From an uncultured SAR116 cluster alpha proteobacterium (GTDB lineage Bacteria > Pseudomonadota > Alphaproteobacteria > Puniceispirillales > Marisalimonadaceae), in the NCBI GenBank assembly GCA_902578805.1, contig CACHEH010000002.1, positions 62,001-126,000 on the forward strand: a DNA stretch of 64,000 bases, written 5' to 3'. Position 1 is the stretch's first letter; each line of letters begins with the position of its first letter. This document shows positions 1-64,000 of this stretch, piece after piece. The position numbers and the translations under genes were made by a program. The notes under the pieces are model-generated. The model made no database searches. It saw only the letters and a list, made by a program, of their open reading frames with translations, and was not told where the DNA came from.

Positions 1-616
1 AAAGTAAAGGTAGATCAAATAGATATTTATCCTTTTGTACTTGAAATAATATAGAATGATTTTTTTTATAAAATTTAGTTTCTTTTACAATTGAGGCTAC
101 ATCTTCTCTAATTTCATAAGATTCTTTATGAATTGTTGGACCTATGATAGAAATAATATCATTTCTTTTTGAACCTAAATCTTCCATGCTAGTTACTGTT
201 GCTTCAATAATTCCATTTACTGCCCCACGCCAACCTGCGTGACACGCACCAATTATTTTAGAAATTTTATCATAAAATAGAATTGGTGCACAATCAGCAC
301 CTAAGATTGATAATCCAATACCTTTTAATTTTGTTACTAATCCATCTGCTTCGATATTATTAACTTGATTATCTTTACTATTAATCACAAAAACTTTAGA
401 TGAATGTATTTGTTTTAATTTTATTATCCCTTTTAATTTTAGTTCATTGCAAACTAATACTAAATTTTTTTCAACATCCCTTTCATTATCTTCAACATTG
501 AAACTACAGTTTAGTGAATCATATGGTGATCTTGAAAACCCACCTTTTCTTGTAAAAAATCCATAGCTTATGTCATTAAATTTTAATTTCGGATGAAGTA
601 TTTTTTTAATGGTCAT
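1..616 (-). CDS. pgeF: Peptidoglycan editing factor / laccase-domain protein PgeF (partial, C-terminus beyond window)
   Basis: Open frame from an ATG at 614-616 running off the left edge; I read 205 codons. Family signatures are an FFTRKGG segment near the N-terminus, a GADCAPILF segment carrying the metal-site Cys, and GACHAGWRG carrying the metal-site His, followed by the GPTIHKESYE block. Members (YfiH/YlmD, formerly 'polyphenol oxidase' or 'laccase domain') remove mis-incorporated residues from peptidoglycan precursors or act as purine nucleosidases; which activity applies here cannot be told from sequence. It lies 32 bases downstream of lgt on the same strand, matching the usual alphaproteobacterial lgt-pgeF operon, but the SAM-methyltransferase gene often found between them is absent. 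The missing part is only the window edge, not a truncation. Confidence 0.9.
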   Translation of the reverse strand, partial: MTIKKILHPKLKFNDISYGFFTRKGGFSRSPYDSLNCSFNVEDNERDVEKNLVLVCNELKLKGIIKLKQIHSSKVFVINSKDNQVNNIEADGLVTKLKGIGLSILGADCAPILFYDKISKIIGACHAGWRGAVNGIIEATVTSMEDLGSKRNDIISIIGPTIHKESYEIREDVASIVKETKFYKKNHSILFQVQKDKYLFDLPLL

Positions 617-648
617 TATAAATGTTTCTTTTTATATTTATATCTAAA

Positions 649-1443
649 TCAAATATCTATTTTTTTATTATAAAAAATAATCATGAAATACAAGCCAGAA
701 AATATCATTGGTAATGACAAAATTTGTCCCATTGAAAAGTCAAAATAAACTAATCCAATGTGTCTATCAGGTTCCCTTAGATACTCTATAAAGAACCTAA
801 AAGTTCCATAAAAAAATAAAAATGATGCAGTCAAAAATCCTTTTTTTTCAAAAAACTTAGATTTGTTCATTAAAAAAATCATTATAAAGAATAATACAAA
901 TCCTTCAAAAAAAGCTTCATATAATTGACTCGGATGTCTGGGGAGTTTTCCACCATTTGGAAATATAATACCAAAATAATGATTTGTTACTCTTCCAAAA
1001 AGTTCTCCATTTATAAAATTTGCTATTCTTCCAAAAAAAAGACCAATTGGAGTAACTACCGAAATAAGGTCAGAGAACAGTATGATTGGAATATTTGAAG
1101 TTTTACTTGAATAAATAATAGCTAATATTACTCCTATTAATCCTCCATGAAACGACATTCCTCCATTCCATATTTTAAAAATCTCAATTAAATTATCAAA
1201 ATAGTATTCAGGATTATAGAAAATAACGTAACCTAATCTGCCACCAAGAATTATACCAATCATACAATTGCTAATTAAGTCGTTTATTACTTTATTTTCA
1301 ATTTGAATTTTTTTAATTTTAATTATCTTTAATATAAAATACCAGCTTAATAAAATGCCTGTTATATAAGCTAGTGCGTACCAACTAACTTTAATTAGTC
1401 CAAAATCTATTGCTATAGGATTTATATCTGGGAATTGAAACAT
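649..1443 (-). CDS. lgt: Prolipoprotein diacylglyceryl transferase Lgt
   Basis: 264 aa, normal length for Lgt. This inner-membrane enzyme transfers diacylglyceryl from phosphatidylglycerol to the lipobox Cys of prolipoproteins. Visible are several hydrophobic segments, the HGG motif (His99) in the GGMSFHGG block, and the Lgt signature around residues 139-151 (GRIANFINGELFGR) with the conserved Arg, Asn and Glu. It is first in a minus-strand operon with pgeF and diverges from ubiK across a 94-base AT-rich gap. Its substrates in this window include Pal (54219-54731), which has a clear lipobox. The start is the only Met before the conserved N-terminal 'PxAxxxG' segment. Confidence 0.95.
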   Translation of the reverse strand: MFQFPDINPIAIDFGLIKVSWYALAYITGILLSWYFILKIIKIKKIQIENKVINDLISNCMIGIILGGRLGYVIFYNPEYYFDNLIEIFKIWNGGMSFHGGLIGVILAIIYSSKTSNIPIILFSDLISVVTPIGLFFGRIANFINGELFGRVTNHYFGIIFPNGGKLPRHPSQLYEAFFEGFVLFFIMIFLMNKSKFFEKKGFLTASFLFFYGTFRFFIEYLREPDRHIGLVYFDFSMGQILSLPMIFSGLYFMIIFYNKKIDI

Positions 1444-1537
1444 TTAAAACAACTTAAATATAATTTTAACAATCTATAAAAAATATCTTATAATAAAAAA
1501 TATTTATTAATATAAAATTTTATTTTAAGGAAAATTA

Positions 1538-1798
1538 ATGAAAAATTCTAAATTCTTTTTGAAAGATACAGCTTCTATAATTACTGGTGCGCTTTCAACT
1601 TTTGCGGATTTAAAGAAAGAAATTGATAATATTATAAAAAGTAGATTTGAAAAATTTATTAATTCCCAAGGTATTGTAAGTCGAGAAGATTTTGAAGCAT
1701 TAATAGATAGACATGAAAAATTAAATTCAGAATTTATTTTATTAAAAACAAAATTAGAAAATAAAAATAGAAAAAATTCCTCTAAAAAGAAAAAGTAA
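1538..1798 (+). CDS. ubiK: UbiK / BMFP-domain accessory factor
   Basis: 86 aa. The sequence has the BMFP (YqiC/UbiK) layout: an amphipathic N-terminal helix rich in Phe, Ile and Ala, then a helix with the 'VSREDFEALIDRHEKLNSE' core and heptad spacing, then a Lys/Asn tail. UbiK is a small soluble or peripheral accessory factor for ubiquinone biosynthesis, binding the UbiJ lipid carrier in Enterobacteria. In alphaproteobacteria this gene commonly sits between lgt and the YbjN-proC block, as here. The start has an AAGGAAAAT Shine-Dalgarno about 5 bases upstream. The biochemical role is inferred from E. coli. Confidence 0.85.
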   Translation: MKNSKFFLKDTASIITGALSTFADLKKEIDNIIKSRFEKFINSQGIVSREDFEALIDRHEKLNSEFILLKTKLENKNRKNSSKKKK

Positions 1799-1872
1799 GT
1801 TTTAGTTTAAGATAATCAATATATAGTATACAATTCTCATGTTAATAAAAAAACATACTATATATAGTTATA

Positions 1873-2361
1873 ATGACAGACCACTTAAAAAACATAATAT
1901 TTTCTCCACAAATATCGAGTGTGTTTCTCAAAAGTAATTGGATAATAAATATAGATCCCAAAAAAAAGTATCATTATTATTTTGTAGATGATATAGCAGA
2001 TTATTATCTATATATTTATAATGTTAAAGATAAAATTTTCCTTCAGTTTATTTTAGATTTAGAAATTCCAAAGTGTAAATTAAATGAGTTACTTATATTA
2101 ATTAATTTTGCAAACCAAAATTCAAAAACGGGTTATTTTGTTTTTGATTATAAAAAAAGAAAAACTAGATTTGATCTAATTATATCCTATTCTTCAATAA
2201 TTGAAGAGAGATGCTTTAATGATTACCTAAAATTTAAATTAGATTTTACAAGTAGTTTATTTCACAATTTTGTATCAGGGTTTCATAATCTGATTTATGG
2301 AGAAAAAATTGATATTGCCTCTTTAGAATTATTATTTTTAGATAATGAAGGCTGTGCATGA
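1873..2361 (+). CDS. YbjN-domain protein
   Basis: 162 aa. Position directly before proC, plus the alternating beta/hydrophobic pattern (WIINID, YHYYFVDD, IFLQFILDLEIP, then a helix LNELLILINFANQNSKTGYF, then FDYKKRKTRF), match the YbjN fold family (a type III secretion chaperone-like fold). No catalytic motif is visible. In alphaproteobacteria YbjN proteins are regularly encoded between ubiK and proC, but their function is unknown; E. coli YbjN is linked to motility and stress phenotypes. The reading ends 42 bases before proC, so the two are probably co-transcribed. No clean Shine-Dalgarno is visible at the ATG. Confidence 0.75.
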   Translation: MTDHLKNIIFSPQISSVFLKSNWIINIDPKKKYHYYFVDDIADYYLYIYNVKDKIFLQFILDLEIPKCKLNELLILINFANQNSKTGYFVFDYKKRKTRFDLIISYSSIIEERCFNDYLKFKLDFTSSLFHNFVSGFHNLIYGEKIDIASLELLFLDNEGCA

Positions 2362-2403
2362 AAATATTAAAAATGAAAAAGAATATAAAGATTTAGGAAT
2401 TGT

Positions 2404-3228
2404 ATGAAAAACATACTTTTATATGGATATGGAAAGATGGGTTCATCTATTGCAAGAGGTTGGAAGCTTAAAGATTTAAATTTCAATTTTTTTATAATTG
2501 AAAAAGTTTTATCTCTTAGAAAAATTGCTTTTAAAGAAGGTTTCAAAGCCTTTGAGAGTATTGAGCAATTAAAACAGTCTAAAAACTTTGACACCTTTGA
2601 TATAATCTTCCTCGCTGTTAAGCCACAACAAATGAAAGATACTTTGAAGAATATTTCCAAATTTAATATAAGAAAATCAGTCTTTATTTCTATTGCAGCA
2701 GGACTATCTTTTTCTTGGTTTAGGTCGCGAATTGCTGAAGATATCAAGATTGTCAGAGCAATGCCAAATTTACCAGCCTCTGTAGGATTTGGAGTTACTG
2801 GTTTTTGTAAAAGTAATAATTTAAGTGAGGAAGAAGATAAAGAAGTTTTGGCACTGTTATCTGCTTTTAGTAAGACGATTTATTTAAACAACGAAAGTAT
2901 GATTGACGACGTAACTGCAATATCTGGATCTGGTCCGGGTTATATTTTTTATTTAGTTGAAGTGCTTTCTCAAATAGGTATTGAAAATGGACTCCCAATA
3001 AAAGATGCAAAAATCATGGCTAAGGAAACTTTAATTGGATCTGCAAGATTAATTGAAAAATCTAATATTGATCCCAAAACACTTAAGGAAGATGTGATAA
3101 GTCCTGGAGGAACTACAGAGGCAGGTCTTCAAGTACTTGAGTCAAAAGTAAATGGATTATACCCTTTGTTTAGATCAACAATTAATAATGCTGTAAAAAG
3201 AGCAAAAAAGTTAAACTCTGATGGATAA
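2404..3228 (+). CDS. proC: Pyrroline-5-carboxylate reductase
   Basis: 274 aa, typical ProC length. Catalyses the last step of proline synthesis, NAD(P)H-dependent reduction of pyrroline-5-carboxylate. The N-terminal Rossmann glycine loop GYGKMG is at residues 8-13; the central 'AVKPQQM' and 'RAMPNLPASVGFG' blocks and the C-terminal ProC signature ('SPGGTTEAGL', with a 'GSGPGY' turn before it) are all present. Co-directional with the YbjN-like gene upstream and the TetR-like gene 9 bases downstream, forming a probable operon. Nothing unusual is visible. Confidence 0.96.
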   Translation: MKNILLYGYGKMGSSIARGWKLKDLNFNFFIIEKVLSLRKIAFKEGFKAFESIEQLKQSKNFDTFDIIFLAVKPQQMKDTLKNISKFNIRKSVFISIAAGLSFSWFRSRIAEDIKIVRAMPNLPASVGFGVTGFCKSNNLSEEEDKEVLALLSAFSKTIYLNNESMIDDVTAISGSGPGYIFYLVEVLSQIGIENGLPIKDAKIMAKETLIGSARLIEKSNIDPKTLKEDVISPGGTTEAGLQVLESKVNGLYPLFRSTINNAVKRAKKLNSDG

Positions 3229-3237
3229 ATTTATTTT

Positions 3238-3846
3238 ATGAAAACAGATGATCAAAATTATGAATTGAGATTGTGTAAGACTTATTTTTCTATTTTGGAA
3301 TTTAATATGAAGGAAGAAGTAAGTTTAGATCAACTCTGTGAAAGAGCTAAAATTTCTAAAGAAGAAGCAAAGAAAATAGTTCCCAATAATTCATTAGACT
3401 ATAAATATTTTTTTTTAAAGATTCTCATTTCACAACTTGATAAAGAAGTTTTGACTGAATTAAAAGAAGATATAGCCGATGATATTATTTCAAGCACTTA
3501 CGACAAAATCTTAGAAGGTTTAGCATTAAGATTTGAAAAATATTTAGAATTTAAACAATCCTTCAAAATTTTGAGCAATAATACAAAACAAAGAGTTGAA
3601 GTTTTTTTTAATGTTTTTCAAGAAAATTACTTTTTTACAAATAGTCTTCTGAATTTGGTCGAGAGTGAAAAAAACTGTGGAATAAAAGCGTTAAAATCAA
3701 TAGCTTTAAATATTATTTTTATGAAAGGACTAGAAACGTTCTTAAAAAATGAAAGTGCAGAAATTGACCCAGTAATTAGGAATTTAGACAAGTATTTAGG
3801 TGATTTTGAAGACGTTGGTCTTTTTATGGGTTTAATAAAAAAATAA
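3238..3846 (+). CDS. TetR-like helix-turn-helix protein
   Basis: 202 aa. Residues about 25-50 (VSLDQLCERAKISKEEAKKIVPN) look like the TetR N-terminal HTH with the usual 'phenylalanine followed by helix' region; the rest is all-helical, as in TetR ligand domains. It follows proC by 9 bases and its TAA (3844-3846) abuts the stop of the convergent histidine kinase gene (3847) with no intervening base. A DNA-binding regulator is the most economical reading; a COQ9-like helical protein is an alternative because that family shares the TetR fold. The ligand and target are unknown. Confidence 0.6.
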   Translation: MKTDDQNYELRLCKTYFSILEFNMKEEVSLDQLCERAKISKEEAKKIVPNNSLDYKYFFLKILISQLDKEVLTELKEDIADDIISSTYDKILEGLALRFEKYLEFKQSFKILSNNTKQRVEVFFNVFQENYFFTNSLLNLVESEKNCGIKALKSIALNIIFMKGLETFLKNESAEIDPVIRNLDKYLGDFEDVGLFMGLIKK

Positions 3847-5157
3847 TCAAAGTGGTAATAGTAATCTAACCCTAAGTCCTCCAAGAGGGCTCTCTTCTAA
3901 AATCAATTCACCTCCGTGGTTCAATGCTGAATTTTTAGCAATAGATAGTCCTAGGCCCGTACCCCCCGTATTAATGTTTCTTGAATTTTCTAATCTAGTG
4001 AATGGCAAAACCACTTCATCTCTTTTATCTCTAGGTATACCAGGGCCATTATCATCTATAATTATCTCACTATGATCATCAAAAATTTGAATTTGTGCAT
4101 TAGCTTTGCCCGCATACCTGATTGCATTTGTAAATAAATTTATTAGAGCTCTTCTTATAGATTGGACTTGTATTGGGAAAATAGGAATAGTATCTGTAGG
4201 AACAGAAATAGTAATTTTTTCACCGCTAGGATCAGATGTTTTAGCAGCCTGCTGAAGTAATTTGAATAAACTTGCGTCAACCATTTGTTCTTCTCTCTCA
4301 TTTCTAGCAAATTCTAAGTAACCATCTATCATTTCTTCTAATTCAATCAATTCATTTTCAAAATCTTGTTTTATTTCTTTTTTTTCATCCATAACAGCTA
4401 ACTGAAGTCTCATCCTCGTTAATGGGGTTTTCAAATCGTGGCTAACACCAGCTAGAAGAGAAGTTTTCTCTGAGATTTGTTTATTTATTCTGTGTCTCAT
4501 GGCTTGAAAAGCTCTTCCAGCTATTCTCACTTCTGTTGCACCTTCAATATTATAATCATCTACTTTTCTACCAAAACCAATCTGACGAGCAGCGTTTGCT
4601 AGCCTTAAAATTGGCCTTACTTGTCCTCTTAAAAATATAATAGCAATAGAAAAGAGTATTACAGAAGAACCAATAGACCACATTATAAATGTAATACCAG
4701 TAGGAACGAATATACGCTTATTATCAATATGCATTCTAACAATTCCATTTGCTAATTGTATATCAACGTAAAACTGATTAGCGTTTTCAAGAGAAGATAA
4801 ATAGAAGGGTTCTTTAATTCTTTCTTGTAGAGAGGATCTAAAATTTTCAAATTTAGCATTAAATGACTGATTTGGTTTTAAAATACCACCTTCTAACCAA
4901 TAAAAAATGATATTAAAGTACTGCCTTGCTCTAACTGCCGACAAGGCTCTTTGGTCTTTTGATGGTTCATTTCCAAGTTCATCAATTAATAACCCTAAAT
5001 CTTTAGCTAAGTTATTTGCCATATGTCGAGACACCCAATCCCAATGTCTTTCATAGAAAATAGAAACAGAAATAATTTGTACAAGAATAATTGGTACAAG
5101 AATAATAGATAACATCCTCCCAAAAAGACTTTTTGGTGTTATGTCGCGTAATCTCAT
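3847..5157 (-). CDS. envZ: EnvZ-type sensor histidine kinase
   Basis: 436 aa. Order of elements: TM1 (residues about 15-34), a periplasmic stretch of about 120 residues, TM2 (about 153-176), a HAMP linker beginning RPILRLA, the H-box 'LLAGVSHDLKTPLTRMR' with the phospho-accepting His240, then the catalytic domain with N-box (NLFTNAIRY), G1 (DNGPGIP) and G2 (GTGLGLS). Inner-membrane kinase whose partner is the response regulator encoded immediately upstream (5170-5943, 12-base gap). SAR11-type genomes keep very few two-component pairs, and an EnvZ/OmpR-like pair is among them. The signal sensed is not deducible. The ilvE gene diverges upstream of the pair. Confidence 0.88.
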   Translation of the reverse strand: MRLRDITPKSLFGRMLSIILVPIILVQIISVSIFYERHWDWVSRHMANNLAKDLGLLIDELGNEPSKDQRALSAVRARQYFNIIFYWLEGGILKPNQSFNAKFENFRSSLQERIKEPFYLSSLENANQFYVDIQLANGIVRMHIDNKRIFVPTGITFIMWSIGSSVILFSIAIIFLRGQVRPILRLANAARQIGFGRKVDDYNIEGATEVRIAGRAFQAMRHRINKQISEKTSLLAGVSHDLKTPLTRMRLQLAVMDEKKEIKQDFENELIELEEMIDGYLEFARNEREEQMVDASLFKLLQQAAKTSDPSGEKITISVPTDTIPIFPIQVQSIRRALINLFTNAIRYAGKANAQIQIFDDHSEIIIDDNGPGIPRDKRDEVVLPFTRLENSRNINTGGTGLGLSIAKNSALNHGGELILEESPLGGLRVRLLLPL

Positions 5158-5169
5158 GATACAATCAAT

Positions 5170-5898
5170 TTAATATTCATCATTTTTATTCTCATGTGTT
5201 TGTAACATCCAGCCTATACCTCTAACTGTCTGTAAATAAATAGGATATCTTTGGTCAATTTCTATTTTTCTTCTAATTCTTGCTATAGCTACATCAATAG
5301 ATCTTATTTCCATATTTCCACCAAGTGAATTGTTTATGTCTTCTCTTGAGAAAGGAGTATTTGGAGATTTGCAAAAACATTTTAATAATTTTTGTTCAGA
5401 GGTTGTTAGATGTACTGGAATGTCATTTTTATATAAGTTTTGTGTTTTTTGATTAAATGTAAATGGACCAAATCTCGTATTTTCTTTTTCACTAGATTGT
5501 TTTAAATTTTTACTAAACCTTTTAAGAATATTTTGGATTCTAAGTAATAGCTCTCTAGGTTCAAAAGGTTTTGTCATATAATCATCAGCGCCATATTCGA
5601 GTCCATCCAGTCGATCTTCGGGGCTAGACATAGCTGTCAACATTAAAGCTGGAATTGAATTTGTTAATCTAATTTCTTTTAAAAAGTCTAACCCATTTTG
5701 CCCGGGCATCATAATGTCAATAACTAATAAATCAAAATTTAAACTTTTCATAATTTTATTGGCTTGATCAGTATTTTCTGCATCTGTTACCATGAAACCA
5801 TTATTTTCTAAAAATTGTTTAAGTAAAAATCGAATTTTTTGATCATCATCAATAATCAAAATATGAAAGTTATATTTTTTTAAGATTTGATTATACAT
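5170..5898 (-). CDS. ompR: OmpR-type response regulator
   Basis: 242 aa from the ATG at 5896-5898. An in-frame ATG at 5943 would add 15 residues with no family counterpart, and the chosen start puts the receiver (HILIIDDDQ) at residue 12 as usual. Receiver: acidic pocket DDD at 17-19, phospho-acceptor Asp61, Lys110. The C-terminal winged helix has 'LTTSEQKLL' and the 'RSIDVAIARIRRKIE...VRGIGW' block typical of OmpR/PhoB. It is followed 12 bases later by its cognate kinase gene. Targets are unknown; the divergent ilvE promoter region (5944-6032) lies directly upstream, so ilvE or autoregulation are possibilities only. Confidence 0.9.
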   Translation of the reverse strand: MYNQILKKYNFHILIIDDDQKIRFLLKQFLENNGFMVTDAENTDQANKIMKSLNFDLLVIDIMMPGQNGLDFLKEIRLTNSIPALMLTAMSSPEDRLDGLEYGADDYMTKPFEPRELLLRIQNILKRFSKNLKQSSEKENTRFGPFTFNQKTQNLYKNDIPVHLTTSEQKLLKCFCKSPNTPFSREDINNSLGGNMEIRSIDVAIARIRRKIEIDQRYPIYLQTVRGIGWMLQTHENKNDEY

Positions 5899-6032
5899 TT
5901 TAAAATTAAACCCGATTATATTAAATCTAAAATTACTAAACAACTTAATTAATTACAAAACTTATTTCTTAATATTTGATATTTTAAAAATAATGTGGAT
6001 TATATGTAATATGTAATTTTGGAGGTTTTTTT

Positions 6033-6911
6033 TTGGATAACTTATCTTTTGACGATCGTAAAGGTTTTATCTGGTATAACGGAAATTTAATGCAATGGAA
6101 AAATGCAAATGTTCATGTATTAAATCACGGTTTACATTATGCAAGTTGTGTTTTTGAAGGTGAAAGGGCGTACAAAGGTAAAATTTTTGAAAGTGAAAAA
6201 CATACAGAAAGATTATTCAATTCTGCAAAATCCCTTGATATGCAAATACCATTTTCTCAAAAGGAAATATTAGAAGCTAAAGATATCTTATTAGAAAAAA
6301 ACTCACTTTCAGAGGCTTATGTTCGACCAGTTGTCTGGAGAGGCAGTGAGATGATGGCTGTTTCAGCCCAAGCTACAAAAATAAATGTAGCAATTGCAGT
6401 GTGGGAGTGGCCGAGCTATTTTGATCCAGAACAAAAAATGCAAGGGATAAAACTAGATATTGCAAAATGGAAACGTCCTAGTCCAGACTGTGGACCTGTT
6501 CTTGCAAAAGCAGCTGGATTATATATGATCTGTACTTTGTCAAAACATGAAGCTGAAGCTAAAGGTTATAGTGATGCTTTAATGTTAGATTATAGAGGAC
6601 AAATAGCAGAAGCTACGGGAGCAAATATATTCTTTAAAATGCCTGATGGGAAACTGCACACCCCAATTGCAGATTGCTTTCTTGATGGAATTACTAGAAG
6701 GACTGTTATGAAACTTGCTCAAGATAATGGAATTGAAATTATTGAACGTAAGATTATGCCTGAGGAAATGGCTGAAGCAGAAGAATGTTTTTTAACTGGG
6801 ACTGCTGCCGAAGTTACTCCTGTACAATCAATTGGTGATTTTAAATTTAAGCCTGGTGAGTATTGTCTTAAATTAACAAAGGCTTATTCAGATTTAGTCA
6901 ATGGGATTTAG
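6033..6911 (+). CDS. ilvE: Branched-chain amino acid aminotransferase
   Basis: 292 aa, fold-type IV PLP aminotransferase. Interconverts Leu/Ile/Val and their 2-oxo acids with glutamate. The N-terminal 'SCVFEGERAY' block, 'YVRPVVWRG', the PLP-Lys candidate Lys159 in VLAKAAGLY, and the C-terminal 'TGTAAEVTPV' are characteristic. The start is TTG (6033-6035), supported by a perfect GGAGG at 6021-6025 with 7-base spacing; no ATG in frame fits. The gene diverges from the ompR-envZ pair and converges on moaE with an 8-base gap, leaving no room for a classical terminator. Confidence 0.95.
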   Translation: MDNLSFDDRKGFIWYNGNLMQWKNANVHVLNHGLHYASCVFEGERAYKGKIFESEKHTERLFNSAKSLDMQIPFSQKEILEAKDILLEKNSLSEAYVRPVVWRGSEMMAVSAQATKINVAIAVWEWPSYFDPEQKMQGIKLDIAKWKRPSPDCGPVLAKAAGLYMICTLSKHEAEAKGYSDALMLDYRGQIAEATGANIFFKMPDGKLHTPIADCFLDGITRRTVMKLAQDNGIEIIERKIMPEEMAEAEECFLTGTAAEVTPVQSIGDFKFKPGEYCLKLTKAYSDLVNGI

Positions 6912-6919
6912 AACAACAT

Positions 6920-7393
6920 TCATTTCTGCCATTTTTTTAGTGCTTGATTGTCGTTTTCATTAAAGCTTACCCAATTCTTTTTATTATTATTTTCCTCTAC
7001 TTTCCAAAATGGAGCTTTAGTCTTTAACCAATCCATTATAAAGTTACATCCATCAAAAGCGTTCTGCCTGTGTTTAGATGAAACACACACAAAAACTATT
7101 TGGTCGGAAGGTTTTAAATTACCTACTCTATGTATTACTGTTACACCTGTTAATTCCCATCTTTGAGAGCTTTCAAATACTATTTTTTCTATTTCAGACT
7201 CTGTCATACCAGGATAATGTTCTAAAGTCATAGAATTAATTATTTGATTATTCTTTTCGTCATATCCTCTTACAACGCCAATAAAGTTGACTATTGCACC
7301 AGTATTATTTTGATGTAGATTTTTTATTTCATCTGAAACATCAAAATCTTCATTTTGTATTTTAATTTTAATAAAAGGAAAGTTTTTGCTCAT
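6920..7393 (-). CDS. moaE: Molybdopterin synthase catalytic subunit MoaE
   Basis: 157 aa. MoaE converts cyclic pyranopterin monophosphate into molybdopterin using sulfur carried on the MoaD C-terminal thiocarboxylate. Family blocks: 'NTGAIVNFIGVVR', 'LEHYPGMTE', 'VIHRVGNLKPSDQIVFVCVSSKHR' and 'LKTKAPFWKVE'; the Lys residues in the last block bind substrate. It directly follows moaD (one gene ends at 7394, the next begins at 7393), so the two synthase subunits are translated in tandem. A likely user of the cofactor, MsrP, is encoded at 13656-14618. Confidence 0.95.
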   Translation of the reverse strand: MSKNFPFIKIKIQNEDFDVSDEIKNLHQNNTGAIVNFIGVVRGYDEKNNQIINSMTLEHYPGMTESEIEKIVFESSQRWELTGVTVIHRVGNLKPSDQIVFVCVSSKHRQNAFDGCNFIMDWLKTKAPFWKVEENNNKKNWVSFNENDNQALKKWQK

Positions 7394-7645
7394 CTAACCT
7401 CCAGTAACGGGAGGGAAAAAAGCAATCTCGTCATTATTACTGATATTTGTATCAAAGGACGAATATGTTTTATTTACAGCAATTTTGATTAAATTTTTTT
7501 TCTCTAAAATTAAACTATATTTTTTATCTAATTCATTTAAATAGTTAATAAGTTCATTAACATTATTAATGTGATCTGGTAATACTATTAGTTCCTCAGA
7601 TTTACCAACATGTTCTTTTATCCATGAAAAGTATTTTATAATCAT
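7394..7645 (-). CDS. moaD: Molybdopterin synthase sulfur carrier MoaD
   Basis: 83 aa ubiquitin-like beta-grasp protein ending in the obligatory Gly-Gly (PPVTGG), which is adenylated and converted to the thiocarboxylate. 'NDEIAFFPPVTGG' is the MoaD signature. It lies between pgsA (3-base gap) and moaE (no gap) on the minus strand; uvrC-pgsA-moaD-moaE is a recurrent alphaproteobacterial operon. Genes for the earlier MoCo steps (moaA, moaC, mogA) are not in this window. Confidence 0.93.
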   Translation of the reverse strand: MIIKYFSWIKEHVGKSEELIVLPDHINNVNELINYLNELDKKYSLILEKKNLIKIAVNKTYSSFDTNISNNDEIAFFPPVTGG

Positions 7646-7648
7646 AAT

Positions 7649-8236
7649 TTATTCTCTATTAAAAAATTTCATAATTTTAATGATATATTGTAGACCTGTT
7701 ATAAAGGTAATTATTCCAGCTATCCACAATAGAATATACGAAATTAAACCTAAAATCTCTATATTGTAAAAAAAAGTATTTGATCTCCAAACTAAAAAAC
7801 TTCCACAAGCAATTAGTTGTATAGTTGTTTTCCATTTTGCTAAACGAGTTACTTCTAATGAAATTTTATATGAAGATATACTTTCCCTTAAACCTGAGAC
7901 TAAAATTTCTCTTAAAACAATTAAAAGTGCAGGTAAGAATGCATAGTAATAATCGAACATGTTTTCTGAAGCTAGGGCAAAAATTATTCCAATAACTAAT
8001 AATTTATCTGCTACTGGATCTAAGACTTTTCCAAAATTGGATGTTACGTTATATTTTCTAGCAAAAAATCCGTCAAAATAATCACTAATACCGGCTAAAA
8101 TTAAAATTGGTGTAGCTATTAAGGCCCCAATTTCGTCCCCATATATGATTATTATAGGAAGTATTATGGCTGCCAAACTTCTGAATAACGTTAAAACGTT
8201 AGGTATGATTTTTAATATAGGATTATTTTTCTTCAT
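7649..8236 (-). CDS. pgsA: CDP-diacylglycerol-glycerol-3-phosphate 3-phosphatidyltransferase
   Basis: 195 aa, polytopic inner-membrane enzyme making phosphatidylglycerophosphate, the committed step to phosphatidylglycerol (the lipid donor for Lgt, encoded at 649-1443). The full CDP-alcohol phosphotransferase motif D-x2-DG-x2-AR-x8-G-x3-D-x3-D is present: SDYFDGFFAR, eight residues, then GKVLDPVAD. Four or more hydrophobic segments are visible. It lies between uvrC (70 bases upstream) and moaD. CdsA-family or cardiolipin-synthase-like relatives share the motif, but gene context strongly favours PgsA. Confidence 0.93.
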   Translation of the reverse strand: MKKNNPILKIIPNVLTLFRSLAAIILPIIIIYGDEIGALIATPILILAGISDYFDGFFARKYNVTSNFGKVLDPVADKLLVIGIIFALASENMFDYYYAFLPALLIVLREILVSGLRESISSYKISLEVTRLAKWKTTIQLIACGSFLVWRSNTFFYNIEILGLISYILLWIAGIITFITGLQYIIKIMKFFNRE

Positions 8237-8306
8237 TGATAGACATTAACGAGATTTTTAAGCTAAGACTATCTTTAAAATAAAACAGACTTATAAAAAA
8301 TTGATT

Positions 8307-10184
8307 TTAGTTAAAAAAATTAAAGATTTTTTTAGCTATTGACTTATTGATTCCCTCAACCTTTAACAAGTCATTAATACTTGCTGTTCCAACTGCTTTT
8401 GCAGACCCAAATTCTTCCAGAAGAGATTTTTTTCGGTTTGATCCAATACCATTGATTTCATCTAAAGGATTCTTAAAAATATTTCTTTTACTTTTAATTC
8501 TGTGGCCTGCAATAGCATATCTATGAACTTCATCTCTTAATTTTTGGAGAAAAAATAATGTAGGATCATCTTTGTTAAATCTAAAACTATCAGAATTTTT
8601 TGTATAAAAATTTTCTCTACCCGCATCTCTTTTTATGCCCTTTGAAATTGCCAAAACTTCAATACTACTTATTTGTAAATCTTTAAGTACATTTAAAACT
8701 ATGTTTAAATGTCCTTTGCCACCGTCAATGATTATTAAATCAGGAAATCCAGATGAATTTTTCCCTGCAAATCTACGTTTAATTACTTCCTTCATCATTA
8801 AATAATCATTATTATTTATAAACTCATCACTGATTTGTTTTGATGAGTTTTTATGCTCTGTTGAAATGTTATATCTTCTATATAATGACTTTAAAAAACC
8901 ATCTTCGTTAAAAGCTATCATTGCACCTACGGGTGATTTTCCTTGATTATGTGAGTTATCATAAACTTCTAATTTTTGAATAGAATTTTTAAAGTTAAAC
9001 GTTTGTTGCAAATTTTTAAGATTGTTTTTATTTGAAGATTTTTCATAGATTTTTCTATTTAAATTTTCTTCTGCATTTTTGAGAGTTGATTTTATAATTT
9101 CTAATTTTTTTCCTCTTTGAGGTAGTTGAATTTTTACTTTTATTTTATGCTTTTTATGCAAAAGCTCTTCAATTAGACTTTTATCTTTGGGATTTAAGTT
9201 AACCAAAATATTTTCAGGGGGAATATTTTTATCATAAAATTGACATATAAAGGCTTGCATAATCTCTTCTTCTAAAACTTCAGTACCATTTTTACCTGGA
9301 CTAGGAAAATATGATTTAGAACCGTAATTACAACCACTTCTAACAATTGTCATTTGAATTACGACTTTATTTTCAATTTTTCGTAGCACAAGGAAGTCAA
9401 CATCATTGACGTTTGGTACATTAATATTTTGACTTGCATTTACATCAGTAAGAGCTTTTATTCTATTTCTAAAAATTGCAGCTGCTTCAAAATTTTGTTT
9501 ATCAGATGCATCATACATTTTTTTTATTAAATTTTGTTTTATCGACTTTGAGTTTCCTTGTAAGAATTTTTTTGCTTCGTTAAGATTTTCTTGATAATTT
9601 TCTTTTGATATTAAATTTACACATGGAGCACTGCATCTTTTGATTTGAAATTGTAAGCAAGGGCGAGTTCTAGATTTAAAAATATTATCATTGCAAGTTC
9701 TTAAAAGAAAAATTTTCTGTAGTGTTTCTATTGTTTTTTGAACAGTTTTTTTTGAGACAAAAGGTCCAAAATAATCACCCTTAATATTTCTTTGACCTCT
9801 ATGTGCAGATAATTGAGGAAAAGAATGAGATAAATTGAATAAAATTGAACTAAAACTTTTATCGTCTTTAAGCAATATATTAAATATAGGTTCAAATTTT
9901 TTTATTAAATTAGATTCTAGGAGTAACGCTTCTATTTCTGAAGACGTAACGATTATCTCCAATTTAATAGTGTTTGCAACCATATAGCTTAATCTTGAGT
10001 TAAGTCTTTTTGGTTGAGTATAAAATTTAATTCTATTGTTTAAATTTTTTGCTTTTCCTATGTATAAATATTCACTATTTTCTCCAATCATTTGATAAAT
10101 TCCAGATTTATTTGGAATTGTCAAAAGCTCATTTTTAATTATTTCAATCCCTTTACTCAGAGACGCTTTATTATTTTTAATCAT
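8307..10184 (-). CDS. uvrC: UvrABC excinuclease subunit C
   Basis: 625 aa, full length. Makes the 3' and 5' incisions in nucleotide excision repair. Domains in order: GIY-YIG nuclease (GIY at 28-30, YIG at 41-43), a cysteine-containing linker (RTRPCLQFQIKRCSAPC), a UVR/UvrB-binding motif (around residues 210-245), the RNase H-like C-terminal endonuclease ('EVYDNSHNQG' and 'LIIIDGGKGHL'), and two C-terminal helix-hairpin-helix repeats ending at the stop. It sits 45 bases downstream of uvrB on the same strand. UvrA is not in this window. Confidence 0.96.
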   Translation of the reverse strand: MIKNNKASLSKGIEIIKNELLTIPNKSGIYQMIGENSEYLYIGKAKNLNNRIKFYTQPKRLNSRLSYMVANTIKLEIIVTSSEIEALLLESNLIKKFEPIFNILLKDDKSFSSILFNLSHSFPQLSAHRGQRNIKGDYFGPFVSKKTVQKTIETLQKIFLLRTCNDNIFKSRTRPCLQFQIKRCSAPCVNLISKENYQENLNEAKKFLQGNSKSIKQNLIKKMYDASDKQNFEAAAIFRNRIKALTDVNASQNINVPNVNDVDFLVLRKIENKVVIQMTIVRSGCNYGSKSYFPSPGKNGTEVLEEEIMQAFICQFYDKNIPPENILVNLNPKDKSLIEELLHKKHKIKVKIQLPQRGKKLEIIKSTLKNAEENLNRKIYEKSSNKNNLKNLQQTFNFKNSIQKLEVYDNSHNQGKSPVGAMIAFNEDGFLKSLYRRYNISTEHKNSSKQISDEFINNNDYLMMKEVIKRRFAGKNSSGFPDLIIIDGGKGHLNIVLNVLKDLQISSIEVLAISKGIKRDAGRENFYTKNSDSFRFNKDDPTLFFLQKLRDEVHRYAIAGHRIKSKRNIFKNPLDEINGIGSNRKKSLLEEFGSAKAVGTASINDLLKVEGINKSIAKKIFNFFN

Positions 10185-10229
10185 TTAAAAATTTTCGCTT
10201 TTGATTAATTACATTTTAAATAATTTAAT

Positions 10230-12302
10230 TTATTTCTTTTTATAAGATGAACTCGTTTTAAAATTTGTATTAGGAATTGCCATCAAACCTAATTCTTTTT
10301 GTTGTAATTTTTTTATCTCATCTCGTATTCTTGCTGCTTCTTCAAATTCAAGATTGCTAGCTGCTTTTTCCATTTCGTTTTGGAGATCTTGAATTGATTC
10401 TTTTAAATTTTTTCCTGTATTTTTTTTGTTTTTATTATCTTTATCATCATCATTATCACTTAGGTTTGCTAATATATCAGAAATTTTGCTAATAACTGTT
10501 TTAGGAGTGATATTATTTTTTAAATTGTAACTTATTTGTTTTTTTCTTCTTCTATCAGTTTCGTCTATTGCGTATTGCATTGAACCTGTAATTTTATCAG
10601 CATATAGAATTACTTTTCCTTCAACATGTCTTGCAGCACGACCAATAGTTTGTATCAATGAAGTTTTTGATCTTAAATAACCTTCTTTATCAGCGTCCAA
10701 AATTGCTACTAATGCACACTCAGGGATATCTAACCCTTCTCTCAAAAGATTTATTCCAATCAAAACATCAAAAACACCTAGCCTTAAATCTCTTATTATT
10801 TCAATACGTTCTAAAGTGTCTACATCAGAGTGAATATATCTGACTTTTAAACCTGCCTCAAACATATACTCACTTAAAGCTTCAGCCATTTTTTTTGTTA
10901 AGGTAGTAACTAATACTCTATTTCCTTTTTTTGATTGTTCCTTTGTTTCGAAAATAAGATCATCAACTTGAGTTTTTGTAGGTCTAATTAAAATATCGGG
11001 ATCTACCAGGCCAGTTGGTCTCAGAGATTGTTCAACAAAAACACCGTTTGTTTTATTTAATTCCCATTCCCCAGGGGTGGCCGAAACATGAATAGTATTG
11101 GGTCTAAATGCTTCCCATTCCTCAAACTTTAAAGGTCTATTGTCCAAACAAGAAGGTAATCTAAAACCATATTCAGCTAAAGTTGATTTTCTTCTAAAGT
11201 CTCCTTTATACATAGCTCCTATCTGACTAACTGTGATATGACTTTCGTCAGTAAAAACAAGGGCGTCATCTGGTAAATATTCAAAGAGTGTAGGTGGAGG
11301 TTCCCCAGGATTTCTTCCTGAGAGGTATCTACTGTAGTTTTCTATTCCTGGACAAGTTCCAGCGGCCAACATCATTTCAAGATCAAAATTTGTTCTTTGT
11401 TCTAAGCGCTGTGCTTCCACCAATTTATTACTTTTATATAAAATTTCTAAATGACTTTTTAATTCTTCTTTAATAGACTTAATAGCTTCGTTTAATGTTG
11501 GTCTAGGTGTGACATAGTGCGAATTAGCATAAATTTTTATCGACTTTAATGATGTAAGTTTTTCGCCTGTTAGAGCATCTATTTCAAATAATTCTTCAAT
11601 TTCATCTCCAAATAGAGTTATTCTCCAGGCTACAGTTTCTAAGTGTGCAGGAAAAATTTCAACTATGTCACCTCTAACTCTAAAAGTGCCTCTTACAAAT
11701 GACATATCATTTCTTGTATATTGAAGTTCAGTAAATTGTCTCAGCAATGTTTGTCTAGGAATTTGTTGACCTTTTTTTAATTCAATTGTCATTTTTGAAT
11801 ATGTTTCAACTGAACCGATACCATAAATACATGATACAGAAGCAACTATTATTACATCCTTTCTTTCAAGAAGAGCCCTTGTAGCAGAATGACGCATGCG
11901 ATCAATTTGATCATTAATACTAGATTCTTTTTCAATGTATGTATCGGATCTTGGAACATAGGCTTCTGGCTGATAATAGTCATAATATGAAACAAAGTAT
12001 TCAACTGCATTATTTGGAAAAAAATCTTTCATCTCTGCGTATAATTGTGCGGCCAATGTTTTATTAGGTGCCATTATCAATGAAGGTCTATTTAGTGAAT
12101 TAATAATGTTTGCCATTGTAAATGTTTTACCAGAACCAGTTACCCCCAACAATACTTGATCTTTTTCATCATTTTCAATTCCAGAAACCAATTCTTTTAT
12201 AGCCTCTGGCTGATCTCCTGTAGGTGTAAAGCTTGAATTTAAACTAAAAATGGATTTAGAGGGTATAATTGTATTATTTTCAATTTTTTCAATATTATTC
12301 AT
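10230..12302 (-). CDS. uvrB: UvrABC excinuclease subunit B
   Basis: 690 aa, full length. Damage-verifying helicase-like subunit. Walker A GVTGSGKT at residues 53-60, the beta-hairpin region containing [12 protein letters not shown], the Walker B/DEAD-type 'VFTDESH', helicase motif VI 'QTIGRAARH', and a C-terminal UVR motif (about residues 640-680) for contact with UvrC, whose gene follows 45 bases downstream. An Asp/Lys/Asn-rich low-complexity linker (about 610-625) precedes the UVR domain. Co-localisation of uvrB with uvrC makes a compact NER unit. It diverges from the aspartate aminotransferase gene. Confidence 0.97.
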
Positions 12303-12436
12303 ATTAATAGATTTTGTGATTAGATATTTGAAGTAATTATATATATCAAATAATAACTAATTAATTAATAAAAAAGATGTTAGTCTCAAATAAATTGTAG
12401 TAAAGCTAAATGGTAATCATATATTGGAGTAGTTAA

Positions 12437-13639
12437 ATGACTTTTATTTCTGACAGTTTAAATAGGATTAAACCTTCTGCAACAATGGTTATAACTGCAA
12501 AAGCTACTCAACTTAAAAGAGAGGGGAAAAAGGTCATTGGTTTATCATCTGGAGAACCTGATTTTGATACACCTCAACATGTTAAGCAAGCCGCCATTGA
12601 TGCAATTAATAGCGGATATACAAAGTATACTAATATAGAAGGCATACCAGAATTAAGACAATCAATTGTAGAAAAATTCAAAAAGGATAATGATTTAAAT
12701 TATGATGTAAGTAACGTCATTGTTGGAACTGGTGGAAAACAAATTTTGTTTAATGCTTTGATGAGTTCTTTAAATAAAGACGACGAAGTAATAATTCCAG
12801 CCCCTTATTGGGTTTCCTATCCTGATATGACATTATTAGCGGGTGGTAAACCAATATTTGTAGATTGTTCTTCAGAAACTAACTTTAAACTTACTGGTGA
12901 AGCTCTAGATAAGGTAATAACCAAAAATAGTAAATGGCTAATACTGAATAGTCCGTCTAATCCAACCGGATCGTGTTACTCCATAAGTGAACTAGAAGAG
13001 ATCGCAAATGTAGTTAGAAAACATGAAAATTTATATGTAATGACAGACGATATTTATGAATATATTGTATATGATAACTTTAAATTTTATACTTTGGCGC
13101 AAGTTGCACCTGATTTAAAAGATAGAATTTTAACTGTTAATGGTGTTTCTAAAAGTTACTGCATGACTGGTTGGAGAATTGGTTATGCAGCTGGACCATC
13201 ATTACTAATCAAAGCTATGATTAAGATTCAGGGTCAATCAACTTCTAATCCATCATCTATTTCACAATATGCAGCTTTAGCTGGCATAAGTGGAAGTAAA
13301 GAATTCTTAGATCCTTGTTTAAATGCATTTGATGAAAGAAGGCATTTTGTTGTTGATAAACTTAATAGTATAAGGGGTATTTCTTGTATTTTACCTGAAG
13401 GAGCGTTTTATGCTTACCCTAACGTGTCAGGTTTAATAGGTAAGAAAACACAAAATGGAAAAATCATCAACAATGATGCTGAAATTGTAGAATGGCTTTT
13501 AGAGTCCGCCGAAGTTGCTGCAGTACCTGGGGTGGCTTTTGGTCTAGAACCATATTTTAGAGTGTCTTACGCAACCAGTTTAGAAGTTTTAAAAGAAGCA
13601 ATGAACAGAATCGAAAAAGCTGTCTTAACTCTTTCTTAA
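12437..13639 (+). CDS. aspC: Aspartate/aromatic aminotransferase, class I fold
   Basis: 400 aa PLP enzyme of the alphaproteobacterial AatA type (AT subgroup I-gamma). Interconverts aspartate + 2-oxoglutarate and oxaloacetate + glutamate; many members also accept prephenate or aromatic substrates. Seen: 'SGEPDFDTP' near the N-terminus, 'NSPSNPTG', the PLP-Lys in 'VNGVSKSYCMTGWRIGY', and the C-terminal substrate-carboxylate Arg in 'PYFRVSYA'. The start has a GGAG about 9 bases upstream. It is followed by msrP 16 bases downstream, so a transcript with msrP and selO is likely. Substrate preference cannot be set from sequence alone. Confidence 0.93.
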   Translation: MTFISDSLNRIKPSATMVITAKATQLKREGKKVIGLSSGEPDFDTPQHVKQAAIDAINSGYTKYTNIEGIPELRQSIVEKFKKDNDLNYDVSNVIVGTGGKQILFNALMSSLNKDDEVIIPAPYWVSYPDMTLLAGGKPIFVDCSSETNFKLTGEALDKVITKNSKWLILNSPSNPTGSCYSISELEEIANVVRKHENLYVMTDDIYEYIVYDNFKFYTLAQVAPDLKDRILTVNGVSKSYCMTGWRIGYAAGPSLLIKAMIKIQGQSTSNPSSISQYAALAGISGSKEFLDPCLNAFDERRHFVVDKLNSIRGISCILPEGAFYAYPNVSGLIGKKTQNGKIINNDAEIVEWLLESAEVAAVPGVAFGLEPYFRVSYATSLEVLKEAMNRIEKAVLTLS

Positions 13640-13655
13640 ATAATGGAGTTTTAAA

Positions 13656-14618
13656 ATGGCATTTTATAAAATAAAGAAAGTTTGGAAATTAAAAGATAAT
13701 AAAGTTACTTCAGAAAACTTTTACAATACTAGAAGAGATTTTTTAAAAAAATTAGGTGCAGGCTCATTATTTTTACCTGGTACATCTTTTATTTCTCGTC
13801 CTGCTTATAGTTCGCTTTATCCTCCGGAAGTGAATAAGTCTTATACAATCAGCAAACCCCTAACTCCTGAAAGTTTAGCAACTACTTATACAAATTTTTA
13901 TGAGTTTGGATCAAGTAAAAACATTTGGAGAAGGGCTTCCCAGCTTAAAACTGAACCGTGGACGTTAACTATAGATGGGCTAGTTAACAATCCATTAATA
14001 ATTGATATAAATGACTTACTAAAAAAAATTGGTGGTATTGAAGAAAGAGTATATCGTTTCAGATGCGTAGAAGCTTGGTCAATGACAGTTCCATGGGCAG
14101 GATTCCCTTTAAATAAAATTTTGTCCTTGGTTGAGCCAAAAACTAGTGCTAAATTTTTAAAGTTTGAAACTTTTTTTGATCCTAAGGTTGCACCAGGTCA
14201 AAAACAAAAATGGTATCCGTGGCCATATCAAGAAGGTATTACAATCGAGGAAGCTAAAAATAAACTAAGTTTTTTAGCTACTGGGATATATGGGAAAAAG
14301 TTGCCAAATCAAAATGGTGCTCCTATACGTCTTGTCTTGCCATGGAAATATGGTTTTAAGTCAATAAAATCAATTGTAAAGATAAGTTTCTTGGCTGAAA
14401 GGCCTATTGGTTTATGGGAAAAACTTGCTCCAAATGAGTATGGTTTTTGGGCAAATGTTAATCCTAAAGTTTCTCATCCTAGATGGTCTCAAGAAACAGA
14501 ACAGCAGTTGGGCATTGATGGGAGAATACCTACTGTTAAATATAATGGTTATGAAGAGCAAGTATCCTACTTGTACAAAGGATTAGAAAAAACTTTGCAG
14601 GATAAACTCTTTAGATAA
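13656..14618 (+). CDS. msrP: Protein-methionine-sulfoxide reductase catalytic subunit MsrP (YedY)
   Basis: 320 aa, molybdopterin enzyme that repairs methionine sulfoxide in periplasmic proteins. A twin-arginine signal is visible: Arg26-Arg27 in TRRDFLKK followed by a short hydrophobic stretch. The molybdenum-ligating Cys is Cys137 in YRFRCVEAWSM; 'PWAGFPL', 'YPWPYQEG' and the C-terminal 'LPWKYGFKSIKSI' are family blocks. The heme membrane partner MsrQ, normally adjacent, is not here; the next gene, 18 bases on, is selO. Electron supply is therefore unexplained inside this window. MoCo would come from the pathway that includes moaDE (6920-7645). Confidence 0.93.
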   Translation: MAFYKIKKVWKLKDNKVTSENFYNTRRDFLKKLGAGSLFLPGTSFISRPAYSSLYPPEVNKSYTISKPLTPESLATTYTNFYEFGSSKNIWRRASQLKTEPWTLTIDGLVNNPLIIDINDLLKKIGGIEERVYRFRCVEAWSMTVPWAGFPLNKILSLVEPKTSAKFLKFETFFDPKVAPGQKQKWYPWPYQEGITIEEAKNKLSFLATGIYGKKLPNQNGAPIRLVLPWKYGFKSIKSIVKISFLAERPIGLWEKLAPNEYGFWANVNPKVSHPRWSQETEQQLGIDGRIPTVKYNGYEEQVSYLYKGLEKTLQDKLFR

Positions 14619-14636
14619 ACATGGTTTGGTTTATGA

Positions 14637-16064
14637 ATGATAAATAAAGCCAAAGTTGCAAATAATCATTTTAATTTAGGTGATTCCTTTTATCATATTG
14701 CCACACCAGCAAAGTTTCCTCGTCACATTTTAAGATTTAGAAATGATAGAGCTGCTAAATTACTTGACTTAGACCAATTAAACGATAATGAGTGGATTAA
14801 ATATTTTGGTAAATTTGAAAAACTTCCCGGGTGTCTTCATAAGCCATTAGCATTAAAATATCATGGCCATCAATTTGGTTATTATAATCCAGACTTAGGT
14901 GATGGAAGAGGGTTTCTGCTAGCACAATTTATGGATAAAAATAATATTTTATGGGATTTGGGAACAAAAGGTTCTGGGCAAACAAAATATAGCAGAGGAG
15001 GAGATGGCAGGCTTACTCTGAAGGGAGCTGTAAGAGAGTTATTAGCAACTGAATTTTTGACTGCTTTAGGTGTGTCCACGAGTCAAACTTTTTCCATTAT
15101 TGAAACTGCAGAAGAATTGCAAAGAAATGATGAACCTTCTCCAACAAGATCAGCAGTTCTTGTAAGAAGAAGTAATAGTCATATTAGGATAGGGACGTTT
15201 CAAAGATTAAAATATCTCAATGAATATGATAATATTGCTTTATTATTGAATCATCTTAGAGAAATTTATTTTACAAATATAAAATCCAAAAAAAATATAA
15301 AGTCTATAGCTGAAAACATATTCTTAGAAAGTGTTAAAAGAATAGCAAAATCAATTGGCAGGATTATTATCTCAGGTTTTGTTCATGGAGTTTTAAACAC
15401 AGATAATTTTAATGTTACTGGAGAAGTTTTTGATTATGGTCCCTGGAGATTTATAGAATTTGCAAACAGCTCTTTTACAGCGGCATATTTTGATGAATAT
15501 GGAAGATATTCTTTTGGAAGGCAACCTGAGGCCGCATTATGGGCACTAACACAGTTAGGAAAAAGTTTAGATGAATTTGTAGATGAAAAAACAATTATTG
15601 AAATTTTGAACCAATTTTCCAAATACTTTCATGAGTCATTAAAAAAGCATTTTTGTTGGAGGATGGGAATACAAGATATTGATAGTAAAAATCTAAATAA
15701 AATAATGACAATATTATTAAACGAAAGTGAAAAGAATAAAATTGATTACGCTGATATGTTCTATGATTTCTATGGAGGAAGGGATTCAATTATAGATTGC
15801 ATCAAAACTAATTATGGAAAAAAATATAAAATTAATGAATTTTCAAAAATTGTTGATATTTTAAAGGAAACTCTTCCTGCCGAAGGTATTTTAGAAAAGA
15901 AAAGTCAGTTAGATAATAACAGACAAAATTTGTTAATTGGAGAAGTAGAGCATATTTGGAGAGAAATTGATCAAAATGATAATTGGCAATTACTTTATGA
16001 GAAGATCAATAATATTAGAAAAATTGGTCATTTACTGGAATCCGAAAAACTTGTTTACTTGTAA
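14637..16064 (+). CDS. selO: Protein adenylyltransferase SelO (YdiU/UPF0061)
   Basis: 475 aa pseudokinase-fold enzyme that AMPylates proteins on Ser/Thr/Tyr, with redox-linked roles. Family blocks: 'YHGHQFGYYNPDLGDGRG', 'LGTKGSGQTKYSRGGDGRLTLKGAVRE' region, 'PSPTRSAVLVR', and the metal-binding 'GVLNTDNFNVTGEVFDYGPW'. It resembles the subfamily with the YNPDLGDGRG variant, and its C-terminal third is more divergent and AT-biased. The start codon lies 18 bases after msrP; pairing of an oxidised-methionine repair enzyme with SelO suggests a shared oxidative-stress context (inference). The last 33 bases overlap the end of the convergent ELM1-family gene. Confidence 0.92.
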   Translation: MINKAKVANNHFNLGDSFYHIATPAKFPRHILRFRNDRAAKLLDLDQLNDNEWIKYFGKFEKLPGCLHKPLALKYHGHQFGYYNPDLGDGRGFLLAQFMDKNNILWDLGTKGSGQTKYSRGGDGRLTLKGAVRELLATEFLTALGVSTSQTFSIIETAEELQRNDEPSPTRSAVLVRRSNSHIRIGTFQRLKYLNEYDNIALLLNHLREIYFTNIKSKKNIKSIAENIFLESVKRIAKSIGRIIISGFVHGVLNTDNFNVTGEVFDYGPWRFIEFANSSFTAAYFDEYGRYSFGRQPEAALWALTQLGKSLDEFVDEKTIIEILNQFSKYFHESLKKHFCWRMGIQDIDSKNLNKIMTILLNESEKNKIDYADMFYDFYGGRDSIIDCIKTNYGKKYKINEFSKIVDILKETLPAEGILEKKSQLDNNRQNLLIGEVEHIWREIDQNDNWQLLYEKINNIRKIGHLLESEKLVYL

Positions 16065-16994
16065 TATAGTAATTTTATTTGTTTGGAGTTTACTTTTTTC
16101 AAATTGAAACAAATCACCTTCAAAGCTTTTTGCAACACCTAACTTCTTAAGATTTTCTATAAATGATAAAATTTTTTTATTTTCTTTAGAGAAATTTGAA
16201 ATAAATAAAGGTATTGGAAGAGTTGCTGTTTCTGAAATCATGTTAACACTATCACCTGTAACTATAGCGTAATCGGTTACTTTTAGAATTTGTGGATAAG
16301 GATTGAGTTGATTTGGAAAGAACATTTTATAATTTCTTAAATTTTTTGAAAACATAACATCTAAAATTTTTATAGCTTTTGGTGGAGTTCTTCTAGACAC
16401 AATAACTATTAATTGTCCATCTATAGATTTAACTCCTTTTATTACCTTACTACATAGATCATAATATTCACTATTTTGAGGTATATATTTTTTGCTGTTT
16501 CCTCCAACCATCAATAAAACCAAATAGTTTTTTACCTTAGCTTCATTAAATTGCGATTTATTTAAATTTCTTATGTCATCATTGCCAAAAAAACAAAGAG
16601 CACCTTTGGTTTGGATTATATTTCTACCCTTCAGCCCGTCATGTTCTGGAACTAATAATAAATCAAAATATTTAAGTGATAATTTTGGGTTTTGAATATG
16701 AATTGTTTTAACTTTGTTTTTTAAAATTTTTTTTAAAGCAATTGATGTCCCAGACATTCTTCTTCCAGTTGTAATAATATAAGATGGTTTAAAATTTTGT
16801 TTTATTATTTTATTTAAAGAATATGGCAAATATAATTTTCCCAATAAAGGAAATTTTTTTAATAAATATGGAGGGTTAAAGTGAATTAATTTGAAATTAT
16901 CATTTAACATTTTTGCTAGAGCAATTGATTGATTTTCCATACCCTTGGTGCCATCTGATATTACCCAAGTTTCATTTTTATTTAATGTCTTTAT
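16032..16994 (-). CDS. ELM1-family glycan/GT-B-like protein, apparent AUA start
   Basis: 320 aa if translation begins at the ATA at 16992-16994; the first ATG (16940) would give 302 aa. Codons upstream of that ATG read in frame as ETWVISDGTKG before MENQ, which matches the family N-terminus (a W-V-x-x-D-G-x-x-G-x-E-N-Q pattern), so the ATG start would remove conserved sequence. There is no ATG, GTG or TTG between the in-frame TAA (17004-17006) and MENQ. A GAGG at 17000-17003 is 5 bases from the ATA. The family (mitochondrial fission ELM1-like, DUF1022) has a glycosyltransferase-B-like fold and unknown bacterial function; 'GNDD', 'LVLLMVGGN' and 'TGDSVNMISEA'-type blocks are visible (here TGDSVNMISET). 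Confidence 0.8.
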   Translation of the reverse strand: MKTLNKNETWVISDGTKGMENQSIALAKMLNDNFKLIHFNPPYLLKKFPLLGKLYLPYSLNKIIKQNFKPSYIITTGRRMSGTSIALKKILKNKVKTIHIQNPKLSLKYFDLLLVPEHDGLKGRNIIQTKGALCFFGNDDIRNLNKSQFNEAKVKNYLVLLMVGGNSKKYIPQNSEYYDLCSKVIKGVKSIDGQLIVIVSRRTPPKAIKILDVMFSKNLRNYKMFFPNQLNPYPQILKVTDYAIVTGDSVNMISETATLPIPLFISNFSKENKKILSFIENLKKLGVAKSFEGDLFQFEKSKLQTNKITILQVNKFFGFQ

Positions 16995-17117
16995 TTTTAC
17001 CTCTTAAGATCTTAATTATAGTTCTAAATTATTTTGTGAAATAAAATTGTGTAATTTTAGGCCATATATTAATATTATTACAAAAATATATATTTATTTT
17101 AAAGAAGTATTTATTAA

Positions 17118-17603
17118 ATGAAAAATGAAAAATATAAATTAGATAATATTGATTTACAAATTCTTAATGTTTTACAAAAAAATGGAGAAATTAGTAACGT
17201 ACAACTGGCACAAAAAGTCAAGATTTCACCTCCATCTTGTTTAAGGCGCGTAAAGTCATTAGAAAATAAAAATATAATATCGGGTTATAGTGCTCTGGTA
17301 AATCCAAAAATGTTAGGATATAATGTAACTGTGTTTGCTTATGTTGGACTTGAAAGTCAAGCAGAAAATGACCTACAAACATTTGAAAATTACATATCTA
17401 AATTTCCTGAGGTTAGGGAGTGTCATATGCTAATTGGAGAAGTTGACTTTTTGTTAAAAATTGTTGCAAAAGATTGGGATGATTTTCAGTCTTTTTTAAC
17501 AAAAAATCTGACTCAGGCCCCAAAAGTAAGTAATGTAAAAACGTCATTAAATATTAGAAGTGTTAAAAATTTACCTGGGATCCCCTTTGAAACTATGATT
17601 TAG
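17118..17603 (+). CDS. Lrp/AsnC-family transcriptional regulator
   Basis: 161 aa. N-terminal winged HTH (LDNIDLQILNVLQKNGEISNVQLAQKVKISPPSC region, recognition helix around SPPSCLRRVKSLE) followed by an alpha-beta RAM ligand domain ('VRECHMLIGEVDFLLKI'). Leucine-responsive-type regulators usually form octamers and control amino-acid metabolism; the ligand is not deducible. The preceding 120-base gap is shared with the divergent ELM1-family gene. The 3' end overlaps greA by 11 bases (convergent). An AAAGAAG lies about 10 bases before the ATG. Confidence 0.9.
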   Translation: MKNEKYKLDNIDLQILNVLQKNGEISNVQLAQKVKISPPSCLRRVKSLENKNIISGYSALVNPKMLGYNVTVFAYVGLESQAENDLQTFENYISKFPEVRECHMLIGEVDFLLKIVAKDWDDFQSFLTKNLTQAPKVSNVKTSLNIRSVKNLPGIPFETMI

Positions 17604-18072
17604 GTATCTCAATGGATAAAATTTCGTAATACTTGGTACCACTTGGTGTTGTAACTGCGACTGACATGCCTTCTTCTTTTCCTATTAATGCTCTAGCAAT
17701 TGGTGAGGCTATAGATATAAGACCCTTTTCAAGATTTGCTTCATAAGGTCCTACTATTTGATAATTTGTTTCTTGGTCATTTTCTTCATCTATTAATTTA
17801 ACCTTAGCCCCAAAAGTAACTGTTTCACCAGTCAACTTGTTAAAATCGATTATTTCTGCTCTGCTAGTTACATCCTCAAGTTCTGTAATACGACCTTCAA
17901 TAAATGCTTGTTTTTCCTTTGCGGCATGATACTCAGCGTTTTCTTTTAAATCACCATGTTCTCTAGCTACAGAAATTGACTGTATTACTTGAGGTCTCTC
18001 AATTTTCTTTAAATTATCTAGTTCTAGCTTAACTCTTTCTAATCCAGAAAATGTAAAAGGTACTTTGTCCAT
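17593..18072 (-). CDS. greA: Transcription elongation factor GreA
   Basis: 159 aa, standard length. GreA rescues backtracked RNA polymerase by stimulating transcript cleavage. The N-terminal coiled-coil carries the acidic tip block ('REHGDLKENAEYHAAKEKQAFIEGRI'), and the C-terminal FKBP-like domain has 'SPIARALIGKEEGMSVAV'. It lies 50 bases downstream of carB on the same strand, as in many alphaproteobacteria, so it is likely co-transcribed with carAB. It overlaps the 3' end of the Lrp gene by 11 bases. Confidence 0.96.
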   Translation of the reverse strand: MDKVPFTFSGLERVKLELDNLKKIERPQVIQSISVAREHGDLKENAEYHAAKEKQAFIEGRITELEDVTSRAEIIDFNKLTGETVTFGAKVKLIDEENDQETNYQIVGPYEANLEKGLISIASPIARALIGKEEGMSVAVTTPSGTKYYEILSIEIPKS

Positions 18073-18122
18073 AGATTTAATTCCATTAATACAAAAAATT
18101 AAATATAATACAGAAATATATT

Positions 18123-21100
18123 TTATTCAAAATATGATTGAAGAGATTTGATATTTAATTTTGAACTCTTTAACGCTTTTATAGCAAGAGTTGCTGCGTT
18201 AGCACCTTGGATAGTAGTATAATAAGGAATTTTATTTAAAAGTGCTGTTTGTCTTAAAGAAAAACTATCTTTAATAGAATTTCTTCCTTCTGCTGTATTA
18301 ATTACAAGTTGTATCTCTTTGGACAACATTGCATCAACTGCATTTGGTCTTCCTTCTATTACTTTTTTGATATATTGAGTTTCAATTTTATTCTCGTTCA
18401 AATATTTTGCAGTTCCTGAGGTTGCACATATTGTAAAACCTAAATTTTTTAAATTATTAGCAATATTCACGACATTTTTTTTATCGCTATCTTTTATAGA
18501 GATGAAGACTTTACCCTCTAAAGGTAAATTTATACCTGCCCCAAGTTGACTTTTTGCAAAAGCTTCTCCAAAAGTTAAACCTATACCCATTACTTCACCA
18601 GTAGATTTCATTTCGGGACCAAGTATGACATCCGTACCAGGAAACCGTGCAAAAGGAAAAACCGCTTCTTTTACAGAAATGTGGTTAACTTTTCTATTTG
18701 ATAAATGAAAATCAGTTAATTTTTTACCAATCATTATTTGAGATGCAATTTTGACAAGTGGAATTCCACTTGACTTAGCAACAAAAGGTATTGTTCTACT
18801 TCCACGAGGGTTTACTTCTAGTATAAATATTTTTTTACCTTGAATTGCAAATTGTATATTAATGAATCCTATGACATTCAAAGATTTTGCCAACTTTTTT
18901 GTTTGTAAAATTATTTTGTCTATTATTTTTTTATCAAGAGTTTGTGGAGGAAGAGCACATGCAGAATCTCCAGAATGTATTCCTGCCTCTTCTATATGTT
19001 CCATAACGCCTGCAATGAATGTCTCATTACCGTCAGAAATAGCATCTACATCAATCTCTACTGCGTTTTTTAAAAAACTATCAATTAAAACTGGATTATC
19101 GCCAGAAACTTTTACGGCTTCATTTATATATGTTTGTAATTGATCTTGGTTATGTACTATTTCCATAGCTCGACCACCAAGGACGTAACTAGGTCTTATT
19201 ACTACTGGGAAACCAATTTGTTTTGTAATCTTGGAGGCTTCATCTTTACTACTTGCCACATCATTTAATGGTTGATTTAATTTCAAGTTTTGTAATAATT
19301 CCTTAAATCTTTTTCTATCTTCAGCTAAATCTATTGCCTCAACTGATGTTCCTAAAATTTTAACACCAGCCTTTTCCAGACTTTTAGCAATTTTGAGTGG
19401 TGTTTGTCCTCCTAATTGAACAACCACTCCAATCACTTTGCCATTTTGACTTTCCTTTTCAATAATAGAAAAGACATCTTCATAATTTAGAGGTTCAAAA
19501 TATAATTTTTCTGAAGTATCATAGTCGGTTGAAACAGTCTCTGGATTGCAATTAATCATTATTGTCTCAAACCCAATTTCAGATAAACTGTAAGCTGCGT
19601 GAACACAGCAATAATCAAATTCTATACCTTGTCCAATTCTATTAGGACCGCCACCAAGAATGACAACCTTATTTTTATTTGTTGGATAGACCTCACATTC
19701 ATTATTCTTATTTTGTTCATAGGTGCTGTAAAGATATGCAGTTTCTGAAAAAAATTCTGCTGCACATGTATCAACTCTTTTATAAGATGGAAAAACATTG
19801 AACTTTGATCTAAGATCACAAATGTTTTGAACATTAATTTGAGTTATTTCAGAAATACGTTTATCAGAAAATCCCATAGATTTAATATTTCTTAAAAACA
19901 TCTCATCCATAACATAATTATTGCTTCTTAGATATTCTTCAACCTGAACTATACCTAAGATCTGCTCTAAAAACCATTTGTCCCAACCAGTAACATTTGA
20001 AATTTCTTCAATAGAAATTTTATGTCTTAAAGCAGATGCTATTCTTAATATTCTTTCTGGAACCTGTTCAGCTAACCAGCCTGATATATTATCTTTAAAA
20101 TTTATATTTTCTTTTTGATCTGGAAAACAAACATCATTAAGACCAGACAAACCGGTTTCAAGAGATCTTAAAGCTTTTTGAAGAGACTCCTGAAAAGATC
20201 TGCCAATAGCCATTGCTTCCCCAACTGACTTCATAGAGGTAGATAAAAAATTATTTGATCCAGGAAATTTTTCAAAAGTAAAGCGAGGAATTTTTGTAAC
20301 TACATAATCTATTGTTGGTTCAAAACTAGCGGGTGTAGATTTTGTAATATCGTTTTGCAATTCGTCTAATGTATATCCAATAGCAAGTTTTGCAGCAACT
20401 TTAGCTATTGGAAAACCAGTTGCTTTTGACGCTAAAGCAGAAGATCTACTTACTCTTGGGTTCATTTCAATTACAATTAACCTACCATTTTCTGGATTAA
20501 GGGCAAATTGTACATTTGATCCTCCAGTATCAACGCCAATTTCTCTCAAAATTGCAATACTTGCATTTCGCATCTTCTGATATTCTTTATCTGTTAAAGT
20601 CAAAGCTGGGGCTACAGTAATAGAATCACCTGTATGAACTCCCATTGGATCAACATTTTCAATAGAACAAATTATTATACAGTTATCTGCATTATCTCTT
20701 ACCACCTCCATTTCGTATTCTTTCCAACCCAGAAGTGATTCTTCAATGAGCACTTCTGTTGTAGGAGATAATTTTAATCCATTAGTAACAATTTGAAGAA
20801 ACTCTTCTTTATTATAAGCAATGCCACCGCCTTCACCTCCAAGAGTAAAAGATGGTCTGATTATTGCTGGTAAACCAACAAATTCTAAAGCAGAAATAGC
20901 TTGATCAATATTTTTTGCAATTTGAGCTCTCGCAGACTCTAAACCAATTTTATTCATACTTTCTTTAAACAATTCTCGGTCTTCTGCCTTATTTATTGAA
21001 TCGGGTTTTGCACCAATAATTTCAATATCGTGCTTTCTTAAAATACCAGAATTGTATAAATCTAAAGTTGCGTTTAGGGCTGTTTGACCTCCCATCGTTG

Positions 21101-21362
21101 GTAGAATAGCATCTGGCTTTTCAATTTTTATGATTTTCTCAATAGTATGTTTTTCTATCGGTTCAATATATGTAGAATCAGCCATAATTGGATCAGTCAT
21201 AATTGTAGCAGGATTGGAATTTATTAGTATAACTCTAATACCCTCCTCTTTAAGTGCTTTGCAAGCTTGTGCTCCAGAGTAATCAAACTCACACGCTTGT
21301 CCAATTACTATAGGGCCTGCTCCAATAATTAAAACTGACTTAACATCTTTACGTTTTGGCAT
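18123..21362 (-). CDS. carB: Carbamoyl-phosphate synthase large subunit
   Basis: 1079 aa, full length. Makes carbamoyl phosphate from bicarbonate, ammonia (tunnelled from CarA) and 2 ATP for pyrimidines and arginine. Two homologous ATP-grasp halves are evident: the first begins '[23 protein letters not shown]', the second repeats as '[21 protein letters not shown]', each with '[18 protein letters not shown]' or '[18 protein letters not shown]'. The C-terminal MGS-like allosteric domain follows 'FAKSQLGAG'. The start overlaps the end of carA by 14 bases, consistent with coupled translation. Confidence 0.98.
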
Positions 21363-22572
21363 TTTTTGTTTCTATAATTAATTTTAAAAATTCATTAAAC
21401 AAATAAGATGATTCAGTTGGCCCAGGAGAAGCTTCTGGATGATACTGAACTGAAAAAATTGGTAATGATTTATGCCTTATACCTTCTATAGAATTATCAA
21501 ATAAAGAGATATGCGTTACTTCTAAACAATTTGGAAGAGAATCTAGGTCTATTTGATATCCGTGATTTTGGCTTGTAATTTCTACTTTATTTTTAAATAT
21601 ATTTTTGACTGGATGATTTGCTCCTCTATGACCTTGAGGCATTTTATTTGTTTTGGCTCCAAACGATAGTCCAATTAGTTGATGACCAATACATATTCCA
21701 AAAACAGGAATTTTAAGTTGAAATAGATCACTTAACAGTTTTCTACATTTCATTTCTGTTGCTGATGGATCTCCAGGACCATTTGATAAAAAAATACCAT
21801 CTGGTTTGAAATTATTTATATCATCAATTGAGTCATTTTCTGAAAAAACATTAACTTCTGCATTTAAGTTAACAAGATGTCTCAGGATATTTTGTTTTAC
21901 ACCAAAATCTATTACAGCAATTTTGGGATTAAAGTTTTCGAAATTAAAAACTTCTGACGATATTAACTTATGCACGTGTTCGTTAAACTTGTATTGCTTT
22001 TTTGTAGTTATAGATGATGAAAGGTTTAATCCATCCATTTTTGGATGCTCTTTTAATTTATTTTTTAATTCATCTATATTAAAATTCCCACTTTTCTCAT
22101 AAGATATAATTGCATTACAGCTTTTTTGTTTTCGAATTATTTTTGTTAACAATCGAGTGTCAATACCAGAAATACCTGGTATATCATTTTTAATTAACCA
22201 TTTATTAAAACTGATCTCTGATCGCCAATTAGACTCATTAGTTGGGTACTGCCGAACTACAATACCTGCTATGGATTTAGTATTTCCTTCTAAATCAAAT
22301 TTATTAGTACCTATGTTACCGATATGGGGGAAAGTAAAAGTAATGATTTGTCCAGTATATGATGGATCAGTAATTATTTCTTGATAACCAGAAATGGAAG
22401 TATTAAAGCAAATTTCACCTAAGCATTTTTTTTTTGAACCAAATGATCTTCCTAAAAAATATGAACCATCATCTAAAATTAATATACTATCTAATTTATC
22501 ATTTTTATTTATTGAATTTAGATTAAATGGTATATAGCCTTTATCTATAAACTTATTATTAATATTATCCAT
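21349..22572 (-). CDS. carA: Carbamoyl-phosphate synthase small (glutaminase) subunit
   Basis: 407 aa, about 25 residues longer than E. coli CarA because of a polar N-terminal extension before '[13 protein letters not shown]'. The class I amidotransferase triad is present: Cys in '[11 protein letters not shown]', His and Glu in '[13 protein letters not shown]'. The '[31 protein letters not shown]' region is typical of CarA. It supplies ammonia to CarB, whose gene overlaps its 3' end by 14 bases. Upstream lies a 236-base divergent intergenic region shared with yqeY; an AAAGGT about 5 bases before the ATG serves as Shine-Dalgarno. Confidence 0.97.
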
Positions 22573-22676
22573 TATGTACCTTTAGGTTTCTAAAAAACTG
22601 GTTTTTAAGATAAATATTTATTGAGTTATTTGGATTAAATAATAAATAATTTTTGCACAAAATTTTCATTAAGATG

Positions 22677-22705
22677 TAATTAAATTGTATTACTATCTAC
22701 GTCAA
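22677..22705 (-). promoter_or_regulatory. Candidate promoter for carA-carB-greA
   Basis: On the minus strand TTGACG (22700-22705) is followed after 17 bases by TAATTA (22677-22682), giving a long 5' leader before carA. The -35 is good and the -10 weak, and random AT-rich sequence easily yields such matches. The rest of the 22573-22808 gap is AT-rich; I see no gene or stable hairpin in it. Confidence 0.3.
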
Positions 22706-22808
22706 TAAATTTTAAAATTATTTGATTAAAATTTTATATATTATGTTATCAATCTTTTAAAATTAGTTTTGGTAAATTAATATCAACATATGTTATTAGG
22801 AAAAATAA

Positions 22809-23273
22809 ATGAATATCAGAGAAAAAGTTTCAAAAAATTTAAAAGAATCAATGATTAAAAAAGATACTAATTTAGTCAGCACTCTTCGATTGATACTGGC
22901 AGCTATCAAAGAAAGAGATATAATATCTAAAGGAAAAGGACATAATTCAGAAATTAATGACAAAGAAATTATTTCCTTACTTCAGACTATGATAAAACAA
23001 AGAAAAGGATCAATTGAGTTGTATGTTAAAGGCAACAGAGTAGATTTAGCAAAAAAAGAAGAACATGAAATTGAGATAATCTCGAATTTTCTGCCAAGCC
23101 AACTCTCGAGGCATGAGATTGATGAAGTAATTAATAAAACTATTAAATCGTCTGAATTTAATTCTATAAAAGATATGGGGAAAATAATAAAGATTATAAA
23201 AGAACAATATGATGGAATGATGGATTTTGGTTACGTCAGTAAAGTTGTCAAAGAAAAACTCTCTAACTTATAG
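22809..23273 (+). CDS. yqeY: YqeY/GatB-domain protein
   Basis: 154 aa. All-helical protein with the YqeY signature: 'LRLILAAIKERDI' (residues about 25-40), 'ISLLQTMIKQRKGSIELY', 'EIEIISNFLPSQLS' and the C-terminal 'DFGYVSKVVKEKLS'. This domain resembles the tail of the amidotransferase GatB; free-standing members have no defined activity, although a tRNA-linked role is suspected. It precedes dnaG by 31 bases and in many alphaproteobacteria heads the yqeY-dnaG-rpoD operon next to divergent carA, as here. An AGGAAAAA lies just before the ATG. Confidence 0.9.
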   Translation: MNIREKVSKNLKESMIKKDTNLVSTLRLILAAIKERDIISKGKGHNSEINDKEIISLLQTMIKQRKGSIELYVKGNRVDLAKKEEHEIEIISNFLPSQLSRHEIDEVINKTIKSSEFNSIKDMGKIIKIIKEQYDGMMDFGYVSKVVKEKLSNL

Positions 23274-23304
23274 TATTTAATTTATTCAGTTAATAAGAAC
23301 AATT

Positions 23305-24972
23305 ATGGATTTAAAAGAAGAAATCAAAAATTCAATTAAACTTTCTGAAGTTATAGGAAAACACTTAATTCTGAAAAAACGCGATAATAATAATTACGTA
23401 GCTCTATGTCCATTTCACAAGGAAAAAACACCTTCTTTTAACATTTCAGATAATAAAGGTTTTTATCATTGTTTTGGTTGTGGAAAAAATGGAGATATTT
23501 TTAATTACTTAATGGACACTGAAAATTTATCTTTTGTAGAGGCGTTAAAAAAATTAGCTGACTATGCAGGAATAAATATAAGCAAGCAAAATTATTTTGT
23601 AGATCCTAAAATTGCAAATCATTTTAACCTTTTGAAAAGAGTCTCTGAATCTTACATAAGTAATCTAAATGCTCCATTAGGTGAAAAAGCCAGAAACTAT
23701 TTACAAAAAAGAGGTTTTAATGAATCAATTATAAAAAATTTTAATTTGGGATATTCTGGTAATTTAAAATCTAACCAGCACTTAGTATCTACTTTGTTAA
23801 AAGAAGGATTTTCTGTAAATGATTTTATTGAGGTAGGTCTGGTAAAAAAAAATGATAATAAAGATTTAATTTTTTTCTTTCAACAAAGAATTATGTTTCC
23901 TATTTCAAATAACTCAGGGAAAATAATTGCATTTGGTGGTAGAATTTTGGGAGATGGACAACCAAAATATTTAAATTCTCCAGAAACCTCTTTATTTCTA
24001 AAAAGTAGTCAATTATTTGGAATTTTTAATGCTAAAAAACTTTTGCATAAAAAACGTTTTATAATTTGTGAGGGTTATACTGACGTCATTTGTCTTCATT
24101 CTCATGGGTACCCTGCTGTTGCTTCTCTTGGGACAGCATTAACAGATAATCAAATAGAAAAAATTTTTAATATAGTTGACGAAGCTTTTTTAGTTTTTGA
24201 CGGTGATATTGCTGGAAAAAATGCTACCGAAAGAGTTTTCCAAAAATATCTTCCAAAACTGAAACTGAAAAAAAAAATAAAATTTATATTTTTGCCTGAC
24301 AAGCTTGATCCTGAGGAATTTATAAAGAATTATGGATTGGCAGAATTTGAAAATCTTTTGGATAAAGCAATAGGAGCTTTTGAAATGCTATGGTCTCAGG
24401 GTTTAAAAATCATAAGAAAAAATGAACCAGAAAGTTATGCATATTCCTGGAATTATTTAAGAACAAAAGTTAATGCTATTGAAAATAATAATATTAAACA
24501 AGCATATCGTGATGAAATAGAAAAAAGAATTAGAATTTTCAGAGAACAAAATAAAAACATACATATTAAAAAAAATATTTTAAGGCCCAATGTTCAAAAA
24601 TTATTTTCAACAAAAAAAAATATGCCGAAGACAGGAGTTGAAATTAGGATTGGTGCTATTATTTATATAATGTTAATCTATCCTAAAATATGTATATTAT
24701 TTGATGAGAAATTATCACTGCTTGATTTAAAAAATAAAAATTTAAATCATATTAAAAATACGTTACTTACGTTGGTTACAAATTTTCCAGAAATAAGTTC
24801 TGAAGATTTAAAGCATCAAATGGAAATTGAAGGTTTTACTGTTCAAATTAATAATTTTATGCAAAGTAATTATTCAAAAAGATTAGATTATGATCTCGAC
24901 AACTTAAATGAAGAAAATATAATTAATATTTTCACCGAGTTATTAGGTTTGTTAGATACGAATAAAATTTAG
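23305..24972 (+). CDS. dnaG: DNA primase
   Basis: 555 aa. Synthesises RNA primers at the fork. N-terminal zinc ribbon with Cys35, His38, Cys56, Cys59 (CPFH...CFGCG), then the RNA-polymerase core 'GYSGN...', and the TOPRIM block 'FIICEGYTDVICLH' and 'FDGDIAGKNATERVF'. The C-terminal helicase-binding region is AT-rich and divergent. An A10 run at 24268-24277 is read in frame (Lys-Lys-Lys-Ile), a useful comparison for the two frameshifted genes elsewhere in this window. 38 bases separate it from rpoD, consistent with the classical macromolecular-synthesis operon arrangement. Confidence 0.96.
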   Translation: MDLKEEIKNSIKLSEVIGKHLILKKRDNNNYVALCPFHKEKTPSFNISDNKGFYHCFGCGKNGDIFNYLMDTENLSFVEALKKLADYAGINISKQNYFVDPKIANHFNLLKRVSESYISNLNAPLGEKARNYLQKRGFNESIIKNFNLGYSGNLKSNQHLVSTLLKEGFSVNDFIEVGLVKKNDNKDLIFFFQQRIMFPISNNSGKIIAFGGRILGDGQPKYLNSPETSLFLKSSQLFGIFNAKKLLHKKRFIICEGYTDVICLHSHGYPAVASLGTALTDNQIEKIFNIVDEAFLVFDGDIAGKNATERVFQKYLPKLKLKKKIKFIFLPDKLDPEEFIKNYGLAEFENLLDKAIGAFEMLWSQGLKIIRKNEPESYAYSWNYLRTKVNAIENNNIKQAYRDEIEKRIRIFREQNKNIHIKKNILRPNVQKLFSTKKNMPKTGVEIRIGAIIYIMLIYPKICILFDEKLSLLDLKNKNLNHIKNTLLTLVTNFPEISSEDLKHQMEIEGFTVQINNFMQSNYSKRLDYDLDNLNEENIINIFTELLGLLDTNKI

Positions 24973-25010
24973 TATTATGAAAATTGAATATAATTTAAAA
25001 TTTTTACATA

Positions 25011-27044
25011 GTGGGTTTATTTATGCTGGCCAAAAATGAAAATAAAAACAAGAATTCTAAATTAAGTAATGATAGTCCTATTTTGGATCTTAATAAATCA
25101 GCAATTAAATCTCTAATAAAAAAAGGGAAAGTTAATGGCTTTGTAACTCTTGACGAGTTAAATCAGGCTTTACCTCCAGGTGAATATACCTCAGAACAGA
25201 TAGAAGATATTCATTCAGCAATTAATGATATGGGATTTAATATCATAGACCAACAAGAAGAAACTTCTTTAGAAGAAATTGAAGATAAAAATGGTGGCAA
25301 TCTCTCTGATGAAGAAGGAGCCAGGTCTGATGATCCAGTTAGAATGTACCTTAAAGAAATGGGTTCTGTCGAACTTTTATCTCGAGAGGGAGAAATATCC
25401 ATAGCAAAAAGAATTGAAGCTGGTAGAGAATTAATGATAGGAGGTATTTATGAATCTCCATTAGCAATGAGAGCTTTTCTAAAATGGAGAGATGAAGTTG
25501 ATGATGGTACAATGTTATTGAGAGATATAATTGATTTAGAAACAACTTATTCCAGAATAAATGGTGGAGCTAATGAACCAGTTTTAGTAAATGAAAGTTT
25601 AGATAATCTTAAACTGAATCATTTAAACTCACAAATTGACACTAATAAATTAGAAAACAAAAAAAATGACAGTTTTGAAGTTGAAAATAAAAAAATCGAT
25701 GATTCTGATGATATTGATAAAGATGAGATTGAAGATAACAACGATAATGAAGATAACGACGATAATGATGACGATGAAATAAATCTATCATTAGTAGCAA
25801 TGGAATCTGAAATTAAAGAACAGATTTTAGAAATGATCGATGAAGTTGCAAAAACATTCAAAGAAATACTTACTCTAAGTGAAAGGAGGATTGCAAGACT
25901 TAGGAAAGGTGAAGTTTTAGTAGCGCGTTCAGAAAAAAGGTTATTAGAACTAAGGATTGTTTTAATAGAACAAATGGAAAAAATTTATCTTAATAACAAT
26001 AGGCAAGAAGAATTAATTGATCAAATGTATGGTTTAAATCGACAAATTACAAATGTTGAAGGGAGCTTATTAAGGCTTGCAGAAAACTCCGGTATAAAGA
26101 GAAAAGATTTTATTAATAGCTGGGTAGGAAATGAGATAAATCATAATTGGGCAATAAACCCGGGTAAAACAAAGCTTTGGGAAAAATTCACTGAAAATAA
26201 TAATGATGAAATTATTAGAATTTGCGACCAGGTTTTTGATTTTGTTAATAATGTCAGTATGCCAGTACAGGAATATAAGAAACTTATTCAAATTATTCAA
26301 AGAGGAGAAAGAGAAGCTGCTCGAGCTAAAAAGGAAATGGTCGAAGCAAACTTAAGGTTAGTTATATCTATCGCAAAAAAATATACAAATAGAGGGTTAC
26401 AGTTTTTAGATTTGATTCAGGAAGGCAACATCGGTCTAATGAAAGCTGTGGATAAGTTTGAGTATAGAAGAGGTTATAAGTTTTCAACTTATGCTACTTG
26501 GTGGATAAGACAAGCAATAACAAGATCTATCGCTGACCAGGCTAGAACTATAAGAATTCCTGTTCATATGATTGAAACAATAAATAAACTTGTAAGAACA
26601 TCAAGACAGATGCTTCATGAAATTGGAAGAGAACCAACACCAGAAGAGTTGTCAGAAAAAATTTCAATGCCACTTGATAAAGTTAGAAAAGTATTAAAAA
26701 TAGCCAAAGAACCAATTTCTCTTGAGACACCTGTTGGAGATGAAGACGATAGCCATCTTGGAGATTTCATTGAAGATAAAATGGCGGTTCAGCCTTTAGA
26801 AGCGGCTATTCATGCTAACTTAAGAGAAACGACTACAAGAATATTAGCAAGTTTGACACCAAGAGAAGAAAGAGTTTTGAGAATGCGTTTTGGAATTGGG
26901 ATGAACACTGACCATACACTTGAAGAGGTTGGACAACAGTTTAGTGTAACTAGAGAACGTATAAGACAAATAGAGGCTAAAGCTTTACGTAAGTTAAAGC
27001 ATCCAACAAGGTCAAGAAAATTAAGGTCTTTTCTTGAACATTAA
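25011..27044 (+). CDS. rpoD: RNA polymerase primary sigma factor RpoD
   Basis: 677 aa from GTG at 25011; an in-frame ATG at 25023 (673 aa) is equally possible and neither has a strong Shine-Dalgarno. Regions seen: 1.1 (residues 30-80), 1.2 ('[22 protein letters not shown]'), the non-conserved region, 2.1-2.4 ('[12 protein letters not shown]...[21 protein letters not shown]...[10 protein letters not shown]'), 3.0 ('IRIPVHMIE'), and 4.1-4.2 with the HTH '[26 protein letters not shown]'. Within the non-conserved region residues about 229-257 are a nearly pure Asp/Glu/Asn tract. The tRNA gene follows 72 bases downstream. Confidence 0.98.
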
Positions 27045-27068
27045 GTTACACACTTTAACTACTTGCTC

Positions 27069-27097
27069 TTTACATACTCAAATTGTACTTGTATAAA
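27069..27097 (+). promoter_or_regulatory. Promoter of the CAT-anticodon tRNA
   Basis: TTTACA at 27069-27074, 17 bases, then TATAAA at 27092-27097; the mature tRNA begins 19 bases after the -10. This is a good sigma-70-type match and indicates the tRNA is transcribed independently of rpoD. Confidence 0.55.
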
Positions 27098-27115
27098 ACA
27101 TTTATATATCAAAAA

Positions 27116-27192
27116 AGGCCTGTAGCTCAACTGGTTAGAGCCCTCCGCTCATAACGGAGTGGTTGGGGGTTCAAGTCCCTCCAGGCCTACCA
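27116..27192 (+). tRNA. tRNA, anticodon CAT, probably tRNA-Ile2 (lysidine type)
   Basis: 77 bases including encoded CCA. It folds fully: acceptor AGGCCTG (27116-27122) with CAGGCCT (27182-27188), D-stem GCTC/GAGC, anticodon stem CTCCG/CGGAG around loop CTCATAA, T-arm GGGGG-TTCAAGT-CCCTC with one G-T pair, discriminator A, CCA. CAT anticodons belong to initiator Met, elongator Met or Ile2. A paired position 1-72 excludes the usual initiator. C4-G69 and C5-G68 are the acceptor pairs known to favour the lysidine synthetase TilS, against the U4/A5 type pairs of E. coli elongator tRNA-Met, so Ile2 is preferred. TilS is encoded at 55728-57026. Elongator Met remains possible. Confidence 0.9.
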
Positions 27193-27287
27193 AAACATAA
27201 TAAATACATTCAGATTTATACTATTTTTTCTTTGTAATATAACTACAATAGAGTCAATATAATTTTAACTTATTTACAGGATTTGAT

Positions 27288-29018
27288 TTGAAAAAAAAAT
27301 ATGAAGATTTGAGAAGTTATAGATGGTTTGCTCCAAACGACGTTAGATCTTTTGGTCATAGATCTAGAGCTATGCAAATGGGATTAGAAAGAGAGGATTG
27401 GGAAAACAAGCCTATTATTGGTATTATTAACACATGGTCTGATATTCAGCCATGTCATATGCACTTCAAACAAAGAGTTGAAGATGTAAAAAAAGGAATT
27501 TATCAATTAGGTGGTTTCCCAATAGAGCTTCCAGCTATTTCTCTTGCTGAAATGTATGTGAAACCTACAACAATGTTATATAGAAACATGTTGTCAATGG
27601 AAGTGGAGGAACTTATCAGATCTCATCCAATTGACGGAGTTGTTTTGATGGGTGGTTGTGATAAAACCACCCCTGCTTTAATTATGGGAGCGATATCCTT
27701 AAATTTGCCAACAATTTTTTTACCAGCTGGACCAATGTTAAGGGGAAATTATAAAGGTAAATTTTTAGGAAGTGGTTCAGACGGTTGGAAATATTGGGAT
27801 GAATTAAGAGCAGGAAATATTTCTCAAAAAGATTGGGAAGAAGTTGAGACTGGTATTGCTAGATCCTATGGACATTGTATGACAATGGGAACAGCAAGCA
27901 CAATGACTGCTATCGCAGAAGCAATGGGTTTATGTTTACCTGGTGCTAGTTCTATTCCTGCTGCAGACTCTAATCATATTAGAATGTCAGTAAATGTAGG
28001 AAAAAGAATTGTTGAGATGGTATGGGAAGACTTAACTCCAAGAACTATCATAACAGAAAACTCTGTAGAAAATGCTGTTACTGTAGCTATGGCAATGGGT
28101 TGTTCTACTAACGCTATTATTCACTTGATAGCTATGGCAAGGAGAGCCAGTGTTAATTTAACAATGGATGATCTAGATAAAAAGGGAAGAAAAATTCCTT
28201 TAATTGCAAATATAAGACCTTCTGGAAAAGACTATTTAATGGAAGATTTTTATTATGCTGGTGGTATTTTATCTTTGATGTGTTCTTTAGCAAGCCATCT
28301 TAATTTAGAAGAAATAACTGTATCAGGTCTGAAATTATGTGAACTTATTGATGGAAAAGAAACGCTTAATCAAGACATAATTCGGCCTTTAAATAACCCA
28401 ATCTATAAAGAAGGATCACTGGCTGTTTTAAAAGGAAATTTAGCTCCAGATGGTTGTGTTATTAAACCAGCTGCATGTGACAAAAAATTTTTAAAACATA
28501 AAGGTCCAGCTATAGTTTTTGATAGTTATCCAGATATGAAAAAAATTATTGATAGTGATGAATTAGATGTGACAGAAAATCATGTGTTAGTTTTAAGAAA
28601 TGTTGGCCCTGTAGGGGGACCAGGAATGCCTGAGTGGGGAATGATGCCAATACCAAAAAAGCTTCTTAAAAAGGGTGTGCGAGACATGGTTAGAATTTCT
28701 GATGCAAGAATGAGTGGAACTAGTTATGGTGCTTGTATTCTTCATGTTGCTCCAGAAAGTTATGTGGGTGGTCCATTATCATTGTTAGAAACAGGAGATA
28801 TTATAGAGATAAATGTGGACTTGAGGTCAATAAACATGCTTGTAGATGAAAAGACTTTACTTCAAAGAAAAAAGAAAGTTAAAAAAAATAATCCGAAAGC
28901 TGGTAGAGGATGGTTATGGATGTATAGTAATCATGTTCGCCAAGCAAATGAGGGTTGTGACTTTGATTTTTTAGAGAGCGATTTTGGAATTTCTGCGAAA
29001 GAACCTGATATTTTTTAG
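27288..29018 (+). CDS. IlvD/Edd-family dehydratase, sugar-acid (aldonate) type
   Basis: 576 aa. Iron-sulfur dehydratase converting a 2,3-dihydroxy acid to its 2-oxo-3-deoxy product. Cys56 (IQPCH), Cys124 (GGCDKT) and Cys197 (GHCMT) have the same spacing (68 and 73 residues) as the cluster ligands Cys59/127/200 reported for Rhizobium L-arabinonate dehydratase, and the N-terminal 'LRSYRWF...SFGHRSRAMQ' resembles the sugar-acid group rather than biosynthetic IlvD. The start is TTG with AGG 7 bases upstream, followed by nine A. The adjacent RraA-like and UxaA-like genes support a sugar-acid catabolic role; substrate unknown. A genuine dihydroxyacid dehydratase is less likely. Confidence 0.82.
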   Translation: MKKKYEDLRSYRWFAPNDVRSFGHRSRAMQMGLEREDWENKPIIGIINTWSDIQPCHMHFKQRVEDVKKGIYQLGGFPIELPAISLAEMYVKPTTMLYRNMLSMEVEELIRSHPIDGVVLMGGCDKTTPALIMGAISLNLPTIFLPAGPMLRGNYKGKFLGSGSDGWKYWDELRAGNISQKDWEEVETGIARSYGHCMTMGTASTMTAIAEAMGLCLPGASSIPAADSNHIRMSVNVGKRIVEMVWEDLTPRTIITENSVENAVTVAMAMGCSTNAIIHLIAMARRASVNLTMDDLDKKGRKIPLIANIRPSGKDYLMEDFYYAGGILSLMCSLASHLNLEEITVSGLKLCELIDGKETLNQDIIRPLNNPIYKEGSLAVLKGNLAPDGCVIKPAACDKKFLKHKGPAIVFDSYPDMKKIIDSDELDVTENHVLVLRNVGPVGGPGMPEWGMMPIPKKLLKKGVRDMVRISDARMSGTSYGACILHVAPESYVGGPLSLLETGDIIEINVDLRSINMLVDEKTLLQRKKKVKKNNPKAGRGWLWMYSNHVRQANEGCDFDFLESDFGISAKEPDIF

Positions 29019-29027
29019 AGATTAAAA

Positions 29028-29744
29028 ATGTTATCAAATGAATTAAAAAAAACTTTTTCAAACGCAACTGTAGCAACAATTTGTACTGCTTTATTCAAAA
29101 AAGGACTAAAAAATCAATTTATTCAAGGAGTTTCCCCACTAAATACAAAATTATCAAATATGGTGGGATTAGCTTATACAGTAAGATATATTCCAGCAAG
29201 GGAAGATCTAAATAGTATAGAAGTGTTTCAAAATCCAAAACATCCACAACGTTTAGCTATTGAGGAATGTCCTAAAGATTATGTCTTAATTTTTGATAGC
29301 AGGAAAGATCCAAGAGCAGCATCAGCAGGTGCTATTCTAGTTACAAGATTAATGGTAAGAGGATGTGCAGGTGTAGTGACGGATGGTGGATTTAGAGATT
29401 CAGATGAAATAAAGAATTTGAATATTCCAGCTTACCATAATAGACCATCATCTCCAACTAATCTTACTTTGCACCAAGCTATTGACATAAATATACCTAT
29501 TGGTTGCGGAGATGTTGCAATTTGGCCAAATGATTTAATTGTTGGCGACAAAGAGGGTGTTGTTGTGATACCAAATGAAATAATAAAAGAAATTTCTAAC
29601 GAAGTTAAATCTATGACAATATATGAAGATTATGTAATAGATAAGGTTCAAAAAGGGGCAACAATTAGAGGCTTATATCCATTAACCGATGAAAAAGAAA
29701 AAAAAATATTTGAAAATTGGCTAAGGACTAAAAATGGTGATTAG
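29028..29744 (+). CDS. RraA-like / HMG-aldolase-family protein
   Basis: 238 aa. The RraA/4-hydroxy-4-methyl-2-oxoglutarate aldolase fold is shown by 'VGLAYTVRY', 'DYVLIFDSRKDPRAASAGAILVTRLMVRGCAGVVTDGGFRDSDEI' and 'GDVAIWPNDLIVGDKEGVVVIP'. The 'GGxxD/R' catalytic area (TDGGFRD) with the downstream Asp keeps the residues of the aldolase group. RNase E inhibition is the activity of E. coli RraA only; between two sugar-acid dehydratases (9 bases after one, 18 before the other) an aldolase or decarboxylase acting on a 2-oxo acid is more plausible. Substrate unknown. Confidence 0.8.
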   Translation: MLSNELKKTFSNATVATICTALFKKGLKNQFIQGVSPLNTKLSNMVGLAYTVRYIPAREDLNSIEVFQNPKHPQRLAIEECPKDYVLIFDSRKDPRAASAGAILVTRLMVRGCAGVVTDGGFRDSDEIKNLNIPAYHNRPSSPTNLTLHQAIDINIPIGCGDVAIWPNDLIVGDKEGVVVIPNEIIKEISNEVKSMTIYEDYVIDKVQKGATIRGLYPLTDEKEKKIFENWLRTKNGD

Positions 29745-29762
29745 GTTTTTGACGAGGTTTAT

Positions 29763-31310
29763 ATGGATAAAAAACAAATTAATATAAATGCTTCAAAAGC
29801 AGTGCTCTTAAATGATCTGGATAACATTGTTATTGCAATAAATAATATGAACGCCTATCAATACTTAGAAGATTTTGATATTACATTAGATTCTCCAATA
29901 CTTTCAGGACAAAAAATTGCTAGATTAGATATTTCTAAAGATAGTCCGATTTATAAATATGGTACGATAATAGGTTTTGCAGATACAGATTTATTAAAAG
30001 GCCAAGTTTTAACAAATTCAAATGTTGTGTTTAAAGAATTTGGACGAGAACATGAATATTGCTCGAAGTATGTGCCAACCAGATTTGTAAATTCTTCAAG
30101 TGAAAGAACATTTACAGGTTTTAAAAGATCAGATGGACGCGTAGGCACCAGAAATTTTATTGCAGTTGTGTCAACAGTTAATTGTTCTGCAACTGTTGTA
30201 CATGAAATTGCATCTTATTTTACCCCTGAAAAACTCACTAATTATCCTAATGTAGACGGCGTAGCCGCTTTTAGTCATTCAACTGGATGTGGAATGGAAT
30301 TGTCAGGTGAACCTATGAATTTGTTAAATAGAACTCTAGGTGGGTATATAAGTCATCCAAATGTTGCTTCATCTTTAGTCGTTGGTCTTGGTTGTGAAAG
30401 GTGTCAGGTTGGAGGTTTGTTTTCACACCAAAGACTCTCAGAAAATGAAAATTTAAAAACTTTAGTAATGCAAGAAAATGGTGGCACTACTGCAACAATC
30501 AAAGAAGGAATAAAAATTGTAGAAGGTATGCTAAAAAAGGCTAATGAGATCTTTAGAAAAGAAGTCCCATTATCTAATCTTATGGTAGGTCTTCAGTGTG
30601 GAGGATCAGACGCTTTTTCTTCTATTTCTGCTAATCCTTCCTTAGGGAAAGCTGTTGATATACTTATTAGTCATGGTGGTACTGCTATTTTATCAGAAAC
30701 ACCTGAAATATATGGCGTCGAGAATACTTTAACCGCAAGAGCTGTAAATTCTTCGGTAGCAGAAAAATTATTGGACCGTGTAAATTGGTGGAAGAATGTT
30801 TACGCAGTAGGTCGAGATGTACAAATAAATGGAATAGTTAGCCCAGGAAATCAAAAAGGCGGTCTTGCAAATATTTTAGAAAAATCTCTAGGATCAGCTA
30901 TGAAAGGTGGAACAACAGGTTTAATGGAAGTATATAATTATGCAGATAGAGTCAATGAAAAGGGGTTTGTTTTTATGGACACACCTGGGTTTGATCCTGT
31001 TTCAGCAACTGGTCAGATAGCAGGTGGAGCAAATCTAATAGCATTTACTACAGGTAGAGGTTCATGTTTTGGTGCAAAACCAACTCCTTCAATAAAATTA
31101 GCAACTAATTCTTCTCTTTATAAAAAAATGTATGAAGATATGGATATAAATTGTGGTTTAGTTATTGACGGAGATAAAGATATAGAAGAAATGGGCAAAA
31201 TAATTTTTGAAGAATTTATTTGTTTTGCTTCTGGTAAAAAAACAAAAAGTGAAATTTTAAACCTTGGTCGCCATGAATTTGCGCCTTGGCAAATTGGAAT
31301 AACAGGTTAG
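29763..31310 (+). CDS. UxaA/GarD-family dehydratase (altronate/galactarate type)
   Basis: 515 aa. Two-part architecture of altronate and galactarate dehydratases: an N-terminal SAF-like domain (residues about 10-95) and the large C-terminal catalytic domain. The latter has 'GFKRSDGRVGTRNFIAVVSTVNCSATV', 'FSHSTGCGMELSG', 'VGLGCERCQVGGL', 'VGLQCGGSDAFSSISANPSLGKAVD' and 'FTTGRGSCFGAKPTPSIKLATN'. Enzymes of this family are metal-dependent dehydratases of hexarates or hexonates. It ends the probable three-gene sugar-acid operon, and its stop overlaps the convergent ribbon-helix-helix gene by 4 bases. Full length; both domains are present, unlike split UxaA variants. Confidence 0.88.
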   Translation: MDKKQININASKAVLLNDLDNIVIAINNMNAYQYLEDFDITLDSPILSGQKIARLDISKDSPIYKYGTIIGFADTDLLKGQVLTNSNVVFKEFGREHEYCSKYVPTRFVNSSSERTFTGFKRSDGRVGTRNFIAVVSTVNCSATVVHEIASYFTPEKLTNYPNVDGVAAFSHSTGCGMELSGEPMNLLNRTLGGYISHPNVASSLVVGLGCERCQVGGLFSHQRLSENENLKTLVMQENGGTTATIKEGIKIVEGMLKKANEIFRKEVPLSNLMVGLQCGGSDAFSSISANPSLGKAVDILISHGGTAILSETPEIYGVENTLTARAVNSSVAEKLLDRVNWWKNVYAVGRDVQINGIVSPGNQKGGLANILEKSLGSAMKGGTTGLMEVYNYADRVNEKGFVFMDTPGFDPVSATGQIAGGANLIAFTTGRGSCFGAKPTPSIKLATNSSLYKKMYEDMDINCGLVIDGDKDIEEMGKIIFEEFICFASGKKTKSEILNLGRHEFAPWQIGITG

Positions 31311-31510
31311 TTTTTCATATAAAATTTTAAAAGATAGACTCTTATTGATGAGGCAAGTGAAGTTTTTCTGTTAAGGTCAATTTTAGTAATCAAAGTTTCT
31401 AGGGAACACTTTCGTTCGTTTGAAATAATTTTTAAGGCATCCCAAAATTCTTTTTCTAAAGATAAAGATGTCCTATGTTTATTTATAGTTATAGATTTTT
31501 TTATTAACAT
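31307..31510 (-). CDS. Ribbon-helix-helix (RHH_4-type) DNA-binding protein
   Basis: 67 aa. 'KSITINKHRTSLSLEKEFWDALKIISNERKCSLETLITKID' corresponds to the alphaproteobacterial RHH_4 domain, whose N-terminal strand contacts DNA as a dimer, followed by a short basic tail. It is only 4 bases upstream of the methyltransferase gene's stop codon at 31515 in the same orientation, so it is the last gene of the ispB-XRE-methyltransferase run on the minus strand. Its 3' end overlaps the UxaA-like gene by 4 bases. Targets are unknown; in relatives such proteins stand near core genes with no antitoxin partner, and no toxin is seen here. Confidence 0.8.
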   Translation of the reverse strand: MLIKKSITINKHRTSLSLEKEFWDALKIISNERKCSLETLITKIDLNRKTSLASSIRVYLLKFYMKN

Positions 31511-31514
31511 TTTT

Positions 31515-32849
31515 TTATTTTAATTGAAATAATGCAACTAATTCAACGTGTGCAGAAAATAAAAATTGATCAATTGGTTGCACCCATTTTAATTCATAAT
31601 TACTTCCAATTAATATTTTGGCATCTCGTACAAAAGTTGCAACATTACAAGAGATACTTACTATTATTGACACGTTTGATTTTGCTATATTCAAAAATTG
31701 CAATTTTGCACCTGAACGTGGGGGGTCAACTATTATTGCGTCATATTTTCTGAGTTCATCTAATGTCAAAGGAAAATTTTTTAAATCTCTTACTTTTGTT
31801 TTGACTCTGTTTCCAAAACTTTCTTTTCTAGCGGCAATATCCAGAGATTTTATAGCCTCTTTGTCTATTTCAAAAGCGTGTATTTGATAAGATTCTTTTA
31901 ATAATGGTAAAGTTATCGTACCACTGCCACAAAAAAATTCACAAATCAGTTTTGTTTTTTTATTCTCATTTAATCCCAGCATAACGCTTTCAAGAATCGC
32001 ATTTTCTCCCTCTATAGTCGCTTGAAGAAAGCCACCTGGAGGAGGAAAAGTAATAGAGGAAAAAAATTTGTTAGATAAACTTGATATGTCTGTTGTAAAT
32101 AGAAGTTCGTTGGTATTATCTTTTAATTTTCTATGAAATCTAATAACTGAATTTTTTGAGAGAGCATCAACAAAGATATTTAATTTATGGTAATCTATTT
32201 TATCTATACCACTTATGAGAAGATCTATTCCATTGTCTAGAAGATTTGCGTGAACATCAATTTCGTCACCTACACCAAGAAGTCTGTGTAATGGTTTTTC
32301 TAAATCATGAATAAATCTTTGGAGTTTTGTCTCAATAATAAGACATTCTTCAATTTTTGTAATAAATTTACTACGGTATTCATTAAAACCAATTATTGTA
32401 TTAGACTTATATTTTTTTGCTTTGAATTTAGCATGTCTACGACTTTTTATTGAAGATGTTTTAATTTCTTTGATAATTGTTGTTGGCGATATTTTTAATA
32501 TTGGTAGCGAAATTTTATCAAATTTCCAAGAAGCATAATCTTTAAAATTCCAGTGCTGAAGTAAGCATCCACCACATTGAAAAAAATGTTTACATTTAGG
32601 ATTAACTCTTTTCGGTGATGCTGATTTTATTTCCACCAAATCAGCTTTTATACCTTGAGAAGTGGAAAGAGTTGGTTTAACAACGATTATTTCGTCAGGT
32701 AAAGTAAAAGGGATAAAAAAAGTATAATTATTCACCCTATAATTAATTTCAGTTGTTAAGTTAGATACACCTTCACCCCTAGATCCAATATATTTGATTG
32801 TTAAAAGTTTGTTATCTATATTTTTTTGTAATTTTTCAAACTTACTCAT
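31515..32849 (-). CDS. Class I SAM-dependent RNA m5U methyltransferase (RlmD/TrmA-type)
   Basis: 444 aa. N-terminal TRAM-like OB segment, then an iron-sulfur cysteine cluster 'CKHFFQCGGCLLQHW' (residues about 82-95), then the methyltransferase domain with 'EFFCGSGTITLPLL', 'DPPRSGAKLQ' and the nucleophilic Cys in 'VSISCNVATF'. The members (RumA/RlmD, RlmC, TrmA, TrmFO-like replacements) make 5-methyluridine in 23S rRNA or tRNA; the Fe-S cluster favours an rRNA enzyme, but the exact position cannot be assigned. The ATG overlaps the XRE gene's stop (ATGA-type, 32846-32849), so translation is probably coupled. Confidence 0.88.
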   Translation of the reverse strand: MSKFEKLQKNIDNKLLTIKYIGSRGEGVSNLTTEINYRVNNYTFFIPFTLPDEIIVVKPTLSTSQGIKADLVEIKSASPKRVNPKCKHFFQCGGCLLQHWNFKDYASWKFDKISLPILKISPTTIIKEIKTSSIKSRRHAKFKAKKYKSNTIIGFNEYRSKFITKIEECLIIETKLQRFIHDLEKPLHRLLGVGDEIDVHANLLDNGIDLLISGIDKIDYHKLNIFVDALSKNSVIRFHRKLKDNTNELLFTTDISSLSNKFFSSITFPPPGGFLQATIEGENAILESVMLGLNENKKTKLICEFFCGSGTITLPLLKESYQIHAFEIDKEAIKSLDIAARKESFGNRVKTKVRDLKNFPLTLDELRKYDAIIVDPPRSGAKLQFLNIAKSNVSIIVSISCNVATFVRDAKILIGSNYELKWVQPIDQFLFSAHVELVALFQLK

Positions 32850-33517
32850 TTTGAAAATATTTTAGAACATTGCCATAAAATTTTACCACTTATATTCAAA
32901 AGATTTGCATTAATTTGGAAAGGAGAAAAATCATTAAAATATGGTTTTACACTTAATTTACTATGACTAAGTTTACTGAATTCAATGGTAGCAAGAAAGT
33001 AATTTTTTTTATCATTTAATAGATAAATATCAGGTTTAACAAATCTTTTTATACTTATATCTACAATAGTAGTTATCTTGCAATCTGATAAGTGAGTTTG
33101 AAAATAATATAAATTTTTTACATCAAAAAAATTTAAGCCAAGCAACAATTTTTTTGAAAATGATATTTGGTTTAAATTATCAACTTTATTTTCTATATTT
33201 CTTAGTATAAAAAATTCTTCTTGCGATGAAAGATTTTTTAACCAATTTGGTATCAATTCATTTACGTTCACATCAAGCAATTCAGCTAACAAATATCTAT
33301 ATTCTTCAGGAAGAACTTTAGGAGTTCCTCTATAGAGATATTGTTGCAAATAAGCGTCATTTTTTTTTATATTTCTTGATAAATCACGAAGATTATAGTT
33401 CTTTTTCTTTATTAAATTTTTAATTTTCTCTCTGACATCGTCGTTTTCACCACTAGTCTTATTATTTACTTCTTCTGAATTAACAATCATCTTATTTAGA
33501 TCTTTCAATACTTTCAT
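32846..33517 (-). CDS. XRE-family HTH protein with degenerate S24-like C-terminus
   Basis: 223 aa from ATG 33517, overlapping the polyprenyl synthase end by 26 bases; an in-frame ATG at 33490 (214 aa) avoids the overlap, and neither has a clear Shine-Dalgarno. Residues about 25-85 are an XRE HTH with the 'LSRNIKKNDAYLQQYLYRGTPKVLPEEYRYLLAELLDV' pattern seen in alphaproteobacterial S24-family regulators encoded in this context. The C-terminal half keeps only the outline of the S24/LexA fold ('DIYLL...ISGKILWQ'); I see neither the Ser-Met-x-Pro-Thr nor the catalytic Lys of the active peptidase. Probably a non-cleaving DNA-binding protein; targets are unknown. Confidence 0.72.
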   Translation of the reverse strand: MKVLKDLNKMIVNSEEVNNKTSGENDDVREKIKNLIKKKNYNLRDLSRNIKKNDAYLQQYLYRGTPKVLPEEYRYLLAELLDVNVNELIPNWLKNLSSQEEFFILRNIENKVDNLNQISFSKKLLLGLNFFDVKNLYYFQTHLSDCKITTIVDISIKRFVKPDIYLLNDKKNYFLATIEFSKLSHSKLSVKPYFNDFSPFQINANLLNISGKILWQCSKIFSK

Positions 33518-34508
33518 TAGCTAAGCCGATTAAGTTATCTTTAATTATTGTATCGGGTAATTTTTCAAGACACTTGATAGATTTAGAAATAAACTCTTCA
33601 GTTCTTTTTTTGCATTCATTAAATATATCATATTTATTAAAGATGTTAATTGCATTTTCAAAATCATTGGGCTCTTGATTTAGTTCTTTTAAAGTCTTTA
33701 TCCAAAACTGCTTTTCTTTTGGATTACTTTTTTGCCAAGCCAAAATAACAGGTAGTGTGGTTTTCCCTAATTTAAAATCATCTCCTAAGTTTTTTCCCAT
33801 TCTATTAGGTGAATTATTAAAATCCATAAGATCATCAACAATTTGAAATGTTAATCCTAGATTGAAACCATACTCGTAAGCAGCATTTTGTTGTTCAACA
33901 TTACCTCCAGCAACAATAACTCCACTTTTACATGAGGCTCCAAACAATTCAGCTGTTTTTTTGCCAATAACTTCAAAGTAATCTCTAACACTAGTTTCTG
34001 GTTTGTTAGCAATTTGTATTTGTTGAAATTCTCCCTGAGTTATTTTGCAAGATGCACTTGCTAAACTTGATAAAGCTTCAATTGAATTAGTTTCCACCAT
34101 AAGTTCGAAAGATTGTGCAAATAAAAAATCTCCAGCTAAAACACTAAATTCGTTACCCCAAATTATATTAGCAGTTTTTTTACCTCTCCTTAAAATTGAT
34201 TCATCTACTACATCATCATGTAACAAAGTAGCCGTGTGAATAAATTCCACTGCCGCAGCTAATAAGATTGGTTTTTTTGAATTATCATTGAATTGAGCTG
34301 CCATAGCTAATGTTAAAAGTGGACGCAATCTTTTACCAGAAGCATTTATAAGGTGTTTTCCAATATCATTAATAAGAGGAATTGACTTATTAAGTCTACT
34401 TATAATTTCCTGATCGACAGCCTTCAGGCTTTGCATTAATGAGTGCCGTAGTTGTAAAATGCTTTTCTCATAATTTTCTGTATTTTGTTCAATCATAGCA
34501 TTTTCCAA
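33492..34508 (-). CDS. ispB: Long-chain polyprenyl diphosphate synthase (octa-/decaprenyl)
   Basis: 338 aa, trans-prenyltransferase making the quinone side chain. First Asp-rich motif LLHDDVVDES (Asp98, Asp99, Asp102), second motif QIVDDLMDF (near residue 225), plus 'GKRLRPLLTLAMA' for allylic diphosphate binding. The residues upstream of the first motif are Glu-Phe-Ile-His, small to medium, which fits a long-chain product; in Alphaproteobacteria the product is commonly decaprenyl for ubiquinone-10, but the chain length is inference. First gene of the minus-strand run ending at the RHH gene, and divergent from the trmN6-like gene. Confidence 0.9.
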   Translation of the reverse strand: MENAMIEQNTENYEKSILQLRHSLMQSLKAVDQEIISRLNKSIPLINDIGKHLINASGKRLRPLLTLAMAAQFNDNSKKPILLAAAVEFIHTATLLHDDVVDESILRRGKKTANIIWGNEFSVLAGDFLFAQSFELMVETNSIEALSSLASASCKITQGEFQQIQIANKPETSVRDYFEVIGKKTAELFGASCKSGVIVAGGNVEQQNAAYEYGFNLGLTFQIVDDLMDFNNSPNRMGKNLGDDFKLGKTTLPVILAWQKSNPKEKQFWIKTLKELNQEPNDFENAINIFNKYDIFNECKKRTEEFISKSIKCLEKLPDTIIKDNLIGLANESIERSK

Positions 34509-34581
34509 AGGTTAACAATTGTATTATAACTTGCTTATTTTATATATAAAACATTTATATAATTTTAATTAAGGAAAATTT

Positions 34582-35331
34582 ATGTTTACCAAAAACTTTA
34601 CTGTTGATAAAATTTTGAAAGGTAAAATACAAATAAAACAGTTGAAAAAAGGGTTTAGATATGGATTTGATGCAGTTTTTTTAGCAGCATTTGTTAATGG
34701 TTATTTAAAAAAATTAAAGAAAAAAAAAATTTCATTGGCAGATGTTGGGTCTGGTGTGGGTACAATTAGCCTAATTATAGCTTATCTAAATGATAAAATT
34801 AAAATTACGGCTATTGAAAATAATGATATTTACTTAGAAATTGCAAATGAAAATATTTTAAGAAATAATTTTCAAAAAAAAATTAATTTAATGCAAGGTG
34901 ATATATTTAATATTGATAATGATTTAATGAATAGATTTGATATTGTAGTAACTAATCCACCATTTTATGATCAACAACAAAAAAAATCAGAAAATGAACT
35001 TGATAATTATGCTAAAAGAATAATCAATTATGAAAGTTGGATTGAAAACTCAGTTAAATTACTAAAAGATAAAGGTATAATTTTCCTGATTATTCCAACA
35101 CAACTTCTTGAAAAATCATTGAAATTTCTTGGTACAAAAACTGGATCTTTCAAAATTTTTCCTATTTGGCCTAATCAAAAAAAGTCTTCTAAGCGATTGA
35201 TACTTATAGCTAAGAAAGGTGGTGCCAGTCCTACTGAATTGATGTTTGGAGTAAGATTATTGAACAATAAGGGAAAAGTAACGAAAAAGGCAAGAACATT
35301 TAGTAACAATGGCATTTTTAATTTTTTATAA
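34582..35331 (+). CDS. tRNA1(Val) adenine-37 N6-methyltransferase-like (TrmN6/YfiC)
   Basis: 249 aa. Rossmann methyltransferase with motif I 'LADVGSGVGTISLIIAY' and the adenine-N6 catalytic motif TNPPF (in 'DIVVTNPPFYDQQ'). The early 'GFRYGFDAVFLAAFV' block is typical of YfiC/TrmN6, and the alphaproteobacterial order (polyprenyl synthase, then this methyltransferase, then an S49 peptidase and glyQS) matches. Substrate A37 of tRNA-Val is the E. coli precedent. It contains an in-frame A10 run at 34720-34729. An AAGGAAAAT lies 5 bases before the ATG. Confidence 0.85.
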   Translation: MFTKNFTVDKILKGKIQIKQLKKGFRYGFDAVFLAAFVNGYLKKLKKKKISLADVGSGVGTISLIIAYLNDKIKITAIENNDIYLEIANENILRNNFQKKINLMQGDIFNIDNDLMNRFDIVVTNPPFYDQQQKKSENELDNYAKRIINYESWIENSVKLLKDKGIIFLIIPTQLLEKSLKFLGTKTGSFKIFPIWPNQKKSSKRLILIAKKGGASPTELMFGVRLLNNKGKVTKKARTFSNNGIFNFL

Positions 35332-35413
35332 ACAATTTATTTAAGAAATTAAATAAATGTTGTATTAATCTAAAAATTAAAAAATAACAAAATTGACAAG
35401 TATAGGAGTTTAA

Positions 35414-36223
35414 ATGAGTTTTCTTTCTTTTTTTAGAAAGTCACAAAACGTTTCATCTATATCATTAAGTGGAATAATTGCTCCAAATATGGGTAGAAGA
35501 AAAGGGTTAAATTTGTATGAACTTGATAAAGTTATTGAGCAAGCTTTTTCAGTTAGAAATTTGAAAGCTGTTGTTTTGCAGATAAACTCTCCAGGTGGGT
35601 CGCCCGTTCAATCTGAAATGATATCTAAGCGTATAAGAGATTTATCTGAAGATAAAAATATACCTGTATTAGCATTTGTTGAGGATGTAGCTGCCTCTGG
35701 TGGTTATTGGCTTGCGTGTGCAGCTGATGAGATTTTTGCAAGTAAGGCATCAATAATTGGATCAATTGGTGTTGTCTCATCTGGCTTTGGTTTTGATAAA
35801 GCTATCAAAAAAATTGGAGTTGATCGCCGTCTTTACACATCTGGTGAAAATAAAGCAATTTTGGATCCATTTTTACCTGAAAATAAAGATGATATTAAAA
35901 GGTTAAAAGATATACAAAAAGAATTACATAATCAGTTTATATCATTTGTAAAATCAAGACGTGGAAGTAAAATAACAAATAAAAACAAAGATTTATTCAC
36001 AGGGGCTTTTTGGTCAGGCGAAAAAAGCCTTGAACTAGGATTAATAGACGATTATGGAGAAATGAAATCTGTATTAAAACAGAGGTTCGGTGAAAACGTA
36101 AAAATTAGAGAGTTCGCACCCAAGAAAAAACTTTTTGGTTTTAGTAATTTATTTTCAGGGGCTTTAGATATTTTTATAAATAAAATTGAAGAAAGAATTA
36201 GTTTTAAAAAATTTGGATTATAA
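35414..36223 (+). CDS. S49-family (SppA-like) serine peptidase
   Basis: 269 aa, single-domain S49 peptidase. Nucleophile Ser95 in 'VAASGGYWLACAADEI' and general base Lys147 in 'TSGENKAILDPF' are both in place, so it should be active. It is about half the size of E. coli SppA and lacks an obvious N-terminal membrane anchor, resembling the SohB/archaeal-like single-domain forms. Likely role is degradation of signal peptides or membrane-protein fragments. AGGAG lies 6 bases before the ATG. The small zinc-ribbon gene starts 1 base after its stop. Confidence 0.88.
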   Translation: MSFLSFFRKSQNVSSISLSGIIAPNMGRRKGLNLYELDKVIEQAFSVRNLKAVVLQINSPGGSPVQSEMISKRIRDLSEDKNIPVLAFVEDVAASGGYWLACAADEIFASKASIIGSIGVVSSGFGFDKAIKKIGVDRRLYTSGENKAILDPFLPENKDDIKRLKDIQKELHNQFISFVKSRRGSKITNKNKDLFTGAFWSGEKSLELGLIDDYGEMKSVLKQRFGENVKIREFAPKKKLFGFSNLFSGALDIFINKIEERISFKKFGL

Positions 36224-36224
36224 A

Positions 36225-36449
36225 ATGATGCTTTCAGTAGGTAAAATTTTTTGGCTTATTATAATATTAATTGCAGTCTGGTATTTATTTAAAATAATTG
36301 AAAAAAGAAAACTTAACACAGACAAAAACAATCCAAAAAAACAAAATGACCATATAAATAAAAAAAATCTAGATGCATTTAAATGTGATGTTTGTGGATT
36401 GTGGAGTACTGGAAAAAAGTGTAATAACAAAGAGTGTATTAATTCTTAA
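36225..36449 (+). CDS. Small membrane protein with C-terminal four-cysteine cluster
   Basis: 74 aa from the ATG at 36225, directly after the S49 peptidase stop (36221-36223); a longer in-frame reading from 36186 overlaps the peptidase and its first 13 residues look like out-of-frame coding. A single hydrophobic segment (residues about 7-24) is followed by a Lys/Asn-rich linker and 'CDVCGLWSTGKKCNNKEC', i.e. two Cys-x2-Cys / Cys-x4-Cys pairs that could hold zinc. The layout resembles the PP0621-type small proteins often found before glyQ, but similarity is too short to name it. Function unknown. Confidence 0.65.
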   Translation: MMLSVGKIFWLIIILIAVWYLFKIIEKRKLNTDKNNPKKQNDHINKKNLDAFKCDVCGLWSTGKKCNNKECINS

Positions 36450-36518
36450 TAAATAAAAAATTTATCTTCAAAGCTTTAGGTCTTTAATATTATAATTAGC
36501 TTAAAATAAATAAATCAT

Positions 36519-37406
36519 ATGAGTGTAAATAATTCGTTTCAAAAAATTATTACTAGCCTTCAATCATTTTGGATTGACCAAGGTTGTGTTTTATTACAAC
36601 CATATGATTTAGAAGTAGGAGCAGGTACATTCCATCCAGCAACAGTGCTTCGAGTTTTGGGTCCAGATCCAATTTGGAAAGCAGCATATGTTCAACCTTG
36701 CCGAAGACCAACTGATGGAAGATATGGAGAAAATCCTAATAGACTTCAGCACTATTACCAATTTCAGGTCATTATTCAACCATCTCCTGAAGATATACAA
36801 AATTTATATTTAGAGAGTTTAAAATTCATTGGCCTTAATCCTAAAGATCATGACATTAGATTTGTAGAAGATGACTGGGAAAGTCCAACTCTGGGTGCCT
36901 CGGGGTTAGGGTGGGAAATTTGGTGTGATGGAATGGAAATAAGTCAATTTACGTACTTCCAACAGGTAGGTGGTATTGAGGTAAAACCTGTTGCAAGTGA
37001 AATTACTTATGGCCTTGAAAGATTAGCTATGTTTATTCAAAAAATTGAAAATGTTTATGATTTAGATTGGGATGGTATAGATAAAAAAAAGGGTGGTAAA
37101 ACATACGGTGATATTTTTTCACAACAAGAAAAAGAATTTTCTGAATATAATTTTGAAAAATCTCAGACATCTTTTTTATTTAAGCAATTCAATGATGCTG
37201 AAACTGAGTGCAAAAATTTATTGGATGATAAGAAAAACTTTTTAGCGCTACCTGCATATCATCAATGTATTAAAGCAAGTCATATTTTCAATTTATTAGA
37301 TGCAAGAGGCGTTATTTCTGTTTCAGAGAGACAATCATACATCTTAAGAGTTAGAAATATGGCTAGATCTTCTTGTCTTGCTTGGATGGGTAAATTAAAT
37401 GAATAA
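36519..37406 (+). CDS. glyQ: Glycyl-tRNA synthetase alpha subunit
   Basis: 295 aa, full length. Catalytic subunit of the bacterial alpha2beta2 GlyRS, charging tRNA-Gly. '[38 protein letters not shown]' region (class II motif area), '[35 protein letters not shown]' and '[12 protein letters not shown]' are distinctive. It overlaps glyS by 8 bases, indicating translational coupling, and follows the small zinc-ribbon gene by 69 bases. Confidence 0.97.
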
Positions 37407-39492
37407 TATGGAAAAAAATAGAGGCAATTTACTTTTAGAGTTTTTTTCTGAGGAAATACCCGCAAGGATGCAATCAAACTCTGAAATACAATTACAAAAT
37501 TTGTTCGTAAAGTCTCTAACACAAAGAGATATAGCTTTTGAAAGTTTTAAAACTTTCAGTGGTCCAAGACACCTATCAATTATAATTAAAAATATTGAGT
37601 TAGAGCAAAAAGATCTAGAAATAGAAAAGAGGGGGCCAAGATTTGATGCTAATCAAAAAGCAATTGATGGTTTTCTAAAATCTAATCAATTAAAAAAAAA
37701 TGAAATTATAATAAAAGAAACAAATAATGGGAAATTTTATTTTCATTCTCAAATGATCAAAGGTAAAAAAACTTATGAAGTTTTACCAGATATAATTAAT
37801 GAAATAGTTAATAGTTTTGTTTGGCCCAAAAGTCAAAGATGGGCTAATACAGACTTAAAGTGGGCAAGACCTCTTAGAAACATTGTTTTGCTTCTTAATA
37901 ATGATGTTGTTAAAGGTAAGGTAGAAATAGGAAAAAATGTTTTTTTAAACTTTACTAATTTTACTTTTTCACACAGATATTTTGATAAAAAGATTGTTAT
38001 AAATAAGATAGAAAATTATGAACAATTGTTAGAAGAAAATTTTGTAATTTTAGACAGAAATAAAAGATTAGACAAAATTATCAATGACACATCATCTTTA
38101 CTTGATAAGAGAAAATTTAAATTGGTTAATGATAAGTTTTTAATCGAAGAAGTAGTAGGTCTTGTAGAGTATCCTAATATTCTTATTGGTTCAATCAGTA
38201 AAGAATTTATGAAACTTCCAAGAGAAGTTTTATCAACAGCAATGCGAGTACATCAAAAGTATTTTTCAATCACAGACAAAGAAAATAATTTAGAGTCAAA
38301 ATTTTTATTTGTAGCCAACAGCATTAAAGAAAAGGACAGGGATTTTAGGGTTATTGAAGGAAATGAGAGAGTTTTAAAAGCTCGTTTATCTGATGCCAGT
38401 TATTTTTTTGAAAATGATATTACAAATACATTTGAAAATTGGAATGAAAAACTTAAAAATGTTTTGTTTTATGAATCTCTGGGATCAATACATGATAAGA
38501 TCATACGAATGTCCAACATTTCTAAAATTTTTGCAAAAATGTTTGGGGTTAGATTAGATTTAGCTAAACAAGCAGCCATTTTATCTAAGGCAGATCTTGT
38601 CTCAGAAATGGTTACGGAATTTCCTGAACTTCAAGGGATAATGGGTGGGTATTACGCTAAAATAAAAAATGAACATGAAGAAGTTGTAAAAGCTATTTCT
38701 GAACATTACAAACCTAAGGGTGTTTCTGATGATTTACCAGAAACAAAACTTGGATCTTTATTATCAATAGTTGATAAGATTGATACTTTGGTAGGTTTCT
38801 TTTCTATTGACAAGAAACCGACTGGATCTAAGGATCCATTTGCTCTTAGAAGAAATAGTTTTTCAATTGTTCAAATCTTGATTAATTTTAAAATTAATCT
38901 GTCACTAAATGAACTCCTTGAACCATCTTTAAAAGAGTATGGTTGTTCTTCACATTCAATAAAACAAAACTTAATTGATTTTATGATTGATAAATTAAAA
39001 TACGTATTTTCTAATAAAAATAATAGAATGGATGTAGTTAATTCAGTTTTAAATACAAAAATTGTAAATGACTTACCAATAAAAATAATTTCAAGTAGAA
39101 TTGATAGTATAAGTAAATTCACTAAAATTAATGATTTCAAAATTTTTCTAGCAAATCACAAAAGAATTAATAATATTCTTAAAAGTGAAAAATTTTCTAA
39201 TGATGCAGAATTGCAAATAAATCCAAAAGTTTTTGACACCATTGAAGAAGAAAATATATACAACCTATCCAATTCTTTTTCAAAAGAAATTATTAAAAAA
39301 AGTATTTGTGAAAAATCTCAGGATTTTTTGATAAACTATTTAATAAAAATGAATGAGCCAATCTCATTATTCTTTGATAATGTAATTGTTAATCACAATG
39401 ATTATGATATAAAAATAAATAGATTAAATCTATTGAAAAACTTACATAATTCGATATCAAAATTTTCTATTTTTGAGTTAATAGAAGATTAA
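37399..39492 (+). CDS. glyS: Glycyl-tRNA synthetase beta subunit
   Basis: 697 aa. Beta subunit with tRNA-binding and HD-type domains: N-terminal '[15 protein letters not shown]', the '[11 protein letters not shown]' block, '[23 protein letters not shown]', and the C-terminal anticodon-binding-like helical region. It partners with GlyQ, encoded just upstream with an 8-base overlap. Asn and Lys content is high, as throughout this window. Its stop overlaps that of rpmE (opposite strand) by 4 bases. Confidence 0.96.
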
Positions 39493-39716
39493 TCGGTTTT
39501 AACACCTAAGCCTGAAAACCTTTTATTAAATCTAGCAACTTGACCACCAGAATCTAGTATTCTGTGTTGACCTGTCCATGCAGGATGAGATTTAGGATCA
39601 ATATCTAATTTAAGAGTATCTCCAGCTTTTCCCATCGTAGATCGTGTTTTATATTTACTACCATCTGTCATTATAACTGTTATTTCGTGATAATCAGGAT
39701 GAATATCTTTTTTCAT
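39489..39716 (-). CDS. rpmE: 50S ribosomal protein L31
   Basis: 75 aa. Alphaproteobacterial L31: '[21 protein letters not shown]', '[24 protein letters not shown]', '[10 protein letters not shown]'. The zinc-binding Cys-x2-Cys of classical type A L31 is absent, so this is the Cys-less form. Its 3' end overlaps glyS by 4 bases on the opposite strand. The start is ATG at 39716, with a run of upstream AT-rich sequence shared with no other gene. Confidence 0.95.
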
Positions 39717-39775
39717 ATTAAGCTCGTAAATTATTGGGCTTCATATATCTACAATCAAAATTATTTTATATCAAG

Positions 39776-40087
39776 TTATTTTATAATTTTAATACGTTTT
39801 AAAAATTTTTTTTCAAATTTCCAGAAATACTCAAATTCACCAAATAATGTAGCAATTAAAATTAAAATTAATTGATAAATAGGAATTATAATTAAAATTC
39901 TAAAAAGGATATATAAAGGATAATTATTTAAATTATTTTCTAGATCTAAGGCTAACAAAATTGGAGATGAAATCCATAGTGCTAAAGAACCACTCAAACC
40001 AAATACTAAAAAAATTACAAAAAGATGTAATTTAGATTTGGCGTTAAATTTTTTTATTAAATCTTGGATTAAGGTTTCTTTTCTCAT
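39776..40087 (-). CDS. Small two-TM membrane protein (DUF6787-like?)
   Basis: 103 aa. Two hydrophobic segments (residues about 20-45 and 62-85) and a 'LFGEFEYFWKFEKKFLKRI' C-terminus that resembles the LFGxFxFFxxFEKK pattern of DUF6787 proteins; that resemblance is from memory and not verified. Basic N- and C-termini suggest both ends inside. It overlaps the MotB-like gene by 4 bases (40084-40087), so it is translationally coupled to the proton-channel pair and may be an accessory of it. No enzyme motif. Confidence 0.6.
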   Translation of the reverse strand: MRKETLIQDLIKKFNAKSKLHLFVIFLVFGLSGSLALWISSPILLALDLENNLNNYPLYILFRILIIIPIYQLILILIATLFGEFEYFWKFEKKFLKRIKIIK

Positions 40088-41229
40088 TTGAATTTTGTAT
40101 TTTGAGTAATTTTCATTTCTATTCTTCTATTTTTCATTCTCGCAGATTTTGTATTATCTTCATCAATTGGTTGAAAGCTTCCATATCCTGAAGCAGATAA
40201 TCTGCTTGGTTCAATACCTTGCTTTATTAAAAATCTTAATACGGACAAAGCTCTTTTAGTGGATAATTCCCAATTATCTTTATAAGTTTGTCCTTTCTTA
40301 ACTGGCAAACTATCAGTGTGACCTTCAATTTGTAAAATCCAATCTATATCCGTGGGTAAAGATTTTTCAATTTCCATTAGAGTTGCAGCAAGTTTTTGCA
40401 TTTCTAGTTGTCCTTCATCACCTAGTTCATCAGAACCTAAAGAAAAAAGGACTTCGGATTGAAACACAAATCTATCACCAACTATTCTAATTTCTTTTCT
40501 ACCTTTTATAAGTTCTCTTACTCTTCCAAAAAAATCTGATTTAAATTTTTCTAGTTCTTCCACTCTTCTTGCTAGGGCAGAGTTAACATCTTTACCTAAA
40601 TTTAATGTATTAACTTTCTCTTTCTTATCTTTAGCTTTGTAAGCCGCAAGAAGTGTCTGTAATTGAGAAAGTTTATTTCTTAAATTTATTGATGCATTAA
40701 TAAGCTTGTTTATCTCTTCTTTACTTGAAGATATAGATTTATCCTTAGATTTTAATTCTAAATTTTTATTATCTACTTTTTTTTCTAGACTTGAGACTTT
40801 ATCTCTTAATTCAGACGCATCTTTAATTTTATCTTCTAAAACTTTTTGTAAGTTTATAATTTCACTTTCATTTAAAGCAATAATATTTTGTTTGCCCCGA
40901 ATTTGTTCCTGATATTCTTTGGTTATTTCTTTTTCTCTAATTAGTTCATCTTTAATATCAATAATTTTGGTTTCTAATACTGATAATTGTGTTGTAAGTT
41001 CAATTGTAGTATCTCTTTCCAACGAGAGTAACTGACCTAATTCAATTAAATTATTCCTTAATTCCACTAATGCTTCGTCTTGTCCACTCATTTTTTGCGA
41101 TAAAAAAAACTGTGACAACACAAAAATCATTAATACAAAAATTATAACCATTAAAAGACTAGACAATGCATCTACAAATCCTGGCCAAGTATAGTCTATT
41201 TGTTTTTTTCTAATTTTATTTTGAATCAT
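40084..41229 (-). CDS. MotB/OmpA-type peptidoglycan-binding protein with coiled coil
   Basis: 381 aa. N-terminal TM (residues about 22-46) preceded by 'PGFVDALSS', placing Asp20 at the position of the MotB/TolR/ExbD proton-carrying Asp; then a long coiled coil (about 50-215), then an OmpA-like domain ('LQIEGHTDSLPVKK', 'LSTKRALSVLRFLIKQGI', 'SARMKNRRIEM'). No flagellar genes are in the window. It is downstream of an ExbB-like gene (29-base gap) on the same strand, forming a MotAB/TolQR-like energised channel anchored to peptidoglycan. Function beyond that is unknown; Zorya ZorAB is discussed and rejected below. Confidence 0.85.
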   Translation of the reverse strand: MIQNKIRKKQIDYTWPGFVDALSSLLMVIIFVLMIFVLSQFFLSQKMSGQDEALVELRNNLIELGQLLSLERDTTIELTTQLSVLETKIIDIKDELIREKEITKEYQEQIRGKQNIIALNESEIINLQKVLEDKIKDASELRDKVSSLEKKVDNKNLELKSKDKSISSSKEEINKLINASINLRNKLSQLQTLLAAYKAKDKKEKVNTLNLGKDVNSALARRVEELEKFKSDFFGRVRELIKGRKEIRIVGDRFVFQSEVLFSLGSDELGDEGQLEMQKLAATLMEIEKSLPTDIDWILQIEGHTDSLPVKKGQTYKDNWELSTKRALSVLRFLIKQGIEPSRLSASGYGSFQPIDEDNTKSARMKNRRIEMKITQNTKFK

Positions 41230-41258
41230 TAAAAAACTCTATAGGAAATTTTCATTTA

Positions 41259-42311
41259 TTATTTGTTATTCAGTTTGCTAATAGATTTTTCGATATTGGA
41301 TAATTGTTTAGCAATTGACCTCAATTCTAAAGTTAAATTAGACTGAATTTCAGATATTTTCCCTGTATTTTCTTCCCCCAAATTTTTTAAAATTGACGAA
41401 ATTGTTGTTAAGTGATCTTTAACATTTCTATCTTCATCAAGTTTATCTACTAATCTATTAAGTACAATATTAAGTTCATTAATATTTTCTGTAATTCTAA
41501 CTCTCTCATTTTCATTTTGATTAGCTCTTTTGGCAACCAATGCTAGATTTTCAACTGCAACTTCACTTAAACCTGAATTACCAAGCTCATTTGTAGTAAA
41601 AATAGCCATTTGTGATAGCCAATCCTCAAGTTCATTAAAAAATCTATTACTAGCTTGTCCCACTTGCAGATCTAAAAAACCTAAAATTAGAGACGCAGCT
41701 AAACCAAACAAAGATGACGAAAAAGCGGTAGACATTCCATCAAGTGGAGCGCTTAAACCTTTTTGAATTTTCATAAATAAGCTATTTCCTTCATCTGAAA
41801 TATTATTAATGTTAAAATCAATGGTATTAATTACTCCAGATACTGAAGAAATAGTTTGTAATAAACCCCAAAAAGTCCCTAATAACCCTAAAAAAACAAG
41901 AAGACCAATCATATACCTTAATATTTCTCTACTTTCATCTAATCGAGATGAAACGCCATCTAAAATTGTACCAAGGGAATTCGCAGATAATGATGGATTG
42001 TCCTTTCTGTTTTCCGTGAGAACAGCAGCGACTGGGGCAAGAAGCGTTGGTTTAATTTTTAAAACCACATTAGCTGGCATCAAAGTGTCTTTTCTTTTTA
42101 TAAACTTAAGCCATTTAGCTTCTTTACTTAAACGAAAAGTTTGACGGAAAGAAAAGATTATTCCCAAAAAAAATGTACTTATTATTACGCTGTTAAGGAT
42201 TATATTACCTTCAAAGGCATTTCTAAGAGGCTCAAACAAAAGGGTAATTAAGACTATTACTATAATTAATAAGAATAACATTCTAAAAGCATATTTATTT
42301 GGATCTGTCAT
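41259..42311 (-). CDS. MotA/TolQ/ExbB-family proton channel protein
   Basis: 350 aa from the ATG at 42309-42311, preceded by GAAGG 6 bases upstream; a longer reading from 42362 has no such signal. Three TM segments: two near the N-terminus (about 15-35 and 40-60), one around the 'MIGLLVFLGLLGTFWGLLQTIS' block, and the 'LDGMSTAFSSSLFGLAASLILGF' block typical of TolQ/ExbB/MotA. The C-terminal 110 residues are helical and charged. Paired with the MotB-like gene that follows. This is a second TolQR-type module distinct from tolQR at 50664-51800, and belongs to a conserved alphaproteobacterial pair near efp. Confidence 0.85.
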   Translation of the reverse strand: MTDPNKYAFRMLFLLIIVIVLITLLFEPLRNAFEGNIILNSVIISTFFLGIIFSFRQTFRLSKEAKWLKFIKRKDTLMPANVVLKIKPTLLAPVAAVLTENRKDNPSLSANSLGTILDGVSSRLDESREILRYMIGLLVFLGLLGTFWGLLQTISSVSGVINTIDFNINNISDEGNSLFMKIQKGLSAPLDGMSTAFSSSLFGLAASLILGFLDLQVGQASNRFFNELEDWLSQMAIFTTNELGNSGLSEVAVENLALVAKRANQNENERVRITENINELNIVLNRLVDKLDEDRNVKDHLTTISSILKNLGEENTGKISEIQSNLTLELRSIAKQLSNIEKSISKLNNK

Positions 42312-42414
42312 TTTGGGACCTTCAATAATAAAATTAATCTTAAAAAAATTTATGATAATCAAACATTAAAACATGACTTTTTCATGACACAAAACATTTA
42401 TTATAATTTTAAAA

Positions 42415-43215
42415 CTAGTCGATGTTATTTATTTTTTTTAAAAGCTCTTTATGTAATGCTGGATTAGCACCTATTAAAAAATCAGACGTTGTGTCATAAG
42501 CACTAACGTATTTACTATTAGTCAAATATCCTCCAGCTTCTTTAATTAAAAGTTCTCCACATGCAATCTGATATTTATTCAAGTTATTAGCAAATAAACA
42601 ATCAACTTTACCAGATGCCAACCAGGCAAAACTAAGAGCTGAAGATCCAAATGCTCGTGTAACAGAAGAAGATTGAGAAGCAATTATGTTAATTTTATCA
42701 AAATAATTTTTAATATTAGATGATAAATTGGTATTTTCTTCATCAAATATTGAAAAGACACAAGATTTTAAATTATTTCTTTTTGAAACTCTTATTCTTC
42801 TGTCATTTTGAAAAGACCCCTTACCTTTTTCTGCAAAAAATATTTCATCTCTTATAGGATCAAAAATTACTGTAGACAAAATTTCGTTATTATATCCAAC
42901 GGACACAGAGATTGCAAAGTGAGGTAATCCATGAGAAAAATTAAATTGGCCATTAAGTGTATCTACTATCCAGTAATATTTATCTTTTATGTTTCCAATA
43001 TCTTCATTAAACTTGACTTGCCAATCTGGTCTTGATTTAGTCAAATCATTGAGTAAAGAGTTTGATATTTTACTTTTTGTTTTTGAGACAAATCTGTCCA
43101 GGGAATTTGGAGAAACCTGTAGGTTTTCTATTTCTCCAAAATCTCTAACTACGCTCCTTGTTACTTTATTCAAAGAATGAAAAATTACATTTAAAAGTGG
43201 TGATTTGTTACTCAT
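42415..43215 (-). CDS. Inositol monophosphatase-family protein, probable pseudoenzyme
   Basis: 266 aa from ATG 43213-43215, with GGAG 5 bases upstream; a GTG at 43221 would overlap that site. The IMPase/SuhB fold is clear ('LPHFAISVSVGY', 'DPIRDEIFFAEKGKG', 'CGELLIKEAGGYL'). The metal-site motif DPxDGT reads Asp85-Thr-Leu-Asn88-Gly-Gln, and the WDxAAG motif reads Lys-Tyr-Gln216-Ile-Ala-Cys-Gly, so two of the usual Asp ligands and the motif Thr are replaced. The Glu at 71 and Asp85 remain. Catalysis on inositol phosphate is therefore doubtful. SuhB has a non-catalytic transcription/ribosome role in E. coli, which is one possible reason to keep it. Confidence 0.8.
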   Translation of the reverse strand: MSNKSPLLNVIFHSLNKVTRSVVRDFGEIENLQVSPNSLDRFVSKTKSKISNSLLNDLTKSRPDWQVKFNEDIGNIKDKYYWIVDTLNGQFNFSHGLPHFAISVSVGYNNEILSTVIFDPIRDEIFFAEKGKGSFQNDRRIRVSKRNNLKSCVFSIFDEENTNLSSNIKNYFDKINIIASQSSSVTRAFGSSALSFAWLASGKVDCLFANNLNKYQIACGELLIKEAGGYLTNSKYVSAYDTTSDFLIGANPALHKELLKKINNID

Positions 43216-43253
43216 TATCACTCCAAATTAGAAAAAATTAGAAATTACATTAA

Positions 43254-43820
43254 TTAAATTTTTGCTTTTTCTATGTACGAACAATCAGAGGGTCTTACTA
43301 CTATTTTTGTTCCAACCTCAATATGTCCAGGAACCATTACTTTTACGCCATTTTTTAAAATAGCTGGCTTGAATGATGAAGACACAGTTTGACCTTTTAT
43401 AACAGCGTCTGCTTCAATAATCTCCTCTATACAACTATCTGGCATAATAACTGAAACAGGCTCATCATTATATATATTAATAATAACGTTCATGCCATCT
43501 TGTAAAAAAGCAGACTGGTCTCCAATCATATCAACATTTATACTTAGCTGTTCAAAGGTATCATTGTTCATGAATATAAGATCTTCATTTTCCTTATATA
43601 AAAAAATGTGTGGAGTTTCTTCAAGTATAACTTTTTCAATGCTTTCAGATGATCTAAAACGCTCGTTTAATTTAGTTCCATCTTTTAAATTTCTTAATTC
43701 TATTTGAGCAAAAGCTCCTCCCTTCCCAGGTTTAACGTGACTTGTTTTAGTTGCTACCCATAATCCATTCTTATGCTCAATAACATTTCCAGGTTTAATT
43801 GTATTTCCATTAACTTTCAA
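43254..43820 (-). CDS. efp: Elongation factor P
   Basis: 188 aa, three-domain EF-P, relieves ribosome stalling at polyproline. Residue Lys33 in 'HVKPGKGGAFAQ' is the position normally beta-lysylated or otherwise modified. C-terminal 'DCSYIEKAKI' region and 'GQTVSSSFKPAILKNG' are typical. Directly downstream of fbaB (1 base) and upstream of the IMPase-like gene. One clear client in this window is TolA, which carries a run of six prolines. Modification enzymes are not in the window. Confidence 0.96.
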   Translation of the reverse strand: MKVNGNTIKPGNVIEHKNGLWVATKTSHVKPGKGGAFAQIELRNLKDGTKLNERFRSSESIEKVILEETPHIFLYKENEDLIFMNNDTFEQLSINVDMIGDQSAFLQDGMNVIINIYNDEPVSVIMPDSCIEEIIEADAVIKGQTVSSSFKPAILKNGVKVMVPGHIEVGTKIVVRPSDCSYIEKAKI

Positions 43821-43821
43821 A

Positions 43822-44748
43822 TCAATTTCCTTTATAAATATTTATAATTTGGTTTAAAAGAGCTATTGCTTCGGTATATGGTCTTTGAAAAGAATTTCTT
43901 CCGATAATTGATCCACTTGCACCACCCAAATATAATTCTCTAATTTCCTCCAAAAGATTTTCTTTATCTTTAGATGAACCACCGGAAAAAACTACAAGTC
44001 TTTTTCCATTAAAACAAGACTGAACGACGTGTTTTATTCTTTCACTTAGTGAAGAAATTGGAATATTTTCTGATAGATATACCTTTTTAGCTTCACCTTG
44101 TTCAATATAAGAAGTAGGAGGTTTAACTTTAATTATATGTGCTCCAACTAGCGCTGCCATATGCGCGGCATAAGAAACTATATCAATAGCAGTTTCTCCA
44201 TCTTTACTAATATTTCCACCTCTAGGATAACTCCATACTACGACAGCTAGACCTGATTCTTTTGCTTCGACAGCCATTTCTTGTATATCAGATATCATAT
44301 CCAAGGCCATCTCTGATCCAGGATAAATTGTAAAGCCAACTGCAGAACACCCTAGTCTAATAGCTTCACTCACTGAACCAGTTAAGGCTTGTGATGGAGC
44401 AGTTTTTTCATTTGATAAAGAATTTGCACTGTTTACTTTCATTATTAAAGGAATTTGACCTGCAAACGTATCAGCTCCAGCCTCCAGCATACCTAATGGT
44501 GCAGCGAAAGCAGAAAGTCCCGCATCAATTGCTAGTTTAAAATGATAATGAGGATCGTATGCTGGTGAATTTTTGGCAAATGATCTAGTAGGGCCATGCT
44601 CAAATCCCTGATCAACTGGAAGTATAACTAACTTTCCAGTTCCACCTAATTTTCCAGACATTAAAATTCTAGCTAAATTTGCTTTTACACCTGGATTGTC
44701 ACTCTCATAATAACTTAATATTCTCTTAATATTTCTTGTAAATTTCAT
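43822..44748 (-). CDS. fbaB: Fructose-bisphosphate aldolase class I (FbaB-type)
   Basis: 308 aa DeoC/FbaB aldolase of the archaeal type, Schiff-base forming and metal-independent. Key blocks: 'ILPVDQGFEHGP', 'VVVWSYPRGGNIS', 'GAHIIKVKPPTSY' (catalytic Lys area), 'VVFSGGSSKDKE' and 'GASGSIIGRNSFQRP'. In central metabolism it interconverts fructose-1,6-bisphosphate and triose phosphates, usually in the gluconeogenic direction in related bacteria. GAGGAA lies about 9 bases before the ATG. It heads the fbaB-efp-IMPase run and diverges from the DUF4164-like gene. Confidence 0.94.
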   Translation of the reverse strand: MKFTRNIKRILSYYESDNPGVKANLARILMSGKLGGTGKLVILPVDQGFEHGPTRSFAKNSPAYDPHYHFKLAIDAGLSAFAAPLGMLEAGADTFAGQIPLIMKVNSANSLSNEKTAPSQALTGSVSEAIRLGCSAVGFTIYPGSEMALDMISDIQEMAVEAKESGLAVVVWSYPRGGNISKDGETAIDIVSYAAHMAALVGAHIIKVKPPTSYIEQGEAKKVYLSENIPISSLSERIKHVVQSCFNGKRLVVFSGGSSKDKENLLEEIRELYLGGASGSIIGRNSFQRPYTEAIALLNQIINIYKGN

Positions 44749-44843
44749 ATTGAATATTTCCTCGGATTTAAATAGATAAATAGCTATATATATAAACTAT
44801 AATAAGTATCTATAAATTTTAATTTTATGAATTACAATAAAAT

Positions 44844-44873
44844 TTGTCTATTATAAACTGGATCTGCTATAAT
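44844..44873 (+). promoter_or_regulatory. Promoter upstream of the DUF4164-like gene and zapA
   Basis: TTGTCT (44844-44849), 18 bases, then TATAAT (44868-44873) preceded by TGC, an extended -10. It lies 40 bases before the ATG at 44913 in the divergent gap with fbaB. The perfect -10 makes this the best protein-gene promoter in the window. Confidence 0.55.
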
Positions 44874-44912
44874 ATAATTATGTGAATGTTATTATATATC
44901 GAGTGATGATTT

Positions 44913-45143
44913 ATGAAAATTGATGAGAATAATATTATAGAACTTAAGAAAATTAGAGATTTAAAAGAATCCTTTGATAAAAGTATGAAAATACTTGAAA
45001 GTCATATTGCTGAAAGTATTACTAATAAAGAAAAACTTAATTCTATTAAAAGAGATTTAAAAGAGGCTAATGAAAAATTTCTTGAGGCTGAAAGATGTTT
45101 AGATGATTTGAAAGTTGATCTTGAAAACCCACCGGTTAGTTAA
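44913..45143 (+). CDS. Small coiled-coil protein (DUF4164-like)
   Basis: 76 aa, almost wholly helical with heptad-like spacing ('ELKKIRDLKESFDKSMKILESHIAESITNKEKL', then 'RDLKEANEKFLEAERCLDDL'). A short coiled-coil gene immediately before zapA is the usual place of DUF4164 proteins in Alphaproteobacteria. Function unknown; proximity suggests a link with ZapA/FtsZ ring, which is inference. It is separated from zapA by 26 bases and driven by the promoter at 44844-44873. Confidence 0.75.
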   Translation: MKIDENNIIELKKIRDLKESFDKSMKILESHIAESITNKEKLNSIKRDLKEANEKFLEAERCLDDLKVDLENPPVS

Positions 45144-45169
45144 ATATAACAAGTCTAATAAGGTATGAA

Positions 45170-45478
45170 ATGTCAGAAACTGTAACTGTTAAGATTGAAA
45201 TAAATGGGGTTGTTTATCCAGTTTCTTGTATGGTAGGTGAAGAGAACAGACTTATTGATTCATCAAAAGAGGTAAATAAAGTTATTGCGAGTTTGTCAAA
45301 TGTTTCAGAAACAATTAGTGAAACAAGACTATTAGCTATGACATCTTTAATTCTAGCTGACAAATTGATGGTTCAAGAAAATACCTCTTACAACAATAAT
45401 CTGGATGAACTTATTAATTGGCTAGAAAAAGCTACTGAAAGAATGAATAAAGTTGCAAAATTACTTGAAAACAAATAA
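45170..45478 (+). CDS. zapA: Cell division protein ZapA
   Basis: 102 aa. FtsZ-bundling factor. 'VTVKIEINGVVYPVSCMVGEENRLIDSSKEVNKVI' is the ZapA N-terminal globular block and 'TRLLAMTSLILADKLM' the start of the dimerisation helix, with a coiled-coil C-terminus. It follows the DUF4164-like gene and its TAA (45476-45478) lies inside the -10 of the downstream 6S RNA promoter. Confidence 0.92.
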   Translation: MSETVTVKIEINGVVYPVSCMVGEENRLIDSSKEVNKVIASLSNVSETISETRLLAMTSLILADKLMVQENTSYNNNLDELINWLEKATERMNKVAKLLENK

Positions 45479-45481
45479 ATT
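45453..45481 (+). promoter_or_regulatory. Promoter of 6S RNA, overlapping the zapA 3' end
   Basis: TTGCAA (45453-45458), 17 bases, TAAATT (45476-45481). The -10 includes the zapA stop codon. Seven bases downstream falls at 45488, exactly where the 6S terminal stem begins. Confidence 0.5.
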
Positions 45482-45487
45482 TCAATT

Positions 45488-45641
45488 GTGAAAGCTGAAT
45501 TTTCCGTTAGGAACTTTAATCCTTGGGGCCATAAGTATTCTAAGGGAACCGTCACTGCTTTAGCTTTGGTTAAATTAAATGGTGCCCACCTGTTCAACAG
45601 GCAACATAGGATAACTTATCCAACGACTTTTTGGCTTTCAT
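45488..45641 (+). ncRNA. ssrS: 6S RNA (SsrS)
   Basis: About 154 bases between zapA and the 5-formyltetrahydrofolate cyclo-ligase gene, the conserved alphaproteobacterial location of 6S RNA. A terminal stem is formed by TGAAAGC (45489-45495) and GCTTTCA (45634-45640). The inner part has the G-rich 'CCTTGGGGCC' 5' arm and the 'GGTGCCCACCTG' element known from other alphaproteobacterial 6S RNAs, followed by a small hairpin CCTG-TTCAA-CAGG. 6S RNA binds the RNA polymerase-sigma70 holoenzyme and dampens transcription in stationary phase. Exact ends are approximate; the open helix in the middle acts as the promoter mimic. Confidence 0.82.
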
Positions 45642-45659
45642 ATTAATATAGAGTTTTAA

Positions 45660-46258
45660 ATGAAAAATACACTTAGAATTGTTGCAAAAAAAAAAGAACA
45701 AACTTTAATTTAGGATTAGAGGCAAAGGCTGATTTTAGAAATAATATCTACATATGTTTAAACAAGATTTTTCTTTCAAACAAAAATATTGAAACCGCCA
45801 GTTTATACTTTCCAATAAATAATGAGATTTCACCATTTGATTTCATTAATTATTTACAAAAAAAAGATGTAACGCTTTCTTTACCTGTAGTAGATACAAA
45901 AAAAAAATCAATGAATTTTAAGAAATGGATACTTTTTGATAAATTAATAAGTGGTCCATTTGGTACTATGGAACCTCCCAAAACTCAGACATCTATTTTG
46001 CCACAAATTTTAGTAGTTCCAATGCTTTCATTTGATAAGGAATTGTATAGACTAGGTTATGGTGGTGGATATTACGACAAATCAATAAATATTTTAAAAA
46101 AACACTTTAAAAAAGAAAGAAAGTTTTTTATTACAATTGGTCTTGCTTATAGCATGCAAGAAGAAAAAAAAATACCTAAAGAAAAGCATGACATGAAATT
46201 GGATTACATTATCACAGAAAAAGAAGTGTTATCTAATTTTAATCAAAAAAAATGTTAA
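45660..46258 (+). CDS. fthC: 5-formyltetrahydrofolate cyclo-ligase, reading frame broken at an A10 run
   Basis: About 199 aa if the frame is joined. From the ATG at 45660 the frame reads MKNTLRIVAKKK and then stops (TAG) after EQTLI. Moving back one base inside the A10 run at 45686-45695 reads AGA ACA AAC TTT and continues open to 46258: 'NFNLGLEAKADF', 'SLYFPINNEISPF', 'VVPMLSFDKELYRLGYGGGYYDKS', which is the family's ATP/folate-site signature, and a normal C-terminus. Expected length is about 180-195. A restored frame needs one more A or a -1 slip. A second A10 (45898-45907) in the same gene is already in frame. The enzyme salvages 5-formyl-THF. An annotation pipeline would mark it frameshifted. 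Confidence 0.8.
45686..45695 (+). other. A10 slippage or indel site in the cyclo-ligase gene
   Basis: Ten consecutive A preceded by GC and followed by GAACA. Frame 0 gives GCA AAA AAA AAA GAA...stop; the other side of the gene is in the -1 frame. It is a classical candidate for polymerase slippage or -1 ribosomal frameshifting, but also for a homopolymer error in the assembly. Confidence 0.7.
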
Positions 46259-46268
46259 AGAAGGTTTC

Positions 46269-47081
46269 ATGAGAGTTTTATTTGTTGGAGACATTGTAGG
46301 AAGAAAAGCAAGAAATTTTGCTCAAAAGAAAATTGTTGAATTGAAGGATCAACTACAACTTGACGCTGTTATTGTTAATGTAGAAAATGCAGCTGGAGGA
46401 TTTGGTGTTACACCTTCTATTTGTAATGATTTTTTTTCAGCTGGCGCTGATGTTCTTACAACTGGAAATCATATATGGGATAAAAGAGAAATTATATCTT
46501 ACATCTCAAAAAGCGATCGGTTGCTTCGCCCTTTAAATATGATCAAAGGAACACCTGGATTAGGAATGACTATCATCAAAATAAATACTGGCACTATTGG
46601 TGTTGCAAATATTATGACTAATTTATTTATGGCTAGAACTGACCCCGTCTTCGAAAAAATTCCTGATATAGTTAAATATCTTAAATTAAATGAAAATGTT
46701 AATTTTTCATTAGTTGACGTGCATGGTGAAGCTTCATCTGAAAAAATGGCTATAGCTAATGCTCTTGATGGAGAGGTTTCTGCAGTGGTTGGAACTCATA
46801 CACACGTACCTACTGCAGATCACCAAATTTTGGATAAAGGAACAGCGTATATTACAGATGTTGGTATGAGTGGAGATTATAATTCTATTATTGGAATGAA
46901 TAAAGATGATGCTCTCAACAGGTTTTTACATCCAAACAATAAAAAAACTAGACTTGAAGTATCATCTGGGGAGCCAACTTTATGTGCTGTTGTAATTGAA
47001 ACAAGTGCTAATGGTTTGAGTAAATCAATAAATCCTCTTAGATTAGGTGGTAAGTTAGAACAAGTATTTTTAAAAACCTAA
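46269..47081 (+). CDS. TIGR00282-family metallophosphoesterase (YmdB-like)
   Basis: 270 aa. Metallophosphoesterase with a two-metal site: 'VLFVGDIVGRKARN' (Asp), 'VNVENAAGGFGVTP', 'DVLTTGNHIWDKREI' (Asn-His), 'VDVHGEASSEKMA', 'GTHTHVPTADH' and 'ITDVGMSGD'. B. subtilis YmdB hydrolyses 2',3'-cyclic AMP and affects biofilm development; for the alphaproteobacterial form the substrate is untested. 10 bases after the cyclo-ligase gene and 26 before yebC, in the conserved order. Confidence 0.92.
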   Translation: MRVLFVGDIVGRKARNFAQKKIVELKDQLQLDAVIVNVENAAGGFGVTPSICNDFFSAGADVLTTGNHIWDKREIISYISKSDRLLRPLNMIKGTPGLGMTIIKINTGTIGVANIMTNLFMARTDPVFEKIPDIVKYLKLNENVNFSLVDVHGEASSEKMAIANALDGEVSAVVGTHTHVPTADHQILDKGTAYITDVGMSGDYNSIIGMNKDDALNRFLHPNNKKTRLEVSSGEPTLCAVVIETSANGLSKSINPLRLGGKLEQVFLKT

Positions 47082-47107
47082 TTTTTAATTTTATTGGAGT
47101 TATTTAA

Positions 47108-47854
47108 ATGGCAGGTCACTCGAAATTTAAAAATATTATGCATCGTAAAGGAGCTCAAGATGCAAGGCGAGCAAAAAAGTTTGCAAGACTCACAAAAGAA
47201 TTACAAGTAGCTGTTCGAGGAGGCACAGATCCTTCAAGTAATCCGAGGTTAAGGTCTGCTCTTGCTGCTTGTAGATCGGTGAATATGCCTAAAGATAATA
47301 TTGAAAGAGCTATTAAAAAAGCAGAAACTGGCCAATTATCAAATCTTGAAGAAATAAGATATGAAGGTTATGCAAACGGTGGAATTGCGCTGATTATTGA
47401 TGCTGTAACAGATAATCGAAATAGAACAGCAGCTGAAGTAAGATCATCTTTTACTAAATACGGTGGGACTTTGGGTGAGACTGGTTCAGTTTCTTTTATG
47501 TTTAACAATATTGGTCAAATCATTTATAATAAAAATATAAAAAGTGATGAAGATATTTTTGAGATTGCAATTGATGTAGGAGCAGATGACGTCAATTCTG
47601 ATGAGAGTAATCATGAAATATTTACATCTGTTAATGAGTTTAATAATGTTCGTGAAAAGCTGGAAAATTTATTAGGCATGCCTGAGCAAGCACAAATCAT
47701 ATGGCAACCAGAAAACTTTGTTAAGATAAATGATCAAAAGAAAGCCATATCAATTTTAAAGCTTTTAGAAACTCTTGATAGCTGTGAAGATGTTCAAGGA
47801 GTTTATAGTAATTTTGATATTGATGACGAAATAATTAATAAAATTAACATTTAA
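47108..47854 (+). CDS. yebC: YebC/PmpR-family protein
   Basis: 248 aa, three-domain YebC. 'MAGHSKFKNIMHRKGAQDARRAKKFARLTKE' is the family N-terminus, with 'LRSALAACRSVNMPKDNIERAIKKA' and 'YEGYANGGIALIIDAVTDNRNRTAAEVRSSFTKYGGTLGETGSVSFMF'. Members have been described as DNA-binding regulators and, more recently, as translation factors that act at polyproline stalls. It precedes ruvC, the usual Gram-negative order. GGAG lies about 9 bases before the ATG. Confidence 0.95.
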   Translation: MAGHSKFKNIMHRKGAQDARRAKKFARLTKELQVAVRGGTDPSSNPRLRSALAACRSVNMPKDNIERAIKKAETGQLSNLEEIRYEGYANGGIALIIDAVTDNRNRTAAEVRSSFTKYGGTLGETGSVSFMFNNIGQIIYNKNIKSDEDIFEIAIDVGADDVNSDESNHEIFTSVNEFNNVREKLENLLGMPEQAQIIWQPENFVKINDQKKAISILKLLETLDSCEDVQGVYSNFDIDDEIINKINI

Positions 47855-47865
47855 AAGGGTTTAAT

Positions 47866-48411
47866 TTGAGAGTAATAGGTGTAGATCCTGGTTTAAGGCA
47901 TACAGGTTGGGGAGTTGTTGAGTTTAAAGATAATAAAATTCTTCACATTAAAGATGGATCCATATCACCTTCAACTAAACTTAATGATGGCAAAAGATTA
48001 CTTGAAATAAAAAACCAATTACTAACAATAATTAATCAATATAATCCTAATATGTCTGTAATTGAAAAAATATTTGTTGGATCTGGATCAATCAGCAGTT
48101 TAAAGCTTGGAATGGCAAGAGGTGCATCAATGATTGCACTAGCCGAGGCTGGATTGATTGTAAATGAGTTATCTCCAAAGTTTGTCAAGAAGACAGTAAC
48201 CGGTTATGGAAGTGCATCTAAAGTACAAATTAAATCAATGATCGAAAAATTATTAAATATTGTTCCCAAAAATGAAGACAGTTCAGATGCTTTAGCAATT
48301 GCGATTTCTGGTCAACATATTGGTTATGATAATAAACGTTCTTTTTCAAACGGGAGTGATGGGCTAAATTTAGCAATTGCAAAAGCATTACTTAAAGAGG
48401 AAAATAAATAA
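47866..48411 (+). CDS. ruvC: Holliday junction resolvase RuvC
   Basis: 181 aa RNase H-fold resolvase. Catalytic residues visible: Asp7 in 'GVDPGLRHTGWGV', Glu in 'MSVIEKIFVG', and the C-terminal acidic block 'EDSSDALAIA'. The start is TTG (47866-47868) with AAAAGGG about 6 bases upstream, since no ATG fits before the conserved 'RVIGVDPG' start. It lies 11 bases after yebC and 31 before ruvA. Confidence 0.95.
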   Translation: MRVIGVDPGLRHTGWGVVEFKDNKILHIKDGSISPSTKLNDGKRLLEIKNQLLTIINQYNPNMSVIEKIFVGSGSISSLKLGMARGASMIALAEAGLIVNELSPKFVKKTVTGYGSASKVQIKSMIEKLLNIVPKNEDSSDALAIAISGQHIGYDNKRSFSNGSDGLNLAIAKALLKEENK

Positions 48412-48442
48412 TAATTAAAATTTTAGAAATTTAAGGAAAGAC

Positions 48443-49114
48443 ATGATAGCTTCTCTTTCAGGCACGTTAAAGTCGATATCAAAATCAGAAATTGTTTTAG
48501 AAGTAAATAGTGTAGGATATCTTCTTAATGTCTCTTCTAAAGTCATATCTTCTTTAGGTAATATTGGTTCAAAATTGAATATGTTCACTGATTTACAAGT
48601 TAAAGATGATAAAATTGTAATGTATGGTTTTTTTAACCAAATTGACCAGACTATTTTTAAATTATTACAATCTGTTCAAGGCGTTGGGCCAAAAGCTGCA
48701 CTTTCTATTCTTTCGGCACTTACTGTAGAGGAACTAATTTTAGCAATTTCAACAGGTGATAAAGCTATGATTTCAAGAGCAGAAGGAGTTGGTTCAAAGG
48801 TTGCAGGTAGGATAGCCACAGAATTGTTGGAAAAAGTATCTAATATTAATCTTATGAATATAGATAAAAATATAGATATCGTTGAAAGTTCTCAAGAAAA
48901 TTTAAATTTAGTAAATGAAACTAATCATAATGACACTCAAGTTGTAGAAGATGCTATTTCTGCTCTAGTTAATCTTGGCTATAATAGAAGCGAAGTCTTT
49001 TCAATAGTAATGAAAATTAAAAAAGAATTTACTTTGAAACACGAAAGTAAAGACTTTACAGTTGGTAATATTATACCTCTAGCGTTAAAAGCTTTAACTC
49101 AGGTGACTAAATGA
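48443..49114 (+). CDS. ruvA: Holliday junction branch-migration protein RuvA
   Basis: 223 aa, slightly longer than usual. Domain I OB fold from '[13 protein letters not shown]', domain II with two HhH motifs ('[20 protein letters not shown]', '[22 protein letters not shown]'), a longer Asn/Asp-rich flexible linker (about residues 135-170), and domain III ('[17 protein letters not shown]') that contacts RuvB. RuvA tetramers hold the junction. The last bases overlap the ruvB start (ATGA, 49111-49114). Confidence 0.95.
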
Positions 49115-50169
49115 TTGATGATAATGAAATAGATGAAAGGTTAGTCAACTCAGATGTTATTGATAATATAGAATCTAATGATATTAGCCTCAGACCAAGA
49201 CGTATTTCTGAATTCATAGGTCAGCCACAAGTTCAAAAAAATTTATTAACATTCATTACAGCGGCTGAAACTCGGAAAGAAGCAATGGATCATGTGCTTT
49301 TATATGGACCACCAGGACTAGGTAAAACTACACTTGCACAGATAATTTCTATTGAACTTGGTGTAGGTTTTAGAGCCACTTCTGGCCCAATTATCAACAA
49401 AGCAGGTGATTTAGCAGCTTTGTTAACAAACTTAAAACCTAAGGATGTTTTATTTATAGACGAAATACACAGACTTTCTCCAAATATTGAAGAAATTTTA
49501 TACCCAGCAATGGAAGATTTACAATTAGATTTGATTATAGGTGAGGGGCCCTCCGCAAGAACAATCAAAATTGATCTACCTCCTTTTACATTAGTTGGTG
49601 CAACTACTCGTTCTGGTCTTTTAACAACTCCTTTAAGAGATAGGTTTGGTATCCAAATTAGAATGGAATTTTATAATCCAAATGATTTAGTTAAAATACT
49701 GCTAAAGCAGGCTGAAAAGTTAGAGGTCATTTTGCACGAAAGTGGTGCTTATGAGATTGCTAGAAGATCTAGAGGAACTCCCAGAGTTGCTGGAAGATTG
49801 TTGAGGCGTGTGAGAGATATTCTTTCCGTTTCAAATACAAATATTATAGATCATAAATTTGCAGAAAATGCTTTATCTCAGTTAGATGTTGATTCATCAG
49901 GTTTAGATGCAATAGATAGAAAATATTTGAAAGTAATTATAGAAAAATATCACGGTGGACCTGTAGGCTTAGATACTTTGTCAGCAACACTATCCGAGCA
50001 AAAAGATATGATTGAAGAAGTAATTGAGCCATATTTATTACAGCGTGGATTAATTCAGCGGTCCTCTAGAGGACGGTTTGTTTCAGCCTCAGGATGGAGA
50101 CATTTAGGTTTAAGCCCTCCCAAAAATGCAGTGGAACAGATTGATCTGATAGACACATCTAAGAATTAA
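49111..50169 (+). CDS. ruvB: Holliday junction DNA helicase RuvB
   Basis: 352 aa AAA+ motor. Walker A '[14 protein letters not shown]', Walker B '[11 protein letters not shown]', sensor 1 '[20 protein letters not shown]', sensor 2 Arg in '[18 protein letters not shown]', and a C-terminal winged helix ending '[14 protein letters not shown]'. The N-terminal about 15 residues are acidic and variable. Couples ATP hydrolysis to branch migration with RuvA and RuvC encoded upstream. It precedes the ybgC-tol cluster by 4 bases, an arrangement common in Gram-negatives. Confidence 0.97.
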
Positions 50170-50173
50170 ATTT

Positions 50174-50641
50174 ATGAAATCAATAAATAAGCATCTTCAA
50201 AATCTTGACGGAATAATACAAGGTAACGAACATCATTACTATCTTAGAGTATATTATGAAGACACAGATGCTGGTCAAATTGTATATCATACCAATTTTT
50301 TAAAATATTTTGAAAGAGCGCGTACTTCTTTGTTGAATTTGTTAAATATAGATCAAGTAGATTTGAGAAAAAATCACGATATAAATTTAGTTGTAAGAAA
50401 AGCTAACTTAATATGGCACAAACCAGCATTATTAAATGATACAATATTAATAAAAAGTTGCCTTAAATATGCCAAAAATACGAGTATAACAATTAATCAA
50501 CAGGCATGTCGTTTTTCTAGCATGAGGGGAGAAAATCAATTACTAGTATCGGGCACAATTCAAATAGTAGCAATCAATTTAGATTTTAAGGTAAAAAGAA
50601 TTAATCAAATTTTGAATTGTAAATTTTTTCAAAATAAATAA
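50174..50641 (+). CDS. ybgC: Tol-Pal-associated acyl-CoA thioesterase YbgC
   Basis: 155 aa hot-dog fold thioesterase. Catalytic 'YYEDTDAGQIVYHTNFLKYFERARTSLL' region (Asp in DTDAGxxxH/N pattern) is near residues 25-50. The first 20 residues are Asn-rich and absent in E. coli YbgC. As in E. coli, it precedes tolQ in the tol-pal operon; membrane phospholipid metabolism is its suggested role. 22 bases separate it from tolQ. Confidence 0.92.
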   Translation: MKSINKHLQNLDGIIQGNEHHYYLRVYYEDTDAGQIVYHTNFLKYFERARTSLLNLLNIDQVDLRKNHDINLVVRKANLIWHKPALLNDTILIKSCLKYAKNTSITINQQACRFSSMRGENQLLVSGTIQIVAINLDFKVKRINQILNCKFFQNK

Positions 50642-50663
50642 CTAGAATTTATGAGGTTTAAAA

Positions 50664-51377
50664 ATGAATTCAGATGTTAAAACAGAAGTAATATCAAGTG
50701 GTCCTGATTTAACTATATTAGGACTTTTTTTTCAGGCAGATCCCTTCGTAAAAGGTGTTATGTTCCTTCTTATTTTTGCATCCATATGGTGTTGGGCAAT
50801 TATAATTAATAAATATCTACTCTTAAGAAATGAAAGAAAATTGTCTATGGAATTTGAAGATATATTTTGGTCAGGCGTAAATTTAGATGAATTATACCAA
50901 GAACATTCTGAAAACATGAATAATTCTCAGGTAAGAGTTTTTATAAGTGGGATGAGAGAATTTAATAAAATTAACCAAAGACAAACTTTATCTGGTACAA
51001 AATTAAAGGATTATTTCCAAAGAATAAATAATTCTATGCATATTTCAATTAGTAGAGAAATTGAAAGATTAGAAAAAGGTATGAGTTTTTTAGGTTCAAT
51101 TGGCTCTGTGGCGCCTTTTATTGGATTGCTAGGTACTGTTTGGGGTATCGTTAACGCATTTCAATCTATAGCAATTAGTAATAATACGAGTCTTGCAGTT
51201 GTTGCACCTGGAATAGCTGAGGCTCTATTTGCTACAGCACTGGGTTTGCTTGCAGCTATACCAGCTGTTGCAGCATATAATAAATTTTCAAATGATTTAG
51301 AAAAATTATCTAATAATTTAGAGTACTTTTCTATTGAATTTTCAAATGTTTTATTACGTCAAGTCGAAGAAAACTAA
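50664..51377 (+). CDS. tolQ: TolQ inner-membrane proton channel subunit
   Basis: 237 aa with three TM segments (residues about 25-50, 135-160, 170-195). Conserved 'GLLGTVWGIVNAFQSIA' and 'GIAEALFATALGLLAAIPAVAAYN' blocks match TolQ/ExbB. With TolR it energises TolA for outer-membrane constriction. TolR begins directly at its stop. The C-terminal 'NLEYFSIEFSNVLLR' is typical. Confidence 0.95.
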   Translation: MNSDVKTEVISSGPDLTILGLFFQADPFVKGVMFLLIFASIWCWAIIINKYLLLRNERKLSMEFEDIFWSGVNLDELYQEHSENMNNSQVRVFISGMREFNKINQRQTLSGTKLKDYFQRINNSMHISISREIERLEKGMSFLGSIGSVAPFIGLLGTVWGIVNAFQSIAISNNTSLAVVAPGIAEALFATALGLLAAIPAVAAYNKFSNDLEKLSNNLEYFSIEFSNVLLRQVEEN

Positions 51378-51800
51378 ATGTTAAATCGCATAAATAATAG
51401 AATGCATAAAAAAAACAGAGTTATTAGTCAGATTAATGTAACTCCGTTTGTTGATGTTATGTTAGTTTTGTTAATAGTTTTTATGATTACTGCACCATTA
51501 TTAACAGTAGGAGTTTCTGTAGATCTTCCAAAAACCAAAGCTTCACAATTAAACCCCAAAGGTGATCCGATTATTATCAGTATAAAGAAAAATGGTGAAT
51601 TATATATACAAGAAAGAGAGATTGATATTCTTCAATTATTACCTAGGCTTAAAGCCATCTCTTCTGGAAACAAAAATCTTAGGATATATGTTAGGGGTGA
51701 TAAAAATGTTCCATATGGTTTGGTTTTAGATACAATTGCAAAAATTAAAAGTTCTGGTTTTAAGAAGGTTGCCTTAGTAGCTAAGTTGCAAGAAGGTTAA
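51378..51800 (+). CDS. tolR: TolR inner-membrane proton channel subunit
   Basis: 140 aa, one TM (residues about 20-42). 'ISQINVTPFVDVMLVLLIVFMITAPLL' includes the essential proton-carrying Asp in the TM; the periplasmic domain has 'GVSVDLPKTKASQL'. It starts 1 base after the tolQ stop and tolA begins 5 bases after its own stop. Plays the same role to TolQ as the MotB-like protein at 40084 plays to the ExbB-like one. Confidence 0.95.
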   Translation: MLNRINNRMHKKNRVISQINVTPFVDVMLVLLIVFMITAPLLTVGVSVDLPKTKASQLNPKGDPIIISIKKNGELYIQEREIDILQLLPRLKAISSGNKNLRIYVRGDKNVPYGLVLDTIAKIKSSGFKKVALVAKLQEG

Positions 51801-51804
51801 AATC

Positions 51805-52689
51805 ATGATTAGGTCGACTTTTATTTCTTTTGGATTACATTCTCTTCTGCTTACTTTAGCTTATTTTGGCTTGCCAACTTTGAAAGCAAAAGAGCCTATT
51901 GAACTGCCAATTGATATTGTAGAAGAAACACCAGTGAGCACAAAAACTTCTTTAAAATTAGGAAATCAACAGGTACAAAAATTTAAACAACAAAAGAAGG
52001 AAATTGTAAAAGAAGAAAAAAATAAGAAAAACCCGCCACCACCTCCTCCTTTACCAACAAAAAATATAATTGAAAAAAAGAATTTAGCACTAAAAAAAGA
52101 AAAAGAAATCAAAGAAATTGCGACATTAATTAGGAAAAAACCCAAACTTGAAATTCAAAAGAAAAAGAAACCTAAGCCACCAAAGATTATACATAGACCT
52201 GAAATAATAAAAAACAAACAAAAACAAAATTTAGCTAAAGGTATTCTAAAAACACTTTCAGAACCAAGGCCATCAGAAGATAATAGTAAAAACGTTAAGA
52301 TTAAAAATAATAAGGAAGTTTTAAAAAAAATCAGAAATATTATTGGTAACTCTAATCGGCAAGTAAAAGAAACAGACATAAAATTAAGTCAAACAGATAT
52401 AAATAAAATACAAAATCATGTTAAAAAATATTCTAATTTTTCTTACGCAGCTAGTCAGGTAAAAACAATTATACCTCTAAAAATTAGTGCAATTACAGAT
52501 GGTACTGTTAAAAGTGTCAAAATTCTTGATAAGTCCTCATATAAAAAAGATAAATTTTATAGAGCAGCAGCTGATGCTGCAAGAAGAGCTGTTCTTGACA
52601 GCTCACCTTTACCTTTACCTAAAGGTATGGAAAAAGAGTTTGAAAATTTTATTTTCGACTTTGATACATCTTTTATAAGAGATTATTAA
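51805..52689 (+). CDS. tolA: TolA energy-transducing protein
   Basis: 294 aa. N-terminal TM (residues about 5-25), then a long Lys/Glu/Pro-rich periplasmic stalk with 'PPPPPPLP' and KKPKPPK repeats, and a C-terminal domain III ('IIPLKISAITDGTVKSVKIL' and 'RAAADAARRAVLDSSPLPLP') that contacts Pal/TolB. The stalk is shorter than in E. coli and lysine-rich. The six consecutive prolines make it a likely EF-P client, and efp is at 43254. Confidence 0.88.
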   Translation: MIRSTFISFGLHSLLLTLAYFGLPTLKAKEPIELPIDIVEETPVSTKTSLKLGNQQVQKFKQQKKEIVKEEKNKKNPPPPPPLPTKNIIEKKNLALKKEKEIKEIATLIRKKPKLEIQKKKKPKPPKIIHRPEIIKNKQKQNLAKGILKTLSEPRPSEDNSKNVKIKNNKEVLKKIRNIIGNSNRQVKETDIKLSQTDINKIQNHVKKYSNFSYAASQVKTIIPLKISAITDGTVKSVKILDKSSYKKDKFYRAAADAARRAVLDSSPLPLPKGMEKEFENFIFDFDTSFIRDY

Positions 52690-52773
52690 TTGAATTTTTT
52701 TTCAATTTTGCCATAATCCTGCCTCATAACATAACTAGTTAAACAGTTGATCATCAAAATTTCGAGGTTTCTT

Positions 52774-54114
52774 TTGTACAAAATTTCTAATTTATTTATT
52801 TATAAGTTTATAATTTTATTCTTATCATTTTTTAATTTACAAGCATTTGCTGAAGATTTGCGGATTAAAATTAATTCTGGTCAGGTAGAACCACTCCCAA
52901 TAGCTGTAGCAAATTTTACTGGTGAAGAAGAAAGATCAAGTAAAATTGGAATGCAAATTTCTACTGTTGTTTCGAATAACTTAGTTGCTTCAGGACAGTT
53001 TAAGGCTATAGAAAGCGCAGCTTTTATAGCACCTCCAACTAATCCTTCTGTCAGACCTAATTTTACAGATTGGACACCTTTAGGCATAAAAGCATTAATT
53101 ACTGGTTCGGTTAAAAATATTAATGATCAACAAATTGAGGTAGAGTTCAGATTATGGGATGTAATTGCTGAAACTGACTTAATAGGTTTAAGACTGTCAG
53201 TCAATTATAGAGCATGGCGTAGGGTAGCACATATTATTTCTGACGAAATTTTTGAAAGATTATCAGGTGATAGTGGTTATTTTGATACAAGAATTGTTTA
53301 TATATCTGAGTCAGGGCCTCAAAACAAACGAATTAAAAGGCTCGCAATAATGGATCAAGATGGAGAAAATCACCAGTTTCTGACTGATGGAAGTTTTTTA
53401 GTACTTACTCCAAGATTTTCCCCTACTTCTCAAGAAATTACATATCTTGCATATTTTAAAAATGAGCCAAGAGTTTATATTTTCAATTTAGAGACAGGCC
53501 AGCAGGAATTGCTAGGATCATTTCCGGGCATGACATTTGCTCCCCGATTTTCACCCTCTGGTGAAAAAATCATAATGAGCCTTGCTGACAAAGGTGTTAC
53601 TGACATTTATACTATGGACCTAAATAATCAAGAAGTAAAAAGGCTTACTGATAGTCCTTCTATAGACACCTCTCCAAGTTTTTCACCAGATGGTAAACAA
53701 ATTATATTTAATTCTGACCGTGGAGGTACACAACAATTATATGTTATGGACTCTAATGGACGAAATGTTAAAAGAATTTCATTTGGCAAGGGAAGATATG
53801 CAACACCTGTGTGGGCACCTAAAGGAGAATTGATAGCATTTACTAAAATGCTTAAGAATAAATTTTATATTGGCGTAATGTCTCCAGATGGGTCTGGAGA
53901 AAGATTATTGGCACAAGGATATTTGGTTGAGGGACCAACTTGGGCGCCTAATGGGAGGGTTCTTATGTACTTTAAACAAGAAGCTCCAGTTGACGATGGA
54001 AAAAGCACTAATGTTAATCTATTTAAAATTGACATTACAGGATTTAGAGAAACTAGAATAATTACACCTGGTGATGCATCAGACCCTGCCTGGTCACCAT
54101 TATTACCTAATTAA
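52774..54114 (+). CDS. tolB: Tol-Pal system translocation protein TolB
   Basis: 446 aa from TTG at 52774-52776, which has GAGG (52764-52767) 6 bases upstream; an in-frame TTG at 52747 would add nine residues without a Shine-Dalgarno. A signal peptide ('[15 protein letters not shown]' before ED) precedes the mature protein. Two domains: the N-terminal '[19 protein letters not shown]' alpha/beta domain and a six-bladed beta-propeller with repeated 'FSPxGxxIxF' motifs ('[11 protein letters not shown]', '[24 protein letters not shown]'). Periplasmic partner of Pal and TolA. Confidence 0.94.
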
Positions 54115-54218
54115 AACCAGAGATTAAAAAAAGTTGTGTTTTGAAGTTAATTGGGGTAGTGTCAACGAAATTTGTAATGTAAAAATATTAATTAAAGGCA
54201 AGTTTTAAGGAGTTTGAA

Positions 54219-54731
54219 ATGAATAAAAAAATCATAGCTTTTATTGGAGCTTTATCATTACTTTCGGCATGTGAGACTGCTTCACAAAAGGTAGTGACTA
54301 GTACATCCGCAGCTTCTGGTAGTGCTTCAGCTTCAAGCTCTGTTGATAAAAAGAAAAGTTTATTTGCAGCTGCTAAACAAACTGCTGCTGACAAGCTAAT
54401 TGCAGTTGGTGACAGAGTATTATTCGATTATGACTCTGCTAAATTAGACTCTAGCGCAAAAATACTTTTGGACGCACAATCAAGATTTTTAAGAGCCAAT
54501 ACAGATCTTAATTTTATAGTTGAAGGTCATTGTGATGAACGTGGTACTAGAGAATACAACTTGGCTTTAGGTGAGCAAAGAGCTACTGCGGTTAGAGATT
54601 ATCTTGTTATACAAGGTATTGATCCTGACAGAATTAAAGTGATTTCTTATGGAAAAGAGAAACCAGCTGTAGTTGGATCGAATACAATGGCTTGGTCTAA
54701 AAACAGACGTGCCGTTACCATAATAGATTAA
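54219..54731 (+). CDS. pal: Peptidoglycan-associated lipoprotein Pal
   Basis: 170 aa lipoprotein. Lipobox LSAC with Cys18 follows a short hydrophobic signal; a Ser/Ala-rich linker (residues about 20-45) precedes the OmpA-like peptidoglycan-binding domain ('VLFDYDSAKLDSSAK', 'VEGHCDERGTREYNLALGEQRATAVRDYL', 'YGKEKPAVVG'). Processed by Lgt (649-1443). 104 bases separate it from tolB, long for this operon, and AAGGAGT lies 9 bases before the ATG, so it may have its own promoter. Confidence 0.96.
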   Translation: MNKKIIAFIGALSLLSACETASQKVVTSTSAASGSASASSSVDKKKSLFAAAKQTAADKLIAVGDRVLFDYDSAKLDSSAKILLDAQSRFLRANTDLNFIVEGHCDERGTREYNLALGEQRATAVRDYLVIQGIDPDRIKVISYGKEKPAVVGSNTMAWSKNRRAVTIID

Positions 54732-54771
54732 TTTTAGTTAATTTATTTAATTACTATTTGATACAGTATTT

Positions 54772-55731
54772 ATGGGTATTTTAATATTTAAACAATTAAA
54801 GATATTTGTCTTTATTCTATTTTGTTTGTTGTCGAGTTTGGCATTTTCCCAATCAATTGATGGACTGAAAGAAATTGTAAAACTTCAACAGGACAAAATT
54901 TCTAGTATAGAAGATAATCTTAAAAAACTAATTGGATCTGTAGAAGAGCAGTCAAATCAGAATAAATCTAATCCTAATGCCCAATTAATTGAAAATCAGA
55001 TAAATGAAATTAATCAAAAATTAATATTATTAGAAAACAATATAAAAAATATAACAAATTTATCTTATAATTTAGATTTTGCACTCAAAAGAATAGAACG
55101 TTATTTGGAGTTATCTTCAATACAAGAAAAAGATAATACTAAGAATGTGTCAAACCTTAATAATAAAAACGAATATAAGATTGATAAAAAACCTGAAATA
55201 AAACAAGAAAGTTTAAATACAGATACAACTGGTGTATTGGGTTATATTAAGGAAATTGATAATGAAAATTTAAAAAATACGAAAAAAGTTGTAAATAATC
55301 AGAATAAAAAAACTGATGCCGTTGCTCTATTACCTAAAGGAACAGCCGAAGAAAATTTCAATTACGCTTTAGACCTCGCAAGTCAGCTAGATTTTGAGAA
55401 TGCTGAAAAAGCCTTTAAAGAATTTTTAAAAAAACATAAAGAAAGTAAAAAAGTTGCGGACGCACAATATTGGTTAGGAAGGGTATATTTTGCACAAAAA
55501 AAATTTGAAGAGGCTGCTATCGCTTTAGCAGAGTTTAATAGCGTTTTTCCAAATGACTCAAGGTTTCAAGAGACAACATTATTAATTGCAGAATCTGCAG
55601 TTAATTTTGCGCCTAAGGATCAGTTATGTGATATTCTTAAACAATCATTAGAATTTATGGTTAATCCATCTGACAAATTTGTAAAGAGAATTAATATATT
55701 AAAAAATGAGAAGCAGTGTACAACTGGATGA
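54772..55731 (+). CDS. cpoB: Cell division coordinator CpoB (YbgF)
   Basis: 319 aa. N-terminal signal peptide ('KIFVFILFCLLSSLAFS'), a coiled coil (residues about 25-115), a Lys/Asn/Asp-rich low-complexity linker (about 120-180), and C-terminal TPR-like repeats ('FNYALDLASQLDFENAEKAFKEFLKKHK', 'DAQYWLGRVYFAQKKFEEAAIALAEFNSVFP'). CpoB links peptidoglycan synthesis to Tol-mediated constriction. It ends the tol cluster; tilS starts with ATGA overlap at 55728-55731. Confidence 0.9.
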   Translation: MGILIFKQLKIFVFILFCLLSSLAFSQSIDGLKEIVKLQQDKISSIEDNLKKLIGSVEEQSNQNKSNPNAQLIENQINEINQKLILLENNIKNITNLSYNLDFALKRIERYLELSSIQEKDNTKNVSNLNNKNEYKIDKKPEIKQESLNTDTTGVLGYIKEIDNENLKNTKKVVNNQNKKTDAVALLPKGTAEENFNYALDLASQLDFENAEKAFKEFLKKHKESKKVADAQYWLGRVYFAQKKFEEAAIALAEFNSVFPNDSRFQETTLLIAESAVNFAPKDQLCDILKQSLEFMVNPSDKFVKRINILKNEKQCTTG

Positions 55732-57026
55732 TCCTAAACTTCGAAACTCATTTCACTAAAACTTTAAAAAAAATTAAAAATAATAATTATAAATTTATTC
55801 TTGGTTTATCTGGCGGCATTGATTCTATGGCTTTGTTACATTTACTGAAGAATTTTATAGATACTAATAAACAGTTTGAGATAGATTTGATAACAGTAAT
55901 TATTGATCATGGCTTAAGGAGTGTGTCTAACGAGGAAGCTTTAAAAGTAAAAAAAATATCCCAAACGCTTGGTTTTAAGACACAAATTATTAAAATTCAA
56001 AAGTGTAAACCCAATGGTAATATTCAAAATTGGGCTAGAAAACAGAGAAGAGATATTTTATTTGAAATGTGCACAAACTTAGCTGCAAATTTAATTTTAG
56101 CCCATCATTTTGATGATCAAGCTGAAACTATATTTATGCGATTACTAAAAGATTCTGCTATTGACGGGCTTTCGGGAATGAATGAAATTATTACATGGAA
56201 CGGCATTTTAATTTTACGACCCCTAATATTTTGTAAAAAAAAACAAATAAAAAAATATGTTATAAATAATGAAATTACTTATTTTAAAGACGCTTCGAAC
56301 TATGATTTAAAATTTGAGAGAGTAAAGACTAGACTCCTTTTAAAATCAATTAAAAAACATGTATGGCCAAATATTTCTTGTGATCTTAACTATTTCAGTA
56401 ACTTAAATTATAAATTATTGAAAAAAATAATTTTTATTTTTAATAGTTGGGGAAAACATAATATTTTGATGAACAAAGGTGGAGCCGTAAGGATAAAATA
56501 CGAAAGTTTGAAAAAAATATTAAATAATTCTCAATTATTTTCTATTAGAATTATTGGAAAAATTATTCAAACAATTGGAGGAAATGAATATCCTCCAAAA
56601 AGAAAAAAAACATTGAATTTAATATCATCATTAATTAACGGAAAATTTCAAAAGCAGTGCCTGGGAAATGTGTGTATAATTCTGTCTAGAGGGTATTTAT
56701 ATTTTTTTAGAGAAAATAGAAATTTAAATTTTGATATAAATATCAAAGAAAATAGGTTTTATATTTTTGATGGAAGATTTTTGGTTTTTAGTTCAATTCC
56801 AGGCAAACTTATTAAAAATGAAAATCCCAATCTATCCACAATTGATAATAAAAATCCTTTTTATGAATACATTATCCAAATAAATAATACGATTCCTTAC
56901 TTAAAAACTCTTGAAGGTAAGACAATCAAACCCCATCTTAATATCATTAATCAAAATTCTATTATAAATGATTATCAGAAAAATGATTCTTTTAGCCTTT
57001 ACCTCATTGATAGAATTTTGGTATAA
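55728..57026 (+). CDS. tilS: tRNA(Ile)-lysidine synthase
   Basis: 432 aa from ATG 55728-55730, overlapping the cpoB stop (ATGA); a GTG at 55716 would add four residues and overlap cpoB further. PP-loop N-type ATP pyrophosphatase: 'LGLSGGIDSMALLHLL' (SGGxDS), 'DHGLRS', 'NIQNWARKQRRDIL', 'LAHHFDDQAETIFMRLLKDSAIDGLSGM'. Converts C34 of tRNA-Ile2 (CAT) to lysidine. A plausible substrate is encoded at 27116-27192. The C-terminal half is AT-rich and divergent. 27 bases precede ftsH. Confidence 0.92.
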   Translation: MILNFETHFTKTLKKIKNNNYKFILGLSGGIDSMALLHLLKNFIDTNKQFEIDLITVIIDHGLRSVSNEEALKVKKISQTLGFKTQIIKIQKCKPNGNIQNWARKQRRDILFEMCTNLAANLILAHHFDDQAETIFMRLLKDSAIDGLSGMNEIITWNGILILRPLIFCKKKQIKKYVINNEITYFKDASNYDLKFERVKTRLLLKSIKKHVWPNISCDLNYFSNLNYKLLKKIIFIFNSWGKHNILMNKGGAVRIKYESLKKILNNSQLFSIRIIGKIIQTIGGNEYPPKRKKTLNLISSLINGKFQKQCLGNVCIILSRGYLYFFRENRNLNFDINIKENRFYIFDGRFLVFSSIPGKLIKNENPNLSTIDNKNPFYEYIIQINNTIPYLKTLEGKTIKPHLNIINQNSIINDYQKNDSFSLYLIDRILV

Positions 57027-57053
57027 CTACTTTTTATTCGATAAAGGAAAATA

Positions 57054-58985
57054 ATGAATAACTTTGGAAAAAATATAGCGGTTTGGGTTATAATTTCACT
57101 TGTCTTAGTAGCAATATTCAACGTGTTTCAGGGAGGGTCAACTAAAACCTCAGGTAACGCAATTGCTTATTCTGATTTTTTAGCAAGAGTTAATTCTGGA
57201 GAAGTTAGAGAAGTAAGTATTAAAGGAGATAAAATTTATGGGGCATCAAGTAGTGGAGTTCCATTTTATTCATTCATACCTAAAGAGGAAGAATTAGCAA
57301 ATAAGCTTTCCGAAAAAGGAATAAAAGTTACTTCAGAACCAGATGAAAGTAGCATGCCTGGTATACTTTCTGTTTTGATATCATGGTTTCCAATGTTATT
57401 GTTTATAGGCGTTTGGATCTTTTTTATGAAACAAATGCAAGGTGGTGCTAAAGGAGCAATGGGATTTGGCAAATCGAAAGCTAAACTTCTAACAGAACAT
57501 AGGGATAAAGTAACATTTAGAGATGTTGCAGGTATTGACGAAGCTAAAGCTGAGCTGGAAGAAGTTGTAGAATTTTTGAGAGACCCAAGTATATATCAAA
57601 GACTTGGCGGTAAAATTCCCAAAGGTGTGTTGCTTGTTGGACCTCCTGGAACAGGAAAGACTTTACTTGCCAAAGCTGTAGCAGGTGAAGCTGGTGTTCC
57701 TTTTTTTACTATTTCAGGTTCAGATTTTGTCGAAATGTTTGTTGGAGTTGGAGCTTCTAGAGTTAGGGATATGTTTGAACAAGGTAAGAAAAATTCACCT
57801 TGTATTATATTTATTGACGAGATAGATGCAATGGGAAGACATAGAGGTGCTGGTCTAGGTGGAGGCAATGACGAAAGAGAGCAAACATTAAATCAACTTT
57901 TAGTCGAAATGGATGGATTTGAAACTAACGATGGTGTGATTCTAGTTGCAGCAACAAACCGTCCAGATGTGCTAGACCCAGCATTATTAAGACCTGGTCG
58001 ATTTGATCGACAAGTTGTTGTACCAAACCCTGATATGATTGGTAGAGAAAAAATTCTTAAAGTACATATGAAAAAAGTTCCACTATCTTCGGACGTTGTA
58101 CCTAAAACATTAGCAAGAGGTACACCTGGTTTTTCTGGCGCTGATCTTGCTAATCTAGTTAATGAGGCAGCATTATTATCAGCCAGGAAAGGCAGAAATA
58201 ATGTAAGCATGGTTGAGTTTGAAGAAGCGAAAGATAAAGTCATGATGGGTTCTGAAAGAAGATCAATGGTAATGACTGAGGAAGAAAGAAAACTTACAGC
58301 TTACCACGAAGCAGGACATGCTGTGGTTGCCGCTTATTCGCCTGCAAGCGATCCAATACATAAAGCTACTATTATTCCTAGAGGTAGAGCACTTGGTATG
58401 GTAATGAGATTACCTGAGGGTGATAGAGTATCGATGGCTAAGGACAAACTTTATGCAGACCTAAGAGTTGCATGTGGAGGTAGGATAGCAGAAGAAATGA
58501 TTTTCGGCAAAGATAAAGTAACCACTGGCGCTAGTTCTGATATTAAAATGGTTTCAGATATAGCTAGAAGAATGGTTACAGAATGGGGTCTTTCTGAGAA
58601 ACTCGGATTTTTGGCTTACGAAGCTAATGAACAAGAAGTTTTTCTTGGAAGATCAGTTTCTCAACAAAAAAATTTGTCAGATAATACCGCATCTATTGTA
58701 GATGAAGAGATTAGAAGGATAGCAGATTCTGTTTACTTAGACGCCCAAAAAATGTTAAAGAAATATTCCAAGCAGTTGAAAAGGGTGGCTGAAGCACTTC
58801 TTGAGTACGAAACATTAGATGGAGATCAAATTAGAGATTTATGCAAAGGATTAAATATTTCTATAAAGAAATCTGATGAAAAAGATGATGCTCCTAAAGC
58901 AAAAAAACCTAAGAAAAGGGCTGGTATTCCGTCAACTACTTCTGCTAAGCAGACAATCGTTACAAATGAAATAGATAATTCATAA
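57054..58985 (+). CDS. ftsH: ATP-dependent zinc metalloprotease FtsH
   Basis: 643 aa, standard length. TM1 at about 8-25 and TM2 at about 104-125, bracketing a small periplasmic domain; then the AAA module with Walker A GPPGTGKT (196-203), '[19 protein letters not shown]' pore region, '[12 protein letters not shown]' and '[17 protein letters not shown]' sensor block; then the zinc protease with HEAGH at 418-422. Membrane-bound quality-control protease, which also controls LpxC in many bacteria. A Lys/Asp-rich tail ends the protein. The folP reading frame begins 26 bases downstream. Confidence 0.98.
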
Positions 58986-59010
58986 CATTTAGAGTTTCAT
59001 AGGTGAGTGT

Positions 59011-60146
59011 ATGGCTTTTATCAAAAAAACAAGATATCTTTTAGCACCACCATACTGCAAATCAGTTGAGACTTTCATAAGCCCAATACTCAGTTCACCA
59101 TCTGAACTTTTAGATGGTTTAAGGCTAGCAGGTGGTTGGAGATACTTTAAGAATTTAAGGGTGATTCAAAAAAAAAAGATCATTTAATTGAAGTTCAATT
59201 GTCAACTCAAGAATTATTGAAACTTGCTAAAAAGCATAGCAACATTTCTTTAACTGAAGCTGAATATCAAATAAATAATTTAGTAAATAAGAGATTCCCT
59301 TTTGTTAAGCTTGACATGTCAATACCCCACATAATGGGTGTAATAAACATAACACCAGATAGCTTTTACAAAACTAGCCAAATTAATAATCTTAATAAAC
59401 TTAATAAAATTTTTCGTGAAATGATTAATAATGGAGCTTCTATTATTGATGTTGGAGGTGAATCAAGTAGACCAGGGGCAGAAAAAATTTCAATTTTTGA
59501 AGAAAAAAGTAGAGTTATTGATCCAATAAAACATCTTAAAAATTACAAAGAAGATTTTTTGATATCACTAGACTCACGAAATTTGTCAACAATGAAGAAA
59601 TGTCACAATCTCGGTGTCGATATTTTCAATGACATTACTGCATTTAAGGCAAAAAATAAAATTGATTTTATTAAAAAAACTGCCAAACCCATAATTATAA
59701 TGCATATGCAAAAAGAACCAATAAATATGCAAATAAATCCTACATATAGTTTTGCTCCTATTGATATTTATAAATTTTTTTCAAAAAAAATTATTGATTT
59801 AATTGAGGCAGGTGTAAAAAAATCAAATATTGTTATTGACCCAGGCATTGGTTTCGGAAAAACTTTATCTGATAACTTAAATATTCTTAAATATTTAACA
59901 CTTTTCCATGGTCTAGGTGTCCCAATTTTGATTGGAATAAGTAGAAAATCACTTATTAGAGATCTTGTTATGGATGATTATAAATTACGTGGAAAAAATA
60001 AAAAGGACATAAGTCCAAGTAAAAGGTTGAGTGGCTCATTAGCATTTGCTATTTATGCATACATGTGTGGAGTTCAAATATTAAGAACGCATGATGTATT
60101 TGAAACAAAACAGGCTTTGATATGTCAACAGTCGTTAGATTTATAG
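59011..60146 (+). CDS. folP: Dihydropteroate synthase, reading frame broken at an A10 run
   Basis: About 378 aa if joined. From ATG 59011 the frame reads 'MAFIKKTRYLLAPPYCKSVE', then 'GLRLAGGWRYFKNLRVIQKKK', a match for the alphaproteobacterial FolP N-terminal extension, then stops (TAA) after the A10 run at 59168-59177. Shifting back one base gives 'DHLIEVQLSTQELLKLAKKHSN' and runs to 60146: 'IMGVINITPDSFY', 'IIDVGGESSRPGAEKI', 'DSRNLST', 'VIDPGIGFGKTL', and the C-terminal 'RTHDVFETKQAL'. The TTG at 59199, an apparent start in the second frame, is an artefact of the break. The enzyme joins pABA to dihydropterin pyrophosphate. Restoration needs one extra A or a -1 slip. Confidence 0.85.
59168..59177 (+). 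other. A10 slippage or indel site in folP
   Basis: Ten A after GTGATTC and before GATCATTT. Frame 0 reads CAA AAA AAA AAG ATC ATT TAA; the following folP sequence needs the -1 frame. Same direction and same run length as at 45686-45695. Confidence 0.75.
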
Positions 60147-60153
60147 GATAAAC

Positions 60154-61527
60154 ATGATCCAAACAACATTTAATAGTAATCAAAGATTATTTGGTACTGA
60201 TGGTATTAGAGGCACAGTAAATAAAGACAAGGTGACTGCGTTAATGGCTGTAAATTTAGCAATGGCAGCGGGGGAATATTTTTATGGAAGGGCAGGAACC
60301 AAAAGATCACGAGTCTTAATTGGGAAAGATACTAGACTATCTGGTTATATGTTAGAACCCGCACTAGTTGCTGGGTTTACTTCTGTTGGTCTTGATTCTA
60401 TAACTACTGGGCCGCTCCCCACTCCAGCAATTGCTCATCTCACAAGGGTTCTAAGATGTGACTTAGGAGTAATGATTTCAGCTTCACATAACCCATATCA
60501 AGATAATGGGTTAAAATTGTTTGGTGCTGATGGATTTAAATTAAATGATGAAGTTGAAAATGAAATTCAATCAAGAATGATTAATGGCCCTATACTTGCC
60601 AAGTCAGAAAATTTAGGCAGAGCAAGAAGAATGGAGGATGCAATTGGAAGATACTCTGAATTTGTCAAACAAGTACTACCCAAGCGTGAAGACTTAACCT
60701 CTATGAAGGTAGTATTAGATTGTTCTAATGGTGCATCATACAAAGTTGGTCCAGAGGTGTTATTTGAACTTGGAGCAGACTCCGTTATTATTGGAGTTGA
60801 ACCTAATGGTAAAAATATAAATTTTGATTGTGGTGCAATGCATCCAGAAAAGATGGCAAAAATTACAAAACAAGAAGGGGCAGATTTAGGTATTGCTCTT
60901 GATGGAGACGCAGACAGAGTAATTTTTTCAGATGAAAATGGAGAAATAATTAATGGTGATCAAATTATTGCAGTTTTAGCTAGAGAAATGCAAAAAAACA
61001 ATGAATTAAGTGATAATCAGGTTGTTGGTACTTTGATGTCTAATTTAGGATTAGAAAATTATCTAAATACATTAAATATTTATCTACATAGAACAAATGT
61101 AGGTGATCGTTATATTTTGGATAAAATGATAAAATCTAATTCCAAACTTGGAGGAGAGCCATCTGGACATATATTACTTTCTGAATTTGCAAAAACTGGT
61201 GATGGGTTGTTAACTGCAATTAAAATATTGTCTCTTCTTAAAAAATCTGGGCTAAAAGCCTCTGAATTTTTAAGACCATTTAATCCCATACCCCAGTCCT
61301 TAAAAAATCTTAAAAATATCAATAAAAATGTTCTATTAAATCAAAATATAATTAGTTTAGTTGAAAAACAGCAGGAAGAGCTAGGAAAAAAAGGAAGAAT
61401 TTTGTTGCGTCCTTCTGGAACAGAAGATTTAATTAGAATAATGGTTGAGTGTGCTGATTTAAATCTTTTAAAATCAATTACTGAAGTCATTTCCAGAGCT
61501 ATAATCAAAGAAAATGACAATAAGTAG
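60154..61527 (+). CDS. glmM: Phosphoglucosamine mutase
   Basis: 457 aa. Interconverts glucosamine-6-P and glucosamine-1-P for UDP-GlcNAc synthesis. N-terminal 'LFGTDGIRG', phospho-Ser111 in 'VMISASHNPYQDNG', the metal loop 'GIALDGDADRVIF', sugar-specificity 'GGEPSGHI' and the C-terminal phosphate-binding 'RPSGTEDLIRIM'. The start ATG lies 7 bases after the folP stop; its end overlaps thiD by 14 bases. The order ftsH-folP-glmM is that of E. coli and most proteobacteria. Confidence 0.97.
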   Translation: MIQTTFNSNQRLFGTDGIRGTVNKDKVTALMAVNLAMAAGEYFYGRAGTKRSRVLIGKDTRLSGYMLEPALVAGFTSVGLDSITTGPLPTPAIAHLTRVLRCDLGVMISASHNPYQDNGLKLFGADGFKLNDEVENEIQSRMINGPILAKSENLGRARRMEDAIGRYSEFVKQVLPKREDLTSMKVVLDCSNGASYKVGPEVLFELGADSVIIGVEPNGKNINFDCGAMHPEKMAKITKQEGADLGIALDGDADRVIFSDENGEIINGDQIIAVLAREMQKNNELSDNQVVGTLMSNLGLENYLNTLNIYLHRTNVGDRYILDKMIKSNSKLGGEPSGHILLSEFAKTGDGLLTAIKILSLLKKSGLKASEFLRPFNPIPQSLKNLKNINKNVLLNQNIISLVEKQQEELGKKGRILLRPSGTEDLIRIMVECADLNLLKSITEVISRAIIKENDNK

Positions 61528-62341
61528 AGTAAGTAATTTATCTAAAACTGTTCTGGTTATTGCAGGATCTGACCCTAGTGGTGGAGCTGGCATTCAGGCG
61601 GACTTGAAAACGCTTACATCTCTTGGAGTATATGGGATGACAGCAATAACAGCACTTACTGAACAAAACACTAGAGGTGTTTCAGGAATATTTGAAATTC
61701 CTTTAGATTTTGTAATTAAACAAATTAACTGTTGCTTGTCCGATATTGGAGCCAACGCAATTAAGATTGGTATGATGCATAATGCAGAGTTGATTAATGG
61801 GGTATATGAAGCACTCAAACAGAATGAAATAATAGGAAATAAAAAAATTAAAATAGTTCTTGATCCAGTAATGGTAGCCAAAGGCGGACATAGATTACTT
61901 AAAAATGATGCTGTAAATGCATTAAAATATTTTATAAATGTTACTAATCCTATTTTAACACCTAATATTCCTGAGGCAGAAATATTAACAGGAATGAAAG
62001 TTGAAAATTTTAAAGATATGAAAGTTGCTGGTGAGAAAATATTAAACCTTGGTGCAAGTTATGTTATTTTAAAAGGTGGTCACATGAACACCCCAATTAT
62101 GACGGATTTATTAATAGGTGAAAAAGTAACATATCAAATTAAAACCAAAAAAATAGTAACCAATCATACACATGGAACTGGGTGCACAATGGCATCTGCC
62201 ATAGCAGCAAGTTTAGCTAAATCTTATAATATTAAAAAAGCATTTGATAATGCTCACTTTTATGTAAACCAAGCTATTGTTAAGTCACCAAAATTTGGTA
62301 ATGGCCATGGTCCAATTAATCATTCTTTTAATATTAAGTAA
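61514..62341 (+). CDS. thiD: Hydroxymethylpyrimidine/phosphomethylpyrimidine kinase
   Basis: 275 aa ribokinase-fold kinase for two phosphorylations of HMP in thiamine salvage or synthesis. 'VLVIAGSDPSGGAGIQADLKTL', 'GMMHNAELI', 'VLDPVMVAKGGHRLL', 'LTPNIPEAEILTG', and the catalytic 'THGTGCTMASAIAASLAKS' are typical. It overlaps glmM by 14 bases at the start and the GST gene by 8 at the end (convergent). Related streamlined marine bacteria rely on external HMP, consistent with keeping this kinase; other thi genes are not in the window. Confidence 0.94.
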   Translation: MTISRVSNLSKTVLVIAGSDPSGGAGIQADLKTLTSLGVYGMTAITALTEQNTRGVSGIFEIPLDFVIKQINCCLSDIGANAIKIGMMHNAELINGVYEALKQNEIIGNKKIKIVLDPVMVAKGGHRLLKNDAVNALKYFINVTNPILTPNIPEAEILTGMKVENFKDMKVAGEKILNLGASYVILKGGHMNTPIMTDLLIGEKVTYQIKTKKIVTNHTHGTGCTMASAIAASLAKSYNIKKAFDNAHFYVNQAIVKSPKFGNGHGPINHSFNIK

Positions 62342-62999
62342 TTTGTTGATTAGCTATTTTAAGTAGGTTTTTATACCATTTATAAACAGGGTCTTCATAA
62401 TTTAATAAGTTACATGAACTACAAAGATCGACCCATTTTAAATTTCCAAAAAAAATACAATCTTCTATTCCAGGTTTATTACCAGATATATAACCATTAT
62501 TAATTATTATTTTCCTAATTGGATCAATTGATTTTCTAAATTCTTCAATAGAAGATGAAATATTTGGAACAAATTTTGTAATTGATCCATTTATTCTTTC
62601 TTCTCTAGTTTTTACATAGTAATCGATATCATCTCCTTCTAAAACATTTGGTATTTCATGTGCAATTATCTTAAACAAGATTGGTAATAACTGTCTTGAA
62701 GTCCATAAATATAAAAAATATGAAAAATTTTTTGATGAATTATTAATAAATATTTTTTTCTGAGGATAGTTTTCGTTTAACCAATTAATTATATTCCACG
62801 AATCACAGACAAAGCCATCTTTATGATCTAGTATAGGTACTAATTTTTGTTTAGAGAATGAAATTTTATCTTTATCAGTGAATCTTACAGGAATAGTTTC
62901 GAATTTTATTTCATTTTGAATAAGACATAGCTTTGTATTCCAACATGGAGGACTAAATCTTAGATCATTTTTGCCTGATAAATCGTATAACTTAAGCAT
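62334..62999 (-). CDS. Glutathione S-transferase-family protein
   Basis: 221 aa. Thioredoxin-fold N-terminus ('KLYDLSGKNDLRFSPPCWNTKLCLIQNEIKFETIPVRF', 'VPILDHKDGFVCDSWNIINWLNENYP' with the cis-Pro and glutathione-binding Asp/Ser area), then an all-helical C-terminal domain, including 'GYISGNKPGIEDCIFFGNLKWVDLCS', which matches the GST N-capping Asp region. The 'SPPCWNTKL' start resembles LigE/LigF-type GSTs, so activity on aromatic ethers or unknown substrates is possible but unsupported. Divergent from serC. Confidence 0.85.
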   Translation of the reverse strand: MLKLYDLSGKNDLRFSPPCWNTKLCLIQNEIKFETIPVRFTDKDKISFSKQKLVPILDHKDGFVCDSWNIINWLNENYPQKKIFINNSSKNFSYFLYLWTSRQLLPILFKIIAHEIPNVLEGDDIDYYVKTREERINGSITKFVPNISSSIEEFRKSIDPIRKIIINNGYISGNKPGIEDCIFFGNLKWVDLCSSCNLLNYEDPVYKWYKNLLKIANQQIT

Positions 63000-63024
63000 T
63001 TATTTTATGGATCCTTTAATTGTA

Positions 63025-63053
63025 TTGACTTTTGAAAAATAACCTTTATCAAA
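63025..63053 (+). promoter_or_regulatory. Candidate serC promoter
   Basis: TTGACT (63025-63030) and a TATCAA/ATCAAA-type -10 at 63047-63053, with a 16-17 base spacer. Transcription would start near 63060, at the 5' edge of the leader hairpin. The -35 is strong and the -10 weak. Confidence 0.4.
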
Positions 63054-63057
63054 ATGA

Positions 63058-63103
63058 GCGGGCAGTTGCTTCCCAACAAGCAATAATATTTTATGAGGTT
63101 AAT
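63058..63103 (+). ncRNA. Leader RNA resembling the alphaproteobacterial serC motif
   Basis: Directly upstream of serC. TTGCTT (63066-63071) can pair with AAGCAA (63078-63083) around CCCAAC, and the loop CCC can pair with GGG at 63060-63062, a pseudoknot-like arrangement. The GAGG Shine-Dalgarno (about 63095-63098) follows. Position and layout match the serC RNA motif reported upstream of serC in Alphaproteobacteria (Weinberg and colleagues; my recollection of the consensus is approximate). A role in controlling serine synthesis would be cis-regulatory; the ligand, if any, is unknown. Confidence 0.5.
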
Positions 63104-64000
63104 ATGACAAGACCATTAGTCAAGCCAATTAATCCAGAATTTTCATCTGGACCTTGCGCCAAAAGACCTGGTTGGTCTTTAGACGTATTACAACAAAGCT
63201 CACTAGGTAGATCCCACAGACATAATGATTGTAAAAATAAATTAAAAAAAGTAATTGAGCTTTCAAAATCAATATTAAATATTCCTAATGATTATTTAGT
63301 AGGTATAGTACCTGGATCTGACACAGGTGCTATAGAAATAGCTATGTGGAACCTCCTAGGTGCAAAACCAGTAACAATGTTAGTCTGGGATAGTTTTGGT
63401 GCAGACTGGGCTAAAGATATTCAATTAGAATTAAAACTTGAAGATATTAAAATTATAAAAGTAGATTATGGAAAATTACCCAAATTAAGTAGCTTTGATT
63501 TAAAAGGTGACATAGTATTTAATTGGAATGGTACTACAGCAGGTGTATGTGTTCCCAACGGAGATTGGATAAATAATTCACGTGATGGTTTAACGATATG
63601 TGATGCAACTTCAGCTGCTTTTGCAATGGATATTGATTGGTCAAAATTAGATGTAGGTACATTTTCATGGCAAAAATCTTTGGGAGGTGAGGCTGGCCAT
63701 GGCATGATCATTCTTTCTCCAAAAGCTGTTCATAGAATAAACACACACAATCCTAAATGGCCAATACCAAAATTGTTTCAATTAAAAAAAAATAATGAGA
63801 TTAATTTAGATATTTTTTCAGGTTTAACAATAAATACACCGTCAATGATTTGTGTTGAAGATTTTTTGGATGTGCTGAATTGGTCTAAAGAAATAGGGGG
63901 GTTGGAAGAGTTAATAAGAAGATCAAAAGATAATTTAAATATTATTAAAGATTGGGTATCTTCATCTACATGGGCCGACTTTTTGTGTGAAGACTTAACA
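63104..64000 (+). CDS. serC: Phosphoserine aminotransferase (partial, C-terminus beyond window)
   Basis: 299 codons from ATG 63104, running off the right edge. Class V PLP aminotransferase of the Methanosarcina/alphaproteobacterial SerC type, catalysing the second step of serine synthesis. Seen: 'PEFSSGPCAKRPGW', 'LGRSHRH', 'VPGSDTGAIEIAMWNLLG' and the PLP-Lys191 in 'FSWQKSLGGEAGHGMIIL'. GAGG 5 bases before the ATG. In relatives it is followed by serA and purA, which would be beyond the window. Confidence 0.93.
   Translation, partial: MTRPLVKPINPEFSSGPCAKRPGWSLDVLQQSSLGRSHRHNDCKNKLKKVIELSKSILNIPNDYLVGIVPGSDTGAIEIAMWNLLGAKPVTMLVWDSFGADWAKDIQLELKLEDIKIIKVDYGKLPKLSSFDLKGDIVFNWNGTTAGVCVPNGDWINNSRDGLTICDATSAAFAMDIDWSKLDVGTFSWQKSLGGEAGHGMIILSPKAVHRINTHNPKWPIPKLFQLKKNNEINLDIFSGLTINTPSMICVEDFLDVLNWSKEIGGLEELIRRSKDNLNIIKDWVSSSTWADFLCEDLT

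Follow-up and report, generated by a model that had tools for sequence, protein, structure and literature searches.

A run of ten A splits the cyclo-ligase gene fthC in a SAR116 clade and is probably bridged by slippage

How might a cell make a whole 5-formyltetrahydrofolate cyclo-ligase (FthC) from a gene whose first codons and remaining body lie in different reading frames? This question is raised by fthC in the window, the 64-kb stretch of DNA analyzed here, which is part of contig C2 of an assembly of 1,486,761 bases (70% complete).

Structure of the fthC locus

The following features of the locus are all on the forward strand.

45489..45641, +, 6S RNA (RF00013), directly 5' of fthC (49.8 bits; gathering threshold 46.4)
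45660..45713, +, fthC zero-frame ORF, reading MKNTLRIVAKKKEQTLI and a stop (window sequence)
45677..46258, +, fthC body in the -1 frame, predicted 5-formyl-THF cyclo-ligase, coding from the A run onward (PF01812, TIGR02727)
45686..45695, +, A10, candidate recoding site joining the two fthC frames (window sequence, 14 clade genomes and G030)
45898..45907, +, second A10 within the fthC body, in frame on both sides (window sequence)

The zero frame runs from the ATG at 45660 to a stop at 45711-45713. From 45677 onward the body frame meets no stop until 46256-46258, and its first ATG, GTG or TTG comes only at 45911; the two frames are connected solely through the A10 at 45686-45695. A preliminary description of this DNA had claimed exactly such a split, and the window sequence bears it out. 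Both frames would be fused at this site if the message gained an A or if the ribosome took a -1 step.

Profile searches with the body gave 94.7 bits against PF01812 (cut-off 27) and 121.9 bits against TIGR02727 (cut-off 84.9), and its predicted product is 5-formyltetrahydrofolate cyclo-ligase. The joined product scored 123.5 bits against TIGR02727, above the same cut-off, and matched profile positions 1-182, i.e., the full length; the match begins at profile position 36 for the body alone and at 89 for the product of the internal ATG (45911). A PDB search with FthC left its first residues unaligned in the three alignments examined. We take these N-terminal residues to have a role in ATP binding.

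The gene order is zapA (45170-45478), 6S RNA (45489-45641), fthC and, from 46269, a TIGR00282-like phosphoesterase gene (243.0 bits, below the model cut-off of 254.15). 6S RNA lies 5' of fthC in eight of the nine relatives scanned (L016 had no match over threshold), so the arrangement is not peculiar to shifted genes. Offered purely as an idea to be tested, a start of low yield might limit how much FthC is made from 6S read-through transcripts. In many relatives' assemblies (e.g., G016, G002, G022, G020, G013, G001 and G021), fthC is found about 8 kb from a contig end, which suggests a repeat at that place.

Distribution and origin of the break

Relatives that carry names are SAR116 cluster alphaproteobacteria in nine of the 12 loci; the other three are distant. 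An fthC match was obtained in 29 of 40 genomes of the genus and not in the other 11. All matches except that of G031, a contig-end fragment, were read at the start region (28 genomes). Exactly ten A and the identical break are present in all 14 genomes of one SAR116 clade with 70-100% protein identity (G000, G005, G016, G004, G002, G008, G019, G006, G022, G023, G020, G018, G013 and G014). Outside this clade, G030 also has the A10 and the break. The 13 remaining members read carry fthC in frame, with A11 at the site (G034, G012, G026), with A10 in another phase (G027, G037) or with no long run there (G024, G001, G035, G015, G009, G021, G039, G029). Beyond the genus, where 61 further genomes were searched, 51 matched or were listed and 22 were read for fthC, the start is in frame in all 22 (sister-genus G041 and G044 plus 20 of the family and order). 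The preliminary description had proposed looking among orthologs for an intact frame without an A tract; such frames do exist, but only outside the clade, whose 14 members all keep the A10 break.

In an fthC protein tree (midpoint root), the 14 shifted genomes form one clade (99/95), while G030 pairs with the in-frame G027 (100/99), and two separate changes are hence needed. A one-A deletion would have been fixed twice, in the ancestor of the 14-species clade and separately in the lineage of G030, the tract having since remained, on this reading, uninterrupted and exactly ten A long. The recent single-base deletion previously offered as an option is ruled out, as the break is shared through this deep clade.

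A sequencing or assembly error at the A10 might be suspected, homopolymers being prone to error and the named relatives including single-cell assemblies. Yet 14 separate assemblies agree on A10, while assemblies of the same type do give A11 here for G034, G012 and G026, and also at other runs. This excludes the homopolymer miscount suggested earlier, and on these sequences an error of either kind is in practice refuted.

Selection on fthC

Among the 14 clade genomes, variable columns in the fthC body number 80, 64 and 148 at the first, second and third codon positions (182 codons), and the median pairwise dN/dS is 0.19 (91 pairs). Judged by this pattern, the body is under purifying selection. 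The eight-odd codons upstream of the run have 3, 2 and 3 variable columns, too few for a selection test. Nonetheless, the peptide that they encode resembles the N-terminus of in-frame relatives, and the start ATG and Arg6 are present in 14/14 clade members. Every matching genome has a single fthC match, including G013 (99% complete) and G030 (100%).

That fthC is decaying or dispensable could be argued from its broken frame and from the 11 of 40 genus genomes without a match, although the missing matches are explicable by incompleteness since all five genomes that are at least 90% complete have one. The dN/dS of 0.19 and the third-position variation, across a clade whose proteins diverge by as much as 30%, speak against decay, as do the retention of A10 in every member and the lack of any further break common to them. 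We regard decay as very unlikely, in agreement with the preliminary description, which had held that the gene is not decaying.

A working FthC could also arise without any shift if translation began at a non-canonical start codon in the body frame. Odd starts may occur in these genomes, given that their hemD appears to start at ATT after a good ribosome site. However, 12 of the 14 clade members have no ATG, GTG or TTG in the body frame before offset 192 (the exceptions are a TTG at 57 in G018 and a TTG at 81 in G013), and the presence of the upstream ATG and Arg6 throughout the clade and the likeness of the peptide to in-frame N-termini also count against such a start, which we consider highly improbable.

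Constancy of the tract and the run length at which shifts appear

As controls we took coding runs of ten or more A that are in frame, 48 in total from five clade genomes and including an internal fthC run. None of the 21 control runs with all four orthologs in the fetched sample keeps its exact length in all four. Among 117 pairwise comparisons, the length is identical in 27 and at least nine A are retained in 45; in these control figures some orthologous runs are counted repeatedly (from each genome) and protein identity varies. The out-of-frame run of fthC has its exact length in the five control genomes and in all 14 clade members, a constancy beyond what chance would give when set against the controls.

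A structural scan of coding A runs across 2,380,095 bases from nine genomes gave in-frame and out-of-frame counts of 856 and 18 for A8, 251 and 4 for A9, 48 and 8 for A10, 10 and 0 for A11, and 1 and 0 for A12. Out-of-frame runs thus make up 8 of the 67 coding runs of at least ten A and fall in three genes only: fthC (six genomes), folP (G000) and tsaE (G013). None of the A8 and A9 candidates that were viewed (8 of 18 and 4 of 4, respectively) was a clean shift; they turned out to be junctions between genes, antisense frames, a start at ATT and, in one instance, a deletion. Within the nine-genome sample, A10 was the minimum run length with clear shifts. Genome-wide slippage as in eroded symbionts is not supported, the A10 shifts being confined to fthC, folP and tsaE. 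The hemD candidate for an A8 shift (G000, contig C2, 11,565) reads as an ATT start instead; an AGGAG-like site precedes the apparent ATT start of this gene (L045), and G008 shows the same arrangement.

A wider list held 130 frame pairs at runs of at least eight A or T, 12 of which had some fusion support in a relative; six of these are fthC or folP at A10, and six are A8, A9 or T8 runs. Two of the latter six were viewed. The A8 run in G024 (at 110,351) looks like upstream sequence of a gene, and the A9 run in G020 (at 131,999) was rejected as a simple slip. At this position on contig C1 of G020, a gene that G008, G016 and G013 carry uninterrupted is missing about 97 bases, with a frame change at the A9. 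The list missed the fthC of G030 and also tsaE, for which the sample offered no in-frame ortholog. The 19 rows of a tblastn frameshift scan did not include fthC, whose N-terminal piece is too short for this approach, and structural scans were therefore used.

Breaks of the same kind in folP and tsaE

The window contains a second gene, folP, with a break of the same kind.

59011..59187, +, folP zero-frame ORF, ending in VIQKKKII and a stop (window sequence)
59151..60146, +, folP body in the -1 frame, dihydropteroate synthase (TIGR01496, 260.4 bits)
59168..59177, +, A10 in folP, where one more A is needed (window sequence)

In the genus, folP is broken at the A run in 7 of the 29 sites read, sporadically and in the same direction as fthC. 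The run is A10 and out of frame in G000, G002, G003, G005, G019 and G020, and A12 and out of frame in G007. Elsewhere it is in frame as A11 (G008, G016, G022, G013, G034), as A13 (G017, G033) or as A10 in another context (eight genomes: G023, G018, G024, G039, G021, G031, G015, G001), or is shorter (six genomes: G014, G006, G038, G009, G035, G030). The A-run count excludes G012, which has another lesion, and the folP of G027 was left out. In G012 (L151), the lesion lies at a mixed run, A6 and then G6, instead of at A alone. At equal A10, fthC and folP break in different codon phases.

These folP tract lengths, both in and out of frame among species, together with the position of the fthC homopolymer close to the gene start, could indicate phase variation, in which replication slippage would flip the run between A10 (off) and A11 (on). 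Within the clade, however, fthC is off in 14 genomes and on in none (one genome per species), and FthC is a housekeeping enzyme; we find such switching hardly credible. Because folP tracts move, within the same clade too, whereas that of fthC is frozen, the comparison is our main ground for suggesting that the out-of-frame state of fthC may be favored rather than merely tolerated, perhaps setting expression, with tract constancy as the only basis for the latter idea.

The break in tsaE is nearly genus-wide. A search with its N-terminal part matched 27 of 40 genus genomes (G029 is a contig-end fragment), and A10 with a -1 break is present in 23 of the 26 read (L215 of G013, and L216-L240). The three in-frame genes have A11 (G008, G017) or A10 plus an extra T (G032), exceptions of a kind that fthC lacks within its clade. 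Variation in the tsaE body by codon position is 39/24/50 over 57 codons (22 shifted genes). No TsaE match over the cut-off was obtained in G000, an incomplete assembly. In sister-genus G041 and G044, the profile match ends at 94, and the open frames are 109 and 114 amino acids long. The table rows of these two genomes resemble those of shifted genes.

Probable slippage by the polymerase or by the ribosome

Of the options raised by the preliminary description, productive slippage is the one that remains, in the direction it named (an added A, or a -1 ribosomal step), and the cell very probably makes whole FthC by slipping on the A run. We think it fairly likely that fthC in the window functions by means of a fixed, productive recoding site, at which RNA polymerase adds one A to the A10. 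Polymerase slippage would do so in a fraction of transcripts, and these would join the N-terminal peptide to the body and yield full-length FthC; transcripts lacking the extra A would give a product ending after 13-17 residues in the clade. That the slip occurs in transcription, and how efficient it is, we infer.

Several observations favor transcription: clear shifts set in at ten, fthC retains all ten A although a ribosomal heptamer needs seven, and fthC and folP differ in the codon phase of the break. No stimulators were found at fthC either. None of the Shine-Dalgarno (SD)-like motifs searched for occurs in the 24 bases before the run (14/14), and there is no consensus fold after it (energy 0 over 45, 60 and 90 bases, with pseudoknots outside the search). 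Published rates (papers are cited here by PMC number, from excerpts of their text) point the same way. Insertions are reported to prevail in A/T runs and to become much more frequent as runs lengthen (PMC5574713), corrected transcripts to make up 12-50% at the long A runs of endosymbionts (PMC5009743), and Escherichia coli heptamers without stimulators to reach at most about 10 times a background of 0.055% (PMC4066793). The fthC A10, located in the overlap of two ORFs and shared by the 14 clade genomes and G030, agrees with the criterion of at least nine A given in PMC1088944.

The main rival to polymerase slippage is programmed -1 ribosomal frameshifting, in which two tRNA-Lys would re-pair on A_AAA_AAA within the run while the message stays A10. 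A slippery heptamer is indeed in phase in fthC (GC A_AAA_AAA), with A_AAA_AAG in folP, and bacterial lysine-tRNA(UUU) is characterized as highly prone to shifting (PMC4066793). Every A-run shift found also has one direction, one A short (15 genomes for fthC, 7 for folP and 23 for tsaE), which points to ribosomal shifting by the rule in PMC3711429, a rule with which the shifted fthC genes agree in 15/15. The polymerase would, in addition, encounter further long in-frame A runs inside fthC (45898-45907 in the window, A10 and A10 in G008, A10 and A11 in G019), where slippage would cost yield. Reports on the direction of polymerase slippage are mixed, as PMC6260861 cites in vitro work in which deletions by E. 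coli polymerase predominated on an A11 tract, and states that this enzyme slips more on T runs. On the other hand, a conserved SD-like motif or fold is lacking at fthC (at tsaE, by eye, a GAGG immediately precedes the run in 8 of 23 shifted genomes), ten A are retained where seven suffice, and no clean shift was evident at A8 or A9 among the candidates viewed. In E. coli reporters, values of 10, 40 and 63% are given for A7, A9 and A11 cassettes without distinguishing the mechanism in the excerpt (PMC3711429), so that A7 can work too. The single direction, the in-phase heptamer, the tsaE GAGG in 8/23 and the mixed reports keep the ribosomal route under consideration, and we rate it as possible but doubtful.

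A possible feedback role and wider significance

Two of the three shifted genes are in folate metabolism, which is suggestive, although three genes are few. A folate-only theme (our first idea after folP) is too narrow given tsaE. MnmEG draws methylene-THF to modify wobble uridines (PMC9626948), a modification carried by tRNAs for Gln, Lys and Glu (PMC5400242), and TsaE belongs to the t6A37 pathway on ANN-reading tRNAs (PMC5013485). All three genes could then bear on the tRNA that reads the A run, with FthC and FolP serving the folate one-carbon pool. Loss of these tRNA modifications changes slippage on AAA. If modification fell, slippage on AAA would change, and with it the output of the genes that restore modification, so that the A10 sites would act as feedback sensors of lysine decoding in a prfB-like loop for tRNA-Lys. 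We consider such a role improbable.

A gene caller would truncate or discard genes of this type, and SAR116 genomes could consequently be scored as having no intact cyclo-ligase or TsaE, both of which are probably made. The significance of the locus lies in an exact out-of-frame A10 that has two origins in fthC and that tsaE carries across nearly the whole genus. It makes testable whether poly-A slippage outside insect endosymbionts is tolerated or kept as expression control.

Comparison with known systems

Our search of the open-licence literature found no report of a frameshift in fthC or tsaE and nothing linking SAR116, or marine bacteria, with transcriptional slippage; papers on SAR116 and frameshifts were unrelated by title. 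Folate is not mentioned in the excerpts of PMC3711429 and PMC5009743.

The closest parallel is with the frameshifted genes of Buchnera and Blochmannia, which are thought to be rescued by transcriptional slippage (PMC3017870, PMC5009743). According to these excerpts, they share with fthC an AT-rich genome, an otherwise intact gene and a single-A break in a long A run, some breaks being common to species. The hosts here are, in contrast, marine SAR116 bacteria with genomes of up to about 2.3 Mb rather than insect endosymbionts, the exact fthC tract is found in 14 species with a parallel origin, and shifts are rare (three genes in the sample). The preliminary description had likewise invoked Buchnera; this fits the mechanism but not the marine SAR116 relatives, and the fthC shift is more conserved than casual rescue needs.

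Thermus dnaX, Shigella mxiE and insertion sequences (PMC1088944, in excerpt) resemble fthC in having at least nine A or T and a conserved ORF overlap, and in mxiE, as would be the case in fthC, an extra base yields the longer product. Unlike these, fthC is a metabolic enzyme gene with its break at codon 13, and slippage in its RNA is a proposal. As excerpted, -1 frameshifting at A-rich heptamers (PMC4066793, PMC3711429) is similar in its in-phase heptamer and in a direction that is the same throughout; fthC differs in that no conserved stimulator was found and ten A are kept, not seven.

The release factor gene prfB (RF2) is comparable to fthC in that both are housekeeping genes broken near the start, the break is conserved among species, and failure to shift stops translation at once. 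The autoregulatory frameshift of prfB is +1 at a stop codon. The fthC break differs in site and direction, and any sensing at fthC would be hypothetical. Rescue of A-run frameshifts in insect endosymbionts and functional slippage in dnaX, mxiE and insertion sequences were already known; new here are the marine SAR116 group, the exact tract across 14 species, the parallel origin and the nearly genus-wide tsaE case.
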